Below, one piece after another: positions 1 to 64,000 of a stretch of 64,000 nt of DNA. The stretch lies in assembly GCA_950295325.1 (NCBI GenBank), contig OX485804.1:29140001-29204000 (forward strand), in the 5' to 3' direction. The notes beneath the pieces are model-generated. The model ran no database searches and was not told where the DNA came from. It saw nothing but the letters and a program-made list of their open reading frames with translations. Numbering within the stretch: the stretch's first letter is position 1; each line of letters starts with the position of its first letter. The position numbers were made by a program, and so were the translations under genes. The stretch is from Polytrichum commune (lineage: Eukaryota; Streptophyta; Polytrichopsida; Polytrichales; Polytrichaceae).

Positions 1-300
1 AATAACTTTTGAACAACAAAGGTTATAGCTACACTAAACATGATATTTACAGTCACATGGTATTTTATGTCACTATGGAAACCTTTCAGATGACACTTCT
101 TTTGTATCAGTGAACAAATATTGTCATTGATAATGGATGAGTTCATCCATTGGCCAAAACCCTACTTTCTCTTGTCAGCAACTTGTGATGAAATATTGTC
201 GTGGATGATTGAAATTTGCATGAAACTCACTTGGCAAGTGACAGTAATTACAACACTGTAAATCCATAATCCCCCAAAAATTTTTACAAGGAACGACAAA
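1..300 (+). repeat. Dispersed repeat, second copy at 58040-58300
   Basis: The stretch aligns in the same orientation with 58040-58300: shared phrases include the region around GTGAACAAATATTG, the stretch on GGATGATTGAAAT and the end CAACACTGTAAAT. Divergence is substantial, with many substitutions and small indels, so the copies are old. A palindromic motif of the type ACACTAAATAT/ATATTTAGTGT lies at its edges (about 31-50 and 373-398). Class unknown; probably a non-autonomous element. Confidence 0.6.
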
Positions 301-2561
301 TAATGTTGGGTTAACATTTAGTGTTGGTGGCACTATACCACGGTTAGCAATTAGTATTGAGCAAGACAATTGGAATTGGTGACACTAAATATCATATTTA
401 GTGTACCTTTTGTAGTTGACCCTGTTGTGGCTGGCATATGTTATAATACTTCCCCAAAACTTCATCCAATCAATATCCATTTGCAGAGAAGCAAGGTGGT
501 CAAGGTTTGTTCAGTAGAAGTAAGCTTATGGATCATTAGAGGATTCTTTGTGCCAAGTGCACATAAGTGTGGTTTGTGAGACATTCAATTGCGACATTAA
601 CAAGAAGCACCATTTTGAGTGTCGCCAATTTTCGGAGCTAATCCATTCTTATTGCTTTATTGCAATTGATCCATGTGTCACTAGTTTTGGTAGATTTTGG
701 GTCTATTGTTTCCGCACAGGTGAAGGCGCTGGTAACAAATTAAGAAAATCCTAAAGAACTAAAAGTTTTCTCAAAGTTTTGTTGCCCCATAATAGAGCAA
801 ATGACTGTCCTTACTAGTTTTTTTTTTGTTTAGGTCATTGACACATGAAAAGTTGGAAGTGGCGGGAGATTCTTGCAAAAACCTTGAGGCTTAATCAATA
901 ATAAGTGGTACTAAGGACTGTGGTTAGATTGTATGGAATCACAATTGTAGGTACTCAATGTATTCACAACATATCACAACATATTTGGTATGAGATGGTT
1001 AATATGTGATCATTTTTTTTCATGTAAATGTACATATGTGAATTGTCATTGCCATTATATTAACTAAACCAATGTTAGTTGTGACTTGTAGAAGTGAACA
1101 ACAAACCACTCATTTTTGTCTTCAAGATGGACGAGGGAGAATTCCTTCATAAGATTTTTTTTATAGACAGTGAGTTTGATGCTCATGAACTATGAATTGG
1201 ATTATGTAACATCCTAAAAAATGATGAAGGTATTTCTTTGTCTAATCTAAACAATAATTTTGACCTACTACTTCTTTTCAAGTTGCCAAAAAATCTATCG
1301 ACATCTTGCAATGGGTGTTTGGCCAAACAAAGTTTCATGAGCTAAACAAAGTTTCCAAAATTTAATTTGGCATTTCGTACTTGTATGATATCAAATCATT
1401 TGGGGATGTGCCATCGTAGTCAATACAATTCTTATGTTACGGGTGCACATCCAACAATTTATAATTAAAATACCTGATGGATTTCGTAAGTCTTTTTGGT
1501 GTAACAAATACAATGATCTAATTTTGTGTCATTGAAAAACCTCTTTGGTGCATGTTTTCATTATAATTTATGTAATTATTATATTAAAAAACACATTTAA
1601 TTCTCATGCCGAGAATATGCAAAATGTTATGTTCCCAATGTTACCATCATTCTTGTTGGTCCCAATGTTCCCAATGTTCACAATATTGGCATCCCAAACT
1701 ATGGGTAATGTTTGTTTTGAGACTTTCCAAAGTCTCCAATTAACGAGTATAGTGTTAAATTCCCAAAATCTAAGTAGTTGTAAATGTGTGGTGCCACCTT
1801 TACCATTGGTGCCACCTACTGCACTCTTCGATATTGGACATAGGTGATGAACCTCAAAGTGTTATGTGTCTAAAGTATTGAGGCTTCAAAGTAACACCTT
1901 GCATTTGGCAACCTATTTTAAATCCTTGAGCCATCAACAAGTGAGTGCAATGGTGCCATCGAATAAGCCGTTGTAAAAAGAAATCAATCATTTGCACCAT
2001 TGTAAAAGGATGCAGAGATTGCTTCCAGAAGAGCACCAACTTTGCCCAATCACAATTGCTTATTGGGGGTCTGTCCATCTAAAGAGGTGGTGTAAGAAGT
2101 GATTCACAAAAGGGAGACAACACCTTTATTTAATAAAGGACCCTCACTTGCAATAAGATTAATTCTATGACGATTCTCATCCAGCAATCCAACATCAATA
2201 GACCCGCCTAATGGATAGTAAACAACTTTTTCCTTAAGACAACTTTGCAAATATTTGTAATTTGCATATGGATCTATTATTTTTTGAGTTTTCTTTGTAG
2301 ACTTTGTACAACTTTGCTAATCAATGGATTTTTTTTTCAAAAAAATCCAAGTTATTGAACTTTCTTGAAATAGATTTTTTCCCCATAAAGTGTCGCTTCA
2401 AGACCTCTATACCTTATTAGTGAACATGGGATTTTTTGGGCATAATTTGTCAAAATCCCAGTGCTTCCAAACCCAACTAGTTATATATTGTAATCTTCAT
2501 GGAATCAGGGCAAAGGAAGAACAGACTCCCATTCACGTTGGTGCAAGTAAAACAACACGAC

Positions 2562-2586
2562 ATTATTATTATTATTATTATTATTA
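2562..2586. repeat. (ATT)n microsatellite
   Basis: Uninterrupted ATT trinucleotide run of about eight units. Confidence 0.9.
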
Positions 2587-3357
2587 CTGTGAAATATATT
2601 TCATAGATTCTTTTTAAATGATCGGAGATTTTCCCAAAGTCTTGAACATCAATCGGTTATTTCTCAAACTCACTGGTTTATCTGGAACTGGCAGTCGGTT
2701 CTTCCCCTTCATTGGCTAGGATGTGTCCCTTCTGATCTGAACTTGGATTCCTATAACTTAAAAAAATATCAACTGGTGTCTAGTAAACCGACAAGTAGCA
2801 ATTTGTGCTTAAATAACTTACACACTTATTGATTGTGCAAATTCACATTATCCATCACATATTCATCTTCAATCAATATAAACTATGTCTAAATTGTAGT
2901 ACTAACACTTTACTGAACATTACTAGTACTTTTCTTAGTTCTCCTACTACAAACTGATGGGATCTCAACTGAGAATCAAGTATATTGTAGAGGGCACTCT
3001 CCTCTGACCAAAAGAAAGTTCATACTTACCACAAAAGTTTGCCACATGTCACTGCTACATTGGTTGAGACCCAATCAAATCTCACATGGAAACTACAATA
3101 TGACACTGGTATAGAAAAGAGTGCTCTCTAGTTCCGTGTGTGTGTATATATATATATATGTGGCTTAGTTTCTTTAAAAATAGATTAGTGAATCACGAAG
3201 GGTTCTTGGTATGATGTCAACCATACATACCATGATCACATTAACAATAAATAGTGTGTCTTAGGGTAGGCTTAAAGTTGGGGAATGTGATCATCATTCC
3301 CTATTGTTCATTTTGGACGTCACATGAGTGAATTTCTTGAACTTTATACATCAAAAT

Positions 3358-3365
<8 letters not shown>

Positions 3366-3399
<34 letters not shown>
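3366..3399. repeat. (AC)n microsatellite
   Basis: Seventeen AC dinucleotides in a row, preceded by an AT run. A second, shorter CA run lies at 3861-3878. Confidence 0.95.
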
Positions 3400-3400
<1 letters not shown>

Positions 3401-4787
3401 CAATTAACATATCCCAAAGTCCATTTTAAGGAAGGAAAGTCTAAATAAGAGGAATGTGTTATCATAAAAATTAATTTGTGTAAAATGCGATAATCTAAAA
3501 CTCGCGTTAATAGACTTATACATATCGATTACTTTATCTCCCACAATTCAAAGTTGATTTGCGGCTCCAAAACCAAAGTTGGTCAACTCCCTTTGTCCCT
3601 TATAATTGTGTTGGCCCCCAATTTTAAGCAATCTCAGGGTAAAATTAATTCACATTTTCATATGGAAGGAGGTGAGGGGTTTTGAACTTTCGTTGGACCG
3701 TTTTCCCCAACTTGGCTGACGCATGGAAATGTGCCTTTAGTTTGTTATAAGTTATGGAAAGTTAATGTCACATATACACTACATGCCCATGACCTTGCAA
3801 CATGCCACTTAACTTATTATGAATATCACCTTGAGACACATTCAATACAAATGATTGAAACACACACACACACACACATTAAGTAATCATGGACAAAAGA
3901 CTTGTCTAAAATTAATAATGGATCTAAGAGTATTTTTTGATTTGTTGACACATGTACAATGTATTAAAATTGTTTGGAGGCAAAAAATAAAAGAATATGA
4001 TGAAAACCCCCATTACACTTACTTTGAGAACCAATAATAATGGTCAAATATTCCCTTAGATGTGTATTTTTTCATGATAACACATTGTGCATGCAACTAA
4101 CATGTGCTATGACAAGTGATGCAGTCTACATTTAGGATTAGTTGTTGTTATTTTTGTCATAAGGGTCTGTCGATACAAGTGAAAAATATAAAATTTACAT
4201 TATATTGAGAGTTGATGCATAACCCTAGATATACTTTGAACATAGTTTAATGCAATTTTCATGAAATTAGAGTTTCCAAATTTGAAATCGTATCTATTAA
4301 ATCACGTAATATCCATAAAATGCCCATTATAAGGCCTCCAAATGACGTATTGTGGGGAGGCAACAATCTCCCCACTGCCAGTCCAACTTTAAATTTACCT
4401 CTTTGAATGTTAAATTTACCTTCTTGGCCTAGCTAGTGGATCATGCTCAGGTGTTCTACCCTTCTCGGGGTTGTCTAATTCTAGTACATGCACCTCAAAG
4501 AGATGCCCCTTTCTCTATTTCAGCTATGCTTGTGTCCTAGCAATGAAATAGAGCCTTTCATTTGTCTCTTAAAAAGAGCAAAAAAAAAACAATGAGAGCA
4601 ATATCTATATTCTTGATGAGTTCATCTACAAAGCCCCACAAGGAAACCAAGGGTTCATAACATTTACACTATTGAGTCCAATAATTGAGGGATCTTATTG
4701 GTTGGGAGCAAAATTCTAGACCCAAGGGATCTACCCTAGGATTGTGACACCACTTTTCCACAAATTCTTGTTGAATCTCTTACTAGC

Positions 4788-5202
4788 ATAACATTATTTA
4801 GATCCATAACAATGTTCTATGCGATTAATCACTATGTTCGTTAATTTGGGACTTTTTCGGCATTTTGAGACAGTTACAAATATAAGAACATGGATAAAAT
4901 CACACAGATATTGGAGAATGTTGTAAGATGCAAATACTTTGAAGCGGGTGTTCATATCAAGAACCCAATTAATAACTCATATCAAGATGGTTTAGGTAGG
5001 ACGACCCAAACATTAGACCATGTTGTTGTGGTCCATATATTAATTTGAGACAAGAGAAAGTCTCAAATTAACGAATATAATGATATTAACAATATTCCAT
5101 CGTATATTCCCGTATATTACCACAGTTGGATTGAACATGGGGAATATTCCATGGAATACTATTAATGGCATAGAACACAATTATGGATCTAAATAATGTT
5201 AT
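4788..5202. mobile_element. Foldback/MITE-like element with 21-bp terminal inverted repeats
   Basis: The left end (ATAACATTATTTAGATCCAT) and the right end are exact inverted copies over about 21 bp, and the inverted symmetry continues imperfectly inward. A second inverted pair lies inside (TTCGTTAATTTG near 4841 against CAAATTAACGAA near 5067). The 415-bp size, lack of an ORF and AT richness fit a non-autonomous DNA element. I could not identify a clear target-site duplication, so the superfamily is open. Confidence 0.55.
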
Positions 5203-6489
5203 GTAGTCTTCTTGGTTTGAGAAACCAATCTTAAAAGCTTCATTAGACGACCTGGTGCCAACATCAGACGACTCTATTGTGTCACATAACTCTTAAACCC
5301 AAACTTCTGGTGAAAAGAGGTGATCATCGCCCCAAGAAATGTCAAACTTAATAAGGACATCATCACAAATAGCCTCCTCCCTCTTCAAAACTTCGAGAAG
5401 TTTTAATGGGTCCCAGTGGCCTTATATGTTGTTCCACAACAAAATTAAACTTATTTCATTTGTCTTAAACAAAAACAAAAACAAAAACAAAAAATAAATA
5501 AATTCAAAACTCGGGACGAAAAGGAAGGTCTAGATAATATATTATGATAAGGAGTATTTAGAACCCCAAGTTTTATGGGCCCTGAAACTCATGGAGAGCC
5601 CCCTACCCTACTCTCTGTGTCTACTACCCATATCCAAGCTTTTGTCTCTGTGTGCTCATGAACGTGTTGCACAACCGGCGAAGAAATGTCATCAAGCTTG
5701 GGAAAAGCAAGAATTTGCGACCATCACTACTTCATTCTTTTCGTTGCAGTTGCCAGATCATGAAGGCCATAACTCACTTGTACTGCCTTATCGCTTCCTT
5801 ACACTTACGTTTCATGTGGCATGATCTAGATACACACCGATCAGCATGGATTTGCAGCATATTCCAACATTGTCTTGGCTCTTGGCTGAGGGCGTGAGGC
5901 CAAGCGTACATAGAGATATGCATGCTGTCAATCTCAGCGAGTCTAGGCGAAGCTTGCAATGTAAGTTTTCTCTGCACGTTCACCATTAAAAAATTCTGTG
6001 AAAAAGTAGGTTGTGCTTGTGCTTGTGCGGTACTTCTACGCAGCAATATACTTTTTTGGAGGCTTTCCGGACTTGGATTCCTGTGAATTAAGGGTGTGCT
6101 AGTTAGTTGTTGTCAGAGTCATTCTTCGAAGAGGTTGCAATTCTGCTCAAGGTTGGGGGCAATCAATTGGTGCAATTAATTGGGCCTTGCCGAAGTTTTC
6201 AAGAGGGTTGCAGAAGGTAACTGTGCCGAAAATCTCTAAGTCATTGTGGAAAGATGCGGGTCTCCTTTTGTGGAATGCTTGCTACTAGCATTTATCAACA
6301 ACATCGATCGTTACAAGCATTCCATTTTTTGTAAAGATTTGTGAGTAGTGTGGAGAGGGTTGCTCGTGATGTCGTTAGTGTCACTCTGTTCGTGATGAAA
6401 ACAGTGAATATCTGGAATTTGTGAGTAGATTGGAGAGGGTTGCTATAAACAATGTAGGTATACCTATGTTTTAATTCGGAGCCGAGCCA

Positions 6490-8340
6490 CCTCAATGAAT
6501 TTGTCCTCTTGTCTACATTGCCTTGGTGTGTGGATATTGAAGGGCACTAATTCCGCATGATACCTCTCACAGCGGAGGTTAACAAATATCTTGCAGCATT
6601 AACATATTTTCATTCACCTGACTTTGTCCATAGGCTACAAATATAGTGGTACAGTAGAAGGACTTTGTTTGCTAATTTTGTAGCGCTAATTGTAAGAAAT
6701 ATGTTTTGCTGTGTGAAGTTTTAGACATGAGACTGAAGATAAACTTTGCTTGTAAACATGTACTGATACTTTCTCTCATTTTCCTCTTGAGGTGATATAC
6801 TTAATAGCCGAACGTTTTTTGGAAGTCTTTGAATGTTAACAAAAACATACTTAGACCCTTGACATGGTGTTGTGGATCGATGATCATCAGTCCATTTGCT
6901 CCGATTTTGGGCTTTTGTGGTGTCAGATGATCTGGGATGCAGTCTCTTACAATATCATGTAACCATTATGTGAAATTCGATGAATGTATTATGTCAAAAG
7001 AGGTAATCTACTCTAGACACGGTGTTGTGGGGCGATGATCGGTCCACTTATGATGAAAAGATTTCTTTTGATGTTAGAAGGCGAATAATGATGGAGGCTC
7101 TTATAATATACAGAACGGCGGACAATTGGTTTACCACCCCAATGTACACAAATTCGAATCTTCTGCTGCTGGAACTGGGCCAAATCCAGCTGCCACATCG
7201 ACCGGGCGTAACTTGGCTGCTGGAGTGACCAAGAACATTCTCAATACCTCGATCTCTCGCCAAACCCGCCGCAAAACGAATTTTGTCGACAACCGGCAGG
7301 TAAACTTTGTTTGTAGATATGTAAGCCTTTTCACCACCCTTTTGAGGTGATTTCCTTGGTGAGGCCCTTTGGATGTCAGTAGAACTATACTACATTCCTG
7401 AGATGATGTTGTAAATCGATGCTCAGTCCATTTGTAATGGTCATAATTAAACACGTCTACCTCGAGCTCTGGTTCCACTTCAGAGTCGTTCTCAATGACT
7501 GTCCTCTTGTCAGGATCTTGGTGTGTGGATCGATGAAGATTAAAGTTGCCGTATGATCCCTCTCACATGGTCGCTTGACAAGCGAAAGGTTGTACAAATT
7601 AAGTTGGTTTAGGATTTAAAAGTTTGCAGAATTCACAGAGTGTTCATTCGCCCAACTTTTCCGCTGGCTACAAACTCAGTGGTGACTGAGGAACTTTAAT
7701 TGTTTGGTTTCGTAGAGGTAATTGTAAGAAGATCTTACCGGAAATCGTAGACAAACTGCAGCTAACAATTTTCTTGTAGAAACATAACCAAGCCTTATCA
7801 TAATCATCCTCTTGAGGTGATCATTTTCTGCAACCACTTTTCTGAAGCTCCTTCAATGCCAATAGAAACGCGCACTCATTATACTCGACCTAGCTTGACG
7901 GGGGGTTGTAACCTGTGGATCGACGATCATTCCATTTGTAACGAATACTTTTTTCTTTCTTCCTTGCGTGTGTGTCAGTTGGGCGGTGATCGTGCAGGCA
8001 AAGTCAACCGAGGGACACAGACTGAAGAACAATTCATGGGTGACCACCCCAACTTGTCGACTGCATCCATGTCTGTTCCTGCAGTAACCGGGCCGAACCC
8101 TGTGACACTTACAGGGTCGAAGACAACTACATCAAGCCGCAATGCGGAAGCCAGATCATCGAGCGAGAAAATTGCTCGTGTCCCAGCGCCGGTCAGGAAC
8201 CGAACCAAATTGGTTTCGGAAATCGGGCTGGACCCTGCGACATTAACGTCGACTATTGCTCCATCAAGCCACAACATGGCTGCGGGAGCGAGCGAGAAGA
8301 TTAACAATGTCCCTCTGGCTCGACGAACCAGTACAAACAA
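6490..8340 (+). repeat. Local segmental tandem duplication (period about 1 kb) spanning exons and introns
   Basis: Sequence at about 6501-6905 is repeated in degenerate form at about 7500-7945. Shared blocks, in order, are TGTCCTCTTGTC, CTTGGTGTGTGGAT, the CCTCTCACA segment, the CTCTTGAGGTGAT block and the GGATCGA(T/C)GATCAT...TCCATTTG block. The last two blocks recur a third time at 7340-7440. The units carry both the intron parts and the exons of the gene at 7114-10112, so the protein repeats in that gene arose from the same process. Confidence 0.7.
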
Positions 8341-10112
8341 GCCCAAGAATCCTGATCCACTGCTTCTTTACACCAAACCAAACAAGCGAGTACTAGACCA
8401 CATCCGGCAACTGGCTGCGAAGATCAAAGATTACGAAGTGCCCGAGTCAGGTGGCCTGCAGGTTGAGCTCATGGAGCTTGTCATCGGCGAATTCGCAAAT
8501 TCGGCCTCCGATCCAAATGTACGTAGCGTTGACCATCTCAAATGTTGCTTGCTAGGGTGTCTTAATGTATGCTAGTTGGACAAGAGCACGACGAATATAG
8601 AACATAACATGTTGCCCTCATGATATGACTATCATTACGTCTGCTATCATACACGTGTCGTCCTGCTACGGGTTGTAGCATAATTCTTTGGGGTGGTTCA
8701 TTGTGTACACTCTAACAAGGCTGGCACCATGTAGTTTTTAAAAGTTGGGTTTTTCATAGCTTAAAAAAAATCGAATCATTTGATGTCCCACAAAATCCGG
8801 TTTTATTCGGTTTTATTGCAGTTGGGTTTTTCAAAAACCCAATCATGTGAGGTCTAGCAAAATCCGGTTTAATTTGGTTTTATTGCAGAGATAAGTTGAG
8901 ATTATAGGGCAAAGGGCCCAATGCCCGCCAATGCTGGTGCCGAGTGCTGAGTGCTAGAATAAAACCATGGTTTTATTCGCGAAAATCGGATTTTTTGCAT
9001 TGAAACCAAAAACCCAATACATCGGCTGGGAAAAAGTTGGGTTTTTTCCACCCTTGTTCTCTGGTACATAATTTTATCATGACCCGCCTCCTAACGAAGT
9101 TGGCAAGTGAGTTTGCTTATGTGTTTATTTCCTTATACATCATACTTGTGCACCCCTAGAGAGTTACCCTACTCTCTATTTTCAGGTCCCAATGAGTTTA
9201 TATGTTTTTGACAATCTCCTGAACTCGTTTTATTTGGGAAAAAGAGTCAATTTAGAAAAACTAGAACAATAGACATCAGCCATTCTCAATAGCAAGTCTT
9301 TTGGCAAGTCTCCTATTTACAAGTTACAAAACATTATTAATTAATTAATAAATAAAAAGTATGAATATAATTTGGTGGATTCAAGTTATGTATTAACTTA
9401 TGACCATTAGGTGAAGTTGGCGAAGTGGTTGGTGACCCATGAGTTAGATTCACCCAAAGGCCAATGATAACTTCAATTTGATATTTCTGTATGAAAATAT
9501 CATGCATAATATCAAACTAAAATTTTGTAATCAAATGTTGGAACATATGGCATTATCTAAAATGTGATGAATGTCAAATTCACCCTACAAAACTTCATGT
9601 GGACGGTCGTCTTGATGGAAATTACAATGTTCTTGCATTACTGTTTTATTCACTTGATCAATATTTTTTTAGGTCAAGGAGGATGAACAACTGGAAGCTC
9701 TTGTGAATCAACACGACCAAATGGTCACTGCGACAACCAATCTTCCCTCACAACCAACATCCAAGATCAATAGGAGGAAGTTGACAGGTATGTAAATGAT
9801 TGATTTAGTGACACATAATCTAGAAATATAATAAAGATATCTAGAATAGGGTGGGTAAATTAGTTCTCTAGCAAACAAATTAAAATATGACCTACAAAAA
9901 TTGTTCCAACATAGAATTTGTTATTTCTACTAGAGAGAGCATAAGATATATGTGGATATTAAGAACCTCTAAATTAGCAAAGTGCATTTCCCCAACTCAA
10001 CTTTTAATTTTAGGATTTTTTCTTTCAAGGTTCAAGGTCATTGCAAGGGCATTGGAATGTTGATGCTAGTTCTGCTTCTTTGAAGTTAGTGGTGCATCTC
10101 TTTGTGAATTGA
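7114..10112 (+). CDS. Unrecognised spliced gene with three internal protein repeats (5' end not found)
   Basis: I do not recognise the family. Four exons join in matching phase with GT-AG introns: 7114-7299 (62 codons), 7979-8518 (180 codons), 9673-9787 and 10030-10112, ending at TGA 10110-10112. A degenerate repeat of about 40 residues occurs three times (encoded at 7174-7287, 8087-8215 and 8222-8340). It has the pattern TG-x-(N/D)-P-x-(T/A)-x-T, then a basic S/A-E/T-K segment and an Arg/Lys-rich end. The C-terminal part holds a helical, charged stretch (LDHIRQLAAKIKDYEVPES, then VELMELVIGEFA). No signal peptide or membrane segment is seen. An upstream exon with the start codon is missing. 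A candidate open stretch at about 6115-6235, after a CAG acceptor, reads EEVAILLKVGG, but its phase does not fit exon 7114 directly. The coding status rests on phase consistency and on the conserved repeats. It could be a decaying gene. Confidence 0.5.
8743..9050. repeat. Short tandem/inverted repeat block within an intron
   Basis: Two tandem units of about 80 bp (starting near 8743 and 8822) share GTTGGGTTTTTCA, AAAATCCGGTTT and GGTTTTATTGCAG. A related block with AAAACCCAA and GTTGGGTTTTTT follows near 9010-9045, giving the whole block a foldback character. It lies in the 8519-9672 intron of the unrecognised gene. Confidence 0.55.
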
Positions 10113-12690
10113 TGATATGTGCATCTTGCTTTTGATGATATTAATACTAAATGTGGAATGTGCGATCTTAAATTTGATAGCCCCGCGCCGGACATTGGGA
10201 AATGCTTTTGTATGAGCAGCGAGCGTGGAGGTATGAGCGGTGGAAGAACAATTTTTTTGATGATACACATCTTCGTACCCTATTACCATGGAAATATATG
10301 TAAAAAGATGTATTTTTCCAAGATCTTAATTTGACCTTGGAGTTGAGAGAGACAAAGGATGTACATATGAATCTATTTAGGAAATCAACAACTACAACCA
10401 TGTAGGATGGTGTGCAATTGGAAAATATACAATGGTTGCTAGATTTGCAATTCCAAAGCACATGCCAAAACAAATGTTGACACATGATTGCCATCAAAGC
10501 ATGGCCACATGTATAGAAAAGAATGATAGTTGCCATTCATTGAATGGAAGTGAAATGAGGTGGATCATATGATGTTTATATGTTAGCAAACTTTGCAACT
10601 CATGGGCAATGCCCTTGAACACATCAAGTAACCAAGGCATTTACTTGGTCACATAACCATATGACTTATAGTAGAATACCGATGTAGCTATCAAGTGTTT
10701 GTTATTAAGATTTAGGTTGTGTGTTAACTACACCACTTACACCTAGTATTTTGTGTGGTAGTTTGGATTAGCACATATTGTAGCCCACTATATTCTATGT
10801 GTAAGTTGAAAATTACAGTGGCTTATAAACTAATGAAATATAAAATGTTTCCGATTTTGATATTTTGGTATCATATTGATGTGTTACTTTTCAACCCACA
10901 ATATCTCATATTTTTGCAAAGTATATTATATTCATATTCATGTGGGCTCAAATTAAAATAGAATGTGCCTAGAAACGTTACAACTTACAACTTAGATTGA
11001 CCAAAATTATTGTGGTAGATCAAGATTATAGTCAGCCATAGTAATAGGTGTAAAAGGTGTAGTTACTATTTAACCCCTTATCAACCCCTAACCATAATTT
11101 GTTGGTAGATGGTTTTTTGCTAACACATCAAACTATGCTAAAAGTAGTGGACATTGTCATAATCTATATTTATTTATCATGTATGCATGGAGGCCCCGGG
11201 AGGTGGGACTCTTCATACCACATTGAAAATGGTATGTTGGTGACGACACCTTTTTTTCTTCTGATACTAGTTGACTTTGATAGATAAGGTCCAAGCGTTG
11301 AAAACAAACCCCACCATAAGGCAACAAGTGGCAACCAAAGCTAGAAACAATCTCAACTAGAAGACAAAAATGATGTGCCAATGACGGCATTTTTTTTTTG
11401 GACTGCCGCTTGAGCTTGCATCACTTGCCACTTGGTACCTTCTACTAGGGCTCTCTCTCATGGCTTCTAAAATATCAATTGGGAATGGGAAAAAGATGCT
11501 ACCACCAGCATAACCATTTTTGACACCCAATTGACATCGTGTTTGGCTTCACAAGGCTACATGAGTATCCATTGTCTATCCATTGTCACTTGTATTGTCC
11601 CAAAATTGCACAAATTGCATCCTAACAACCAACTTCAAACCCACACATGAATCTCAACTAACACGAAATTAATGTACATTGGCAACGACAACCCCTCTTT
11701 AATGTACTAGTTGAGATCATCATAGAACTTCAAATTGCCGAGCTACTAGCTTTGACCAAGATCTTATGTTGCAAACCCTCATTGCTAACACACAAGAAGA
11801 GAGTTCTAGAGCATGAGTTTCATGTTTTGTATCCCCACCTTTGGTGGATTTGTGGCTAATGCTAGCGTATACTTGTTGTTAGGATTGTTCCATCTTGAAT
11901 AGCAAACCATTGTAGTATGTCAAGGTGATACTGATCCCATTGAGTGTTTTTATGATATGATGCCCATCCCTCCCTCACCGCAAGCTTTGCATGAACATCA
12001 AAGAAGTTTATTCTAATGAAAACAAAATTCTAATGTTCATCTAAAATTGGCCTTTGTGCTCACAATGACCATTCGATTTAACATTTGAACATTCTTTGCT
12101 TTTTAGGGAAGTATTTGCAAATTTGTGGTTAGAAATATGGGACAATTTATGTACTCCAAATGCAAAGTGGCTAGCCTATTGTGATTTGCACAATTGAGCA
12201 TGAGAATTGATATATTAGTCATGATATTTATAGACACAATATCATTTTGATATAAATTGAAACCAAATTGTTTGTAATCAATCTCTATACATCAAGCTTG
12301 ACAATATATTACTTTCCCCAAATGTTTATTTATTTTGTGTGCTTGTTAATTTTAAAAGGTCGCCATCACGGGCCTCAATATATCATAGGGATGGTTTAAG
12401 ACATATTTCTTGACATTTTAAGGTAAAATCGTCAAAATTCACCCATTCAAAAATCACTCCAATTTTCAATGCAGTTATCCAATTAAAATGCATGCATATG
12501 TAAAATGAGTTATAGGGCTCAGTGAAAATGACCTAAACTCAAATATATACCACAAGTATCTCCAACCACCACTGTCATAATTTAATTATTTTTTCTCATT
12601 TTGTGTTCTGCTAGGTTGTTTTGAATATGGAATCAATACCATAAATCAAATGATTCGTTATGTCAACACTTGTTGGACTTTGTACAAACT
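10113..12690. other. Gene-poor spacer
   Basis: AT-rich sequence with only short ORFs, none with recognisable similarity. No tRNA or element boundary was found. Confidence 0.6.
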
Positions 12691-13790
12691 CCCGGGTATG
12701 CAACTCCCATATTATACGCAGGGGGCATCGTATTAAAAACGGCTTAGAGGACGGCTTTTGTAAAAATTATATTAAATTATATCAAATTAAAATGATCAAA
12801 AAGTTGGGTGAAGACCAAATTAAATAAAATGAGATGAAAAAAAAGTTGGGTTGCATATTTATTAAAAAAAACTCCAACGTATATAAACAATTGAAACACC
12901 TAGTTTTTTAACCTTGTAAAGCGTCTAAGAGGGGTATTCAATGTAGATGTCGGATTAATATTCACAAATGATAGAGGGTCCTTTCGAGGTCTCCCTCTTT
13001 TGGAAGGAGTTGTGGCAATTACAGGTGTAACATATTCCTTCTCCCTATCTCTACCTCCACTACATGAGCCTCTACGCTTCATCTCACAATCCATGTGTTT
13101 GTTTAAGCCAAGGATGACCCTCCCAAATGAGCACAAGCACACTCCAAAGCGACGACACAAAGGCTCCAAAGCAAAGCCGCACACTCCAAAGCAAAGACAC
13201 AAAGGCTCCAAAACCGAACACAAAAGCTTCAAAGCGAATATATAGAAGCCTCAAACCCGTAGCCCTAACCCTAAACCGGGAACCCATGATATTTTGAAAT
13301 ACCCCATGATACCCTTGAATAGTCGGGGCACCATATGATGTATATGGTTTCAAAAATACATACCTCAATTGTATCCTAACACAAATCATTAGTTTTCTAT
13401 CCCAACAGTTAGACCAGTAAGTTGCCTATACATAAATTTAAAAAATCCACACGAATATTTGCCTCCAATTAGAATTATAAGCCACAAATAGTTTCCTCCC
13501 ATTAAAATTATAAGTCATTCACAATGTTAAAATTTTATTAAAAAGTCCAAAAAGTTGGGTAGTTTGACCTATGGTACATGTATTAAAAAATCATATAATT
13601 AGGTTTTTAATGCAATTATGTGATTCAAAATATATTCATTTCCTATATATAATTACATTTTTGGATTCCTTGTTAGAAGGGCGACAAGGGTTTCCTACAT
13701 TAAAACAAATTGTAGCACTCAGTATCGAACTAAAACGCATTATAAGTGATTATAATCAGGACCATATAATACGGGAGTTGCGTACCCGGG
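12691..13790 (-). mobile_element. hAT-like TIR element, copy A (1100 bp, perfect 8-bp TSD)
   Basis: The element begins CCCGGGTATGCAACTCCC and ends with its inverted form GGGAGTTGCGTACCCGGG. It is flanked on both sides by the same 8-bp target-site duplication TACAAACT (12683-12690 and 13791-13798). An 8-bp TSD points to the hAT superfamily, though the terminal CCCGGG is not the usual CAGGG of hATs. A second copy lies in opposite orientation at 38146-39231. It carries one small ORF (12900-13094, minus) and no transposase, so it is non-autonomous unless the ORF is a remnant. Confidence 0.75.
12900..13094 (-). CDS. Small AT-hook-like ORF inside the hAT-like element (64 aa)
   Basis: The ORF starts at the first ATG (MDCEMKRRG) and is 64 residues long. 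It is very basic and contains KRGRPRKDP at residues 32-40, an AT-hook-type GRP core flanked by lysine and arginine, as found in minor-groove DNA-binding proteins. The same frame is intact in element copy B with a single residue change (Pro48 to Leu). A 20-bp indel upstream shifts the frame 5' of this ATG between the copies, which supports starting here. The function is unknown: it could be an exon of a captured host gene or the tail of an element-encoded protein. Confidence 0.4.
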   Translation of the reverse strand: MDCEMKRRGSCSGGRDREKEYVTPVIATTPSKRGRPRKDPLSFVNINPTSTLNTPLRRFTRLKN

Positions 13791-14070
13791 TACAAACTGC
13801 CATCACATATCCCATACAAAGAAATAAATAACCAGCGTTAAGAAATCCGATGTGAATTTGAGCCAATTGGCCCTACCCTGTTCAAAAATCCTCTTGATGT
13901 AGGGTGGGGTTTACTGCTTACCTTGCGGTGGGTGGGCTCTTGGCTTCTTATTTATTTAGCTAGTTTTTTTTCCGCCGTCAAGTAAAGAGAAGATTTCACA
14001 CTGGGAAGATCCCATATAAACACACATTAAGGATCAATGTACGTCATAATCTCTTGTACTTGAGAAGTAA

Positions 14071-14436
14071 GGGCTGCTTTACACATGGTCATGAGTCCTA
14101 AGTCCCAAGTCACTTGAGGTCAATCCATATAACCTCGGTTGTTGAGAGCATGGAAGTTGGGACTTACCACTTCACACATGGTCCCAAGTCCCAAGTATGA
14201 CATGGATACCTACATAGCAACACTTTTTGGAGGTGAGGCTTGGGACTTGTGTTGATAGTTGGGTTGGGTCGAGCTAAAAACTAGACCCAACTCTCAACAC
14301 GTGTCTTGAGTGCATTTTTGCATAAGATCCGACTTAAATGATAACTAACCATAGTTTAATGGTTTCTTGAGGCTCAAAAGTTGAGGGTTTGCCTCCATGT
14401 TGGGACTTGGGACTTGGGACCCATGTGAACCGACCC
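14071..14436. mobile_element. Tourist-like MITE (PIF/Harbinger type), TSD TAA
   Basis: The left end GGGCTGCTTTACACATGG and the inverted right end (GGGTCGGTTCACATGGG when reversed) form imperfect terminal inverted repeats. Both are flanked by TAA (14068-14070 and 14437-14439). A 3-bp TAA/TTA duplication and GGG termini are typical of PIF/Harbinger MITEs. Interior motifs of the type CCCAAGTCCCAAG occur in inverted pairs. There is no coding capacity. Confidence 0.7.
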
Positions 14437-14490
14437 TAAGAGGGGACCTTTGGTATCATGGAATCCCACGAGGGGAAAGATTTGTGATTA

Positions 14491-15192
14491 TTGTTCTCCC
14501 TCTTTAGTATGACACCTGTGGGAAACACAAAAAAGGTTGTATTATGGAGGTGTCATCTTCTCATTAATATGACAAATGGCATAAAGTTGTCGTATTATTG
14601 AGGGAACATAAAAACATGAGTAATATGAGCTTTAGAATATATACAATAACTCCAAAAAAATACAAATATTCTCAATAACTCTTGAAAGAGGAGTCCAAGG
14701 AACTATGGTGTTGCCTACCCAAGTTAGCAACTGTCATCTTATCTAAATTTTCTACTAACTTTTGAGAACTAATAACTTCACTAACATCAAAATATAAAGA
14801 GTTTCTTTAATAAGAAACTAAACAACAGTGATGCACGACGCTTAGCATCAAGATGTTGGTGATATTATATCACCCATGTACAAAGCAACATACTAGACAG
14901 GAGGCCACTCTAACCCTAATTTTCATCAAGTTCCCAATGATAAGTGAAGTTCCCAAGTAGTTCCCAAGTGAAAATGGATGTATTTTAGATGCACATAACA
15001 TAGATGAAAGGAATTTTAGCATTAACTACCTCTTTAATATGCCAAAACGGGGATTCTAGATGTCGCATCATCGAGTGCCGTAGTCATATGAAAAGAGGGA
15101 GTTTTGGACTCGAGAGTTTGGTCTCACAACAACGTGCCGTAATATCGAGGGTGTTGTGTAAACGAGTGTCGTATATTAACGAGGTTAGACAG
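14491..15192. mobile_element. Non-autonomous pogo/Tigger-like element (702 bp, TA TSD)
   Basis: The termini (TTGTTCTCCCTCTTTAGTAT at left; the reverse of CTGTCTAACCTCGTTAATAT at right) match those of the larger pogo-like relic at 30515-32215, in opposite orientation. Both ends are flanked by TA (14489-14490 and 15193-15194), the usual Tc1/mariner/pogo target. Interior blocks shared with the relic include the GTACATGGGTGATATA and ATACATCCATTTTCACTTGG segments. The transposase region present in the relic is missing here. Confidence 0.7.
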
Positions 15193-16426
15193 TACAAGGA
15201 AAGGGGAGGAAGGTAGTATGGACATTTGTATTCTAACTACCATATTCTTCATATATATATATATATACACACACACACTCGGATATACACACACCATCTC
15301 TTGGAAATGGAGAAGGCGCCATCTAGTGGCTTTGAAAGCTTGCCAAGGGAATCTAAAACCGCTTGCCCATACAAATGTGATGCAAAAATGTGAACCCAAG
15401 CTCTTCGTACAAAAGCTTTAGCCAAGCTTTTGGAAGCCTCGCCACCTTTTGTCTGTCTTTCCCCCTTTGGAGACTCCAATTCAATCTCCATGTGGGAAGA
15501 TTTGTGGCGACAAGAGTTGCTTGCCCCACATGAAGGGCCATCTCCTCGACCGATATTCCTTGCCCCTGAGGGCCCACCTCCGCCGTCCGATGAACAGCCC
15601 GGCCCCATCTAGCAGCCTCGATCAGGGTTAGTTCGAATCGGGCGGCCCAGATCAAACCCAGTCTCAAGCTCGCCGCGGTTCGCGTGGGCGTGCACGGCCT
15701 GGACCTCAGGGCTCATGTGAGAGAGTGTACATTGAGTACCCTGGACCATCCTCACCAATCAGATACGGGAATCTCCAATCGAACGGCTCAGGTTTAGGAG
15801 GGGTAGATCTGGACGGTTCAAATTGACCGAGCCGGGGCCCGCCTGGGTGTCGTAAGCGCCTTGACGGGCCGGACCTCGGGAGTAAAAGGCTCCGTCGCTC
15901 AAGGATTGATCGCAGCCGTCCGATTCAAGAGCAGTGTAGATCGGAAGGTCCATAAGGAGGCGGGAGTTGAGTCGGACGGTGAGGATTGAGACAAACGGCA
16001 CCCTACTCCGACGCCGTGAGGCGGGGGGGGGGGGGGATTGGGTTCAGTGGGGCCGACAATGTGGAATGCGCGGATCGGTGAAGATTGCGATGCATCACGA
16101 GACCGCAATCTGATTCGCAACCTACGGCCTGCAACAGTTTGATTTGGCACGGAGAATTTGACACTTCTCGAGGTTCTTCTCAAACTCTGCGCTCGCTCAT
16201 TGCTGATGCACGGACTCGTGAGGGTTTGGCAATTGGTTCTGCGATTTTCTCCTGGCGGAGGGGATCAGACTCCCAAGTTGCCCCCGAAAGGTTGGTGGAA
16301 GAGGCTCGCGGGGAGGAAGGAATCTCGAGATATATAACTGTGGATTCTCGTGAGTTGGGCTTCCTCATTGCTGTTCCCCTGTTTTTATTATTCTTATTCT
16401 GTTGCTGTCGTTGAGGTTTAGCCGTG
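15193..16426. other. GC-rich, CpG-rich region upstream of the MTP gene
   Basis: Base composition shifts sharply from the AT-rich surroundings to GC-rich DNA. An (AT)n/(AC)n microsatellite lies at about 15249-15278 and a G14 run at about 16022-16035. Overlapping ORFs on both strands reflect composition and none looks like a family. Repeated GGACGGT/CCGTCC words occur at about 15780-15990. The position fits a promoter or unmethylated 5' region of the MTP gene, which is inference. Confidence 0.5.
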
Positions 16427-16592
16427 ACTGTAGGCGAAGTGGTTGCAATGCTTTATTACGCCGACGGGGTCTGGAGAACATGGTTGTGGTGCCTGCTTCC
16501 CTTTCCCGCGGTTGCCACTTCGGTTAAATTCCAGAGGTGGCGACCTAGGGTTTACTGATGTTTAGATCCAGCAATTCACACCGCCGCTCTTC
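16427..16592 (+). repeat. Dispersed repeat shared with the PIG-Y intron (42836-42999)
   Basis: Both segments start TAGGCGA(A/G)GTGG, share a CCCTTTCCC then TTGCCAC block, and end TTTACT(G/A)ATG...GATC(C/T)AGCAATTCACAC. They are degenerate copies of about 160 bp in the same orientation, and each lies in the 5' part of a gene. Confidence 0.6.
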
Positions 16593-16602
16593 TTTTCAAT
16601 CT

Positions 16603-17166
16603 GCCCTAGCTTGGCAATCTTGCAATTCTCCGCTGCCTTCAGAATCCCTGAGTTCTTGGCTCTCATCTTTTTCCAGCTTCCCATAGCCAGGTCTTTCACG
16701 CAAGTTTCTTCTCTGCACAGAGCACTTTTAAAAAGTTTTTTAAAATTTTTAAAATATTTTGGTTTCGGGAGGAAAATGAGAATTGTAGCGCCCAAAGAAA
16801 TGAGTACAACCAGGACACCTCACAAACGCCAAGGTCAAGCTGAGGGACGAGGAGCCGGAGACACTGGAGAGAGCACTTTCAATTGCTGCAAATTTGTAAG
16901 CCCTAGCTTTGCAATCTGAACCCAGAGTTTCTTCCACGACTCTCCATTTATGTTAGCACAGCCAGGTCTTCATGGAAGCCTTTTTGGACAGAGAACTTTG
17001 AATTTCTGGAAACTTGGACGTCCTAGCTTTGCAATCTGAAGCCAGAGTTTCTTCCACGTCCCTCCATTTTTGACAGTTAGCACAGCCCGGGCTTCATTTA
17101 AGCCCCTGCGCGCAGAGAGCTTTGAATTGCTGGAAATTTGGACGCCCTAGCTTTGCAGTGTGAAGC
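16603..17166 (+). repeat. Tandem repeats in the MTP 5' leader (period about 120 bp)
   Basis: The phrase CCTAGCTTTGCAATCTGAA recurs at 16902, 17022 and, diverged, 17146, with a weaker copy near 16605. Each is followed by AGAGTTTCTTCCACG, an AGCACAGCC block and an AGAG(A/C)(A/T)CTTTGAATT block. Spacings are 120 and 124 bp. A GTAAG at 16896 and a CTGCAG acceptor just before 17247 would allow the whole array to be removed as a 5'-UTR intron, which is inference. Confidence 0.75.
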
Positions 17167-17256
17167 CAAAATTTCTTCCACGGCTGTAGGAGGCTATCTT
17201 GACGTAAGCAACAATTCCAGTGAATTGAACCACACGGGGTGCTGCAGGTGTGAAAT

Positions 17257-19763
17257 ATGGAAACGAGACTGGAATCTATCGCGTCTGAGGTAGGAACAGC
17301 CACGGAGTTACTGCTGTGGAGAGATGAAGAGAGCCAAAATTCAGATACATGGCGTTTAAATGCGAAGTCATTCAAATTGCCAGGCAGCAACACTCCAGAG
17401 TCGCCCAAGACCATAATGGCCGATTGCTTGAAGAAATTCAGTAAATTTCACTTGTCTTCTTTAGACTCGAATTTGGTTGTGTTGCTGTCTCTAGTCGCTT
17501 TTTCTTTACAGTTAAACGTACCCTTGTTTAAAAAAGTGTCTAGATTTGTTATTTTATTGTTTTAAATGTTGAGCTGTAAACATTGTGTGGTGCTTATGCG
17601 TTTTCATGCTATGAAAGTACTAATAATCTAGATGATTTCTGAACGTGTCATTGAACATCTAGGTTGTAGAAAAAAAAATTGGTACCATTATCTTTGGCTA
17701 AATTTGCAGTTTTATTTTGCAGGTGCTGAAAAAGGTATTGATGAATATTATAGGCAACAGGAGGAGATGTTGGAAGGGTTTGAGGAAATGGATACAATTG
17801 CAGAACGAGGGTACATGCCCAGCACCACCCAAGTGAGTTGAGAACAGTGTAAATTTGAGTTGGATGATATGTTAATTCATGCTCTTGTTCAATGTGTTGC
17901 TTTGATGGAGAAGGGAAGTATGTTTTTGACAACATGAAGCATGGCCTACATCTTTTGCAAAGGGGTTCTTTTTGTTGGTCGGAACTTTTCAACTTGGCCT
18001 ACTTGTTGCAGGAAGAACGGGACAACATCAAAAAGGGAGAAAAATTTGCCATCCAAGTATCAAATATTATGAACATGGTCATATTTGCAGCCAAAGTGTA
18101 TGCTTGTGTGAGAAGTGGCTCTCTGGCTATCATTGCTTCCACTCTGGACTCTTTGCTAGACTTACTTTCTGGCTTCATTCTCTGGTTCACGTCTATTTCT
18201 ATGCGCAAGGAGAATCCCTACCTCTATCCAATTGGTAAAAGACGGATGCAACCCTTGGTAAATTCTTACTTTGACTCCTAAAGTGTACTATGTGATTGGT
18301 CTATAAAACAACATGATCAGCTTAAGTGCTTTTGCTTTTTGTGATGCTGAGCTGTGCAGACAATCCAGTGGGGCAACTGGTTGTCATGATGTTTCCCTGA
18401 CTTGATAATTGAAGAGTAGTTTTTAAGATTGTGGAACATTTTATTAGCATCTAGAATATCTGCTGCATGTTAATCATTTCTCCAGTGTTAGTTTTGCAGA
18501 ACTTTTGATAATGTTGCTTATTGCAAATTTCTTTTGTTTTGGGCCTTTCTTTGCAGGGTATCCTAGTGTTTGCATCAGTGATGGCCACCTTGGGCCTGCA
18601 AATTGTTCTGGAGTCAGTTCGAACACTAATTTCACAAGTAAGGAAATCTTTGTCACAATCCTATGAGTTGCAGTCAATCTTTTATTGTTATGTTTCATTT
18701 AATGTTTTCACCATGTAGTTTATTGAGTTTTCAGCATGTAGTATCTGTTTTTGTCCCTACAAACTGCTGCAGCATGCATTTGCATTATGATATTCAGCAC
18801 TTTTTTTGGGGGGTGGGGGGGAATACTGGCAGATTTTCTAATGTCAATATTTTCTCACTGCAGGAAAAAACACTTAATCTGGATGACTCCAGAAACTGGG
18901 TTGTTGGGATTATGGTTTCGACCACAATTGTGAAGTTCCTGTTGATGGTATACTGTCGCACATTCTCAAATGAGATTGTGAGGGCATATGCGCAAGATCA
19001 TTTTTTCGATGTTGTCACTAACCTAATTGGTTTAATTGCGGCTGTCTTGGCCAGCATTTTTTTCTGGTGGATTGATCCAGCGGGTGCAATTGTGGTATGT
19101 TATCTCACTTTCAATTTGCCATACCATGACTCCTGCTCCAGATTGGATTATCATCTGGATTATACTTGTTTCGGAAAAACTCTCTTCAATCAACTTTGCA
19201 TCTCTTATGGGAATTATTCAGTTTTAAAGATTACATGAGGAGGACCATTAGGGCAAGAGAGGCAACTATCTGATTGCCTTGATGTAAAAGTACCTTCAGG
19301 AGGTCTTTGCCCTATCCTGTCCAGTAAAGACAGAGTTGTTAGATCACCGGATATTGATTTGGACATCTATTGCACATACACCATTCTAACTTCTAGTTCT
19401 TGGCACATGCAGTTGGCCATGTACACAATGAGAACATGGTCATTGACAGTGCTGGAGAATGTGAATGCATTGGTGAGCCGAACAGCCTCTCCGGAATTCC
19501 TTCAGAAGTTGACATACCTCTGCTGGAATCACAGCAAGGAAATAGTGCAAATTGACACCGTCCGCGCTTACACATTTGGGTCACACTATTTTGCTGAGGT
19601 TGACATTGTGTTGCCACGGGACATGCCATTGCACCATGCCCATGACATCGGAGAATCCCTTCAGAACAAACTTGAGTCACTGCCAGAAATCGAGCGTGCA
19701 TTTGTCCATCTTGACTATGAAGTTACACACCGGCCCGAGCATGCGGCATACAAGGACTACTGA
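17257..19763 (+). CDS. Mn-type cation diffusion facilitator (MTP8-11 group), 400 aa
   Basis: Cation/proton antiporter of the Mn-CDF subgroup, which moves Mn2+ (family knowledge) from cytosol into Golgi, prevacuolar or vacuolar compartments. Six exons in phase: 17257-17440, 17723-17832, 18012-18257, 18557-18637, 18864-19094, 19413-19763. The two DxxxD metal-site motifs of Mn-CDFs are present: DSLLD (D144/D148) in TM2 and DHFFD (D252/D256) in TM5. Other family marks are EEMLEGF near residue 75, [24 protein letters not shown] across the last junction, and the cytosolic C-terminal domain with [16 protein letters not shown]. Length and exon order match plant MTP9/10/11 proteins of about 400 residues; MTP11 is the closest by memory. 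The start ATG follows a CTGCAG acceptor and an A-rich context. All catalytic positions look intact. The exact paralogue is not certain. Confidence 0.93.
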
Positions 19764-20220
19764 TTGATGCCTTGCTGTGAAGGCTCATTGTACATTAGCA
19801 GCTATAATTCCTGTAATAGCTTGAAGAGCTGATCTCAGGTTGGATGCAAGGAAGATCTGAGGTCACATAGCGGATTTTGCAGTTATGTGATTTAAAATGT
19901 ACTGATTGTAGCATTTTGAATACTATCACAATCACCTTTCTCAAAGATCTTGAATTGCATGTTTTCAGAATCAGGTCTGCAATCTTCATTCCTTGCATCA
20001 GATGGCAGCATGGTATTAGTGGCAGTTACAACTAATGGTCTCCTCCTTGAAAGAATTTGAACTACTGTAGAATTTTACAACACTAACTTACGTACTGTAT
20101 AATGACTTATGTTAGGGTGCCATCTTCTAAATTGGGTAGCCATGACTCATAAGCCAAGCTCATTCTGCAGGGCTCCACCCAAGATGTGTGACTACAAGGT
20201 TGGAAGCATTAAGAGCATAA
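19764..20220. other. MTP 3' flank
   Basis: AT-rich downstream region, probably 3' UTR over the first 200-300 bases. No gene signal was seen. Confidence 0.5.
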
Positions 20221-20661
20221 GTTCATACTCATTTAAACTAATTAAGCCTAGGTAAGTGCAGGTAAGGGCATTGAACCTGATTAAGCATAATGAAACCTGA
20301 ACAGTTGTGTTTTAAGTGCATCAATACAAGTTTCTTGATTGCATTATAATGAATTTAAGAAAGCAAAATTTTGATTTAATTTGGCTTAATTAGTTGATGC
20401 CCTAATTATGCTTTATTTCTTTGATTAGTAAGCATGAGTTTTTATTTATTAGGCTAATTGATCAATTTAATTTATCCTAAATAAATAAATAAAATTTGAT
20501 TAATAATCAAACTGATAAAGCACAATTAAGGCATCAACTAATTAAGCCGAATCAAATCAAAATTTTGCTTACTTAAATTAATTATGATGTAGTCGACAAA
20601 CTTGAATTGATGTGCTTACTTGCACTTAACTAGGCTTAATTAGTTTGAATGAGTATGAATA
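20221..20661. repeat. Long inverted repeat (foldback element)
   Basis: The left end TTCATACTCATTTAAACTAA reads as the near-exact inverse of the right end. The arms remain complementary over roughly 200 bp each: AATTAAGCCTAGGTAAGTGCA pairs with TGCACTTAACTAGGCTTAATT, and TTAATTAGTTGATGCC pairs with GGCATCAACTAATTAA. Centre near 20440. No TSD was recognised. Confidence 0.75.
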
Positions 20662-21893
20662 CTTGTAGAAATTTAGACATGCAAAGCTTTTTGGTCGAGT
20701 TCAAAAATCTTTGAAATTTCATCTTGGGGTTGCATGAGGGGTTGTAGGTTGTGGGCCCTAGTCCTTCTACTAGCCTAGACCCCTCTCCCTAAAAGTTTGT
20801 AGGGGAGGTTTACCGTCCACCTCCTTGAATGTATAAGCTGGGAAGGAATATACTTAAGGGCCAAACTCAAAAAGCTGCACATGTTTCGAACTTCCAAGTT
20901 TCTTCATCTAGATTCCAACATGAGGTGCGTTCTTTTGTTGGTCCCTCATAGGCCTATTGAGTTTGTACTTTAAGTCCTTTCAAGTCCTTTTGCTTTGTCT
21001 TTCCTCTCTATTTGGGTTTCATGTCATACCATGACCACATTTGGACCAACAATTGGCTCACACCAATGGGAGAGTTTCCATCTTGATAGGAGGTTCTTGT
21101 CTTCTATGCATTGGCGAAACTACAATACATTGCATTCAGTGAGGTTATTGCAAATAGGACAAAAAATGCTTACTGCATTGATATTGAATGCTTACTACAT
21201 TGATACTAAATTTCTTTATGATATGAAATTAGTGCCACCAAAAGATGTAGGAAGCATGTCTATCTTCACACTAGTCACTAAATGCACTATTCATATCGGC
21301 ACTATTCACCAACAACCATATGTTTGCGGGGCCATTCACGGTTGGGGTACTACTTTTGGCCGTCTAACGGAAAACGGACTTTTTTGGATAACTTCACATG
21401 CTTGGTATGCTTAGATTTGTATTGTGAAGCATATTTTGGATCATACCTACATTTCATACTCCATATCGAGTACACTGACATAAGCTTAGTTAATTTAGAA
21501 GGAATAGGGTCATCTAAGATATCCTTTTGATTCCTTAAAGGACATTCAGGAGTGTTGTCTTAATTGTTCACCTTAGGATCAAGGAATGAAAAGGACAACA
21601 AGAATCAATCGAAACGATCCCAAATTTTTTCCTCACACTCATTGTTCAAGTGTGTACCAATAGAACCAAATATGTATTGAATAGCAATTGCCCAACTTTA
21701 CATGTGGCACCAAACATGTCCAAATATACATATACTCACGGCCACACGTAAAAGGAACGTCTAGTATTAGAATTGGACAAAAAAATTTATATGAATGAAC
21801 ACATGACACTTTTACCAAGGTACCAAGATACATAACATGAAATAATTGACCACCAATGCACACCTAAATAGCAAAAAAATGCCACTGATGTGG

Positions 21894-21914
21894 CCTAGGG
21901 TTTAGGGTTTAGGG
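21894..21914 (+). repeat. Interstitial telomere-type repeat
   Basis: About three tandem TTTAGGG units, the plant telomere repeat, in an AT-rich spacer. Confidence 0.8.
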
Positions 21915-22119
21915 TGATTATTAAATAATAACAAAAATCTTTCTTGATAAAGCTTATGAACTATCTACTTATTTATGTAAAATTTATTGATCAAATAATA
22001 GTAAATCATGATAAAAACCAAGATCAATGCGACAAAGTCCTTAAGTCCTTTGTCCCAAAAGTAGTACCTCAACCGTGAATGCCCCCTTGCATATAATTTT
22101 TTTAAATCACTCTACAAGC

Positions 22120-22290
22120 ACCTTAGAGCATGTATTAATTTTCTTGAAATGTATGGTAAATGAGCATGTAGTCATGAATTTAGTATCACTGTGTAAAATT
22201 TCAACTCTCACTACTTTGGAGACTTGGCAAAATAATGTGTGTTTTGGGAACTAGTACCACACACACTAATTGGGATAATAAGTGTAGTAG
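22120..22290 (+). repeat. Dispersed repeat, second copy at 60250-60440
   Basis: Shares in order ATGGTAAATGAGCAT, TCATGAATTT(A/G)GTATCACT, GAGACTTGGCAAAAT, GTGTGTTTTGGGAA and CACTAATTG with the region near 60250-60440. Class unknown. Confidence 0.65.
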
Positions 22291-23485
22291 CAGTAAATTT
22301 TGGAAAGAGATGAACTTCCCGTATCAAGAGTAACTCCTCTTATTGCCAATGAATAGTTAGTGACCCTAGTGTGGGCATGGTACAAGACAATAAGAGAAGG
22401 TAAGTGCCTAGAATTTGCACTTCCAACAACTTTTGCACTTTCAAGCAAGTTATTGAGCTCAAAATTTGCAAACTTGTTTCAAAAAATGAGCTTTTTATTA
22501 TCCATTGAGGAGGGGTTAATACTATTGGAGTCTAAAGTGAGAATTACCACAGTACCAACATGAGTGGTGTTATTTTGTGGCCAAAGTGGTGTTATTTTGC
22601 ACTTAATGATAGTTAGTTGCTTTTCACTTTAGCTTACTGAGTTCACCAATGTTGCTTACATGTTGATGCTTTAAGGATGAGAAACAGGTGTTGCCAAAGG
22701 TTGGTGTTACCTTTAGGCACACTTACTTTATGTGGCCCTATTGTTAGCAATTCCAACTCCATTGAGATGCATAACTTATTAGAGGTCAAAGTGATGAGTC
22801 CATTTTTCTTCACTCAATGATCACATAGGCCCTCCTAATTGTGTTATTTGTTGACTTTAGTATGGTGTTTGCATTATGAGCACACAATCCAATCTCATGA
22901 CATGACAAGTGTCTTTTTGATGATTGTGCTTTAATACCAAGCCTTGCCATATACCACTCAAAGAGGTTTCCAATTAAAAAAGAACCTTGGTCACATGAGA
23001 CCCACACAAGGTACAACTGGGATTTCAGTATATTTGAATTTAAGCATGCATTTTGAACAATTCCGACCGCCAATACAACATACACTAGGTCGCAAAAGTA
23101 CACAAGTATGATGGTTGGCAAACATGGAATACAAACATTCGAAGTTGTGGTTGTTATGTTGTTGCTTTTGTTCTTGTCGTTGGATGGTTTTGTCCCCACA
23201 ATTCCACATTCCTTTCCAAACAAGTGGTTTGTCCACCATATACTTAAATGCCATTTGTACATGTATATGTTGTAGGTTTTTACTATCATCCCCTTGGTAA
23301 GTATTAGGATACCAACATGGGCCCCATAACCGATCGCTCATCCAAGAACAAAGGGGTTTTCAAGACTCATCATAATTTTGCATCCAAAGAGGTGTGATAT
23401 CATTCATACTTCTCACATTCTACTCATAAACTCTCAGTTATAATTGATGACCAATTCGAGTAGGTGGATGACTCACCGTTCCCAT

Positions 23486-23712
23486 AGATACACTAAATAT
23501 TATATCTAGTGTCACTTACTATTCGGAGTTACACAATGCTATATATATATTTTTTTATTAATGTGAATTTTATCAAGTAAAGATGCTAATGTTCCTGTAA
23601 TGTCCAACCAACCAATTCGACCTTTGTTGGCAAAAAAATGAGATATGCAATAAATAGTTATAGTGTTGCATAATAGTAAGTGACAATAAATACAATATCT
23701 AGTGTAGTCATT
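23486..23712. mobile_element. Small MITE-like element with inverted ends
   Basis: The left block (ACACTAAATATTATATCTAG then GTCACTTACTATT) is repeated in inverted order at about 23650-23710 (AATAGTAAGTGAC then ATATCTAGTGTA). The terminal motif is the same palindromic word seen at 373-398 and 58048-58071. No coding capacity. Confidence 0.45.
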
Positions 23713-24379
23713 CACTCTCCTCTGTTTAGTTGTTTTGTGCATAGCTTAACATATTTTCACTTCTTAAACTTGACTCGTGGAATCGATCGCAACTTGACTG
23801 AACAAAAATCAACGTAAAAGTGCAAGAATGTACCATTAAAATGTTGTCGTTCAATGTTGTTCAAATGGATCAACATAAAACAGCAACAATTCCGTTCGCA
23901 GTTGAACTTTAGCCTCCTGTCGGAGGAGATTCGGAAGACCTTGTCGCCCAGGAAGGAAGGCACGAACGACATGCATCGGGCATCGTGCAAGGCAGCGGGG
24001 CCATCAAATTAGTTTCTTCTCTCTCCAATCTCCACTTTAGAATCTCCATCATCAAGGGTCCGCTGCAATGGAGTTACCTTCACGATCGACCATGCAGCAT
24101 GAAGCCACTCACACCGACATATATCCCCATGCAGGAGAGAGATAAAATCAGAAGATGTACATATACAAGGCGTTTATTAGTACATTCCGTGCACGCACGC
24201 GGGTACATGTTTTGATACATACATTGAATTCCATACGTATATTCATCGACGGTCGACTCATACGTGGTTAAGTTGATCTTGCTTATAGATATGGAGACGC
24301 CTTATAATATGATCAAAGTTGTCGCGGTTCCTGTGAGCAGATCTTTCAGAGGTGCTATAAGCTGCTTGCAGGTAATTCA

Positions 24380-24985
24380 TCCAGCATGGCATTGGGGATT
24401 GGTAGCATCAGATAGAACTCGAGGTGATCATCTACTGTTGTGATGGTGCAGGTGATGCTGAATGGATTGATTTTGATGTACTTAGAACTTGAGCTATTTA
24501 GTATATTTCGATGTAACTTTATAATTTATGCAACGAGGATGAAGTAAGTAACCTGAACAACTAATTCATTTTCTGCTGCTCAAAAGGTAATGTGTGAAAT
24601 GCCAGGCCTGATATAAATTGCCACAGTTGCCAGTTGAAGAGACAGGCTAGGGAAGTTCGTCCTGGTGGCTTCCGTGGGCGGATTCAGAGGTGAGATTGCA
24701 GGCTCAATCATGCCGGTATTGGGGTTTGGTAGCATCAGATAGAATTCGAGGTGATCATCTGCTGTTGTGATGGTGCAGGTGAAGCTGAATGGATTGATTT
24801 CGATGCACTTAGACTGAAGCAATTTAGTTATCGATGTACTTTTGTAATCCATGCCATGGGGTCGACGAATGATATATTACTGATGACTTAATAATGTAAT
24901 TTTGTTGCTCATAAGGCAATGTGTGGAATTGCAGGCCTGATCTTGCCACTACTAGAGTTCCAAGCTGAAGAGACACTAGGCCCGA
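24380..24985 (+). repeat. Tandem duplication (period about 327 bp) just upstream of the GALS start codon
   Basis: The segment starting ATTGGGGATTGGTAGCATCA at 24391 recurs as ATTGGGGTTTGGTAGCATCA at 24718. Following blocks keep their order: CGAGGTGATCATCT, GTTGTGATGGTGCAGGTGA, GCTGAATGGATTGATTT, AGGCCTGAT and GAAGAGACA. Only about 95 bp separate it from the ATG, so it is probably promoter, 5' UTR or 5'-UTR intron of that gene. Confidence 0.8.
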
Positions 24986-25079
24986 AGTTCTTTCTCCGAA
25001 AATCAAGCTTTGCATGAGCCTCAGTATCCAGAGGCTTGATCAGTAGGATGTCGACCAGTAATGTTTAAGAATCATCACG

Positions 25080-28000
25080 ATGGTTTCCAATATAGAAACA
25101 CCGCAAGGTCTGAAAGGCCGCAGCACGCGAACGATCATAGCAGTATCGGTGATTGTGGCCTCTCTGTTTTTCGTGTTCGAGCTCTCCTCCTACGGCCTCG
25201 TGAGTTCCATCGGCGACATCACCCGCCTGCTGTCCACTGCAGTTGGCAAACCGGCAGCATCAAGACAGAGAGGTGAATTCTCTTCAGCTTGTTCCAAGAA
25301 TGCCAAAGTCCTGGCAGGAGGCATCACCCAAGGGTTACCAGAGGAGGTTGTCATGTCGGAAGCCTTTTTGCGGGAATCCAACATCAACACAACCGCCCTA
25401 GGTGACCTAAGCCATGGTACTTTTCGTCCATTTCGACCCCACGGCATAGCAGTCCACTTCTTCTTGGACTTTGGCACATACCGGAGCAGCCCTCGGGCTT
25501 TCTCTTGCGCAGGAACCATCAGCCGTGCGGTGGAGGATGCTTGGAGCCCCCCATTCGAATGCGAGTGGGTAAACCCCAACGGCACAGTTATCAAGAGCGA
25601 AAACGTTGCAAAATACAGACCAGGAAGTGAGTTTCGAGCAGTCTATGACTCCTTGATAGTCATCTGCCACTTTGGTGTAGACATAGGCACCGACGGCAAA
25701 GGTGGAGAGCTTTTCATCAGCTACTCATACCCTGCCAACGATCCTTACCGACTTCCTGAAAAGTTTTTGGCACTCACCGAATCACCTGGGGTTTACCAAC
25801 CTGGCATGTTTGAGCCTCCGTTTCTGTATGATATTGCGTATTGCGGCTCACCGATCTATGGGAACGTCTCCCCGCAGCGAATAAGGGAGTGGATTGCCTA
25901 CCATGCGTATGTATTCGGGGAGAAGACGCATTTCATCTTCTACGATGCGGGAGGGATTCACGGCGAAGTGCAGAGAATTTTGCAGCCGTGGGTGGACAAG
26001 GGTAGGTTAAGTGTGCAGAATGTGCGGCAATTGATGATGTATTCCGGATATTATTTCCACCAGCATACCGTTGTGAATGATTGTTTATTCCGGTCGCAGT
26101 ATATGGCGAACTGGACGTTCTTCTTCGACATCGATGAGTATGTGTATGTGAATAGCAGTGCTACTAACCTCACCGCCTTGTTGGCGGAGAAGGAGAGCCA
26201 GGACTTGACGGTGATGCAGTTCAACCAGAAGCGCATGTCGCATGCTCTGTGCGCCCTGCCGAAGGATGCTAAAGGGGATAATTCCACCCGTGATGCCCAG
26301 AACGCCGAGTAAGAATCTGAATTCACTGCTAATGACTTATCTCCTCTGAGATCCTTTACATTGAAGCTGAATATGCCGCAAGACTTTGTACAGATATTGC
26401 ATGTGTTGAATGTTGGCTCATTATTATTTAACAGAATGATCTATGAAAAATTGAATGTGCTACAAGAGAGTAGATAATCTGACAGTGAGCTCAAATCCTT
26501 CCTGAACATCTGCTGGCAACCGCATCAGGATCCCCGCAAGAGATCCACGCTCTCATATTGATCGAACACACTACAGAATCATAGCAATTACTGCACAGTG
26601 CTCGAACTGAATATGTTCTCCGAATTACTAGATCCATAATAATGGCATGCTCAGTAATTTCACATGCAGGCAACCCAATGAAGATCTAGATCCAGTTCTT
26701 CATTGGGTTGCCTGTGAGATTACTGAGCATGCCTTACATAGGCATACAAGGTACCGTAGGTTGATAGCAAGTTGGGCAAAAAATGTTCAATATTCATTTT
26801 ACAAAAAAAGGCTCAGGCGGTTCATAAAAATGTTGTTGAAAAATTAGGTAAATACGTATATATAATTACGTATATGGATTTGTCCTACATACAAATCCAT
26901 GTGTTGTACCTTAAATTTCATTCATTTAGTCATGTTGGCTAAGTACGGGATGCTAACTTTAGGGTTTAGGTTGAGCCTTTCTTAGTGTGCTTATTAGGGT
27001 TGTGAATAGTCTTTCATGTCGTTTTGTGCTCATGTTCAACAGAGGTTGTTTGAGAATGTGCAAGCATGGCTAAGAGGTAGAGGCAAATTAGTCAAATGTT
27101 GCATCCCGCTGACAAGGATGAGAGACTATTGAGTGTTGAGAAATTTCCTAATATTTAGATTTTTATGATTATTTTCCCTTCCATTTAGGCCATTTGATTC
27201 ACTCGTTTCCACAAAATTAGGCTTGATTATTTTAAGTTATTTTATGCCCAACTTGCTATCAACCTACAATAGCATTTACCTCGGGGAGTGCACTTAAAGT
27301 TAAGACTAGGAATCACGTGAGTGCGTACTTTTGACCCCCCCTATGTATGTACTAAAAAATCATCTAAAAATTGTAAAAAATATATATGAAGTTGTTAAAC
27401 ACAATCTAAAGTTCTTATTGTATAAAATTCAAAAAATAATCAATTGTAAATATTTTTAAATTGATTTTTGAAGCAAAAAACAACGCATTTTAGTTCAAAC
27501 TTCTATCATTTTTTTTAATAATTTTTAAAAACTTTTCGTCCTGAAATTTATACCAAGTGATAGATATATACGTAATGATTTGGCACTTAAAAACTATTCA
27601 TTTATAAACTATTTTAAGGCCAAGTATTGTAGGGGGTATGCCATTAAAACGCACTCACGTGTATTCCTAATCTTAACTTTAAGTGCACTCCCCGGGGCAT
27701 TTACACTAGTCAATAGGTGAAAGGAGTCCTCCTTCATGATTTTCCACTAATAGAAAATGTGGTCCAAAAAAAACATATTCCCCATTTGACTTGGCGGTCA
27801 TTAGCACATGACTCATTGACAAGTGTTCAACATGGTCTATTATTGCCATAGATTGCATTCAACACTTGTCGATGGGATCATGTGCTAATGACCACCGATG
27901 CCAAATCATAAATGTGTTCTAGGATCATGTTGCCTAGTAGGATTATAACATGATTTGTCACACTCGATCATAAAACCAAACAAAAATGTTGTTTTTGCCT

Positions 28001-28846
28001 AATATTTATTTTCTTGATACATAGTTGACTTAGTAGGCACATTGTTTAGGCTACTCAAATGTTTGAACACGTGAACTTGGACGTTGTTATGTAATTTCAC
28101 TTCAAACACTTTGAAGGTGTCCAAATCTTACACATGGTGAACATGTGCATTGATATTGTGTGAATTGTTTGAAAGCCAAGTTGGAATCGTCAACTACTAT
28201 TTAGCATGTAGTTAGATGCCACATAATGTTTGATAGGTGTAGTGTCAATTTTTTATGAACATTGATTCATTTGCAAAAAAGAATCCAATATTAGACAAAG
28301 TTCTTGATATGTAGGCAATATTTTTTTTAAATCAATCCAAAACTTGCTCAACAATTGAAAAAGAAATTGGGTATGCTTGATATGACTTGCACATAGGGCC
28401 AAGCTTCTTGATGAAATGTACATAAACACATTATTGATAAAATTGTTCTATTGTGTTGGGATTGTTTTATGTGTAGGTTGTGGGGCTTTGAGAAGCTCGT
28501 GTTCTCCATGCATTGGAAAAACAACCAACCTGAAGCTCACAAATATGCAGTGCAAGGGAGGAAGATTTGGGTGACAGAGATTCACAATGTCGTGCACATG
28601 AAAGAGGGCAAACGGTGGAATGTGGGCTACGACCGCATCTGGTTCCACCACTTCCATGGCACACTCACCACACGTGGCGAAGTCTGCACGCATTTTGAAG
28701 ATGCCACCCGATACTCAAACTGGTCCGCGACGCCGGTTTACTTTGACAATGCAAACTACTCCACAGACTACACCTTGGCGCAACTTGGTACAGCTGTCAA
28801 AGAGTTTGAGTTGGCTACAATTGGAGAGCAACCATTCATTTTGTGA
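25080..28846 (+). CDS. GT92 (DUF23) galactan beta-1,4-galactosyltransferase, GALS-like, 532 aa
   Basis: Golgi type II glycosyltransferase. By family knowledge GALS proteins extend beta-1,4-galactan side chains of rhamnogalacturonan I pectin with UDP-Gal. Two exons: 25080-26308 and 28477-28846, joined in phase 2 (a GAG codon is split), ending at TGA 28844-28846. A short basic N-terminus (KGRSTR) is followed by a membrane anchor at about residues 18-42, a variable stem, then the catalytic domain from about residue 115. Family marks are the FEPPFLYDIAYCGSPIYGN segment, HFIFYDAGG, and the DxD-type metal/sugar-nucleotide motif FFFDIDEYVYV (D350, D352). After the intron come WGFEKLVF and the conserved C-terminal KYAVQ / HYHG-like FHHFHGT segment. 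The 2168-bp intron is unusually rich in foldback structures. The start ATG is the first in frame and yields the expected cytosolic tail. Complete as far as I can see. Confidence 0.9.
26644..26733 (+). ncRNA. Candidate hairpin precursor (90 nt) in the GALS intron
   Basis: Arms from GGCATGCTCAGTAAT (26644) and its inverse ATTACTGAGCATGCC (ending 26733) pair for 21 bp with one G:U-type change. A 4-nt bulge (TGCA) follows, then 16 more paired bases (GGCAACCCAATGAAGA with TCTTCATTGGGTTGCC), closing on a loop of about 12 nt. Size and geometry resemble a plant miRNA foldback on the sense strand of the host gene. It could equally be a small foldback transposon. No expression evidence. Confidence 0.4.
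26756..27267. repeat. 23-bp perfect inverted repeats 0.5 kb apart in the GALS intron
   Basis: GTAGGTTGATAGCAAGTTGG... at 26756-26778 is exactly inverted at 27245-27267, with weaker symmetry inward. It is probably the termini of an old non-autonomous DNA element of 512 bp. No TSD is clear. Confidence 0.55.
27280..27696. mobile_element. MITE with about 48-bp inverted ends and an 8-bp TSD (hAT-like)
   Basis: The ends are inverted copies over about 48 bp with few mismatches (left CTCGGGGAGTGCACTTAAAG; inner block CACGTGAGTGCGT). Both sides are flanked by the 8-bp duplication GCATTTAC (27272-27279 and 27697-27704), which points to hAT. The 417-bp length and lack of an ORF make it a MITE. Confidence 0.75.
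27786..27906 (+). ncRNA. Candidate hairpin (121 nt) in the GALS intron
   Basis: The arm with GGTCATTAGCACATGA...GACAAGTGTT (27786-27830) pairs with its inverse AACACTTGTC...TCATGTGCTAATGACC (27857-27906). The two arms are about 45 nt with several mismatches, around a 26-nt loop. It could be a miRNA-like precursor or a foldback element. Confidence 0.35.
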
Positions 28847-29587
28847 GGTGCAACAAAAATATATTTTCATTCAACACTACGATTTGTATTCGTTGTAGAG
28901 TCGTAATGACATGGTTGGGTTTCTTTGTGGGTTTTTGAGGGCCTAGTGATGTGGAAGGAACATTTGTAGATAGAATAGGAGCGCCCACAATGGGAACAAA
29001 CGGAAAGGTTTGGAAACATTGGAAAAGGGTAGTTGTGTTGGGTACCCTTGGATTCTTGGGTGGGGAACTCGGACTCATGTCCTTGTTCTTGTACCCTCTA
29101 ATGTTCCATGAAGACCCTTGTCACCTCCCCTTCTCTAGCATGGAAACTTGGAGGATATTCCATTTCACAACAAACCTAGCAACAAATCAACTCATTGAAC
29201 TCTTACTTCCCAACATTCAAGCCATCTAGCATTTCCAACACCATCACCAAGGGGTGGGTCTCAATGAATGGGAAGAACCAACCGTGAGTTACAGATGAAC
29301 CAATTGAGTTTGAGAAATAACCGATTAAAGTTCAAGACTTAAGGAAAATTACCAATCATTTCATAGGAATAGATGGAATAAACCTCAAATAAATAAAGGA
29401 AAACTGAAAGATCACAACATGTAACCGACGGAACTTGGACACACTAGGATTTCGACCGATTATGCCCAAAATCTCCCCAAACACTGGCTAGTCTTCATTT
29501 GCACCTAACTTAGGTATGTTGAATCTTGTGGCCTCCATGTTGGGGATTGTATAGCTAACACTTCTTCCTTCTTATTGGGCCTATCAA

Positions 29588-29621
<34 letters not shown>

Positions 29622-30514
29622 AAAATTGGAATCCCAGCTTTTGGTGATATTTCCAGTTTTGGAGCTGCAAAGAGCGCCATTCCATAGGGTGGGTAGACTG
29701 TTGGAATTTGTTGCATAAAAGCCTACCTCTCTCATTCATCCAACAATAACATCTGGAATAGTGTGTAGCTTGGAAGTTAGCTCTTTTGGAGGATCTCACA
29801 TTGGAGTTAGCATTGAAGATCTTGAATTATTAGTCTAGTGATGCACCATAACAATTATGAACAGCATAGAGTTCCTTTTCATAATACTACTCAACACCTA
29901 GGTGTTCTTCTCTCCTAGTGCCAGGAATTTTGCAAGGATCATTCCCCCCCCCCCCCCCCTTATGTTGGGCTTCCCTTGCAAAATGAACAATCCTTAGCTT
30001 GAGATTTTATTCATTTTGCAAGAGTGAATAGTCATGTAGAAATTAAATGATCCCCGGGTTTAAGTTTCATAATATCATTTTGAAATATGTTAAACTATAT
30101 CAGGCATGATGCATGCCACCCACATGGATCTTGGCACTAGCGCAACATGGCAGCTAATTAATAGGTCCGAAAATTATCTTTTAAGGAGTGTCGAGGTTCA
30201 AGGCCATGGCCAGCCTCCCTCTTTTGGAAAGAGAATCACAGACAACATGTTGTCTAAAGTTATATCTCTCTATGTATAAAGTCCCATTTTAATAATTAGA
30301 GGATTGCCTTAGACTCAAGCTAAGTGACATTTGATGTAGAAAAAAGAAAAAGAAAAATTAAAGAAAAGCATGGGGCAACCGGTTGGAGCCAAAACCTTGG
30401 ATATAATGGTGCCTACAACCCACCTTCTTTTTCTATAAAGTATTGCTAGTGCAGCAACCAAAGCCTGCTCACCAACTCATCATAGACTAATAGTGTTGTT
30501 AGTACTTGTGACTA
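28847..30514. other. Spacer with simple repeats
   Basis: Downstream of GALS. A 92-codon ORF at 28951-29229 has no recognised similarity. An (AT)n run at about 29590-29612 and a C16 run at about 29944-29960 are present. No gene is supported. Confidence 0.6.
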
Positions 30515-30876
30515 CAGTCTAACCTTGTTAGTACGACACATTTTGGCGCGACCAAACTTTTAAGTTCAAAACTCCCTCTCTTATATGACTATGACACTCG
30601 ATAATATGACATTTAGAATCTCTGTTTTGTCATATCAAAGAGGTAAGTAATGCTAACATTCCTTTCATCTATGTTATGTACATCTAAAATACATCCATTT
30701 TCACTTGGGAACTACTTGGGAACTTCACTTATCATTGCCCAGGAACTTAATGATAATTAGGGTTACTAGTGTAGAATAAACATGGTTAAGGCCAGAGTGG
30801 CCTCTTGCCTAGTATGTTGCCTTGTACATGGGTGATATAGTATCATCAATATCTTTGTGCACTCTCTGTCATCATT

Positions 30877-31850
30877 GTGTACATGACTTTGGTATTCCTT
30901 CCTCCCAATGTTACGAGCATAGTTCAACCTTTGGAACAAGATATAATAGTATCTTTCAAAATTCAATATAAGAAGAAATTTTTGCAATGGATTTTATCAC
31001 AGTATGATGATGCTACATTGAAGGACTTAAAGAAGGTGGTGCCCAACATTAGAAAGGTTGTCATGTGGAATTATGAGGTATGAAGTGAGTTGGATGCACA
31101 AATAGTCACGAATTGTTGGAGGATGGCACGTAAGGTAGGGGTGGCTATTTCCGTCCAAATTTCAGATGTGCCTAGTTGGGATGCTGAAACTATTTTTTTA
31201 TAAATTTTGAGCGCTCCGCAAAGCTGGTGCAAGAGCAACTATGAAGAATTCAAAAATTTCCAGCATGTTTATGATTTCCTACAAATTTTTAAAGGAAACC
31301 TTGTAGAGTGACCAACACTCGCACATAGGGTACATGGTATATCCACAGGGTGGATTTCTAAAACCGACCGCTGGCAGCCAATGAAATGTTGGCAACGTTG
31401 TGAACGGTAAAAGCACCTTGATAGGTGCTTTTGTAAATCCAGGTAAAAGCACCTACAAAGGTGCTTCCGACATAGGGGTCGATTTTAGGACCCGCACGGA
31501 AATTGCCACCCCTACCTTATATACCTGCAACATGGAATGTTGATTTTGCCCTAGTTGATGACAGGGAGAAGAATAGAAACGAAGAAGAATGAAGTGAACT
31601 TGGTGCTTTGATTTCAAATTTGCGATTGGGTGATGATGAGATGTCAATCGAGACCTACATTCAGATGGAAGGGGAAGATATTACTGAGCTAGAATTGAAT
31701 ACTGATGAGTTGGTGGATGTTGCTTCGGGAATCGATCATGCACAAGGGTTTGATCTTAATGTTGATCTACATTCAGTAGACGTGGATGACGATGCTCCAC
31801 TTACAATAAAGCTTAGTGATGCTAAACGTCATGCATCATTTGTTGTCTAA
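30877..31850 (+). pseudogene. Broken DDE transposase of the pogo/Tigger type
   Basis: The first part reads FLPPNVTSIVQPLEQ followed by a basic segment, the C-terminal signature of Tigger/Jerky-type DDE transposases, where LPPN-T-S-QPLDQG is usual. The frame is interrupted by an in-frame TGA at 31081, by a 385-bp insertion after a WRMA stretch, and by a second in-frame TGA near 31590. The tail is acidic (EDITELELNTDELVD), as common in this family. The N-terminal DNA-binding half and most of the catalytic core are missing, so it is inactive. Confidence 0.7.
31133..31517. mobile_element. Stowaway-like MITE nested in the pogo relic
   Basis: The ends AGGTAGGGGTGGCTATTTCC (left) and its inverse (right) differ at one position over 22 bp. 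TA lies on both sides (31131-31132 and 31518-31519). Removing the 385-bp insert with one TA restores the reading frame of the transposase fragment around it, confirming the boundary. An inner inverted pair (AAAAGCACCT/AGGTGCTTTT) lies at about 31409-31470. Confidence 0.75.
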
Positions 31851-32457
31851 TTTCTTATTAGACAACACTTCACATACTGGTGTGAGTGAAATTATTAGTT
31901 TTCAAAAGCTAGTAAGGAATTTAAATAAGATGATAGTTGCTAACTTGGGTACACAACACCAAAGATCTTTGAACTCCTATTTCAAAAGTTTTGGAGAATA
32001 TTTTGATTTGTTTGGAGTTATAAGTCATTATTTCATACAATTTATACTACTTCAACTCGTTGAATCTATTTTTAAGCTCATATTGTTTATGTTTTTGTAT
32101 TCTCTCTATGGTACGACAATGTTACGCCATTTGTCATATTAACGAGAAGACGACACCTCAATAGTACGACATTTTTTGTGTTTCCCAAGCGTGTCATACT
32201 AAAGAGGGAGAACGGTAGTCTCTAACCCTAGATAGGTTGGAAGCTACGCCTCCTCCATTTGGGTGTGGCATTAGTTCACGGCTAGTCCGCAAGTGGCACC
32301 CAAGTAAGAGCCAACAAACAATACCAATCTAGGTTTAATGGATACCATGACCTTCGCAACTTACCCTTCCAACTTGGAAAAGTTGATAAGCATTGCTTGC
32401 AATTATGTAGTTGCCAGTAGTTTAACCCCCCCTCACCCTCTACAATGCTCAACCTAA

Positions 32458-32957
32458 GGGTCACTTCACACACGAGCCAAGAGCCATGACCATGAAATTG
32501 TGAGAGCCCAAAAGAAAAGTGTCCAAAGGCCGTCCCAACACACCTCCAAAATCATGTAGTGTGGTCACGGATCCTCAAGTGTAGTGTGAAGTCATATGTG
32601 TCCGGACCCTCAAGCAAATGCTATTTCAATGAATTTCTATTCATGCAGATCCTCACACATGATAAAATAAAACCAACCAACAATTGTAAGCATTCGGAGT
32701 GCCATGGTCTCCCAGTTTTGTGTTAGGTCTACCTCCAAGAGGTAGTTTTTGAAAATAATCCAAGTGACCATGATACATGATCCATTTGATGCCATGTAGG
32801 AATCCATGTAGACATTACATCCATCTTGCATTCACATACTCTGTTGGTCCCTCAAGCGTAGTGTGAAGTGAACTTGGACCAACTCCGCCTTTTCCGCCAA
32901 TGAGAGTGCTTGACGTGTAATGGTCACGGGCTCTCAATCTCATGTGTGAACTGGCCC
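32458..32957 (-). mobile_element. PIF/Harbinger-type MITE, copy 1 (500 bp, TSD TAA)
   Basis: The left end GGGTCACTTCACACACGAG and the inverted right end GGGCCAGTTCACACATGAG are terminal inverted repeats of about 40 bp. Both sides carry TAA (32455-32457 and 32958-32960). A second copy in opposite orientation is at 61006-61495. No transposase. Confidence 0.75.
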
Positions 32958-33555
32958 TAAGGGTATAGGAAAAAAGGACTCGGCACAAATATTGGAAATT
33001 AATAGCCAATACAAGATTCATGGAGGGCACAAGGACGGTCAAGTACATGACTCCAATACCATGGATAGGTTTAAGTGAAAGTGATTCAAAACTATGTACT
33101 AACTTTAGATTTTGTGAAGGAAAAAATCATAAACATTTGAAAAACATATTGATGTACAAAGCCAAGTAATTTATGTTGACAATAACAATTTCAAGAAAAC
33201 TCTACGTGCTTTAGAATATGCTGCAAGTAGTGTGTAATTAGATATATTAGACACGTAATTGTTTGGAATTTAGTTTTAAACATGATAAAATTACATTAAA
33301 TTGATGTCTTTCCACAAATTTTTGTATTGGTGCCCTCAAGTTTATAATGCATTCAAGGAATATGAAAAAAACCAAAAGGTCATGGAACTACATCCAAACC
33401 CATATTTAGCCATTACCTTTTAGGCAATACTTTAAATGATACGTTTTAAGATCCCATCTCGATATTCTATATTTGAGTACCTAAAACAACCATAAAAGGT
33501 GACATGAAAAAAATCAACATTTTTCAACGAATTTTAGGCGTTTGACCCCAAAAAA

Positions 33556-36217
33556 TGATGGTTTTAGTGAACTGGAGCACTCATTCCATACATTTGACCG
33601 TGCTTGCTCCCTGGACCCACATAGCAATGCCAAGGAGTTGAGTTACGAATGTTATGACACAATTGAGATGAAATAACCATTAACACACAAGAGGTAGGTT
33701 TTTGACATGCTTGAGTGAGAAGTGCATATAGTTATATGCAACAATTCTCTCTTGCCTTTCTAGACTATGCAAATTTACTTGCATGTTTTACGAACACGTT
33801 ATTCATCCCTTGTTGGATCAACCCTTGAGAACTTCTTTCATCCCCCCTCGGTGGGGGGGGGGGCACTAGCAGTATTTTAGAAATGACGTGTAATAAAACA
33901 TAGGGTATTTAATATTCATATGAGGTAAAATTTTTGAAGAACTCTATATAAAATATAGGGGGCGAGTTAATGTTGAAAACCAATTGTAAAAAATATACCA
34001 TGCAATATAACATGTGTAATGGACCACATTTTTCATCATCAAAGAAGATGGAGGGCTCGGTTTTATTTCATGAAGGTTTCTCTTCGTTAAGGATACTTTG
34101 AGCTTCATTATGTTTAAATGTTGACACAAAGGGGTATATTTGAGACAATATTTGATATTTGAAATTCTTTTGCAAATATTGTACGAACTCCTGCTATCTT
34201 GCAAACATTGGACAATTGTGTTTCTTAACACACTAAATTTTAGGGTTGCACTCTACTTGCATTCTCCATTACAATCTTGTTGGTGTAATTAATTTTTATT
34301 GTGTTTTCTTCTTGCCATACCACAACAATGCAACCCCCCCCCCCCTTAGCTAAAAATTGAAGGCTATAAAAAATTCGTAAGAAAAATATGGTATTTAATA
34401 TTAAATACGTTCTAGATTTCTAACTACCAATAGGGTATTAAAATTTTAAGCTCAGTAGATTTTTCCTACTTTAAGGACTCCTAATGTTCTAATTCTTAAA
34501 GATAATACCCTCCTTGAAGATAAGTAGTTGTCCTAGGTGTCTCCAAAAATTTACTATGAGTGTCCCCCCCCCCCTCCCATGTTCCTTGGACTTGTCATCA
34601 TTGAAGGCCCATAGATGACCCAAAAATATCCCAAAGGTGGCATTCTTTGTGGCAATACAAAGTAATCATCTTAAAGCCAACTTTGCATTTGTCAAATGTA
34701 GCAAGTTGGTGTGGGGTGTGCACATGTTTCTTTTTGTCATATACATAATCAAAATTCTACCTAGAGATCTTGAAGGTATGAGTATATGTTCGTATGATTT
34801 AGATTTAATCTAGTTATGTGATTTTAAAGTTCTAAACAACTTCAACACAATGCATTAAGGTAAGTGGACCTAAAACGGTCACATAGTGGATTGATATAAT
34901 GTTTCATGTCCCATTCATGTTAAGTACTTGAATGCTAAACCCATATTCTTATTGTGCATTGATATTAATCTTCAGTCAATAGATTTCCCACTAAGCAATG
35001 TTTTCTATTCATTTTTATTTTACAATAATTTAAAATCCATTGATTTCTTATATTAGCGATCACTACCTAAATATATGCAAATGATTGCAATAGATGTGTG
35101 AGGATTACAAGTGAAAGACTGTGAAGTGAGAGTGGAGCAATCCTTGTGATCACAAGTATACATAAGGGTATGTGGTCCTCAAAGTGTCACCCCCAATGTT
35201 TTTGTTGATTTTGGGGTTCTTTATCTTTTGGAAATTTGTAAGAATATTAGCCTAGGTTAGCAAATGGGTTGGAAACATGCCCGTCAATTGATGGATTGAT
35301 TTATATTCATGACTCCTATACATCGTCAAATTGCATTGCAACATTCTTTTTTTGGTGTTCATAGGGGGGTCCATTGATGTTGGATTCTCACGAGAAACCC
35401 ACCTTATAATGAGTAGTATTGCATGTAAGAGTATTCTATTGAATGAGGATATTGCTCACGTTTTGTGGAACAATTCTACACCGCCTCGTTGAGCATGTAG
35501 ATCCTAGATTAGCCATTATGATTGGTCAAAGTTGATGATCTTCTTAAAACCATTCTTACATCCTTCGTACACCGCCACTATGATGAGCCAAGGTGGTGTT
35601 ATTTTGTACTTCATACGACATATGATAAGTGGCTCTTATCTTTGGGTTACTTAATGCACTATCGCACTAACTTATTTATGATTCTTTTAAAGATGAGTGT
35701 ATAGATATCCCTTCAAGGTAGGTGCTACTTTTAGGCACACATACCTTACAAACAAACAAAAAACGAGTCCTTGTCCCAAGGTGGTTTAACAAGTGGGTCC
35801 ATTCCATGCTACGATGGGTAGATTGGTGGAGTTTGTCTTGGGACTTTTTCCAAATGAGTGGAAGAATTTCTTGTAGCATGGGATATTGAGCTTCCCCAGA
35901 TTAGAGTTCCAACTTCCCACCAACTTAGAAGTTTGGGCACTTAACATTCTTTCTTTCCATGTCAACACTTTATACCATATACATCAAGAAACATGCATGA
36001 CTTACCATTGTCGGTTCCTTAACTTCCACTTGTGTGGCGAATACTAGAAGGGCGCATGCAAAAACCATCCAAATTCTCACTTTATACCACACATACTTAG
36101 CTAGATCAAGGGATGTTGATGTTTTATTTAATTTACTTAGAAACTCGTAAGTTCATTTTCTTAAAATCTTCATCGTGAACATAGACAATTGCAATATAAC
36201 TTTTAATCTACTCCACA
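33556..36217 (-). repeat. Left copy of a 2-kb direct repeat flanking the copia relic (LTR-like)
   Basis: It is matched by 39379-41316. Both copies start TGATGGTTTTAGT and end CTACTCCACA, that is, TG...CA termini as in LTRs. The last 1572 bp (34647-36218) appear identical to 39746-41317 at a constant offset of 5099, whereas the first 285 bp are clearly diverged. This copy carries a 736-bp insertion (33842-34577). No 5-bp TSD, primer-binding site or polypurine tract was recognised, so LTR status is tentative. Confidence 0.65.
33842..34577. mobile_element. CACTA-like insertion in the left repeat copy (3-bp TSD)
   Basis: The empty site is visible in the right repeat copy near 39660 (TTTCATGTTCCTTGG). 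Here the same site reads TTTCAT, then 736 bp, then CATGTTCCTTGG, so CAT is duplicated. The insert has poly-G/C ends followed by CACTAGCAGTA at the left and the inverse of CACTCATAGTA at the right. A 3-bp TSD and CACT termini suggest the CACTA (En/Spm) superfamily, though the outer poly-C/G tract is atypical. Confidence 0.5.
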
Positions 36218-38145
36218 ATAATGATTCTAATAGATTCTCTTGTGTGACTATTGACTGTTAGAAACAATGAAGACCCCACGTATATTGAGGTTTCTACACC
36301 TCCTCTCATTCGTGACAAAGACTCAAAACACTCTCAATTTTGTGTTAGTGGCCATGGCGAGGGTAGAAATAGAATCAATTCGAACCTTGTGTGAGTGGGC
36401 TTGGAGGTTGTCACTTTGGCAAACCTTTTTAATAGCAACATGGAGCTTCTACTTATTTCTCTGTAAGTTGCACAATTGTGTCGTAGTTTTTGTGGGTAGG
36501 TGGTTCATTTCAACACTTGAAAGCGATGGAGATTTGGTGAGTTGTGAAAGTTCTTAAGTCGATCCTTGCAACTCAACAAGAAGTAGTCCAAATTTCTATG
36601 GTCTATAGGATGAACCAATGTGTTCTTATAAATAAATTCATTATGTGATCCATTCCAAACCGAGTTGAGCTCTCAACCTCTCGAATGTAACTCTACCCAA
36701 CAGCTTAGTCAGAATGATGGCCAATTGGTCTTTAGTAGAAACATAATCTAGAGTAAACAAACATGATGTCACTATTTCTCGAATGAAGTGGTGTTGGGCA
36801 TCTACATGTTTTGTCTGAGAATGAAAAATTGGGTTGTAATCTAACTTCGTACTTCCCTTATTGTCCCCAAAAGTCATTGTTGGAGTTGTGCCTTGAAGTA
36901 CTTAGATTTCTTGGAGCAATCTATGCAACCATATTGGCCTCCTTTGTTCCTTATGTGAATTAATGCCATGTATTTAACTTCAGTTGAAGAGGGTGCTACT
37001 GTAGTTTTTTTTTTTTTGCTATTCCAAGTAATGGGCATTTCTCCCAACCTAAAGAGATATTTTGTAGTGGATGTTCTATCATGTGAATCTCCTACCCAAT
37101 TTGTGTATGCATGTCTAGTTAAGATATCTCAATCTCCTTGTTTGTAACATAGACCTAGGTTCTTGATCCCCTTCAAATATCTAAAGATGTGTTTAACTAC
37201 TAGCATATGAGGTACTTGTGGTTGGTTCATGTATCCACTAACAATGCTAACTCAATAAGCTATATCAAGTCTAGAGTGATTTAAATAGATAAATTTTCCC
37301 ACCATTCTCTAATATAGTTTTGCATCAACATAGCGTTGCTCCATATCTATTTAAAGTTTAGTCTCTTTCAAGATAGGAGTGGGGGAAGGATTGCACTCAA
37401 TGAGTTCAAACTCCTCCAATGTAGTTGTTATGTACCTCCTCTGAGTCATAATAACTCCATGCTCATGCAATATGGCCCAATTCCTAGTGAGTGAGAAAGA
37501 ATTCCTAGGTCTGTCATAGTGTTTCTTGATGTCTTCTCACATCCAATTTATTTTCTCAACATGATCACCAATCATATAGAGATCATCTACGTAAAGCATT
37601 GAATAAAGTTATTCTCCTTCCTTCTTCAAAATAATAGAGATTGTAGTCAACATCTGATGTTAACAATCACTTCTCACTCAAGAAAGAGTCTATCTTAATA
37701 TATCATGCCCTAGGGGCTTGTTTAATCCCATAAAGAGCCTTAAGAAGCCTACATACAATTTTTTCTTTTCTTGGCATTCCATACCACTTTGGTTGCTCAA
37801 TATAGAGAACTTGGATAATGTCTCCATTGAGGAATGCAGTGACTGCATTCAAATGGAAATCTTTCACCCCATATGAGCAGCTAGAGCCACTAATGTGCGT
37901 AGAGTGTTCCATTTGAACACTGGTGCAAAAATCTCTTCAACATTCTCCCCTTCTTTTTGATGGAAACTTCTAGCTCCTAGTCGAGCCTTCAATTTTGCGA
38001 TATTTCCTACCTAATCATTTTTCACCTTATACACCCACTTGGTCATATTAGGAGTACGTCCTAGGAGCAAAAGAACTATTTCCCATGTATGATTATCATA
38101 AATTGATTGCATTTCCATGTCCATTGTTTTTTGCCACCCTAAATG

Positions 38146-39231
38146 CCCGGGTACGCAACTCCCGTATTATACGGTCCTAATTATAATCACTTATAATATG
38201 TTTTAGTCCAATATTGAGTGATACAATTTGTTTTAATGTAGGAAACCCTTGTAGCCCTTCTAACAAGGAATCCAAAAATGTAATTATATATAGGAAATGA
38301 ATATATTTTGAAGCATATAATTGCATTAAAAACCTAATTATATGAAATTTTTAATGCATGTACCATAGGTCAAACTACCCAACTTTTTGGATTTTTTAAT
38401 AAAATTTTAACATTGTGAATGACTTATAATTTTAATGGGAGGCAACTATTCGTGGCTTATAATTCTAATTGGAGGCAAATATTCGTGTGGATTTTTTTAA
38501 ATTATGTATAGGCAACTTACTGGTCTAACTGTTGGGATAGAAAACTAATGATTTGTGTTAGGATACAGTTGAGGTATGTATTTTTAAGACCATATACATC
38601 ATATGGTGCCCCAACTACGTACTCAAGGGTATCATGGGGTATTTCGAAATATCATGGGTTCCCGGTTTAGGGTTAGGGCTTAGGGTTTGAGGCTTCTATA
38701 TATTCACTTTGAAGCTTTTGTGTTCGGTTTTGGAGCCTTTGTGTCTTTGCTTTGGAGCCTTTGTGTCGTCGCTTTGGAGTGTGCTTGTGCTCATTTGGGA
38801 GGGTCATCCTTGGCTTAAACAAACACATGGATTGTGAGATGAAGCGTAGAGGCTCATGTAGTGGAGGTAGAGATAGGGAGAAGGAATATGTTACACCTGT
38901 AATTGCCACAACTCCTTCCAAAAGAGGGAGACCTCGAAAGGACCCTCTATCATTTGTGAATATTAATCTGACATCTACATTGAATACCCCTCTTAGACGC
39001 TTTACAAGGTTAAAAAACTAGGTGTTTCAATTGTTTATATACGTTGGAGTCTTTTTTTAATAAATATGCAACCCAACTTTTTTTTCATCTCATTTTATTT
39101 AATTCAGTCTTCACCCAACTTTTTGATCATTTTAATTTGATATAATTTAATATAAATTTTACAAAAGCCGTCCTCTAAGCCGTTTTTAATACGATGCCCC
39201 CTGCGTATAATATGGGAGTTGTGTACCTGGG
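38146..39231 (+). mobile_element. hAT-like TIR element, copy B (1086 bp), inserted in copia pol
   Basis: Its ends match those of copy A (CCCGGGTACGCAACTCCC at left; inverse at right with one change), in opposite orientation to copy A. The flanks share TAAATG, a degraded TSD. Copia coding sequence continues on both sides. A TATATAT box at 38696-38703 precedes the AT-hook ORF, and a 20-bp deletion relative to copy A lies upstream of the ORF. Confidence 0.75.
38827..39021 (+). CDS. AT-hook-like ORF of element copy B (64 aa)
   Basis: Differs from the ORF of copy A by one residue in 64 (Leu48 against Pro48). It keeps KRGRPRKDP and the basic tail RRFTRLKN. The intact frame in both copies could reflect selection or simply recent divergence. 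Confidence 0.4.
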   Translation: MDCEMKRRGSCSGGRDREKEYVTPVIATTPSKRGRPRKDPLSFVNINLTSTLNTPLRRFTRLKN

Positions 39232-39378
39232 ATAAATGAGTAGCAAACTCAAGAAAGCTTTGAGTTTCTTGGACATCATAACATATCTCTTGGGAAGAGA
39301 GAAGAGCGGAATAAACCAAGAAAAATCCAATTTAAACAACAGTTTGCTAATGCTTTTAAACGTTTCACCAAAAAAAAA

Positions 39379-41316
39379 TGATGGTTTTAGTATACCGGAG
39401 CACTAGTTCCGTATACTTGACCGTGCTTGCTTCTTAAACCCACATAGCAATGTAAAAGAGTTGAGTTGCGAATGTTATGACAATTGAGATGAAGTAACCT
39501 TACATTCGCTTACAAGGCGTCAATTTTTGACATGCGTAAGTGAGAGGTGCATATGTACGCAACAATTCTCTCTTGCCTTTCTAGAGTATGCAACTTTACT
39601 TGCATGTTGTATGAACATGTTATTCATCCCATGTTGGATTAAGCATTGAGAACTTCTTTCATGTTCCTTGGACTTGTCATCATTGAGGGCCCTTTCACGA
39701 GGCCCGTAGATGACCAAAAAAAATAAAAATCCATAAGGGCATTCCTTGTGGCAATACAAAGTAATCATCTTAAAGCCAACTTTGCATTTGTCAAATGTAG
39801 CAAGTTGGTGTGGGGTGTGCACATGTTTCTTTTTGTCATATACATAATCAAAATTCTACCTAGAGATCTTGAAGGTATGAGTATATGTTCGTATGATTTA
39901 GATTTAATCTAGTTATGTGATTTTAAAGTTCTAAACAACTTCAACACAATGCATTAAGGTAAGTGGACCTAAAACGGTCACATAGTGGATTGATATAATG
40001 TTTCATGTCCCATTCATGTTAAGTACTTGAATGCTAAACCCATATTCTTATTGTGCATTGATATTAATCTTCAGTCAATAGATTTCCCACTAAGCAATGT
40101 TTTCTATTCATTTTTATTTTACAATAATTTAAAATCCATTGATTTCTTATATTAGCGATCACTACCTAAATATATGCAAATGATTGCAATAGATGTGTGA
40201 GGATTACAAGTGAAAGACTGTGAAGTGAGAGTGGAGCAATCCTTGTGATCACAAGTATACATAAGGGTATGTGGTCCTCAAAGTGTCACCCCCAATGTTT
40301 TTGTTGATTTTGGGGTTCTTTATCTTTTGGAAATTTGTAAGAATATTAGCCTAGGTTAGCAAATGGGTTGGAAACATGCCCGTCAATTGATGGATTGATT
40401 TATATTCATGACTCCTATACATCGTCAAATTGCATTGCAACATTCTTTTTTTGGTGTTCATAGGGGGGTCCATTGATGTTGGATTCTCACGAGAAACCCA
40501 CCTTATAATGAGTAGTATTGCATGTAAGAGTATTCTATTGAATGAGGATATTGCTCACGTTTTGTGGAACAATTCTACACCGCCTCGTTGAGCATGTAGA
40601 TCCTAGATTAGCCATTATGATTGGTCAAAGTTGATGATCTTCTTAAAACCATTCTTACATCCTTCGTACACCGCCACTATGATGAGCCAAGGTGGTGTTA
40701 TTTTGTACTTCATACGACATATGATAAGTGGCTCTTATCTTTGGGTTACTTAATGCACTATCGCACTAACTTATTTATGATTCTTTTAAAGATGAGTGTA
40801 TAGATATCCCTTCAAGGTAGGTGCTACTTTTAGGCACACATACCTTACAAACAAACAAAAAACGAGTCCTTGTCCCAAGGTGGTTTAACAAGTGGGTCCA
40901 TTCCATGCTACGATGGGTAGATTGGTGGAGTTTGTCTTGGGACTTTTTCCAAATGAGTGGAAGAATTTCTTGTAGCATGGGATATTGAGCTTCCCCAGAT
41001 TAGAGTTCCAACTTCCCACCAACTTAGAAGTTTGGGCACTTAACATTCTTTCTTTCCATGTCAACACTTTATACCATATACATCAAGAAACATGCATGAC
41101 TTACCATTGTCGGTTCCTTAACTTCCACTTGTGTGGCGAATACTAGAAGGGCGCATGCAAAAACCATCCAAATTCTCACTTTATACCACACATACTTAGC
41201 TAGATCAAGGGATGTTGATGTTTTATTTAATTTACTTAGAAACTCGTAAGTTCATTTTCTTAAAATCTTCATCGTGAACATAGACAATTGCAATATAACT
41301 TTTAATCTACTCCACA
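39379..41316 (-). repeat. Right copy of the 2-kb direct repeat (LTR-like)
   Basis: Partner of 33556-36217. It lacks the 736-bp insertion and so gives the pre-insertion state. Short ORFs shared by both copies (for example 40621-40803) are identical but have no recognised function. Confidence 0.65.
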
Positions 41317-42240
41317 AGACTTCGGCATATTGTATTCTCACTCATGTAATCAGTGACCCAACTCGCGATTAGGGTGCTCATCCCTAGACTATTACAATAA
41401 CAGAAATGCTCATGAAACTAGAGAGGTGGATAGCTAGAACATCACAAGGGACTTGCCCTCTTGGATCGACATGTCGAGGGGCCAAGACACTCTCAATCAC
41501 GAGGAACAGTCCACGCGTCCCAAACTACTTGGTGAAGCAGTAGTGAATGTAAGAGTAAGCGAGAGAGAACTACCAAATACGAGCGAACCTCACATCATAA
41601 AAGCCTTGAAATAACATGGTGTTTGGCTGTTACTTGTTCTAGTTGACGTGACATCGCGGTCATCTTGAAAGACCCAAATTATCAAGTCTAGACAGAGTCA
41701 TTTGAAATACATCATCCACAAACCTATAGGGGGATTTATCATGCACGACAACCTCACTTTCATCCAATATACAAGCCCTAAAATCAAAATACAATGTGGA
41801 TGCTACTTCCAGTAGTTGATATGACACCGTGATTAGCTTCAAAGACCCCGAAGTAGTCTAGACGAAGTCATTTGAGATGAATCGGCCACAAACCAACCTT
41901 AAAGAGGGCAAGTTTATATGTTGGATGGATGAGAGATGAACGCTCATATGCCATAATTCCTCTTGCTGTAGGAGCAGAGCCTTCGTGCCCGTTTGTTTTC
42001 CTTTTTCATCCACCTCCTCCATAGCCACTCCAGCGCCATAGCTGTAGCCATAGCCATCCTTCCACCCCGCCCGCGATCGCGCAAGGGAGCTCGATCGGAG
42101 CAGAGCGGAGGACATTTGTTGTGGCCTGCTACGGATCCAGCAACGGGGCGCAGAAAGTTTCTGTGCACCGACAGCGGTGGGGGAAGGGACGGGAAGGCGA
42201 GAATCGTCATCAGCGTTATTAGGGCTTGGTAGGGTTTGGT
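41317..42240. other. PIG-Y upstream region with a tandem duplication
   Basis: A degenerate direct repeat with a period of about 175 bp lies at about 41640-41913. Shared blocks are AGTTGA(C/T)(G/A)TGACA, AAAGACCC, AGTCTAGAC, AGTCATTTGA and CCACAAACC. From about 42000 the DNA becomes GC-rich, as expected for a promoter/5' UTR. Antisense ORFs here are composition shadows. Confidence 0.55.
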
Positions 42241-43528
42241 ATGGATGGGAGGCCCGGGCCAGCGCTCTTCCGACTGCCATCGCTAGCGCGGAGGTCGCTC
42301 GTAGCACCGCAGCAGCTTCTCGGCTGTGGAATCGCGCTCATCGTCGTCGGTGTCCTCGGATTCTCGCTCATTCTGTATGCCACACTTCTGTCCAAGCTTC
42401 TTCCTCCATCTGGCATTCCTCTCCTCGACGCCGTTCGAAGCGACTGGTAGGCTTACTGCCCTTGTGTACTCTTTTGTCTCCGCCGATTGTTGTAGGCGTA
42501 GCTGAAAGGATCTGTGAGCAATCTCTGGAGGGACGCAAACCAGGTTAGGTAGTGTTGTTCCCCTGTTGTTGCAAAATTGCAAGTCTAGTGCAGATCCACG
42601 ATGTGTCGCACCTCTTGTGACCATAGGGTCACAGGTTGCCTGTAATTTTGCATGGCGAGAATGGAGAGCCTGAAGCATCCAGATGGTTTGCATCGCTCTG
42701 AAGCATCCATCGTGATGTGGTTAGAGATGCCGTTTGATGAAGTGGCAGACTCAAATGCGTGTTCCTTGAGTAGAGAAGCTCCAAATGTGGTAATGTAGGA
42801 TACAGGTACTGAGAAGGTCAACATGTGACTGTCTGTAGGCGAGGTGGCAGCAATGTAGTATCATTCCGTCGCCAGTCTGAACTACTTAGAGGATTTTAGT
42901 GTCTGGATGCCCCCTTTCCCCTATTGCCACGTATGGTTTAAGCTCCTTTAATAGCAACCTGTGGATTTACTAATGTGCGGATCTAGCAATTCACACGGGA
43001 GATGTGCTGCTTTTTCTCAGAAAAAGTTTAGATCCATTCATGCAGCTTTTATCTGCCGCAGCCAGATGGTTACACCATCTCAGTTACAGAAGGTGGACCA
43101 GAGAAAGAGAGGTGAGGTGTTGAGGGAACCTGTCGGCGGTGAGCAAAATGCCTTGGAGATCGTTCGGAGTTCAAAGTCTGAACCGAAACGCTTGGTTGGC
43201 TATCAATGCTCTTGGGTTTTTCCAGACTTTCCGTTAAACATCTCGGCAGGAAAATAAAGAGTGAAGCATCTGGGATGGGATCCCCGAGTCTATGCTTGTG
43301 CACACGCAATTTGTCTTTACATTGGTGATAATTCTGCATTGCATTGAGGTATTGTACGGTTATGATATCCTCGGTGTTGGCAGGAAATCATCAAGTTGTA
43401 CAGCGTGTTACTAACAGCTTTCTTCTTTGACCAGGTACTACAGTCTCGTGGTTCCACTAACGGGGCCTGTTATCTTGGTGGCGGTATATTGTCATTGGCT
43501 GAGCATGAAGCTGTTCAAACATGCTTGA
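42241..43528 (+). CDS. PIGY: PIG-Y-like subunit of GPI-GlcNAc transferase, 99 aa
   Basis: Small two-pass ER membrane protein. By family knowledge PIG-Y is a subunit of the complex that transfers GlcNAc to phosphatidylinositol, the first step of GPI-anchor synthesis. Two exons: 42241-42446 and 43435-43528, joined inside a Trp codon. TM1 is at about residues 29-50 (ALIVVGVLGFSLILYA), followed by a loop with SKLLPPSG. The second exon encodes WYYSLVVPLTGPVILVAVY as TM2 and the C-terminal signature WLSMKLFKHA. The human protein has FYSLLLPITIPV and a KLFRHN end, so the match covers the diagnostic part. The 988-bp intron contains a dispersed repeat (42836-42999). The ATG chosen is the first in frame after the GC-rich leader. 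Confidence 0.82.
42836..42999 (+). repeat. Dispersed repeat in the PIG-Y intron, partner of 16427-16592
   Basis: Same ordered blocks as the partner in the MTP leader, ending GATCTAGCAATTCACAC. Confidence 0.6.
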
Positions 43529-44107
43529 TTTGATATTCTTCTTGGCCGCTCAATTTTCTGGTACTACCTTCCTCAGTAAACTGGAATCACGTTGATGCTA
43601 ATGTCAATATGCTCAATCGTTGGTTGTGCACTTAGTCCCTCCCCTTGCCTCGTGTCTTTGGACTGCTTGCGATGGTCAAGTGAAGTGGGAGAGTTTTACT
43701 TGAATTCGTGCCACATGACTTTGACACCTGAATGGGATAGTCCTCATTATATGCCGTATATTTTCTTTATGCACTTACTCTACCCAGGGCATCTGGTGTC
43801 CAATAGTTTTTACACCTCGTTACTGAGATGCCAGTCCTACTCTATTGATATATATTTGTAAGTCTAGGTTTTTGATAAGGGTATTAATCATGCAAAGAAT
43901 TTTTTTGTGCAGATGTTTACATTTTGCCAAATGCCAAGGATTTCAGCTCGTTGAAAAAGTGGATAAATTCGTCCTAAAATTTATATAATTTGGAGAACAT
44001 ACAATTTTTGGCAATTTAAAGACAGATAGAGCATTCAAGAGTTCTCTGTACATTAAGTGCAGTCTTTCAGTCCCACAAAGAGAGTCCTTCAGGTCTTTTT
44101 GAGACAG
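43529..44107. other. Spacer between PIG-Y and the SCD2-like gene
   Basis: Contains the PIG-Y 3' UTR and the SCD2-like 5' region. CTTTTTGAGACAG directly before the ATG at 44108 could be a splice acceptor of a 5'-UTR intron. Confidence 0.45.
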
Positions 44108-45829
44108 ATGGCAGAGAGAGAAAGAAATGCGAGCCCCCTGCTGGGCAGGCAGAGGAGTACTGGAAGCCTCAGTGGGGCACCTTCTGGAGCATCATATTTA
44201 CATGCTCGCTCTAATTCACAGCCACAGTCTGGGTCAGGTACAACTATCAATTCACTGAAGAAGAGTCAGAATTATGCTGCCAAGGCTGCTGCAGCACGGC
44301 TGGCTCAGGTCATGCAAGCCAATCGAGAGTCTATTGATGATGAAGATGATGATGACATGCCTCGGTATAGCTCATATCTACCAAGTGCAAGGGATGCAAC
44401 AAGAGATCAGTCTCCCCAACTTATGAGGACTTATGATACTGCTCCTACAACTCTTGGGGCTACATTACGCCCGTCTGTAAATCCTCGAGGTTCTTTAAGG
44501 CCAACAAGTCTGGCTACTCCTTCCCCAGCAATCCAACGACCAAGGCCAGTATTGCCTATTGGCCCAGCTACATTGCGAACAGTAGATCCAGCACCAGAGC
44601 CCCTTGCTGATCGTGTGCGACGGTTTTCTAATGAGTTGCCAGTTGGTGGTGGGGGTCATGACATGTCAGGACCAACATCTAGGAGGGAAACAGCAGCTTT
44701 GCGAGATGAGATTGACATGCTCCAGGAAGAGAATGAGACTCTTCTGGATAAGCTTCGAAGTGTGGAAGAGAAACTTGCTGAAAAGGATCAGCGGTCACGT
44801 GAACTTGAGAAACAGGTAACAGCTCTTGGTGAAGGGATATCATTAGAGTCCCGCCTTCTGAACAGGAAGGAGCAATTTCTCAAGCAGCGAGAGGCAGCAT
44901 TGAAGGCAGCAAAGGAGAACAGCAAGGATGTGAAGGATGATGAAATTGCAGCATTGCGGCTTGAAGCTGAGGCTGCAAGGGACGAAGCAGTAGCAGCATC
45001 AGAGGGTGCAAGGGAGGCAGAGATAGAAGTGAAAGCACTGCGCACCATGACACATCGCATGATTCTTACTCAAGAAGAAATGGAAGAGGTAGTTCTGAAG
45101 CGCTGCTGGCTGGCACGGTATTGGACCTTGGCTGCCAAACAGGGGATACATCCTGAGATTGCAAACTCGAAGCAGGAGTTTTGGTCATCATTAGCACCTT
45201 TGCCTTATGAGGTGGTTTTATCTGCAGGACAGAGAGCAAAAGAGGAACCGCATCCACAAAGTCATTCCAATGCTTCTGCTGGTCAGAACAAAGGAAAAAC
45301 CAGGGATGTCAACGATATAACTGGGGAAGGTAACATTGAAAGCATGCTAGCTGTGGAGAAAGGCCTACGAGAGCTGGCTGCACTCAAAGTTGAAGATGCT
45401 GTTATGCTTGCGCTGGCTCGCCATCGGCAGCCAGGAGCTTCAGATCTTCGGAAGTCTGTTGATGGACAGAAACCACAAGAAGGTTTTGATCTAAGCCCTC
45501 AAGAGGTGGAAGACGTGCAGTTCAAGCAGGCATGGTTGGTCTATTTCTGGCGCAGGGCGAAGAACAATGGTGTAGAGGCTGACTATGCAGATGAATGCAT
45601 CCAACTCTGGATCAGCCGAACAATGCACCAACCAAATTTGCGTGATCTTGTAGATGTGGACCGGGGTTTGATGGAGTTAAGGAAACTTGGAATAGAGGAG
45701 CAGCTGTGGAATGTATCCCGCCGAGAGATTGCAAATGAAGCTGCCAATCAGAGGGTGGATGTGCTAGAAGTCTTGGCCCCAGCCAGCCTTCAGAGGGTCA
45801 GTAGTGCAGTAATGGTGAATGGCCAATAG
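44108..45829 (+). CDS. SCD2-like coiled-coil protein, 573 aa, intronless
   Basis: Resembles plant STOMATAL CYTOKINESIS DEFECTIVE 2, a cytosolic coiled-coil protein that by family knowledge works with the DENN protein SCD1 in clathrin-linked traffic and cytokinesis. The N-terminal 200 residues are low-complexity, Ser/Pro/Thr-rich and probably disordered ([33 protein letters not shown]). They are followed by an acidic run (DDEDDDD), a heptad-rich coiled coil from about residue 195 to 335 ([18 protein letters not shown]), then two related modules with [11 protein letters not shown] and [14 protein letters not shown]. The second module ends at the C-terminus. The whole frame is a single uninterrupted exon with no stop or frameshift. 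An upstream GTG-initiated extension was discarded because it is not a eukaryotic start. The family label is from memory of conserved segments. Confidence 0.85.
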
Positions 45830-46756
45830 AACAAATTTCTATTTATGGCCAAGTGGTAATGGAACTTAGTAATTTTTTTGAAGTTGGAGGTAGTATTTTC
45901 AGTCTAAAGAATGCTGCCGCCTATGAGGCTGTATTTGGTACTTAAAAGACCACGAAAGCAGAGGGTGTATTATCTTCTGTGTCTTGGCATTGGAAATGTG
46001 GAACTCTGACCATTTGGCAGGACCAACAGCGTGTATATGTTCTGGACCATACAAGGCAGAACTATCTCTCTCTCCATTATAATGGTGTTTCAGATGGTGA
46101 GTCAGGCAGTCGACCAAGTCAGACCTCCATGGACTGTATGAATTCAGACAGCCCTGCTTTTGTGATGGTGTATTCATGGATGACCATCCTTATCATGATA
46201 GCAGAAGGATACTATTGGATGTTTAAATGAATCTACAAAAATGCAGTAAGTTTTCGTTTGGAATTTGTCCTGAGCATTGTGCATAGCCACCTGTTCCTCA
46301 TGTAATATTGTGATGAAAATTGGTGGGCTCACGTTTGTACCCGTTCATAATTAGCAGAGGATAATGGGGCATAAGATTCCCATTGTTATCATCTTTAGGG
46401 AAATGATGTTGTAACTAATCATTACAAAGAAGTGCTGTGAATCCGGATTCCTCGAGTTGTGATGAAATTGAAGCTATGTGGTTTTGAGTGATCTAGGAAA
46501 CTTTGGATGCATTACGCATGAGGAAAACATTACACAAATAAGATTAGATCTCAAACAGGTAGTCAATCATGTTCTCAGATGAGACAAGTGCCCATATACA
46601 TACTTAGGCTGCTCCTCTTCATTTTCCGAAATGAAAAGCATCAAAACTGACCATTGATGAAATGCAAAGTTCCAGCGTTGTAGGATTGCTCTCTCAGGAC
46701 TTATATAACTGAGTCCTGCAAAAGGGTAGTCACTCCATTCCTCGGGAGCCAACGGA
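45830..46756. other. Spacer between the SCD2-like gene and tRNA-Glu
   Basis: Includes the SCD2-like 3' UTR. No other gene signal. Confidence 0.5.
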
Positions 46757-46829
46757 TTCCGTTGCCGGGACTCGAACCCGGGTCGCTCGGGTGAGAGCCG
46801 AGTATCCTAACCATCTAGACTACAACGGA
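46757..46829 (-). tRNA. trnE-CTC: tRNA-Glu (anticodon CTC)
   Basis: Full cloverleaf on the minus strand. The acceptor stem TCCGTTG pairs with CAACGGA over 7 bp with discriminator A. The D-arm contains GTCTAGATGGTTAGGAT. The anticodon stem CTCGG/CCGAG closes the 7-nt loop CTCTCAC, with anticodon CTC at 46793-46795. The T-arm reads CCGGGTTCGAGTCCCGG. There is no intron and no encoded CCA, as expected for a nuclear gene. Matches the standard plant nuclear tRNA-Glu pattern. Confidence 0.97.
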
Positions 46830-47453
46830 TATGTTAATATTTCAGTTAATCATTCTATTTATAGATTTTTCTACGTCTTGGTCCTCCATTGTGATGATTT
46901 TGTGTCGGGGCTCTCTCAACAGATTGTTGTCTCACAGATTTTGCAAAGTTGCAAACCACTTGATCCCTGGGCTAAGATAGACAACCCGTATTCGGTTAAT
47001 TTTCTTATTATGACACCTATAATTGACATGCAGTTTGGTGGGGCTCCACAAATGTATACGAGAAAGACATGTGTTTAAACGAGGATGGAATGCGTGCTCA
47101 AATATGATTACCATTCTTGGCTCAATATCCATTGAAGACTTATCGACCTTATATAATGTTTCTCTCCATATATCACCCTCCACCATGCTAGGTGGTGTCA
47201 CGAAAATTTACCCACAAGATCCGCAAGTTCTTTTTCTATATTGAGCAATTTCAGGGACATCAACAACGTCCAGAATTCATCCAATATGGCAATATGACAT
47301 GGATGGATGGTTAATAGTCCCAGATTCGGCCTGTATATGCTCTTCGCCGGATTTTTATCGACCCCCAAATGCATGTGGGGATAGTGTGATCGAGCAACAT
47401 CATATTGGCGAAGCGGAGAGAAATAAGTCGAGGAAATCGCGAGGATTGGAGAA
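46830..47453. other. METTL16 upstream region
   Basis: Promoter and 5' UTR of the following gene. Antisense ORFs here (for example 47198-47602) are shadows. Confidence 0.45.
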
Positions 47454-50400
47454 ATGCATCCTCGTAACAAGTATGCAGAGAAGCCGCCCGATTTCAACCT
47501 GCTGGCATCGTTGTATCCTGCGTTCCAAGAGTATGTGTCGTATGGCCCCAACCAGAAAGCACGCATCGATTGGAGAAATTTCAATGCCACCCGAGAACTC
47601 ACGCGCTCGCTGCTCCATCACGATTATGGCATCACCTGGTAATCGCACCTCCACTGCATAGGGTTCGGGGTTTAGGGCTTATTGAGTATCGTCTGCATCA
47701 AGTTTACACTTGATGTCTCTAACAACATTGAAATGCACGGAAAATGAGATTGGAAAGAATTTGCATAAATCAGGAGCGCCTAGGCCTTTTAGTTTCGTAG
47801 CTGTATTTCTCACCCTCTTGCTGCACCATGACGGTTGTGGCATAACCTGGGAAGCTCACCGCAACTGCCTAGGTTCAGCGGGTTTATGGAGTATTGCCCA
47901 TCAAATTTACAATTGAATGGTTCTAAAAACATTGAATTGCAAGGAAAATGAGATTGGTACCTGTGGAAATAATTCACATGAATGAGGTGCGCTTAGGTCT
48001 TCTAATTTAGTAACTGCATCTCTCACCCTCTTGCTGCACCGCATCACCTGGTGAGCTCACCTCAACTGCACAGGCTTCAGGGTTTAGGGGTTAGGAAATA
48101 TTGTCTGCATCAAATTTACACGTGAACATCTTCAACAACATCAAAATGAGAACGGCACCTGTGGTATTAATCCACATAAATGACGAGCGTTAGGCCTTTT
48201 GATTTATGAGCTCAATTTCCCATCCTCTTGCTGCGCCATCACGAATACGGCATAACCTGGTAAGCTGGATCCCTAAAGTCCAGGGATTTGGGTTCAGGGT
48301 CTATGAAATCTTGTCTGCATCAAAATTTCACTATAATTTCTTCATGTCATTGAGTCCACGAAATATGAATCGGCGATCGGGTAATAGCTCACACAACCAA
48401 GGAAGCTTAGGCCTTTGATTTGGTGACTGCAACAAAGCACTGGGCTTGGAAGGGAGGTGTATTGTTGTCATCTTGATGATCTCACCTTCTTACATCATCT
48501 TGTTAAAAAACAGTAAATATCTCACACAACATTCTTGCCAATGCTAGGTGGATACCAGATGGGCAGCTTTGCCCTACTGTCACAAACCGAGCTAATTACA
48601 TACACTGGATTGAAGATTTGCTTGCCTTGTCTCCGGCTCCCTGGCACCATCCCAGCAGCAAGCAAGTGGCAGGCATTGATATAGGCACAGGAGCCAATTG
48701 CATCTACCCCTTACTAGGCACCGCACTACATGCTTGGAGATTTGTTGGCACAGGTACTTATTGCACAATGGTGTTCACACAATGAAGGTTTATATCACTA
48801 TTTCTTATCTAGTGCACCCCTTTCGTGGCTGAAAGCAGGCCGCATAGCGGCTGAAACTCTTGAGCTTGAAAAGCCTGGCTTCAATCAAAAGACCTGTTGA
48901 TATCAGGCTGAATTTGAGCTGATTGTCACACTTAACAGAGAACTGAAAAGAACTGGAAAAGTGAGATTTCTCCATGTGTTGGGCTGTGCAGATATCACAG
49001 CAGTTGCTTTGGAGTGGGCACAAAAGAACGTGGAGTCAAATCCTCATGTTGCATCTTGGATTGAAATCCGATGTGCATTGGTGGATCCCAACAAAAGTGT
49101 TGGTGGTGCTCAAGGAATAGACGACTCGGGTCCTATTTCCATCGGTCCTGCCCTTCCACCTGGAGCTATCAAAGGGCCTGAAGATTTAGACAAGCAACAG
49201 CAAGAAGCAGCTGTTGAAGAATCCCATACTTCACCAATTTCAGGAGAAAACTCAGGCACAGAATTTGTACATATTGGTCTTCAATGGCCTCCCCAGCTTC
49301 CTTCTGCTGACCTAGAAAAGTCTACAACAACTACTCTAAGTCCAGAACAGGTGCCACCAGACCTGACAGTCCAATCTGAATTATGTAGTAATGTACATAA
49401 ATCTGACAAGGGAGAACCACGTGTACTAGTGGGAGTAGTACAAGAGGGGGAAACATTTGATTTCTGTATGTGCAATCCACCGTTCTTTGAAAGCATGGAG
49501 GAGGCAGGCTTGAATCCACGCACAGCATGTGGCGGAACACCAGCAGAAATGGTGTGCCCTGGGGGTGAGGAGGCTTTTGTCAACCAGATTATTGAAGATA
49601 GTGTCCAACTCCAGCATTCAATTCAGTGAGTACTGCAGAAACCTTTGCACGAAACCTGATTTGAGTGGAATTTTCACTTTGAACACAATCCTTTTACTAT
49701 TTTATATTCTCTACTTTCAGTTTCACCTGTTAGGATATGGTAGTTGTGCTTTATCGGAATGCTCTCAAGGTTGTGAACATACTACCAGTCCATACGTCTT
49801 GCTTCATTGTAAGCATCTCTATGATCCATATGGATGGTATTTGATTTTTCTAGAAAATCAAATGTATGATACTCAAACATTCAATTCAGTGAGTGTTGAA
49901 CGACATTTTTCACACAAAATCTGATTTAGTGGAATCTTGACTTAGAACATATTTTTCATTCTGCTCTGTGTAATTGCTGAATGATATTGTCACATTCCTT
50001 TTGATGATTTCTTTTCAAGATCAAATGTATGATAATCGACCTTTTATGTGAATTGGGGAGCAGCTGGTACACTACAATGGTAGGTCGCAAAGTGACTCTT
50101 AAGGGGCTGACTGCAAAGCTTTGGGCATTGGGTGCGGCTACAGTGCGCACCACCGAGTTTGTACAGGGTCACACCTCACGTTGGGGTCTTGCTTGGTCCT
50201 TCACGCCTCCCCCAAAAGCGGCACAAATCAAGACCTCTTTCACGAGCAAGAGTAATGTCTCATTTATGCTTGAGGTGAGTACCACCTCTATTTGAGCATA
50301 GCATTCTTAAGTGGTGTAGTGGGTGTACTCCCTAGATAAGCATCTTGGAGAGTATACACTTAGTGAGATTCATTTTGGCAAGTTCTTAAGTTGAATCTTG

Positions 50401-51999
50401 GTACATGAGGAGAAGGCTTTGTCTGAAGATAGGTGACAATGAGGTGTCCACCAATGACAACTTCGCACTTGACTATGCTTGGGTTTTATGCATGCAATCA
50501 AGAACCTTGATTCCTGGATATATTGTTCAAGTTGGAATAGAAAGAGAATTGCATGGCTGGGTTTCTGCTTATTTTTCCCATTATGAGTTTAGTTCTAGAT
50601 AAACTTCTTGTCGTCCTTGATTTAAGAGGCTACTATAAGGTTGCAGGTATCCATAGGAACAGAAGGATTACACGTAGACCGCTCTGCTGTTTGTGCTGAT
50701 GGTCACTTCTGTTGATTTCTCAGGGGCTTGGTCGGGGATGCAGTGCAGTAGATGTCCTGCAACTCTTGGCATCACAGCTGCAATCATTTGGCGCATCATG
50801 TCACATCAGCTTACCAGATTTCTCTATCAATGTATGGTTCTCCATATTCTGAATTTAAGCAGAAGTCCTGTGAGACAACCTTCTTAATGTTTGTAGGCTT
50901 CCTTTGTATTTGTGCAAACAACATTACAAGGTTGGAAGGGTTATATTGGAGGATTTGCAACCATAGAAAAACAACAGTGCTTACTGGCGATTTATACTGC
51001 CAAGCGTATTATTCTTGCTGGGTCTGAGAATTGTCCACTACTGTTGTCAATCAGTTTAAAGATCAAATCATTCACCAGGAAGAATAAAGAAGCCTCAATT
51101 TGGTCATTTAACAAACAAATGATGTTTTACAAGGTGAATAAAGAGTACTTTATTCCAAGTTGAGGATGCGTCTATAATCTGGAAATTGCTTAATGTACAG
51201 GGTTATTTACCAGGCACCCTCAAAGATTCCAAGCTTTCTGATGGCGTTGGGGACAAAAGGAAAAGAGATTCAACAGGAGTTGAGTACGGAACTAGGACTA
51301 GTAGTAGAGTAGAACCATCATTCAGAGCCTCGGTAAGCATCCCAGGAGTGTCAACATCATCTGTGTAGTATTTACAGGATATCCAGATTCAAGTATTTTA
51401 TTTAATCCATTTTATTCCAAAAGTAAGTCATTTGGCCTTCAGAATTTGTGGCACAGATTGGGAGAGAAACTGTGACAAAGATGATGTTTTCAATGCAGGT
51501 TTTCCAGCAAGCACCTGGATCTCTCCTGGTCAAGGCATCTTCAACCAAGGGTGCTGATCCTGGTAATTTCAATAAACTTGCTTGGTTGTCTTGTGTCATA
51601 TTGAGGGCTATAAGTTCTTATACTATTTCAAGAGCACTTGAGAGTGGCAATTTCAAGTAATTTGGCAGCTACTCTAACCATGTGATTTAGTGTGGCCCAC
51701 ACTATTCATCATCAACCCACATTAATTGTCTTGCAAGCACTGGGTGGCAACGAGAGAGGGTGTCATATGACACTTGGTGCTATATGACAAGTCATTACGA
51801 CCACTCTAATTAACATGGCACATCACCTTCAATGCCACACTAATTCAAATGTTTAGTTTAGTTGAGATATTAGTCATAGCATTCTTGCTTTGGAGTTCTA
51901 ATGTCTGCATGTTGATGTGCAGGAGCAACTTTTGCAGCATTGTTTGAGCAAGTGGAACAGTCTCTCAAGCAGAACCTTGCTTCAAGGTTGCAAAAGTAG
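47454..51999 (+). CDS. METTL16: METTL16/FIO1-type RNA m6A methyltransferase, about 538 aa
   Basis: S-adenosylmethionine-dependent N6-adenosine methyltransferase. By family knowledge it targets U6 snRNA; the Arabidopsis homologue is FIO1. Exons: 47454-47638, 48548-48753, 48992-49625, 50064-50274, 50724-50831, 51201-51332, 51499-51562, 51923-51999; all junctions keep phase. It starts MHPRNKYAEKPPDFNLLAS (human MHARNRYKDKPPDF). The SAM site GIDIGTG is at 104-110 and the catalytic NPPF at 292-295 (CNPPFFE), followed by GG-x-P and GEEAFVNQIIEDS. Exon 4 encodes WYTTMVGRKV and TEFVQG(H)TSRWGLAWSF. The C-terminal end (VFQQAPGSLLVKAS, ATFAALFEQVEQSLKQ) matches the plant C-terminal domain. A Ser/Glu-rich insert of roughly 120 residues separates the DPNK region from NPPF. 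Exon 6 and a possible extra exon at 50897-51133 are the least certain parts. Exon 4 has two adjacent acceptors (50061 or 50064). Confidence 0.88.
47606..48280 (+). repeat. Exon-1/donor boundary repeated four times in tandem in METTL16
   Basis: The end of exon 1 and the start of intron 1 recur at about 47606, 47816, 48030 and 48237 (spacings 210, 214 and 207 bp). Each copy has a C(T/G)TGCTGC(A/T/G)CC...GGCAT(A/C)ACCTGG block followed by a GCAT-CAA-TTTACA block and an AATGAGA segment. Only the first copy continues a long upstream frame. Copies 2 and 4 retain the Ile-Thr-Trp codons of the exon end, and copy 4 keeps a GGTAAG donor. Confidence 0.85.
49608..49955 (+). repeat. Exon-3 donor region of METTL16 duplicated in intron 3
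   Basis: CATTCAATTCAGTGAGT at the real donor (49626) recurs at about 49878-49894. Downstream similarity continues (ACGAAACCTGATTTGAGTGGA against ACAAAATCTGATTTAGTGGA). The period is about 264 bp. The copy keeps a full GTGAGT donor but lacks the upstream coding sequence. Confidence 0.75.
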
Positions 52000-53742
52000 A
52001 AAATACTGTTACTATGTATGATTCAAATATGAGTATCATTGATTAAGTTTGACAAACTCAGATCTGTAGTTGCCTTCTTTGGGTTGCTTATGAGTGGCTT
52101 GACAGTGGCTGTGGACATTAAGGTCATGTTTCTCAAACTGAGGTCATATTCTTCATCAGGAGTCTTAACATTGTTGGGCACATTATTTTAAACCCAATCT
52201 GTGTACTTCTTGCAGACATGTTGTTTTAACCCCTAAATCCCTAAGCACCATTCTCCTCAAGATTGGCCTCAAATCATTGTTTCTAAGAGGGATAATTTAG
52301 GACTCAATTTGTAGGTGTTTTTGAACATCCAACCATACGGATATGATAGCAGCCTTTGTATAAGCTATCCAAAAAATATCCACCGTCCATGTGGCAATGT
52401 GAATAAGGAACTAGTATATATGTGAAGATATAATGCACGGGGTAGATAATTGAAAACAAACTTTAAACAAACTTTCATACCACCCTTGATGTCGAGAAAA
52501 ATTTAACCCACTATCACCAACATATTTCATGATATGACTCATGTGGAAACCAGCTCTCGTGTTGGCAAAAGATGCAACGGTCATAAGTTGAAATTTTGAA
52601 GTTGGGCTTGATATTTTATTTTATTTGGATAATGGTATGGATGAAGACCCTCAATAACAATAGAAGTAGTTGCATAGATGTATAATACATACATGTGAGA
52701 GTTTGAAACCAAACACCCACAAACAAGAAAATTTGTTTCCTCATTCAAGTCTTAGTGACCTTCTCCAAGTGTTGGACACAATCACTGCGGAGCATTGTTC
52801 TACTACAAATTACAACAAAATTGACTTGCATATATCTATTCTTGAATTATAAAAGAATCAATGACGAGTGGGTGATCCAGATGAACATATGACATGGCTC
52901 CATAGTGAATTCTCTTTTTGAGAGAGCTACCATAAGTATAGCAAGCAATAGAAGGTTGAGAACATACATCATAAGGACATGTGCTATTATGAGATAGTTT
53001 CCCACCATACGGCTCACTAACTCTCCTTTTTGTTCCCTCTACCTTTTTTATGACATAGACTCCCAGACATCCAACCTCATTGCCAATTATCTGCATATAA
53101 TATAACAAGGACAACAATAAGAAATAACATAATAAGTCATGAGTGCACCCATGCCCTAGGGTTTCAGGATATAAGAGAGGGAGCGACATTACGGAGGTTA
53201 AGGTGTACTACTAAAAGGACAATCACAATTGAATCAGTAAAGAAAAGACAATGCTAAAGATGAAGGTACTCAAAGAGCAAGATTGTTGAAATGGTAATTT
53301 CTTACAAGAACAACTTAGGTAGAGGATCAGCCCCCACTCAGTTTCTTCTAATCAAAATTGTGCTTTCCTGCAGTAGCCAAGAAAGGCTTACTAATCTTGG
53401 GTATGCTGCTTGAAGAGCATACTACATAAGAGGATGCTTTACAACCCGTGATGCAGAAACGAGGTATGATTTTCCAGCGATGCAGCTACAGTATCCCATC
53501 AGAAACCTTCTGCACTTCCCATATAGTTGGAGGAAGAAACCCTCCTGCTCTTCAGCAAAATTGTTGAGAAAGTCATAAGATGCCCAGCTCATTAAAATTG
53601 GCTGAGGTGCACTCTACAAGATTCTTTGAACCATTTCCTAAGCACCCCATTCCATTCCACTAGCTCCTGGAGCTCCGGCCACCATCTTCACTAATGTTTA
53701 CATATATTGTGGTCAGGATGTTATCACAAAAGCACCTGAGAC
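52000..53742. other. Convergent intergenic region between METTL16 and EMB514-like
   Basis: Holds the 3' ends of both genes. AT-rich, with short ORFs only. Confidence 0.55.
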
Positions 53743-56149
53743 CTATCGACCCCACCGGCCACCTTTGCCGCGACCACCACCTCCTCTTCCACCTCTTCCG
53801 CCACCACCTCTCCCACCATATCCATGTCCTCCTCTGCCTCCGCCCCCTCGGCCCCCATTCTGATTACTGTGGTGCCTAGCTTTTTGTCCAGGAAAGAGTT
53901 TCTGAAGGTCCAGTTCACCATTTGACTTGAACAGGCTCTCTGGCAAGGGCATCAACTTGTCCACACACTTCCTGTAACTGAAGTCGTCAGTTGATCCATC
54001 GCTGCGGATCAAATAGTAACACCTGCTTTGCCACTGGGGGTGACTGCGAACTTGGAATGATGTGATCCCAACCCCCTCCTTCTGTGGATTCCCTTGTTTG
54101 ATAAGCTCCGACAGAACCATGAACTCGTACTGGAGAAGAAAGATTAAAAAGAGAGAGAGAAGCTTAGTCAAACTTAAGAAAACACATCAGCTCAGATAGA
54201 TGGCCACAAGAAGAGATTGATCTATACTTGTACATATTTCCAACAAATTCGTGCACAAAGTGTACAGCCTGCCTGGTCCTTCTAACCAGATTCAAAATCC
54301 AGACTGAATGACTTATCTCTTTCAATGTATTTTGTTGAATACATTGTAAATAAATATCTGTGACAAAGGCTATTTACTAAAACAGATTTCATTGTGCAAT
54401 TCTGTGAAAAAATCTTTGAAAGTTGGTCACATACAGAGTGCAAACATTACATCTCAACAAGCCGAAGGCCGAAGCCATGAAGAACAGGGCTGTCATCTAA
54501 TGAAAAATGGATGGGTAGCCTCTGAAGGTAGCACACTCAATCACCTCTTACTGACCAACGACCTCTAGGCATAGACAGAACCAGCAAGAAAATACTCCGT
54601 CCTCATTTCAAAGGGAGTGCTGAAAGTCTTCAGGTTTTCCATTCTTTTCTTTTTTTTGACAGTGAGTATCTTACCTTGTTAAGTTTTTAGTTCACATTCC
54701 AAGCGTGCAGGAAAACGTAGAAGTGGGTGAATATCTCAACAGCCCAAGGCAGAAGACATAAAGACCAGTGCTGTCATCTAATGAAAACTATATGGGTAGC
54801 CTCTCAGAGTAACACATTACGTCATCTCCTACTTACCACAGAGATCTCTAGGCATTGACATAAACAACAAGAAAAATACTCTATCCTCAATTCAAAAGAA
54901 GTGATAAAAGCCATAATAATATTCCCACTCCTTCAATTTTCCACGGCGAATATCTTACCTTGTTAACATTCTCGTTCACGTTCCACGCGTGCAGGAAGTC
55001 GTAGAAGTAGGTGAACATCTCAACAGAAGAATTGAACACCTTTGGTCCAAGCTTGACGGGAGCAGCAGCAGCTGCAACCTTTGCTTCCTTCTCCTCCCCC
55101 ATTTCCACATCATTTACTGCATCTCCACCCACATCCGCCTTCACCCTTTTCACTAAAGCACCATCTTCACCAACTTCCTCCACATTAGCCTCAGCCGCAG
55201 CCTCATCCTCCCGAAGACGCTTCTTGGCAATTTTATCCGCTTCTGTGTCCATAGCCTCCTCAGTTCCAGTCACCACGCTCTCGTTCAACGTCGACACTTT
55301 ATCGACTTTCACAGTATCAGTGACGCTCTTCGACACCACTTCCCCTGTTCTGGGAACCACCTCCTCCACCGTCGTCACAGTCTCCTCAACGATAGTCACC
55401 GTCTTCTCCGTCACTTCCGTCACCTTCTTGCTCACAACATCATCGCCACCAGCTTCGTCACCCGCGACGCCTTCCGCAATGGACTTGTCCGCAAGAGTGT
55501 CCCCGGGTATGGTGTCATCCGGAGGCACATCATCCACAGGCAACGACGAAGGCATGGTAACAGTGTGGCTAGGTTTCACCTCCTCCTTAGTCGCCATAGC
55601 CACAAACTCGCCTCCCTCACAAACCTCAACACCTTCAACACCCACAATAACCTCCCCTGCCTCCCCTAACCCTAACCCTAGCGCGTCCACATCCACGTCC
55701 ACTCCAACATCAAAGTCATCCACGGGCTCCGTCACAATAGCCGCGTCCACGTCCACGAGCGTCACCTCCGTTGGCAGCAACTCTGATGAGTCGCCTTCTT
55801 CCTGATCAACAACAAGAAGCTCCTCCACCACCTGAACCCGCTGCTGCTGCTCCTGCAACACATGAACCGAGTCCGTGTCCACCTCGTCACCCGCAATTGT
55901 GGTGGTGGATGATGTGTGGGCGGAATTATTAGTATCGTCGGAGGGGAGAGTGACGACAGGCGACAGCGGATCTTCTTTCGGGGCGCCCGACTCCTCCTCC
56001 CCCGCTGCCGGGACCGCTAGTGTTGTGGTGGTGGTTGTCGTTGTCGTTGCCGTCGTAGTCTCCGTCTCGGCCACCTCGACTGCAAGTGTCGCCACTGCCT
56101 CTTGGTCGTCTGCTGCTTGCTGTTGGTCGTGCGGTGGAGATGGCGCCAT
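53743..56149 (-). CDS. EMB514/DOMINO1-like DUF3223 protein with RGG tail, 525 aa
   Basis: Related to Arabidopsis EMB514/DOMINO1 and tomato DCL, small plant proteins needed for embryo development and linked (family knowledge) to nucleolar function or rRNA maturation. Two exons on the minus strand: 56149-54959 and 54129-53743, joined in phase 0 at NVNK/YEFMV. The DUF3223 domain runs from about residue 366 (KLGPKVFNSSVEMFTYFYDF) to 464, with FQVRSHPQWQSRCYYLIR, DDFSYRKCVDKLMPLPE. The last 40 residues are a Gly/Arg-rich RGG tail (NQNGGRGGGGRGG...), typical of RNA-binding and nucleolar proteins. The first 365 residues are a Thr/Val/Glu/Asp-rich, low-complexity acidic extension absent or much shorter in the relatives I recall. 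The intron contains a decayed copy of the exon end (54441-55020). The start is the first ATG after a pyrimidine-rich leader. Confidence 0.88.
54441..55020 (-). repeat. Tandem duplication of the EMB514-like exon-1 end and donor
   Basis: The unit containing the real donor (54959) and the downstream intron is repeated about 284 bp further into the intron (donor-like site at 54675). Both share TATCTTACCTTGTTAA, the TTCCA(C/A)GCGTGCAGGAA block and the GCTGTCATCTAATGAAAA block. Read on the minus strand, the copy still spells HAWNVN but then has a stop, so it is a dead exon copy. Confidence 0.85.
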
Positions 56150-56354
56150 GGCCGTGGCCTCCTCCTCCGTTGTCTGCGCAACGGCGAGGATTGAAGCAAA
56201 GGGGGCAGGGGAGGGGGGATCGAGGGTTTGGGGTCCTGGGGGTTTGAATGCTCTGACTCGCCACCGAAGGCAGAGCTCTCGAGTCGAGCCGAGTCTCGAG
56301 CGATGATTCTATGCAAAGGGAAAGACAAGGGGGGGGGGAGGGATGAAGCTCGTT

Positions 56355-56372
56355 AAACCCTAAACCTTTATA
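56355..56372 (-). promoter_or_regulatory. TATA box with adjacent telo box for the EMB514-like gene
   Basis: On the minus strand TATAAA (56372-56367) is followed four bases later by TTAGGGTTT (56363-56355), the plant telo-box motif AAACCCTAA in reverse. Telo boxes close to the start site are known from plant ribosomal-protein and translation-related genes. The start codon lies about 205 bases downstream. Confidence 0.6.
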
Positions 56373-58039
56373 CCTCCTTGTTGTTGCTGCCTCAATAGTA
56401 AGATGCGTAGGACCAGTTGAAGTACTAACCTGTCTAATAAGTATCACAGTGCATGTATCAACCTATGAAGCTCAATTTTCATTGGCTATGCCGTGCCCTC
56501 TTGGCACACAAAGACCTAGGGATGGTCTCTCATGCCCCGATCGCACCAAAATTTTCCGTCCGGTTCCAGTCGTGAAATTGTTGGGGATTATGTTGAGAAA
56601 TAGATGTCAGCCCACCACTTTTCTCACTATTCCAGCTGGAGATGTCGACGGACGGTGTCAGAACTGGCTGGTTTGATCAATCCTTCAGGGTTCAGGGGTT
56701 GTTTTACATCATGAACCGTGACATCGTCCGTTGCTCCTCTAAAATATGTGGATGGGTTGTTCACCTCGTCCCAATATTACTTCAGTTTACGACAAGGGGA
56801 AGGGGAAAAATGTAAGAGCGATCATGGAACTTGAGGTCCCTAAAAGGCTTGTTTTTTAAAGCCTACATTAACCACTGTCGTGGTCCAACGGTGTAACAAA
56901 CCTCCCACGGGTTTGTCACCAACTTTCACGATAATAATTATCAATCAAAATGATGAGTTGGAGATCTCGGTTTATTTCCTTTGTGACGTTTAATTACAAT
57001 CATAGACCAATTAGATCTCGGTCTAAGCTCAACCACCCGACCATAGAAGAGAGACCAAAAAAAAAAAACCCCTCTCCTCCCCCGAACTCCTTTTATGCCA
57101 AAGGCGCTCATTTACTTTCTAGATGAATAGCATACTTTCTTATAGTAAAAGTATCTTTTACTGTTCATAGCTCTACCTTTTGTTCTTCTAGAACCTTCAT
57201 TCATCTTTTAATTCAATCACATTCTTCCAGTTGGAATCGTCTAATTCCAATTTGATTCATCAATCCCTTCTTCTAGTTGGAACTATCTAATTCCAACTTG
57301 ATTCATCCATTCATTCTTCTAGTTAGAATTGTCTAATTCCAACGCATCTCATTAAGAGTTGTCTAACTCATGTGCACATGTTTTCAATCTAGAATGGTCT
57401 AATTCGAATGCACTAAATGTGCAATTGTCTAGCTCCAGTGCACATATTGTCAATTTGGAGTTGTCTAGCTCCAATTCATCCATCTTCGACTGGGAGTTGT
57501 CTTGCTCCCACCATCCTCTACTTACACATTGGCACATGTGGTTAGAATATTCAATCATCCATCAATATTTCTAATTACATTACAAACGGGGTTGTTGCAG
57601 TGGGAAGACAAGAAAAAAAGAAAAAAACTATCACGCTACAAATTTCACAAGATCATGGCAAAGAAATGTCATTTTTTAATCTCCATCCTTTTTGCCAAAC
57701 ATTTCTATAGTAACAGGCGAAGAAGGTTCAGTTCACACCTAGTCAAGGACCCAAAGGCTTTTAAAATGCACTTTTTAGAAAATGCCCTCTGACATGGGAC
57801 CACTTCATGGTCCGTGATGTAAACAACCTGTGAATTGGGCCAAACAAAGATTGACAACCCAATGAACCCACCAAAACCGGTCACATATGGTGTTTGTAAC
57901 TCACTCTTCAAGTGTAATCCAGTTTGGAAGTGGTTGTTGATTGCAAAGTGGTCTCTAAAATGAATAAAAGTTTGATCTTGCTTGGATCACCAATGAGAAG
58001 TGCCCATGTGTACAAGATAACGATAAGGCATAGCACTCT
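56373..58039. other. Spacer with hairpin minisatellite
   Basis: No supported gene. Contains the repeat array at about 57225-57510. Confidence 0.55.
57225..57510. repeat. Degenerate tandem array of small palindromic units
   Basis: At least seven imperfect units of about 35-45 bp are centred on GTTGGAATNGTCTAATTCCAA-type words (near 57230, 57275, 57330 and onwards: AGTTGTCTAACTC, GGTCTAATTC, TTGTCTAGCTCCA, GAGTTGTCTAGCTCCA, GAGTTGTCTTGCTCC). Each unit can fold into a small hairpin, with paired changes (GAAT/ATTC against GAGC/GCTC-like). Confidence 0.7.
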
Positions 58040-58300
58040 TGCAATTACACTAAATATGATATTTAGTGTTATATGGTAATTAATGTCATCATGGTAACTT
58101 TTCGAATGACACTTCTTATGAATAAGTGAACAAATATTGGCATGGATGATGGCCATCCATTGACCAAAATCCTACCTACTCTTGTCAACAACTTGCAATG
58201 AAATTTTGTTATGGATGATTGAAATCTGGATGAAAAATCACGTGGTGAGTGACAACAATTGCAACACTGTAAATATATAATCCCCCCAAAAAATTACAAG
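58040..58300 (+). repeat. Dispersed repeat, partner of 1-300
   Basis: See the partner entry. The palindrome ACACTAAATATGATATTTAG lies at its left edge (58048). Confidence 0.6.
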
Positions 58301-61005
58301 TATTAATGCTTAACCCCTAACTCAAGACAAGGGGTATACTCGACATCAAATATGTGTTATATAGTGTGGCTTGATTGGCTAACGCGGAGTTGATGTATAG
58401 ATAGTGGTTGTCAAGGGTGTTTCTTATCGGACTACATTTATAAGATTGAAATGAATAGAACTATATGCTAATTGAAGAAAAATAAAGTTTGCACATTTCA
58501 AAAATGGTATTAAATCTATATACCAACAAACTCGGATGAAATGTGCTGTGATTGGTTGATGTCATGGGATCCTATCAAATGACGGAGAATGGCAAGAAAT
58601 ATAGAGTCAATAACATATGTGTTTGTTTGTTTACATAAACTCTAGTATTGAATCCGTTTCTAGCACAACCTATTAAAAGAAGAAGTGAAAATGAAGTCGT
58701 AAGTTATGATGGTGATTATATACATGTACATGGTATTTATTTGAGTCCATACCATTTATACGAGCTCAATTGTCCCTTTTATACATGTGTCCAAAACGGA
58801 CTTATTCATATGATAAATGGGTTAATGTCGTATGGGGGTGCATTTGAATTTTTTAGGTAAATTTATGTAATATCATTAAGTAATTGTAAACCCCTCCATG
58901 TGACATCTTGAGACTCATATTGGGCCTCTTGAATGTCTAAGCCTTAAGAAAGTTCGCAAAAGCTCTAGCACGACTATCAAGTGTTGTTTGGGTAACAAAG
59001 CCAATTTCCACGTTGAATTGAATCTCGATGACCCAATGTTGTGGGTGATCCAAACAACGCTCCATGGCAGTTCAAGTCAATAGAGTGATCGTCTTGAAGT
59101 TTGCTATATGGTTCAACACATACAAGGTACTATTGATTCAAAGCATATTGCTACATGCCACTCCCACATTTGTGAAGTTTGTTGAATAATCACAGGGAGC
59201 ACAATTTAACATGTCTCAATGGTTTTAATGTTTGAACAATTCGAAAATGAGATTCACGTTTTCAAACGATCGGACATTGCTTAAAAACATGCTTACTTTA
59301 GGAGGGTTTTTTTTCACTTATATAACTATTGAAAGAATGTCAATATTCAAAAGCATGATTGTATTATGATTCGCTTGCATCTTGAGAAATATGTTGGTAG
59401 AACTCAATCACTCGAAGGTTGAGTTATGCATCCAACTGAGATTATTCCCAATGAAAGAGAACAAACTCTCACACTTAAATGTTGTTATGGTCATAGTAGG
59501 TAAACACCTACCATATTGAATATTGACATTAATATTGGAATGTAGCATCATAATAAAACCTCGTATACCTTACAATTCACCTCATCAACATATGACCCAC
59601 ATACCTTAGGTGTTTCATTGATGCAACACAAGTTTTTGTTGTGTAAGCCTAGTTAGTAATTAACACAAATAACATACCTTCGGTAGTTTGGAAGAGGATT
59701 TGCCTATCACTTAACTCCGAAAGCTCTTCGACGGTTGAAAGGGCAACTCGGGTCACTCTAACTTAGACCATGGAAGATTACACCGCAACTAGGTGTCGAG
59801 CCCGAGAACAAGGACACGTAAGAGGAGGTGTGTGTCTTCATGTTACGGTTTTTAGTGCTAATTAACTCGTCTTCACTCAAGAGCACACTTTGGGGCCATG
59901 GGATTGGATGGTCAAAAGTATATTTGGGGTTTCGGTCTTAGATCCCTACTACTAGGAGAGATTCTCTTAGTTCCTACTGCAACGACCATTGGAACAAAAA
60001 CACCACACTAATTACCCCATTTAGAGAGGATTGGCTAATAGCGCGTGTGTGAAATCAGTGCAAGGGGTATTGAATTTCTTTACGCTATGAAGTTAGTGTT
60101 AATAAAAGATCTAGGGTTTGCACAAAGTACAAGTGTTTTCGCTATTTTTGTCAAGTTTTGACAAGTAGCATATTTAACATATCATTTCATAACGTCTGAA
60201 GTTGTTGTTGTTGTTGTTGTTGCATCATTGAGAATGATTCTTAGACCTTGAGCTTCAAAGCAATTTAGAGCACTCACCAATTTTATTGAAAGATATGGTA
60301 AATGAGCATATATTCATGAATTTGGTATCACTTAGTAAAAACCAATCAACCCTCACTAAGTATGAGACTTGGCAAAATAGTGTGTGTTTTGGGAATTAAT
60401 ACCACTCGCACTAATTGAGATAATCAATGTAGTATTCACATAAGCAACACTTTGGATTTGGGGAACCTTTGGACTGGTATATCTCAAGCTTCTAAAGTTG
60501 CTTGGGTTTAGGTCCCATGGCCATGATGGGTGCAGGAGGAGCTAAGGTAGACGGATCTCGTTTGATAGCTTTTGTTGTTGTTTGCTACCTTGCATTACTA
60601 CTCCAAGTGTGCGACATTGAAAGTTATGTACGTCTACAATTGTATATGAAGAAGCCATGATCAATCCCATTATTTCTTTTTGGAGTTGATCCTAAATTGC
60701 TATGAATTATCAAAACTCATAGACAATGAACTATAGAGTCACACAAGTCTCCTCAATTATGTTGACTTACTAAATTTACAATGAAAAATAAACTATGAAC
60801 ACGTAGTCCAATCTCTTTTGAACACATGTATTTTCGGTGTTTGTTCTTAGATATGTGCCTAACCATACACCACTCAAACATAGGTGTCCCCAATTAAGAC
60901 AAGCAACTGAATAAGGAATGCTTACCTTATATCTTCTTACAAGCTCCAACGAGAGGCAAATGGAAAGCTAAGTTCTTCTAGACGCTTGATCTAAGATGGA
61001 GCTCA
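58301..61005. other. Gene-poor spacer with dispersed repeats
   Basis: Includes a (GTT)n run at about 60201-60222 and a repeat at 60250-60440 shared with 22120-22290. No gene is recognised. Confidence 0.6.
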
Positions 61006-61495
61006 AAGCCACTTCACACATGAGACTGAGAGCCCGTGACCATTACACTTCAAGCACTCTCATTGGTGGAAAAGGCGGAGCTGGTCCAAGTTCGCTTCAC
61101 ACTATGCTTGAGGGACCAACAAAGTATGTGAATGCAAGATGGACGTAAAGTCTACATGCATTCCTACATGACATCGAATGGATCATGTTTCATGGTCACT
61201 TGGATTATTTTCATAAACCACCTCCTGGACGTAGGCCTAACACAAAACCATTGGGAGACCATGACACTCCGAACGCTCACAACCGTTGATTTATTCTATT
61301 TTATCATGTGTGAGTAGAGATTCATTGAAATATCATTTGGTTGAGGGCTTGGTCACATATGACTTCACACTACACTTGAGGGTCCGTGACCACACTACAT
61401 GATTTTTGAGGTGCCTTGGGACGGACTTCGGACTTTTTCTTTTGGGCTTCCACAATTTCATGGTCACGGCTCTTGGCTCGTGTGTGAAGTGGCCC
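61006..61495 (+). mobile_element. PIF/Harbinger-type MITE, copy 2 (490 bp, TSD TCA)
   Basis: Inverse-oriented relative of 32458-32957 across its whole length, with matching inner blocks such as CACTCTCATTGG and TGAATGCAAGATGGA. The ends are GCCACTTCACACATGAG and the inverse GAAGTGGCCC. TCA flanks both sides (61003-61005 and 61496-61498). Confidence 0.7.
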
Positions 61496-61498
61496 TCA

Positions 61499-64000
61499 GT
61501 CTTGGCTGGACGAGAAGACGTGGCCAAAGGCAGCCAAGTTTTTTTTTTTATCACGTTTTATTTGGCCATTCCAACAATGGTAACTTAGGACACACGTGAA
61601 GAAAATGAACTACCTCAACATGGAGTGTAGCATGCTAAACTTAATTTTTACCCTTCCAAAGGCATTACTCCCTATATTTAGCCACACTATTTCAGGTAAA
61701 ATAGTGTGGGCCACACTATAAACCAGGTAACCGACACTACAATCATTGGGGACGTTTTCTGGTGGATGCATATGGTATTCCAACTCATAATATATAATAT
61801 CGAGGGTCTATGTTGCAAGTTACAATTTTTCTATTGAATGGGAAATAATGTGTGTTTGAGAGACTTCCGACAAAGTGGGATGCAATCCAGATGTGGAGAG
61901 ATTGATACAAAAACAATTCCCTCAAGCATAAGGTTTCAGATCGTTTTAATGCATGACAATGTTTGTTATGGGTCACACTACAGTGTTGTGCATGGTAAGC
62001 CACACTAGAAAGAAGAAAGATGAATAAGATGTTGCCACTAGCGTAAACTATGGTGTTGCTTCATTTTCAAGTTGGTCTAGATTTATATGGAATCCTGAAA
62101 CATGCATTTCGAGAATTGGATGGCCCCTGGCGACTACTACCTTCCTTCGAAGGTGAATATTTTGATTGGGTGTGGACGAGTTGGCCAACACCTTTCTCCC
62201 TCAGAGACCCTGAGTTCCCACATGGTTGGCTGAAAATATCCAATTCACCAAGGTGGAAAGTAACATATCAAGTATGCTCGTGGTGTCTACCATCGACAAT
62301 ATAGTTAACTTCAACAATTTTTATTGATTTTGTATGAGTTTATGCAACTTAGATTAATGTTAACATGCATTTATTTCCAACTTACAATCATGGGGAGGTC
62401 AATATTAATTTTTTTTTATTACACCACATGAGAAAAAAATAAAGGTTATTTTTTAAATTCAAGAGAGAAAAAATATACATATTTTGGAATTATTGTAGCT
62501 TGGATGAAATGACCCTACAATATGATGTCTAAAATAAAGTAGGTGGAAAATATAGGTAGTATTTAATTCTTGTTAACATAGTAGGGTTTGCTCTATTTGG
62601 AGGAATGAAAAAGTTATGCGAGGTTTAATGAATGTATTTGGATTGGATGAGAAGTTGCCTTAATTGACTAAAAGTCATCGAATTTAGATTTTGGAAAGCT
62701 TGGGGTGGTCACAAAGAGTTTATAGATAGTGTTGGATTGTTTCAAGATAGTGTTGCAATCGGTAGCATTCAATTTTATTTGCACGTATTGTTGTCATTTT
62801 GTTATGGGTTAAAGTTAAATTCATGTCAAATTTCCAATATATTTGATAAATGATACTATTTACAAACAAAATAAAGTCCATGGACTAAATTCATGATGTA
62901 CACTATATTTACCTATATGTCCTTGAAAAATACCTCAAAGTATCATATTTTCTACTAATAGGATGCCAATTATTCAATAAATATAGATAAATATTCCATC
63001 TTTAATTAATCTCCAACCCCACGCGGTTTACAGAAGTACATAGCTTGTCATCTCCTTGGACTTACAAACCTTTAGCATGAATACTTCAATTCACAAGGAT
63101 AACTTCCCTCCGATGATGAATTTGACTTTAGTGATGGCCGTTGAGTGTTTATGTGCTCAACATTATGCGTTGCATGCTTGAGTTTGAATCCACTTTGAAA
63201 AGCTCGTGTGATTAGATAATCAACACATGAATTGGATCACTTTGAGTATCCAAACTCACCAAAACGTTGATAATAGATGCCACAACCTTAAACATATTTG
63301 AAAAGATCCCCATAAAAACAAAACAAAACAATACATAGCTTGACCCGGGCTTTTGTGGGTCCAATATCTTCTCACAATTATTCTCAAATCACTTGGAGAC
63401 ATGTCAAAGTATTATATATTTAGTGCAAAATGTCAAGAAGCTTCATGGTATCCAATGACCATTATGTAGCCCCCCTTCACGATCATCACCAACCAATGTA
63501 GGTGTCCCAACAATTTGCAATTGTTGATGTAACAAACACGTATATTTGTCGGTACCCCAATACTCGATCACTCAAAGAACACGATTCACCCATGCATTCA
63601 TCTTGGGGTAGGAGCTTCGTTTTTAAAAATCATAATCATAAATCCTTGATTACGTTATTAAGAAATAATCTTACTTAAGATTACAATGGTTACAAAGCTT
63701 GCCCTAGTGTAGTAGGAACGATTTTGTGTGGGTGGAAAATCATTGTTATTGTCTTGTCAAGGTGGAAATATTGTGGGCCCAAGACCTAGAACCTCCCCTA
63801 AGCCTTCTTCAAGACTTCTGACCAACACTTCAATTAACCCTAAGTGGCCTACAATGATTCAAGACTAGAGATTTTGGCGTGGGTTGAACATGAATGTGAT
63901 CCATATCCATTTTCATTATGAGAATTACTGCAATGTAGTGTAGTGTACAGTAACCTCCCGCTTAAGTACGCAACTTGAACATGCGCAGTTCAAGTTGCGT
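61499..64000. other. Gene-poor spacer
   Basis: AT-rich. An 84-codon ORF at 62050-62304 has no recognised family. No RNA gene or clear element boundary. Confidence 0.55.

Follow-up and report, generated by a model that had tools for sequence, protein, structure and literature searches.

Four-unit internal tandem duplication across the first splice donor of a METTL16/FIO1 gene in Polytrichum commune

FIO1 reportedly methylates U6 snRNA, favouring donors with A at +4, and competition between duplicated 5′ splice sites is said to have been assayed in test genes. Human METTL16 controls intron retention in MAT2A and is not itself a retained-intron target; by this established knowledge, a preliminary description of the DNA studied here, which presented the human homologue as itself regulated by intron retention, had the analogy inverted. 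Tandem duplication across an exon-intron boundary has been described in Drosophila (PMC2891723) and by Rogers and Hellsten (as cited in PMC4974935). A tandem genomic duplication of this kind is also reported for a potato RdRp gene, in which the last part of intron 1 was copied together with the first part of exon 2 and an additional intron formed; the same gene had a duplication of 83 bp inside its first intron that left the gene structure unchanged (PMC4974935). For Arabidopsis fio1 mutants, one study reports that A+4 donors lose use, that the effect is bigger with G at +5, that an AG exon end is protective and that shifts between two A+4 donors are smaller (PMC9803359).

The locus compared with these systems is the first intron of a METTL16/FIO1 gene (hereafter FIO1) in a 64-kb window, that is, the whole stretch of Polytrichum commune DNA that was analysed (64,000 nucleotides). 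Head-to-tail copies that include an exon edge and a splice site were found there, and the array is an internal tandem duplication over a splice donor. As in assays with duplicated 5′ splice sites, near-identical serial donors face one acceptor, but the FIO1 array is natural and diverged and the competition is a prediction. As in the potato RdRp gene (PMC4974935), an intragenic tandem duplication has copied an exon edge with its splice signals; unlike in potato, the donor side was copied, there are four units, and the extra ones stay in the old intron without a new intron, the gene model having one intron at the site with the copies inside it. There is also a likeness to unproductive splicing in autoregulated splicing genes, in that an alternative site would lead to an early stop and the product acts on splice-site choice, whereas use of the FIO1 decoys, unlike that of autoregulated poison sites, is predicted. 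Among the literature items listed, judged by title and start of abstract, nothing matched tandem repeats with a first intron and splice donor, and a literature search for internal duplication with a cryptic donor found none.

The gene was identified as METTL16/FIO1 by a profile search, in which PF05971 scored above its curated cut-off at four exons. On the forward strand, the coding part of exon 1 (47454–47638) opens with the ATG at 47454, corresponds to profile positions 6–66 and ends in phase 2 (...ACC TG), the spliced reading being continuous; exon 2 (48548–48753) corresponds to positions 68–134, and exon 3 (48992–49625), also matched by PF05971, carries an NPPF-type motif, CNPPFFE, which we take to be the catalytic motif of METTL16/FIO1. 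Intron 1 (47639–48547; 909 nt, GTAATC...TAG) is placed in the gene model by the in-frame junction of the first two profile matches, and splicing from 47638 to 48548 restores ...HHDYGITWWIPDGQLCPTV...; the junctions 47638/48548, 48753/48992 and 49625/50064 join four exons into 410 uninterrupted residues reaching 50270. Exon 2 matched 12 PDB sequences, METTL16-named chains among them and psilocybin synthases too. On this sequence evidence the gene is likely a candidate U6 snRNA m6A methyltransferase. A search of 47000–52300 for the METTL16-type target motif, which we assume to take the forms ACAGAGAA and TACAGAGAA, found a single ACAGAGAA at 48935, in intron 2, and no TACAGAGAA. Upstream of the gene lies a minus-strand tRNA-Glu (CTC) at 46757–46829.

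PF05971 also matched at three other places in the genome, one on C4 and two on C7, together covering profile positions 58–96. Two of these matches lie in a dispersed repeat longer than 3.1 kb (L005 on C4 and L006 on C7; 97% identical over the length of L006), which, by alignment of L005 to the window, has captured the end of FIO1 intron 1 and the start of exon 2 (window about 48435–48646; L005 positions 1487–1660). Since these two matches are a captured fragment of the window gene itself, the profile search, which can miss weak matches, shows one METTL16-type gene in the genome. The captured fragment, which lacks a stretch of about 32 nt of the gene, begins right where the tandem array ends; a third PF05971 fragment lies at C7:26907888–26908001.

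The array consists of four diverged head-to-tail units of 211, 213, 197 and 214 nt (47598–48432, forward strand), each beginning with the exon 1 end (41 nt, or 29 nt for unit 3) and continuing past the donor position into the first part of the intron. Unit 1 (47598–47808) holds the 41-nt exon end, the real donor GTAATC at 47639 and the intron start; in unit 2 (47809–48021) the exon-like end is followed by a destroyed donor, GGAAGC at 47850; unit 3 (48022–48218) has lost 12 nt of its exon-like end and carries the decoy donor GTGAGC at 48051; and unit 4 (48219–48432) carries the decoy GTAAGC at 48260 behind its exon-like end. All six unit-pair local alignments scored 168–250, above the maxima of 90–98 obtained from 500 dinucleotide-preserving shuffles per pair. 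Units 1 and 2, and 1 and 3, are 78–79% identical, units 2 and 3 77%, and unit 4 is 66–68% identical to the others, so that identity over all pairs ranges from 66 to 79%. The tandem quadruplication of the exon 1 end and donor announced in the preliminary description is thus borne out, the four units aligning end to end beyond shuffled sequence, and direct repeats were found at spacings of 197–198, 204, 210–213 and 410–412. The span first given, 47606–48280, caught a real array that starts about 8 nt earlier and ends about 150 nt later, and copies 3 and 4 keep their donors as first described; copy 2 has lost the GT. At its default threshold Tandem Repeats Finder did not list the array, and a genome search (E ≤10; a lossy DNA search) with 47800–48230, which covers units 2 and 3 with their edges, returned three matches, all within the array.

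The real donor reads CTG/GTAATC (the slash marking the exon edge), and the two surviving decoys, 412 and 621 nt downstream, read CTG/GTGAGC and CTG/GTAAGC. All three surviving donors have A at +4 and follow an exon end other than AG; at +5 the decoys, unlike the real donor, have G. Pairing with the U1 5′ end gives −8.1 and −8.0 kcal/mol for the decoys, which rank first and second among the 53 GTs of exon 1 and intron 1, against −5.1 kcal/mol for the real donor, which shares eighth place with two others. Competition between decoy and real donors, as earlier proposed, is therefore plausible, both decoys pairing better with U1. The other three FIO1 donors pair at −7.1, −7.1 and −12.2, and when the strongest GT close to the exon end is taken at 19 of 20 surveyed loci, the median is −5.3, a rough figure because the donors of those loci are unannotated; that the real donor lies near this median speaks against calling it weak.

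Should the real donor be skipped, the consequences follow directly from the reading frame. The exon frame across the donor is TGG TAA, and the in-frame TAA (47640–47642, forward strand) stands directly at the exon edge, so that a transcript skipping this donor ends after 62 residues. Whether the junction forms at 48051 or at 48260, the stop lies 408 or 617 nt before it, and by the 50-nt rule a stop that far ahead of a junction makes a typical substrate of nonsense-mediated decay. The copies had also been credited with possible alternative leaders, and this falls away: the productive frame, which joins exon 2, is open for just 65 and 50 nt ahead of decoys 3 and 4, and these stretches contain no ATG, while the exon frame meets the TAA; copy 2 does hold an in-frame ATG, at 47713, but has no donor. 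Decoys 3 and 4 are thus likely latent poison donors, wasteful splicing being expected over new proteins, since with either of them exon 1 would read on straight into the stop and the transcript would be unproductive.

The divergence of the copies bears on whether they have been maintained. Among decoys 2 to 4 identity is higher in the exon-like part than in the intron-like part (28/29 versus 117/160, 33/41 versus 103/164 and 25/29 versus 105/161 identical positions in the three pairs; Fisher p = 0.004, 0.04 and 0.03), in tests that overlap, are not independent and were chosen after seeing the data. The codon changes in the exon-like parts are mostly replacements (six replacement and two silent in copy 2, and likewise in copy 4), so these copies do not resemble selected coding sequence. 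In a proteasome-family array described below, the difference between exon-like and intron-like parts was not significant (decoy pairs, p 0.14–0.65). Over the arrays read, eight of nine decoy donors are still GT, the loss being one of the three FIO1 intron 1 decoys, and by a rough reckoning this retention fits chance.

The same architecture recurs at another intron of FIO1 and in three genes besides FIO1, so that donor-spanning duplication is not peculiar to the m6A writer. At intron 3 of FIO1, copy A (49608–49711, forward strand) comprises the end of exon 3 and the real donor GTGAGT at 49626, and copy B (49871–49963), inside the intron, repeats the exon end with a decoy GTGAGT at 49889; 16 of the 18 exon-end bases and the GTGAGT recur 263 nt downstream, and the copies align with a score of 40.5 against a maximum of 18 in 500 shuffles. 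About 7 kb from FIO1, a DUF3223-type gene on the minus strand has a 284-nt tandem unit whose first copy (54743–55026) holds some 68 nt of exon end and the donor AACAAG/GTAAGATA at 54958, and whose second, intronic copy (54449–54742) holds the decoy AACAAG/GTAAGATA at 54674, the edges of both copies being approximate and the donor sequence intact in both. The DUF3223 match itself falls in the next open stretch (53743–54186), and in the profile search the exon 1 frame gave no DUF3223 match; we infer that the two belong to one gene. A Ras-family gene (C2; L017, 1337–1459), presumably Rab2, has its exon end and donor, ATCACCAG/GTACAG, repeated within the intron, 70 nt further downstream, as GTTACCAG/GTACAA with the donor kept, and a proteasome-family gene (C1; L054, about 1739–2850), presumably an alpha subunit, has three in-register decoys (CCAG/GTTTK) spaced by 266–277 nt and a fifth unit begun; for both genes Pfam shows families only. 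Upstream of the start codon of a Ras-family gene lies a diverged multi-copy array (L016, 2099–3038) in which, by eye and on the minus strand, several units have GGTAYGAAT-like sites; it is possibly the same arrangement at a 5′UTR exon.

Tandem duplication is frequent in the sampled parts of this genome. Seven tandem clusters were found in the window, in a scan whose shuffled control was one shuffle, 23 in nine arbitrarily chosen 10-kb pieces, and the Ras loci gave a list of 10 in which one cluster appears two times. For a comparison of exon edges with other positions, a nearby copy was defined as a significant match within about 900–1140 nt downstream (upstream for acceptors). The survey covered 43 of 53 Ras matches (10 being without letters) and all 18 proteasome matches, and omission of sides near the profile ends left 38 donor and 42 acceptor sides (200 shuffles); a further 20 donor sides, hand-picked from 91 listed matches and biased to first exons (300 shuffles), brought the donor sides to 58. 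Exon ends in this survey are the ends of profile matches, not annotated donors, and some rows contain in-frame stops or are close paralogues. Three of the 38 donor sides were flagged, one of which (L013) is a microsatellite and was excluded from the count; the side at C4:8488562, whose score was reached by one of 200 shuffles, was not flagged. In this partial survey a nearby copy stood at 2 of 58 donor sides (scores 29 and 30, both above 28) and at none of the 42 acceptor sides, the 20 later donor sides contributing none. At arbitrary positions (90 kb) the count was 27 of 513, 12 of them scoring at least 28, and at window positions 12 of 394, six of them scoring at least 28 (both tested against 100 shuffles, with a minimum score of 16 and simple sequence filtered out). 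Donor-specific enrichment, which the DUF3223-type, Ras-family and proteasome-family cases had suggested, was not supported by the 20 donors without a copy or by the arbitrary-position control; duplications are not clearly enriched at donors over a background of the same order, in a small sample with approximate exon ends. The assembly has seven large contigs of 42–78 Mb, which suggests seven chromosomes. Elsewhere in the window, a 327-nt tandem duplication (24388–24941) lies directly upstream of a glycosyltransferase family 92 frame (25062–26312), and alike 33-nt and 22-nt tandem repeats at 13142–13514 and 38423–38779, inverted by eye and about 25 kb apart, resemble the ends of a large element.

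Against this background, the array is most likely an old, near-neutral internal tandem duplication that crossed an exon edge by chance and left latent poison donors. A segment of about 210 nt, running from some 41 nt before the end of exon 1 across the 5′ splice site into the beginning of intron 1, would have been duplicated in tandem, expanded to four copies and then diverged by 21–34%, a divergence that makes the array probably old. The extra copies lying wholly within the intron, the original exon and donor would have gone on making the protein and the duplication would have been tolerated. The crossing of the exon edge would be a chance result of frequent tandem duplication in the sampled parts of the genome, and the donors left over in copies 3 and 4 are good U1 targets whose use would give an unproductive transcript; this order of events, the age, the near-neutrality and any actual use of the decoys are what we infer from the anatomy. 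Two observations count against neutrality, namely the greater conservation of the exon-like parts of the decoys, as if they were maintained, and the poorer U1 pairing of the real donor, which nevertheless lies near the median of the surveyed loci. That a dispersed mobile element or satellite carried the unit by accident is extremely unlikely: the units are repeated and the dispersed repeat did capture a fragment of FIO1, but the unit starts within coding exon sequence and 47800–48230 has no copy elsewhere in the genome by the lossy search at E ≤10, and the candidate was rejected for want of dispersed copies. A mutational process, linked for instance to transcription or to R-loops in first introns, by which tandem duplications tend to begin a short way upstream of 5′ splice sites would account for arrays that begin about 41 nt (FIO1 intron 1), 68 nt (DUF3223-type gene), 23 nt (Ras-family gene), 29 nt (proteasome-family gene) and 18 nt (FIO1 intron 3) upstream of the donor; yet the donor rate does not exceed background, the contrast of 2/58 donor with 0/42 acceptor sides is well inside chance, and selection against decoy acceptors predicts an equal asymmetry, so that we regard such a process as improbable.

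Two further readings give the decoys a function. The possibility that FIO1 senses its own U6 m6A output through the intron 1 decoys, in a negative feedback loop, would, if true, make the array a cis-encoded U6 m6A sensor built by tandem duplication of the gene's own donor: at high U6 m6A the A+4/G+5 decoys would win and FIO1 mRNA would contain the stop, and at low U6 m6A the decoys would be hurt more, the real donor favoured and FIO1 restored. The surviving donors belong to the U6-dependent class, all being A+4 without AG at the exon end, and the G+5 and U1 ranks of the decoys, the TAA at 47640 for both 48051 and 48260, the better conserved exon-like parts and, in the Arabidopsis study, the loss of A+4 donors in fio1 mutants, more so with G+5 and with protection by AG (PMC9803359), all agree with such a loop. 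Against it, shifts from one A+4 donor to another had smaller effect sizes in the same study, one of the three decoys is dead (copy 2), the architecture also occurs in genes without an evident m6A link, and decoy use is a prediction; no FIO1/METTL16 autoregulation was reported in the literature found on these terms, judged by title and start of abstract, and "autoregulat" is absent from the main text of PMC9803359. We consider this loop very unlikely. A role of the decoys as unspliced U1 snRNP docking sites in a first intron, which would curb premature polyadenylation or boost transcription, is likewise very unlikely: it would suit the top two ranks of the decoys among the 53 GTs by U1 pairing and the multi-copy donors kept in the proteasome-family array, but the decoys of that array pair worse than their real donor (−6.4, −6.4 and −5.6 versus −7.5), one FIO1 decoy has no GT, and duplications show no clear excess at donor sides (2/58 versus 27/513 arbitrary positions).

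The reading frame of this gene requires a donor whose U1 pairing is poorer than that of two of its own copies downstream, which makes the locus a natural experiment in splice-site choice. The gene probably encodes the enzyme whose mark on U6 influences which donors are chosen, so junction usage here would be directly informative. Donor-spanning copies recur at approximately the general rate of tandem duplication, so that decoys of this kind can persist and may feed alternative or unproductive splicing.
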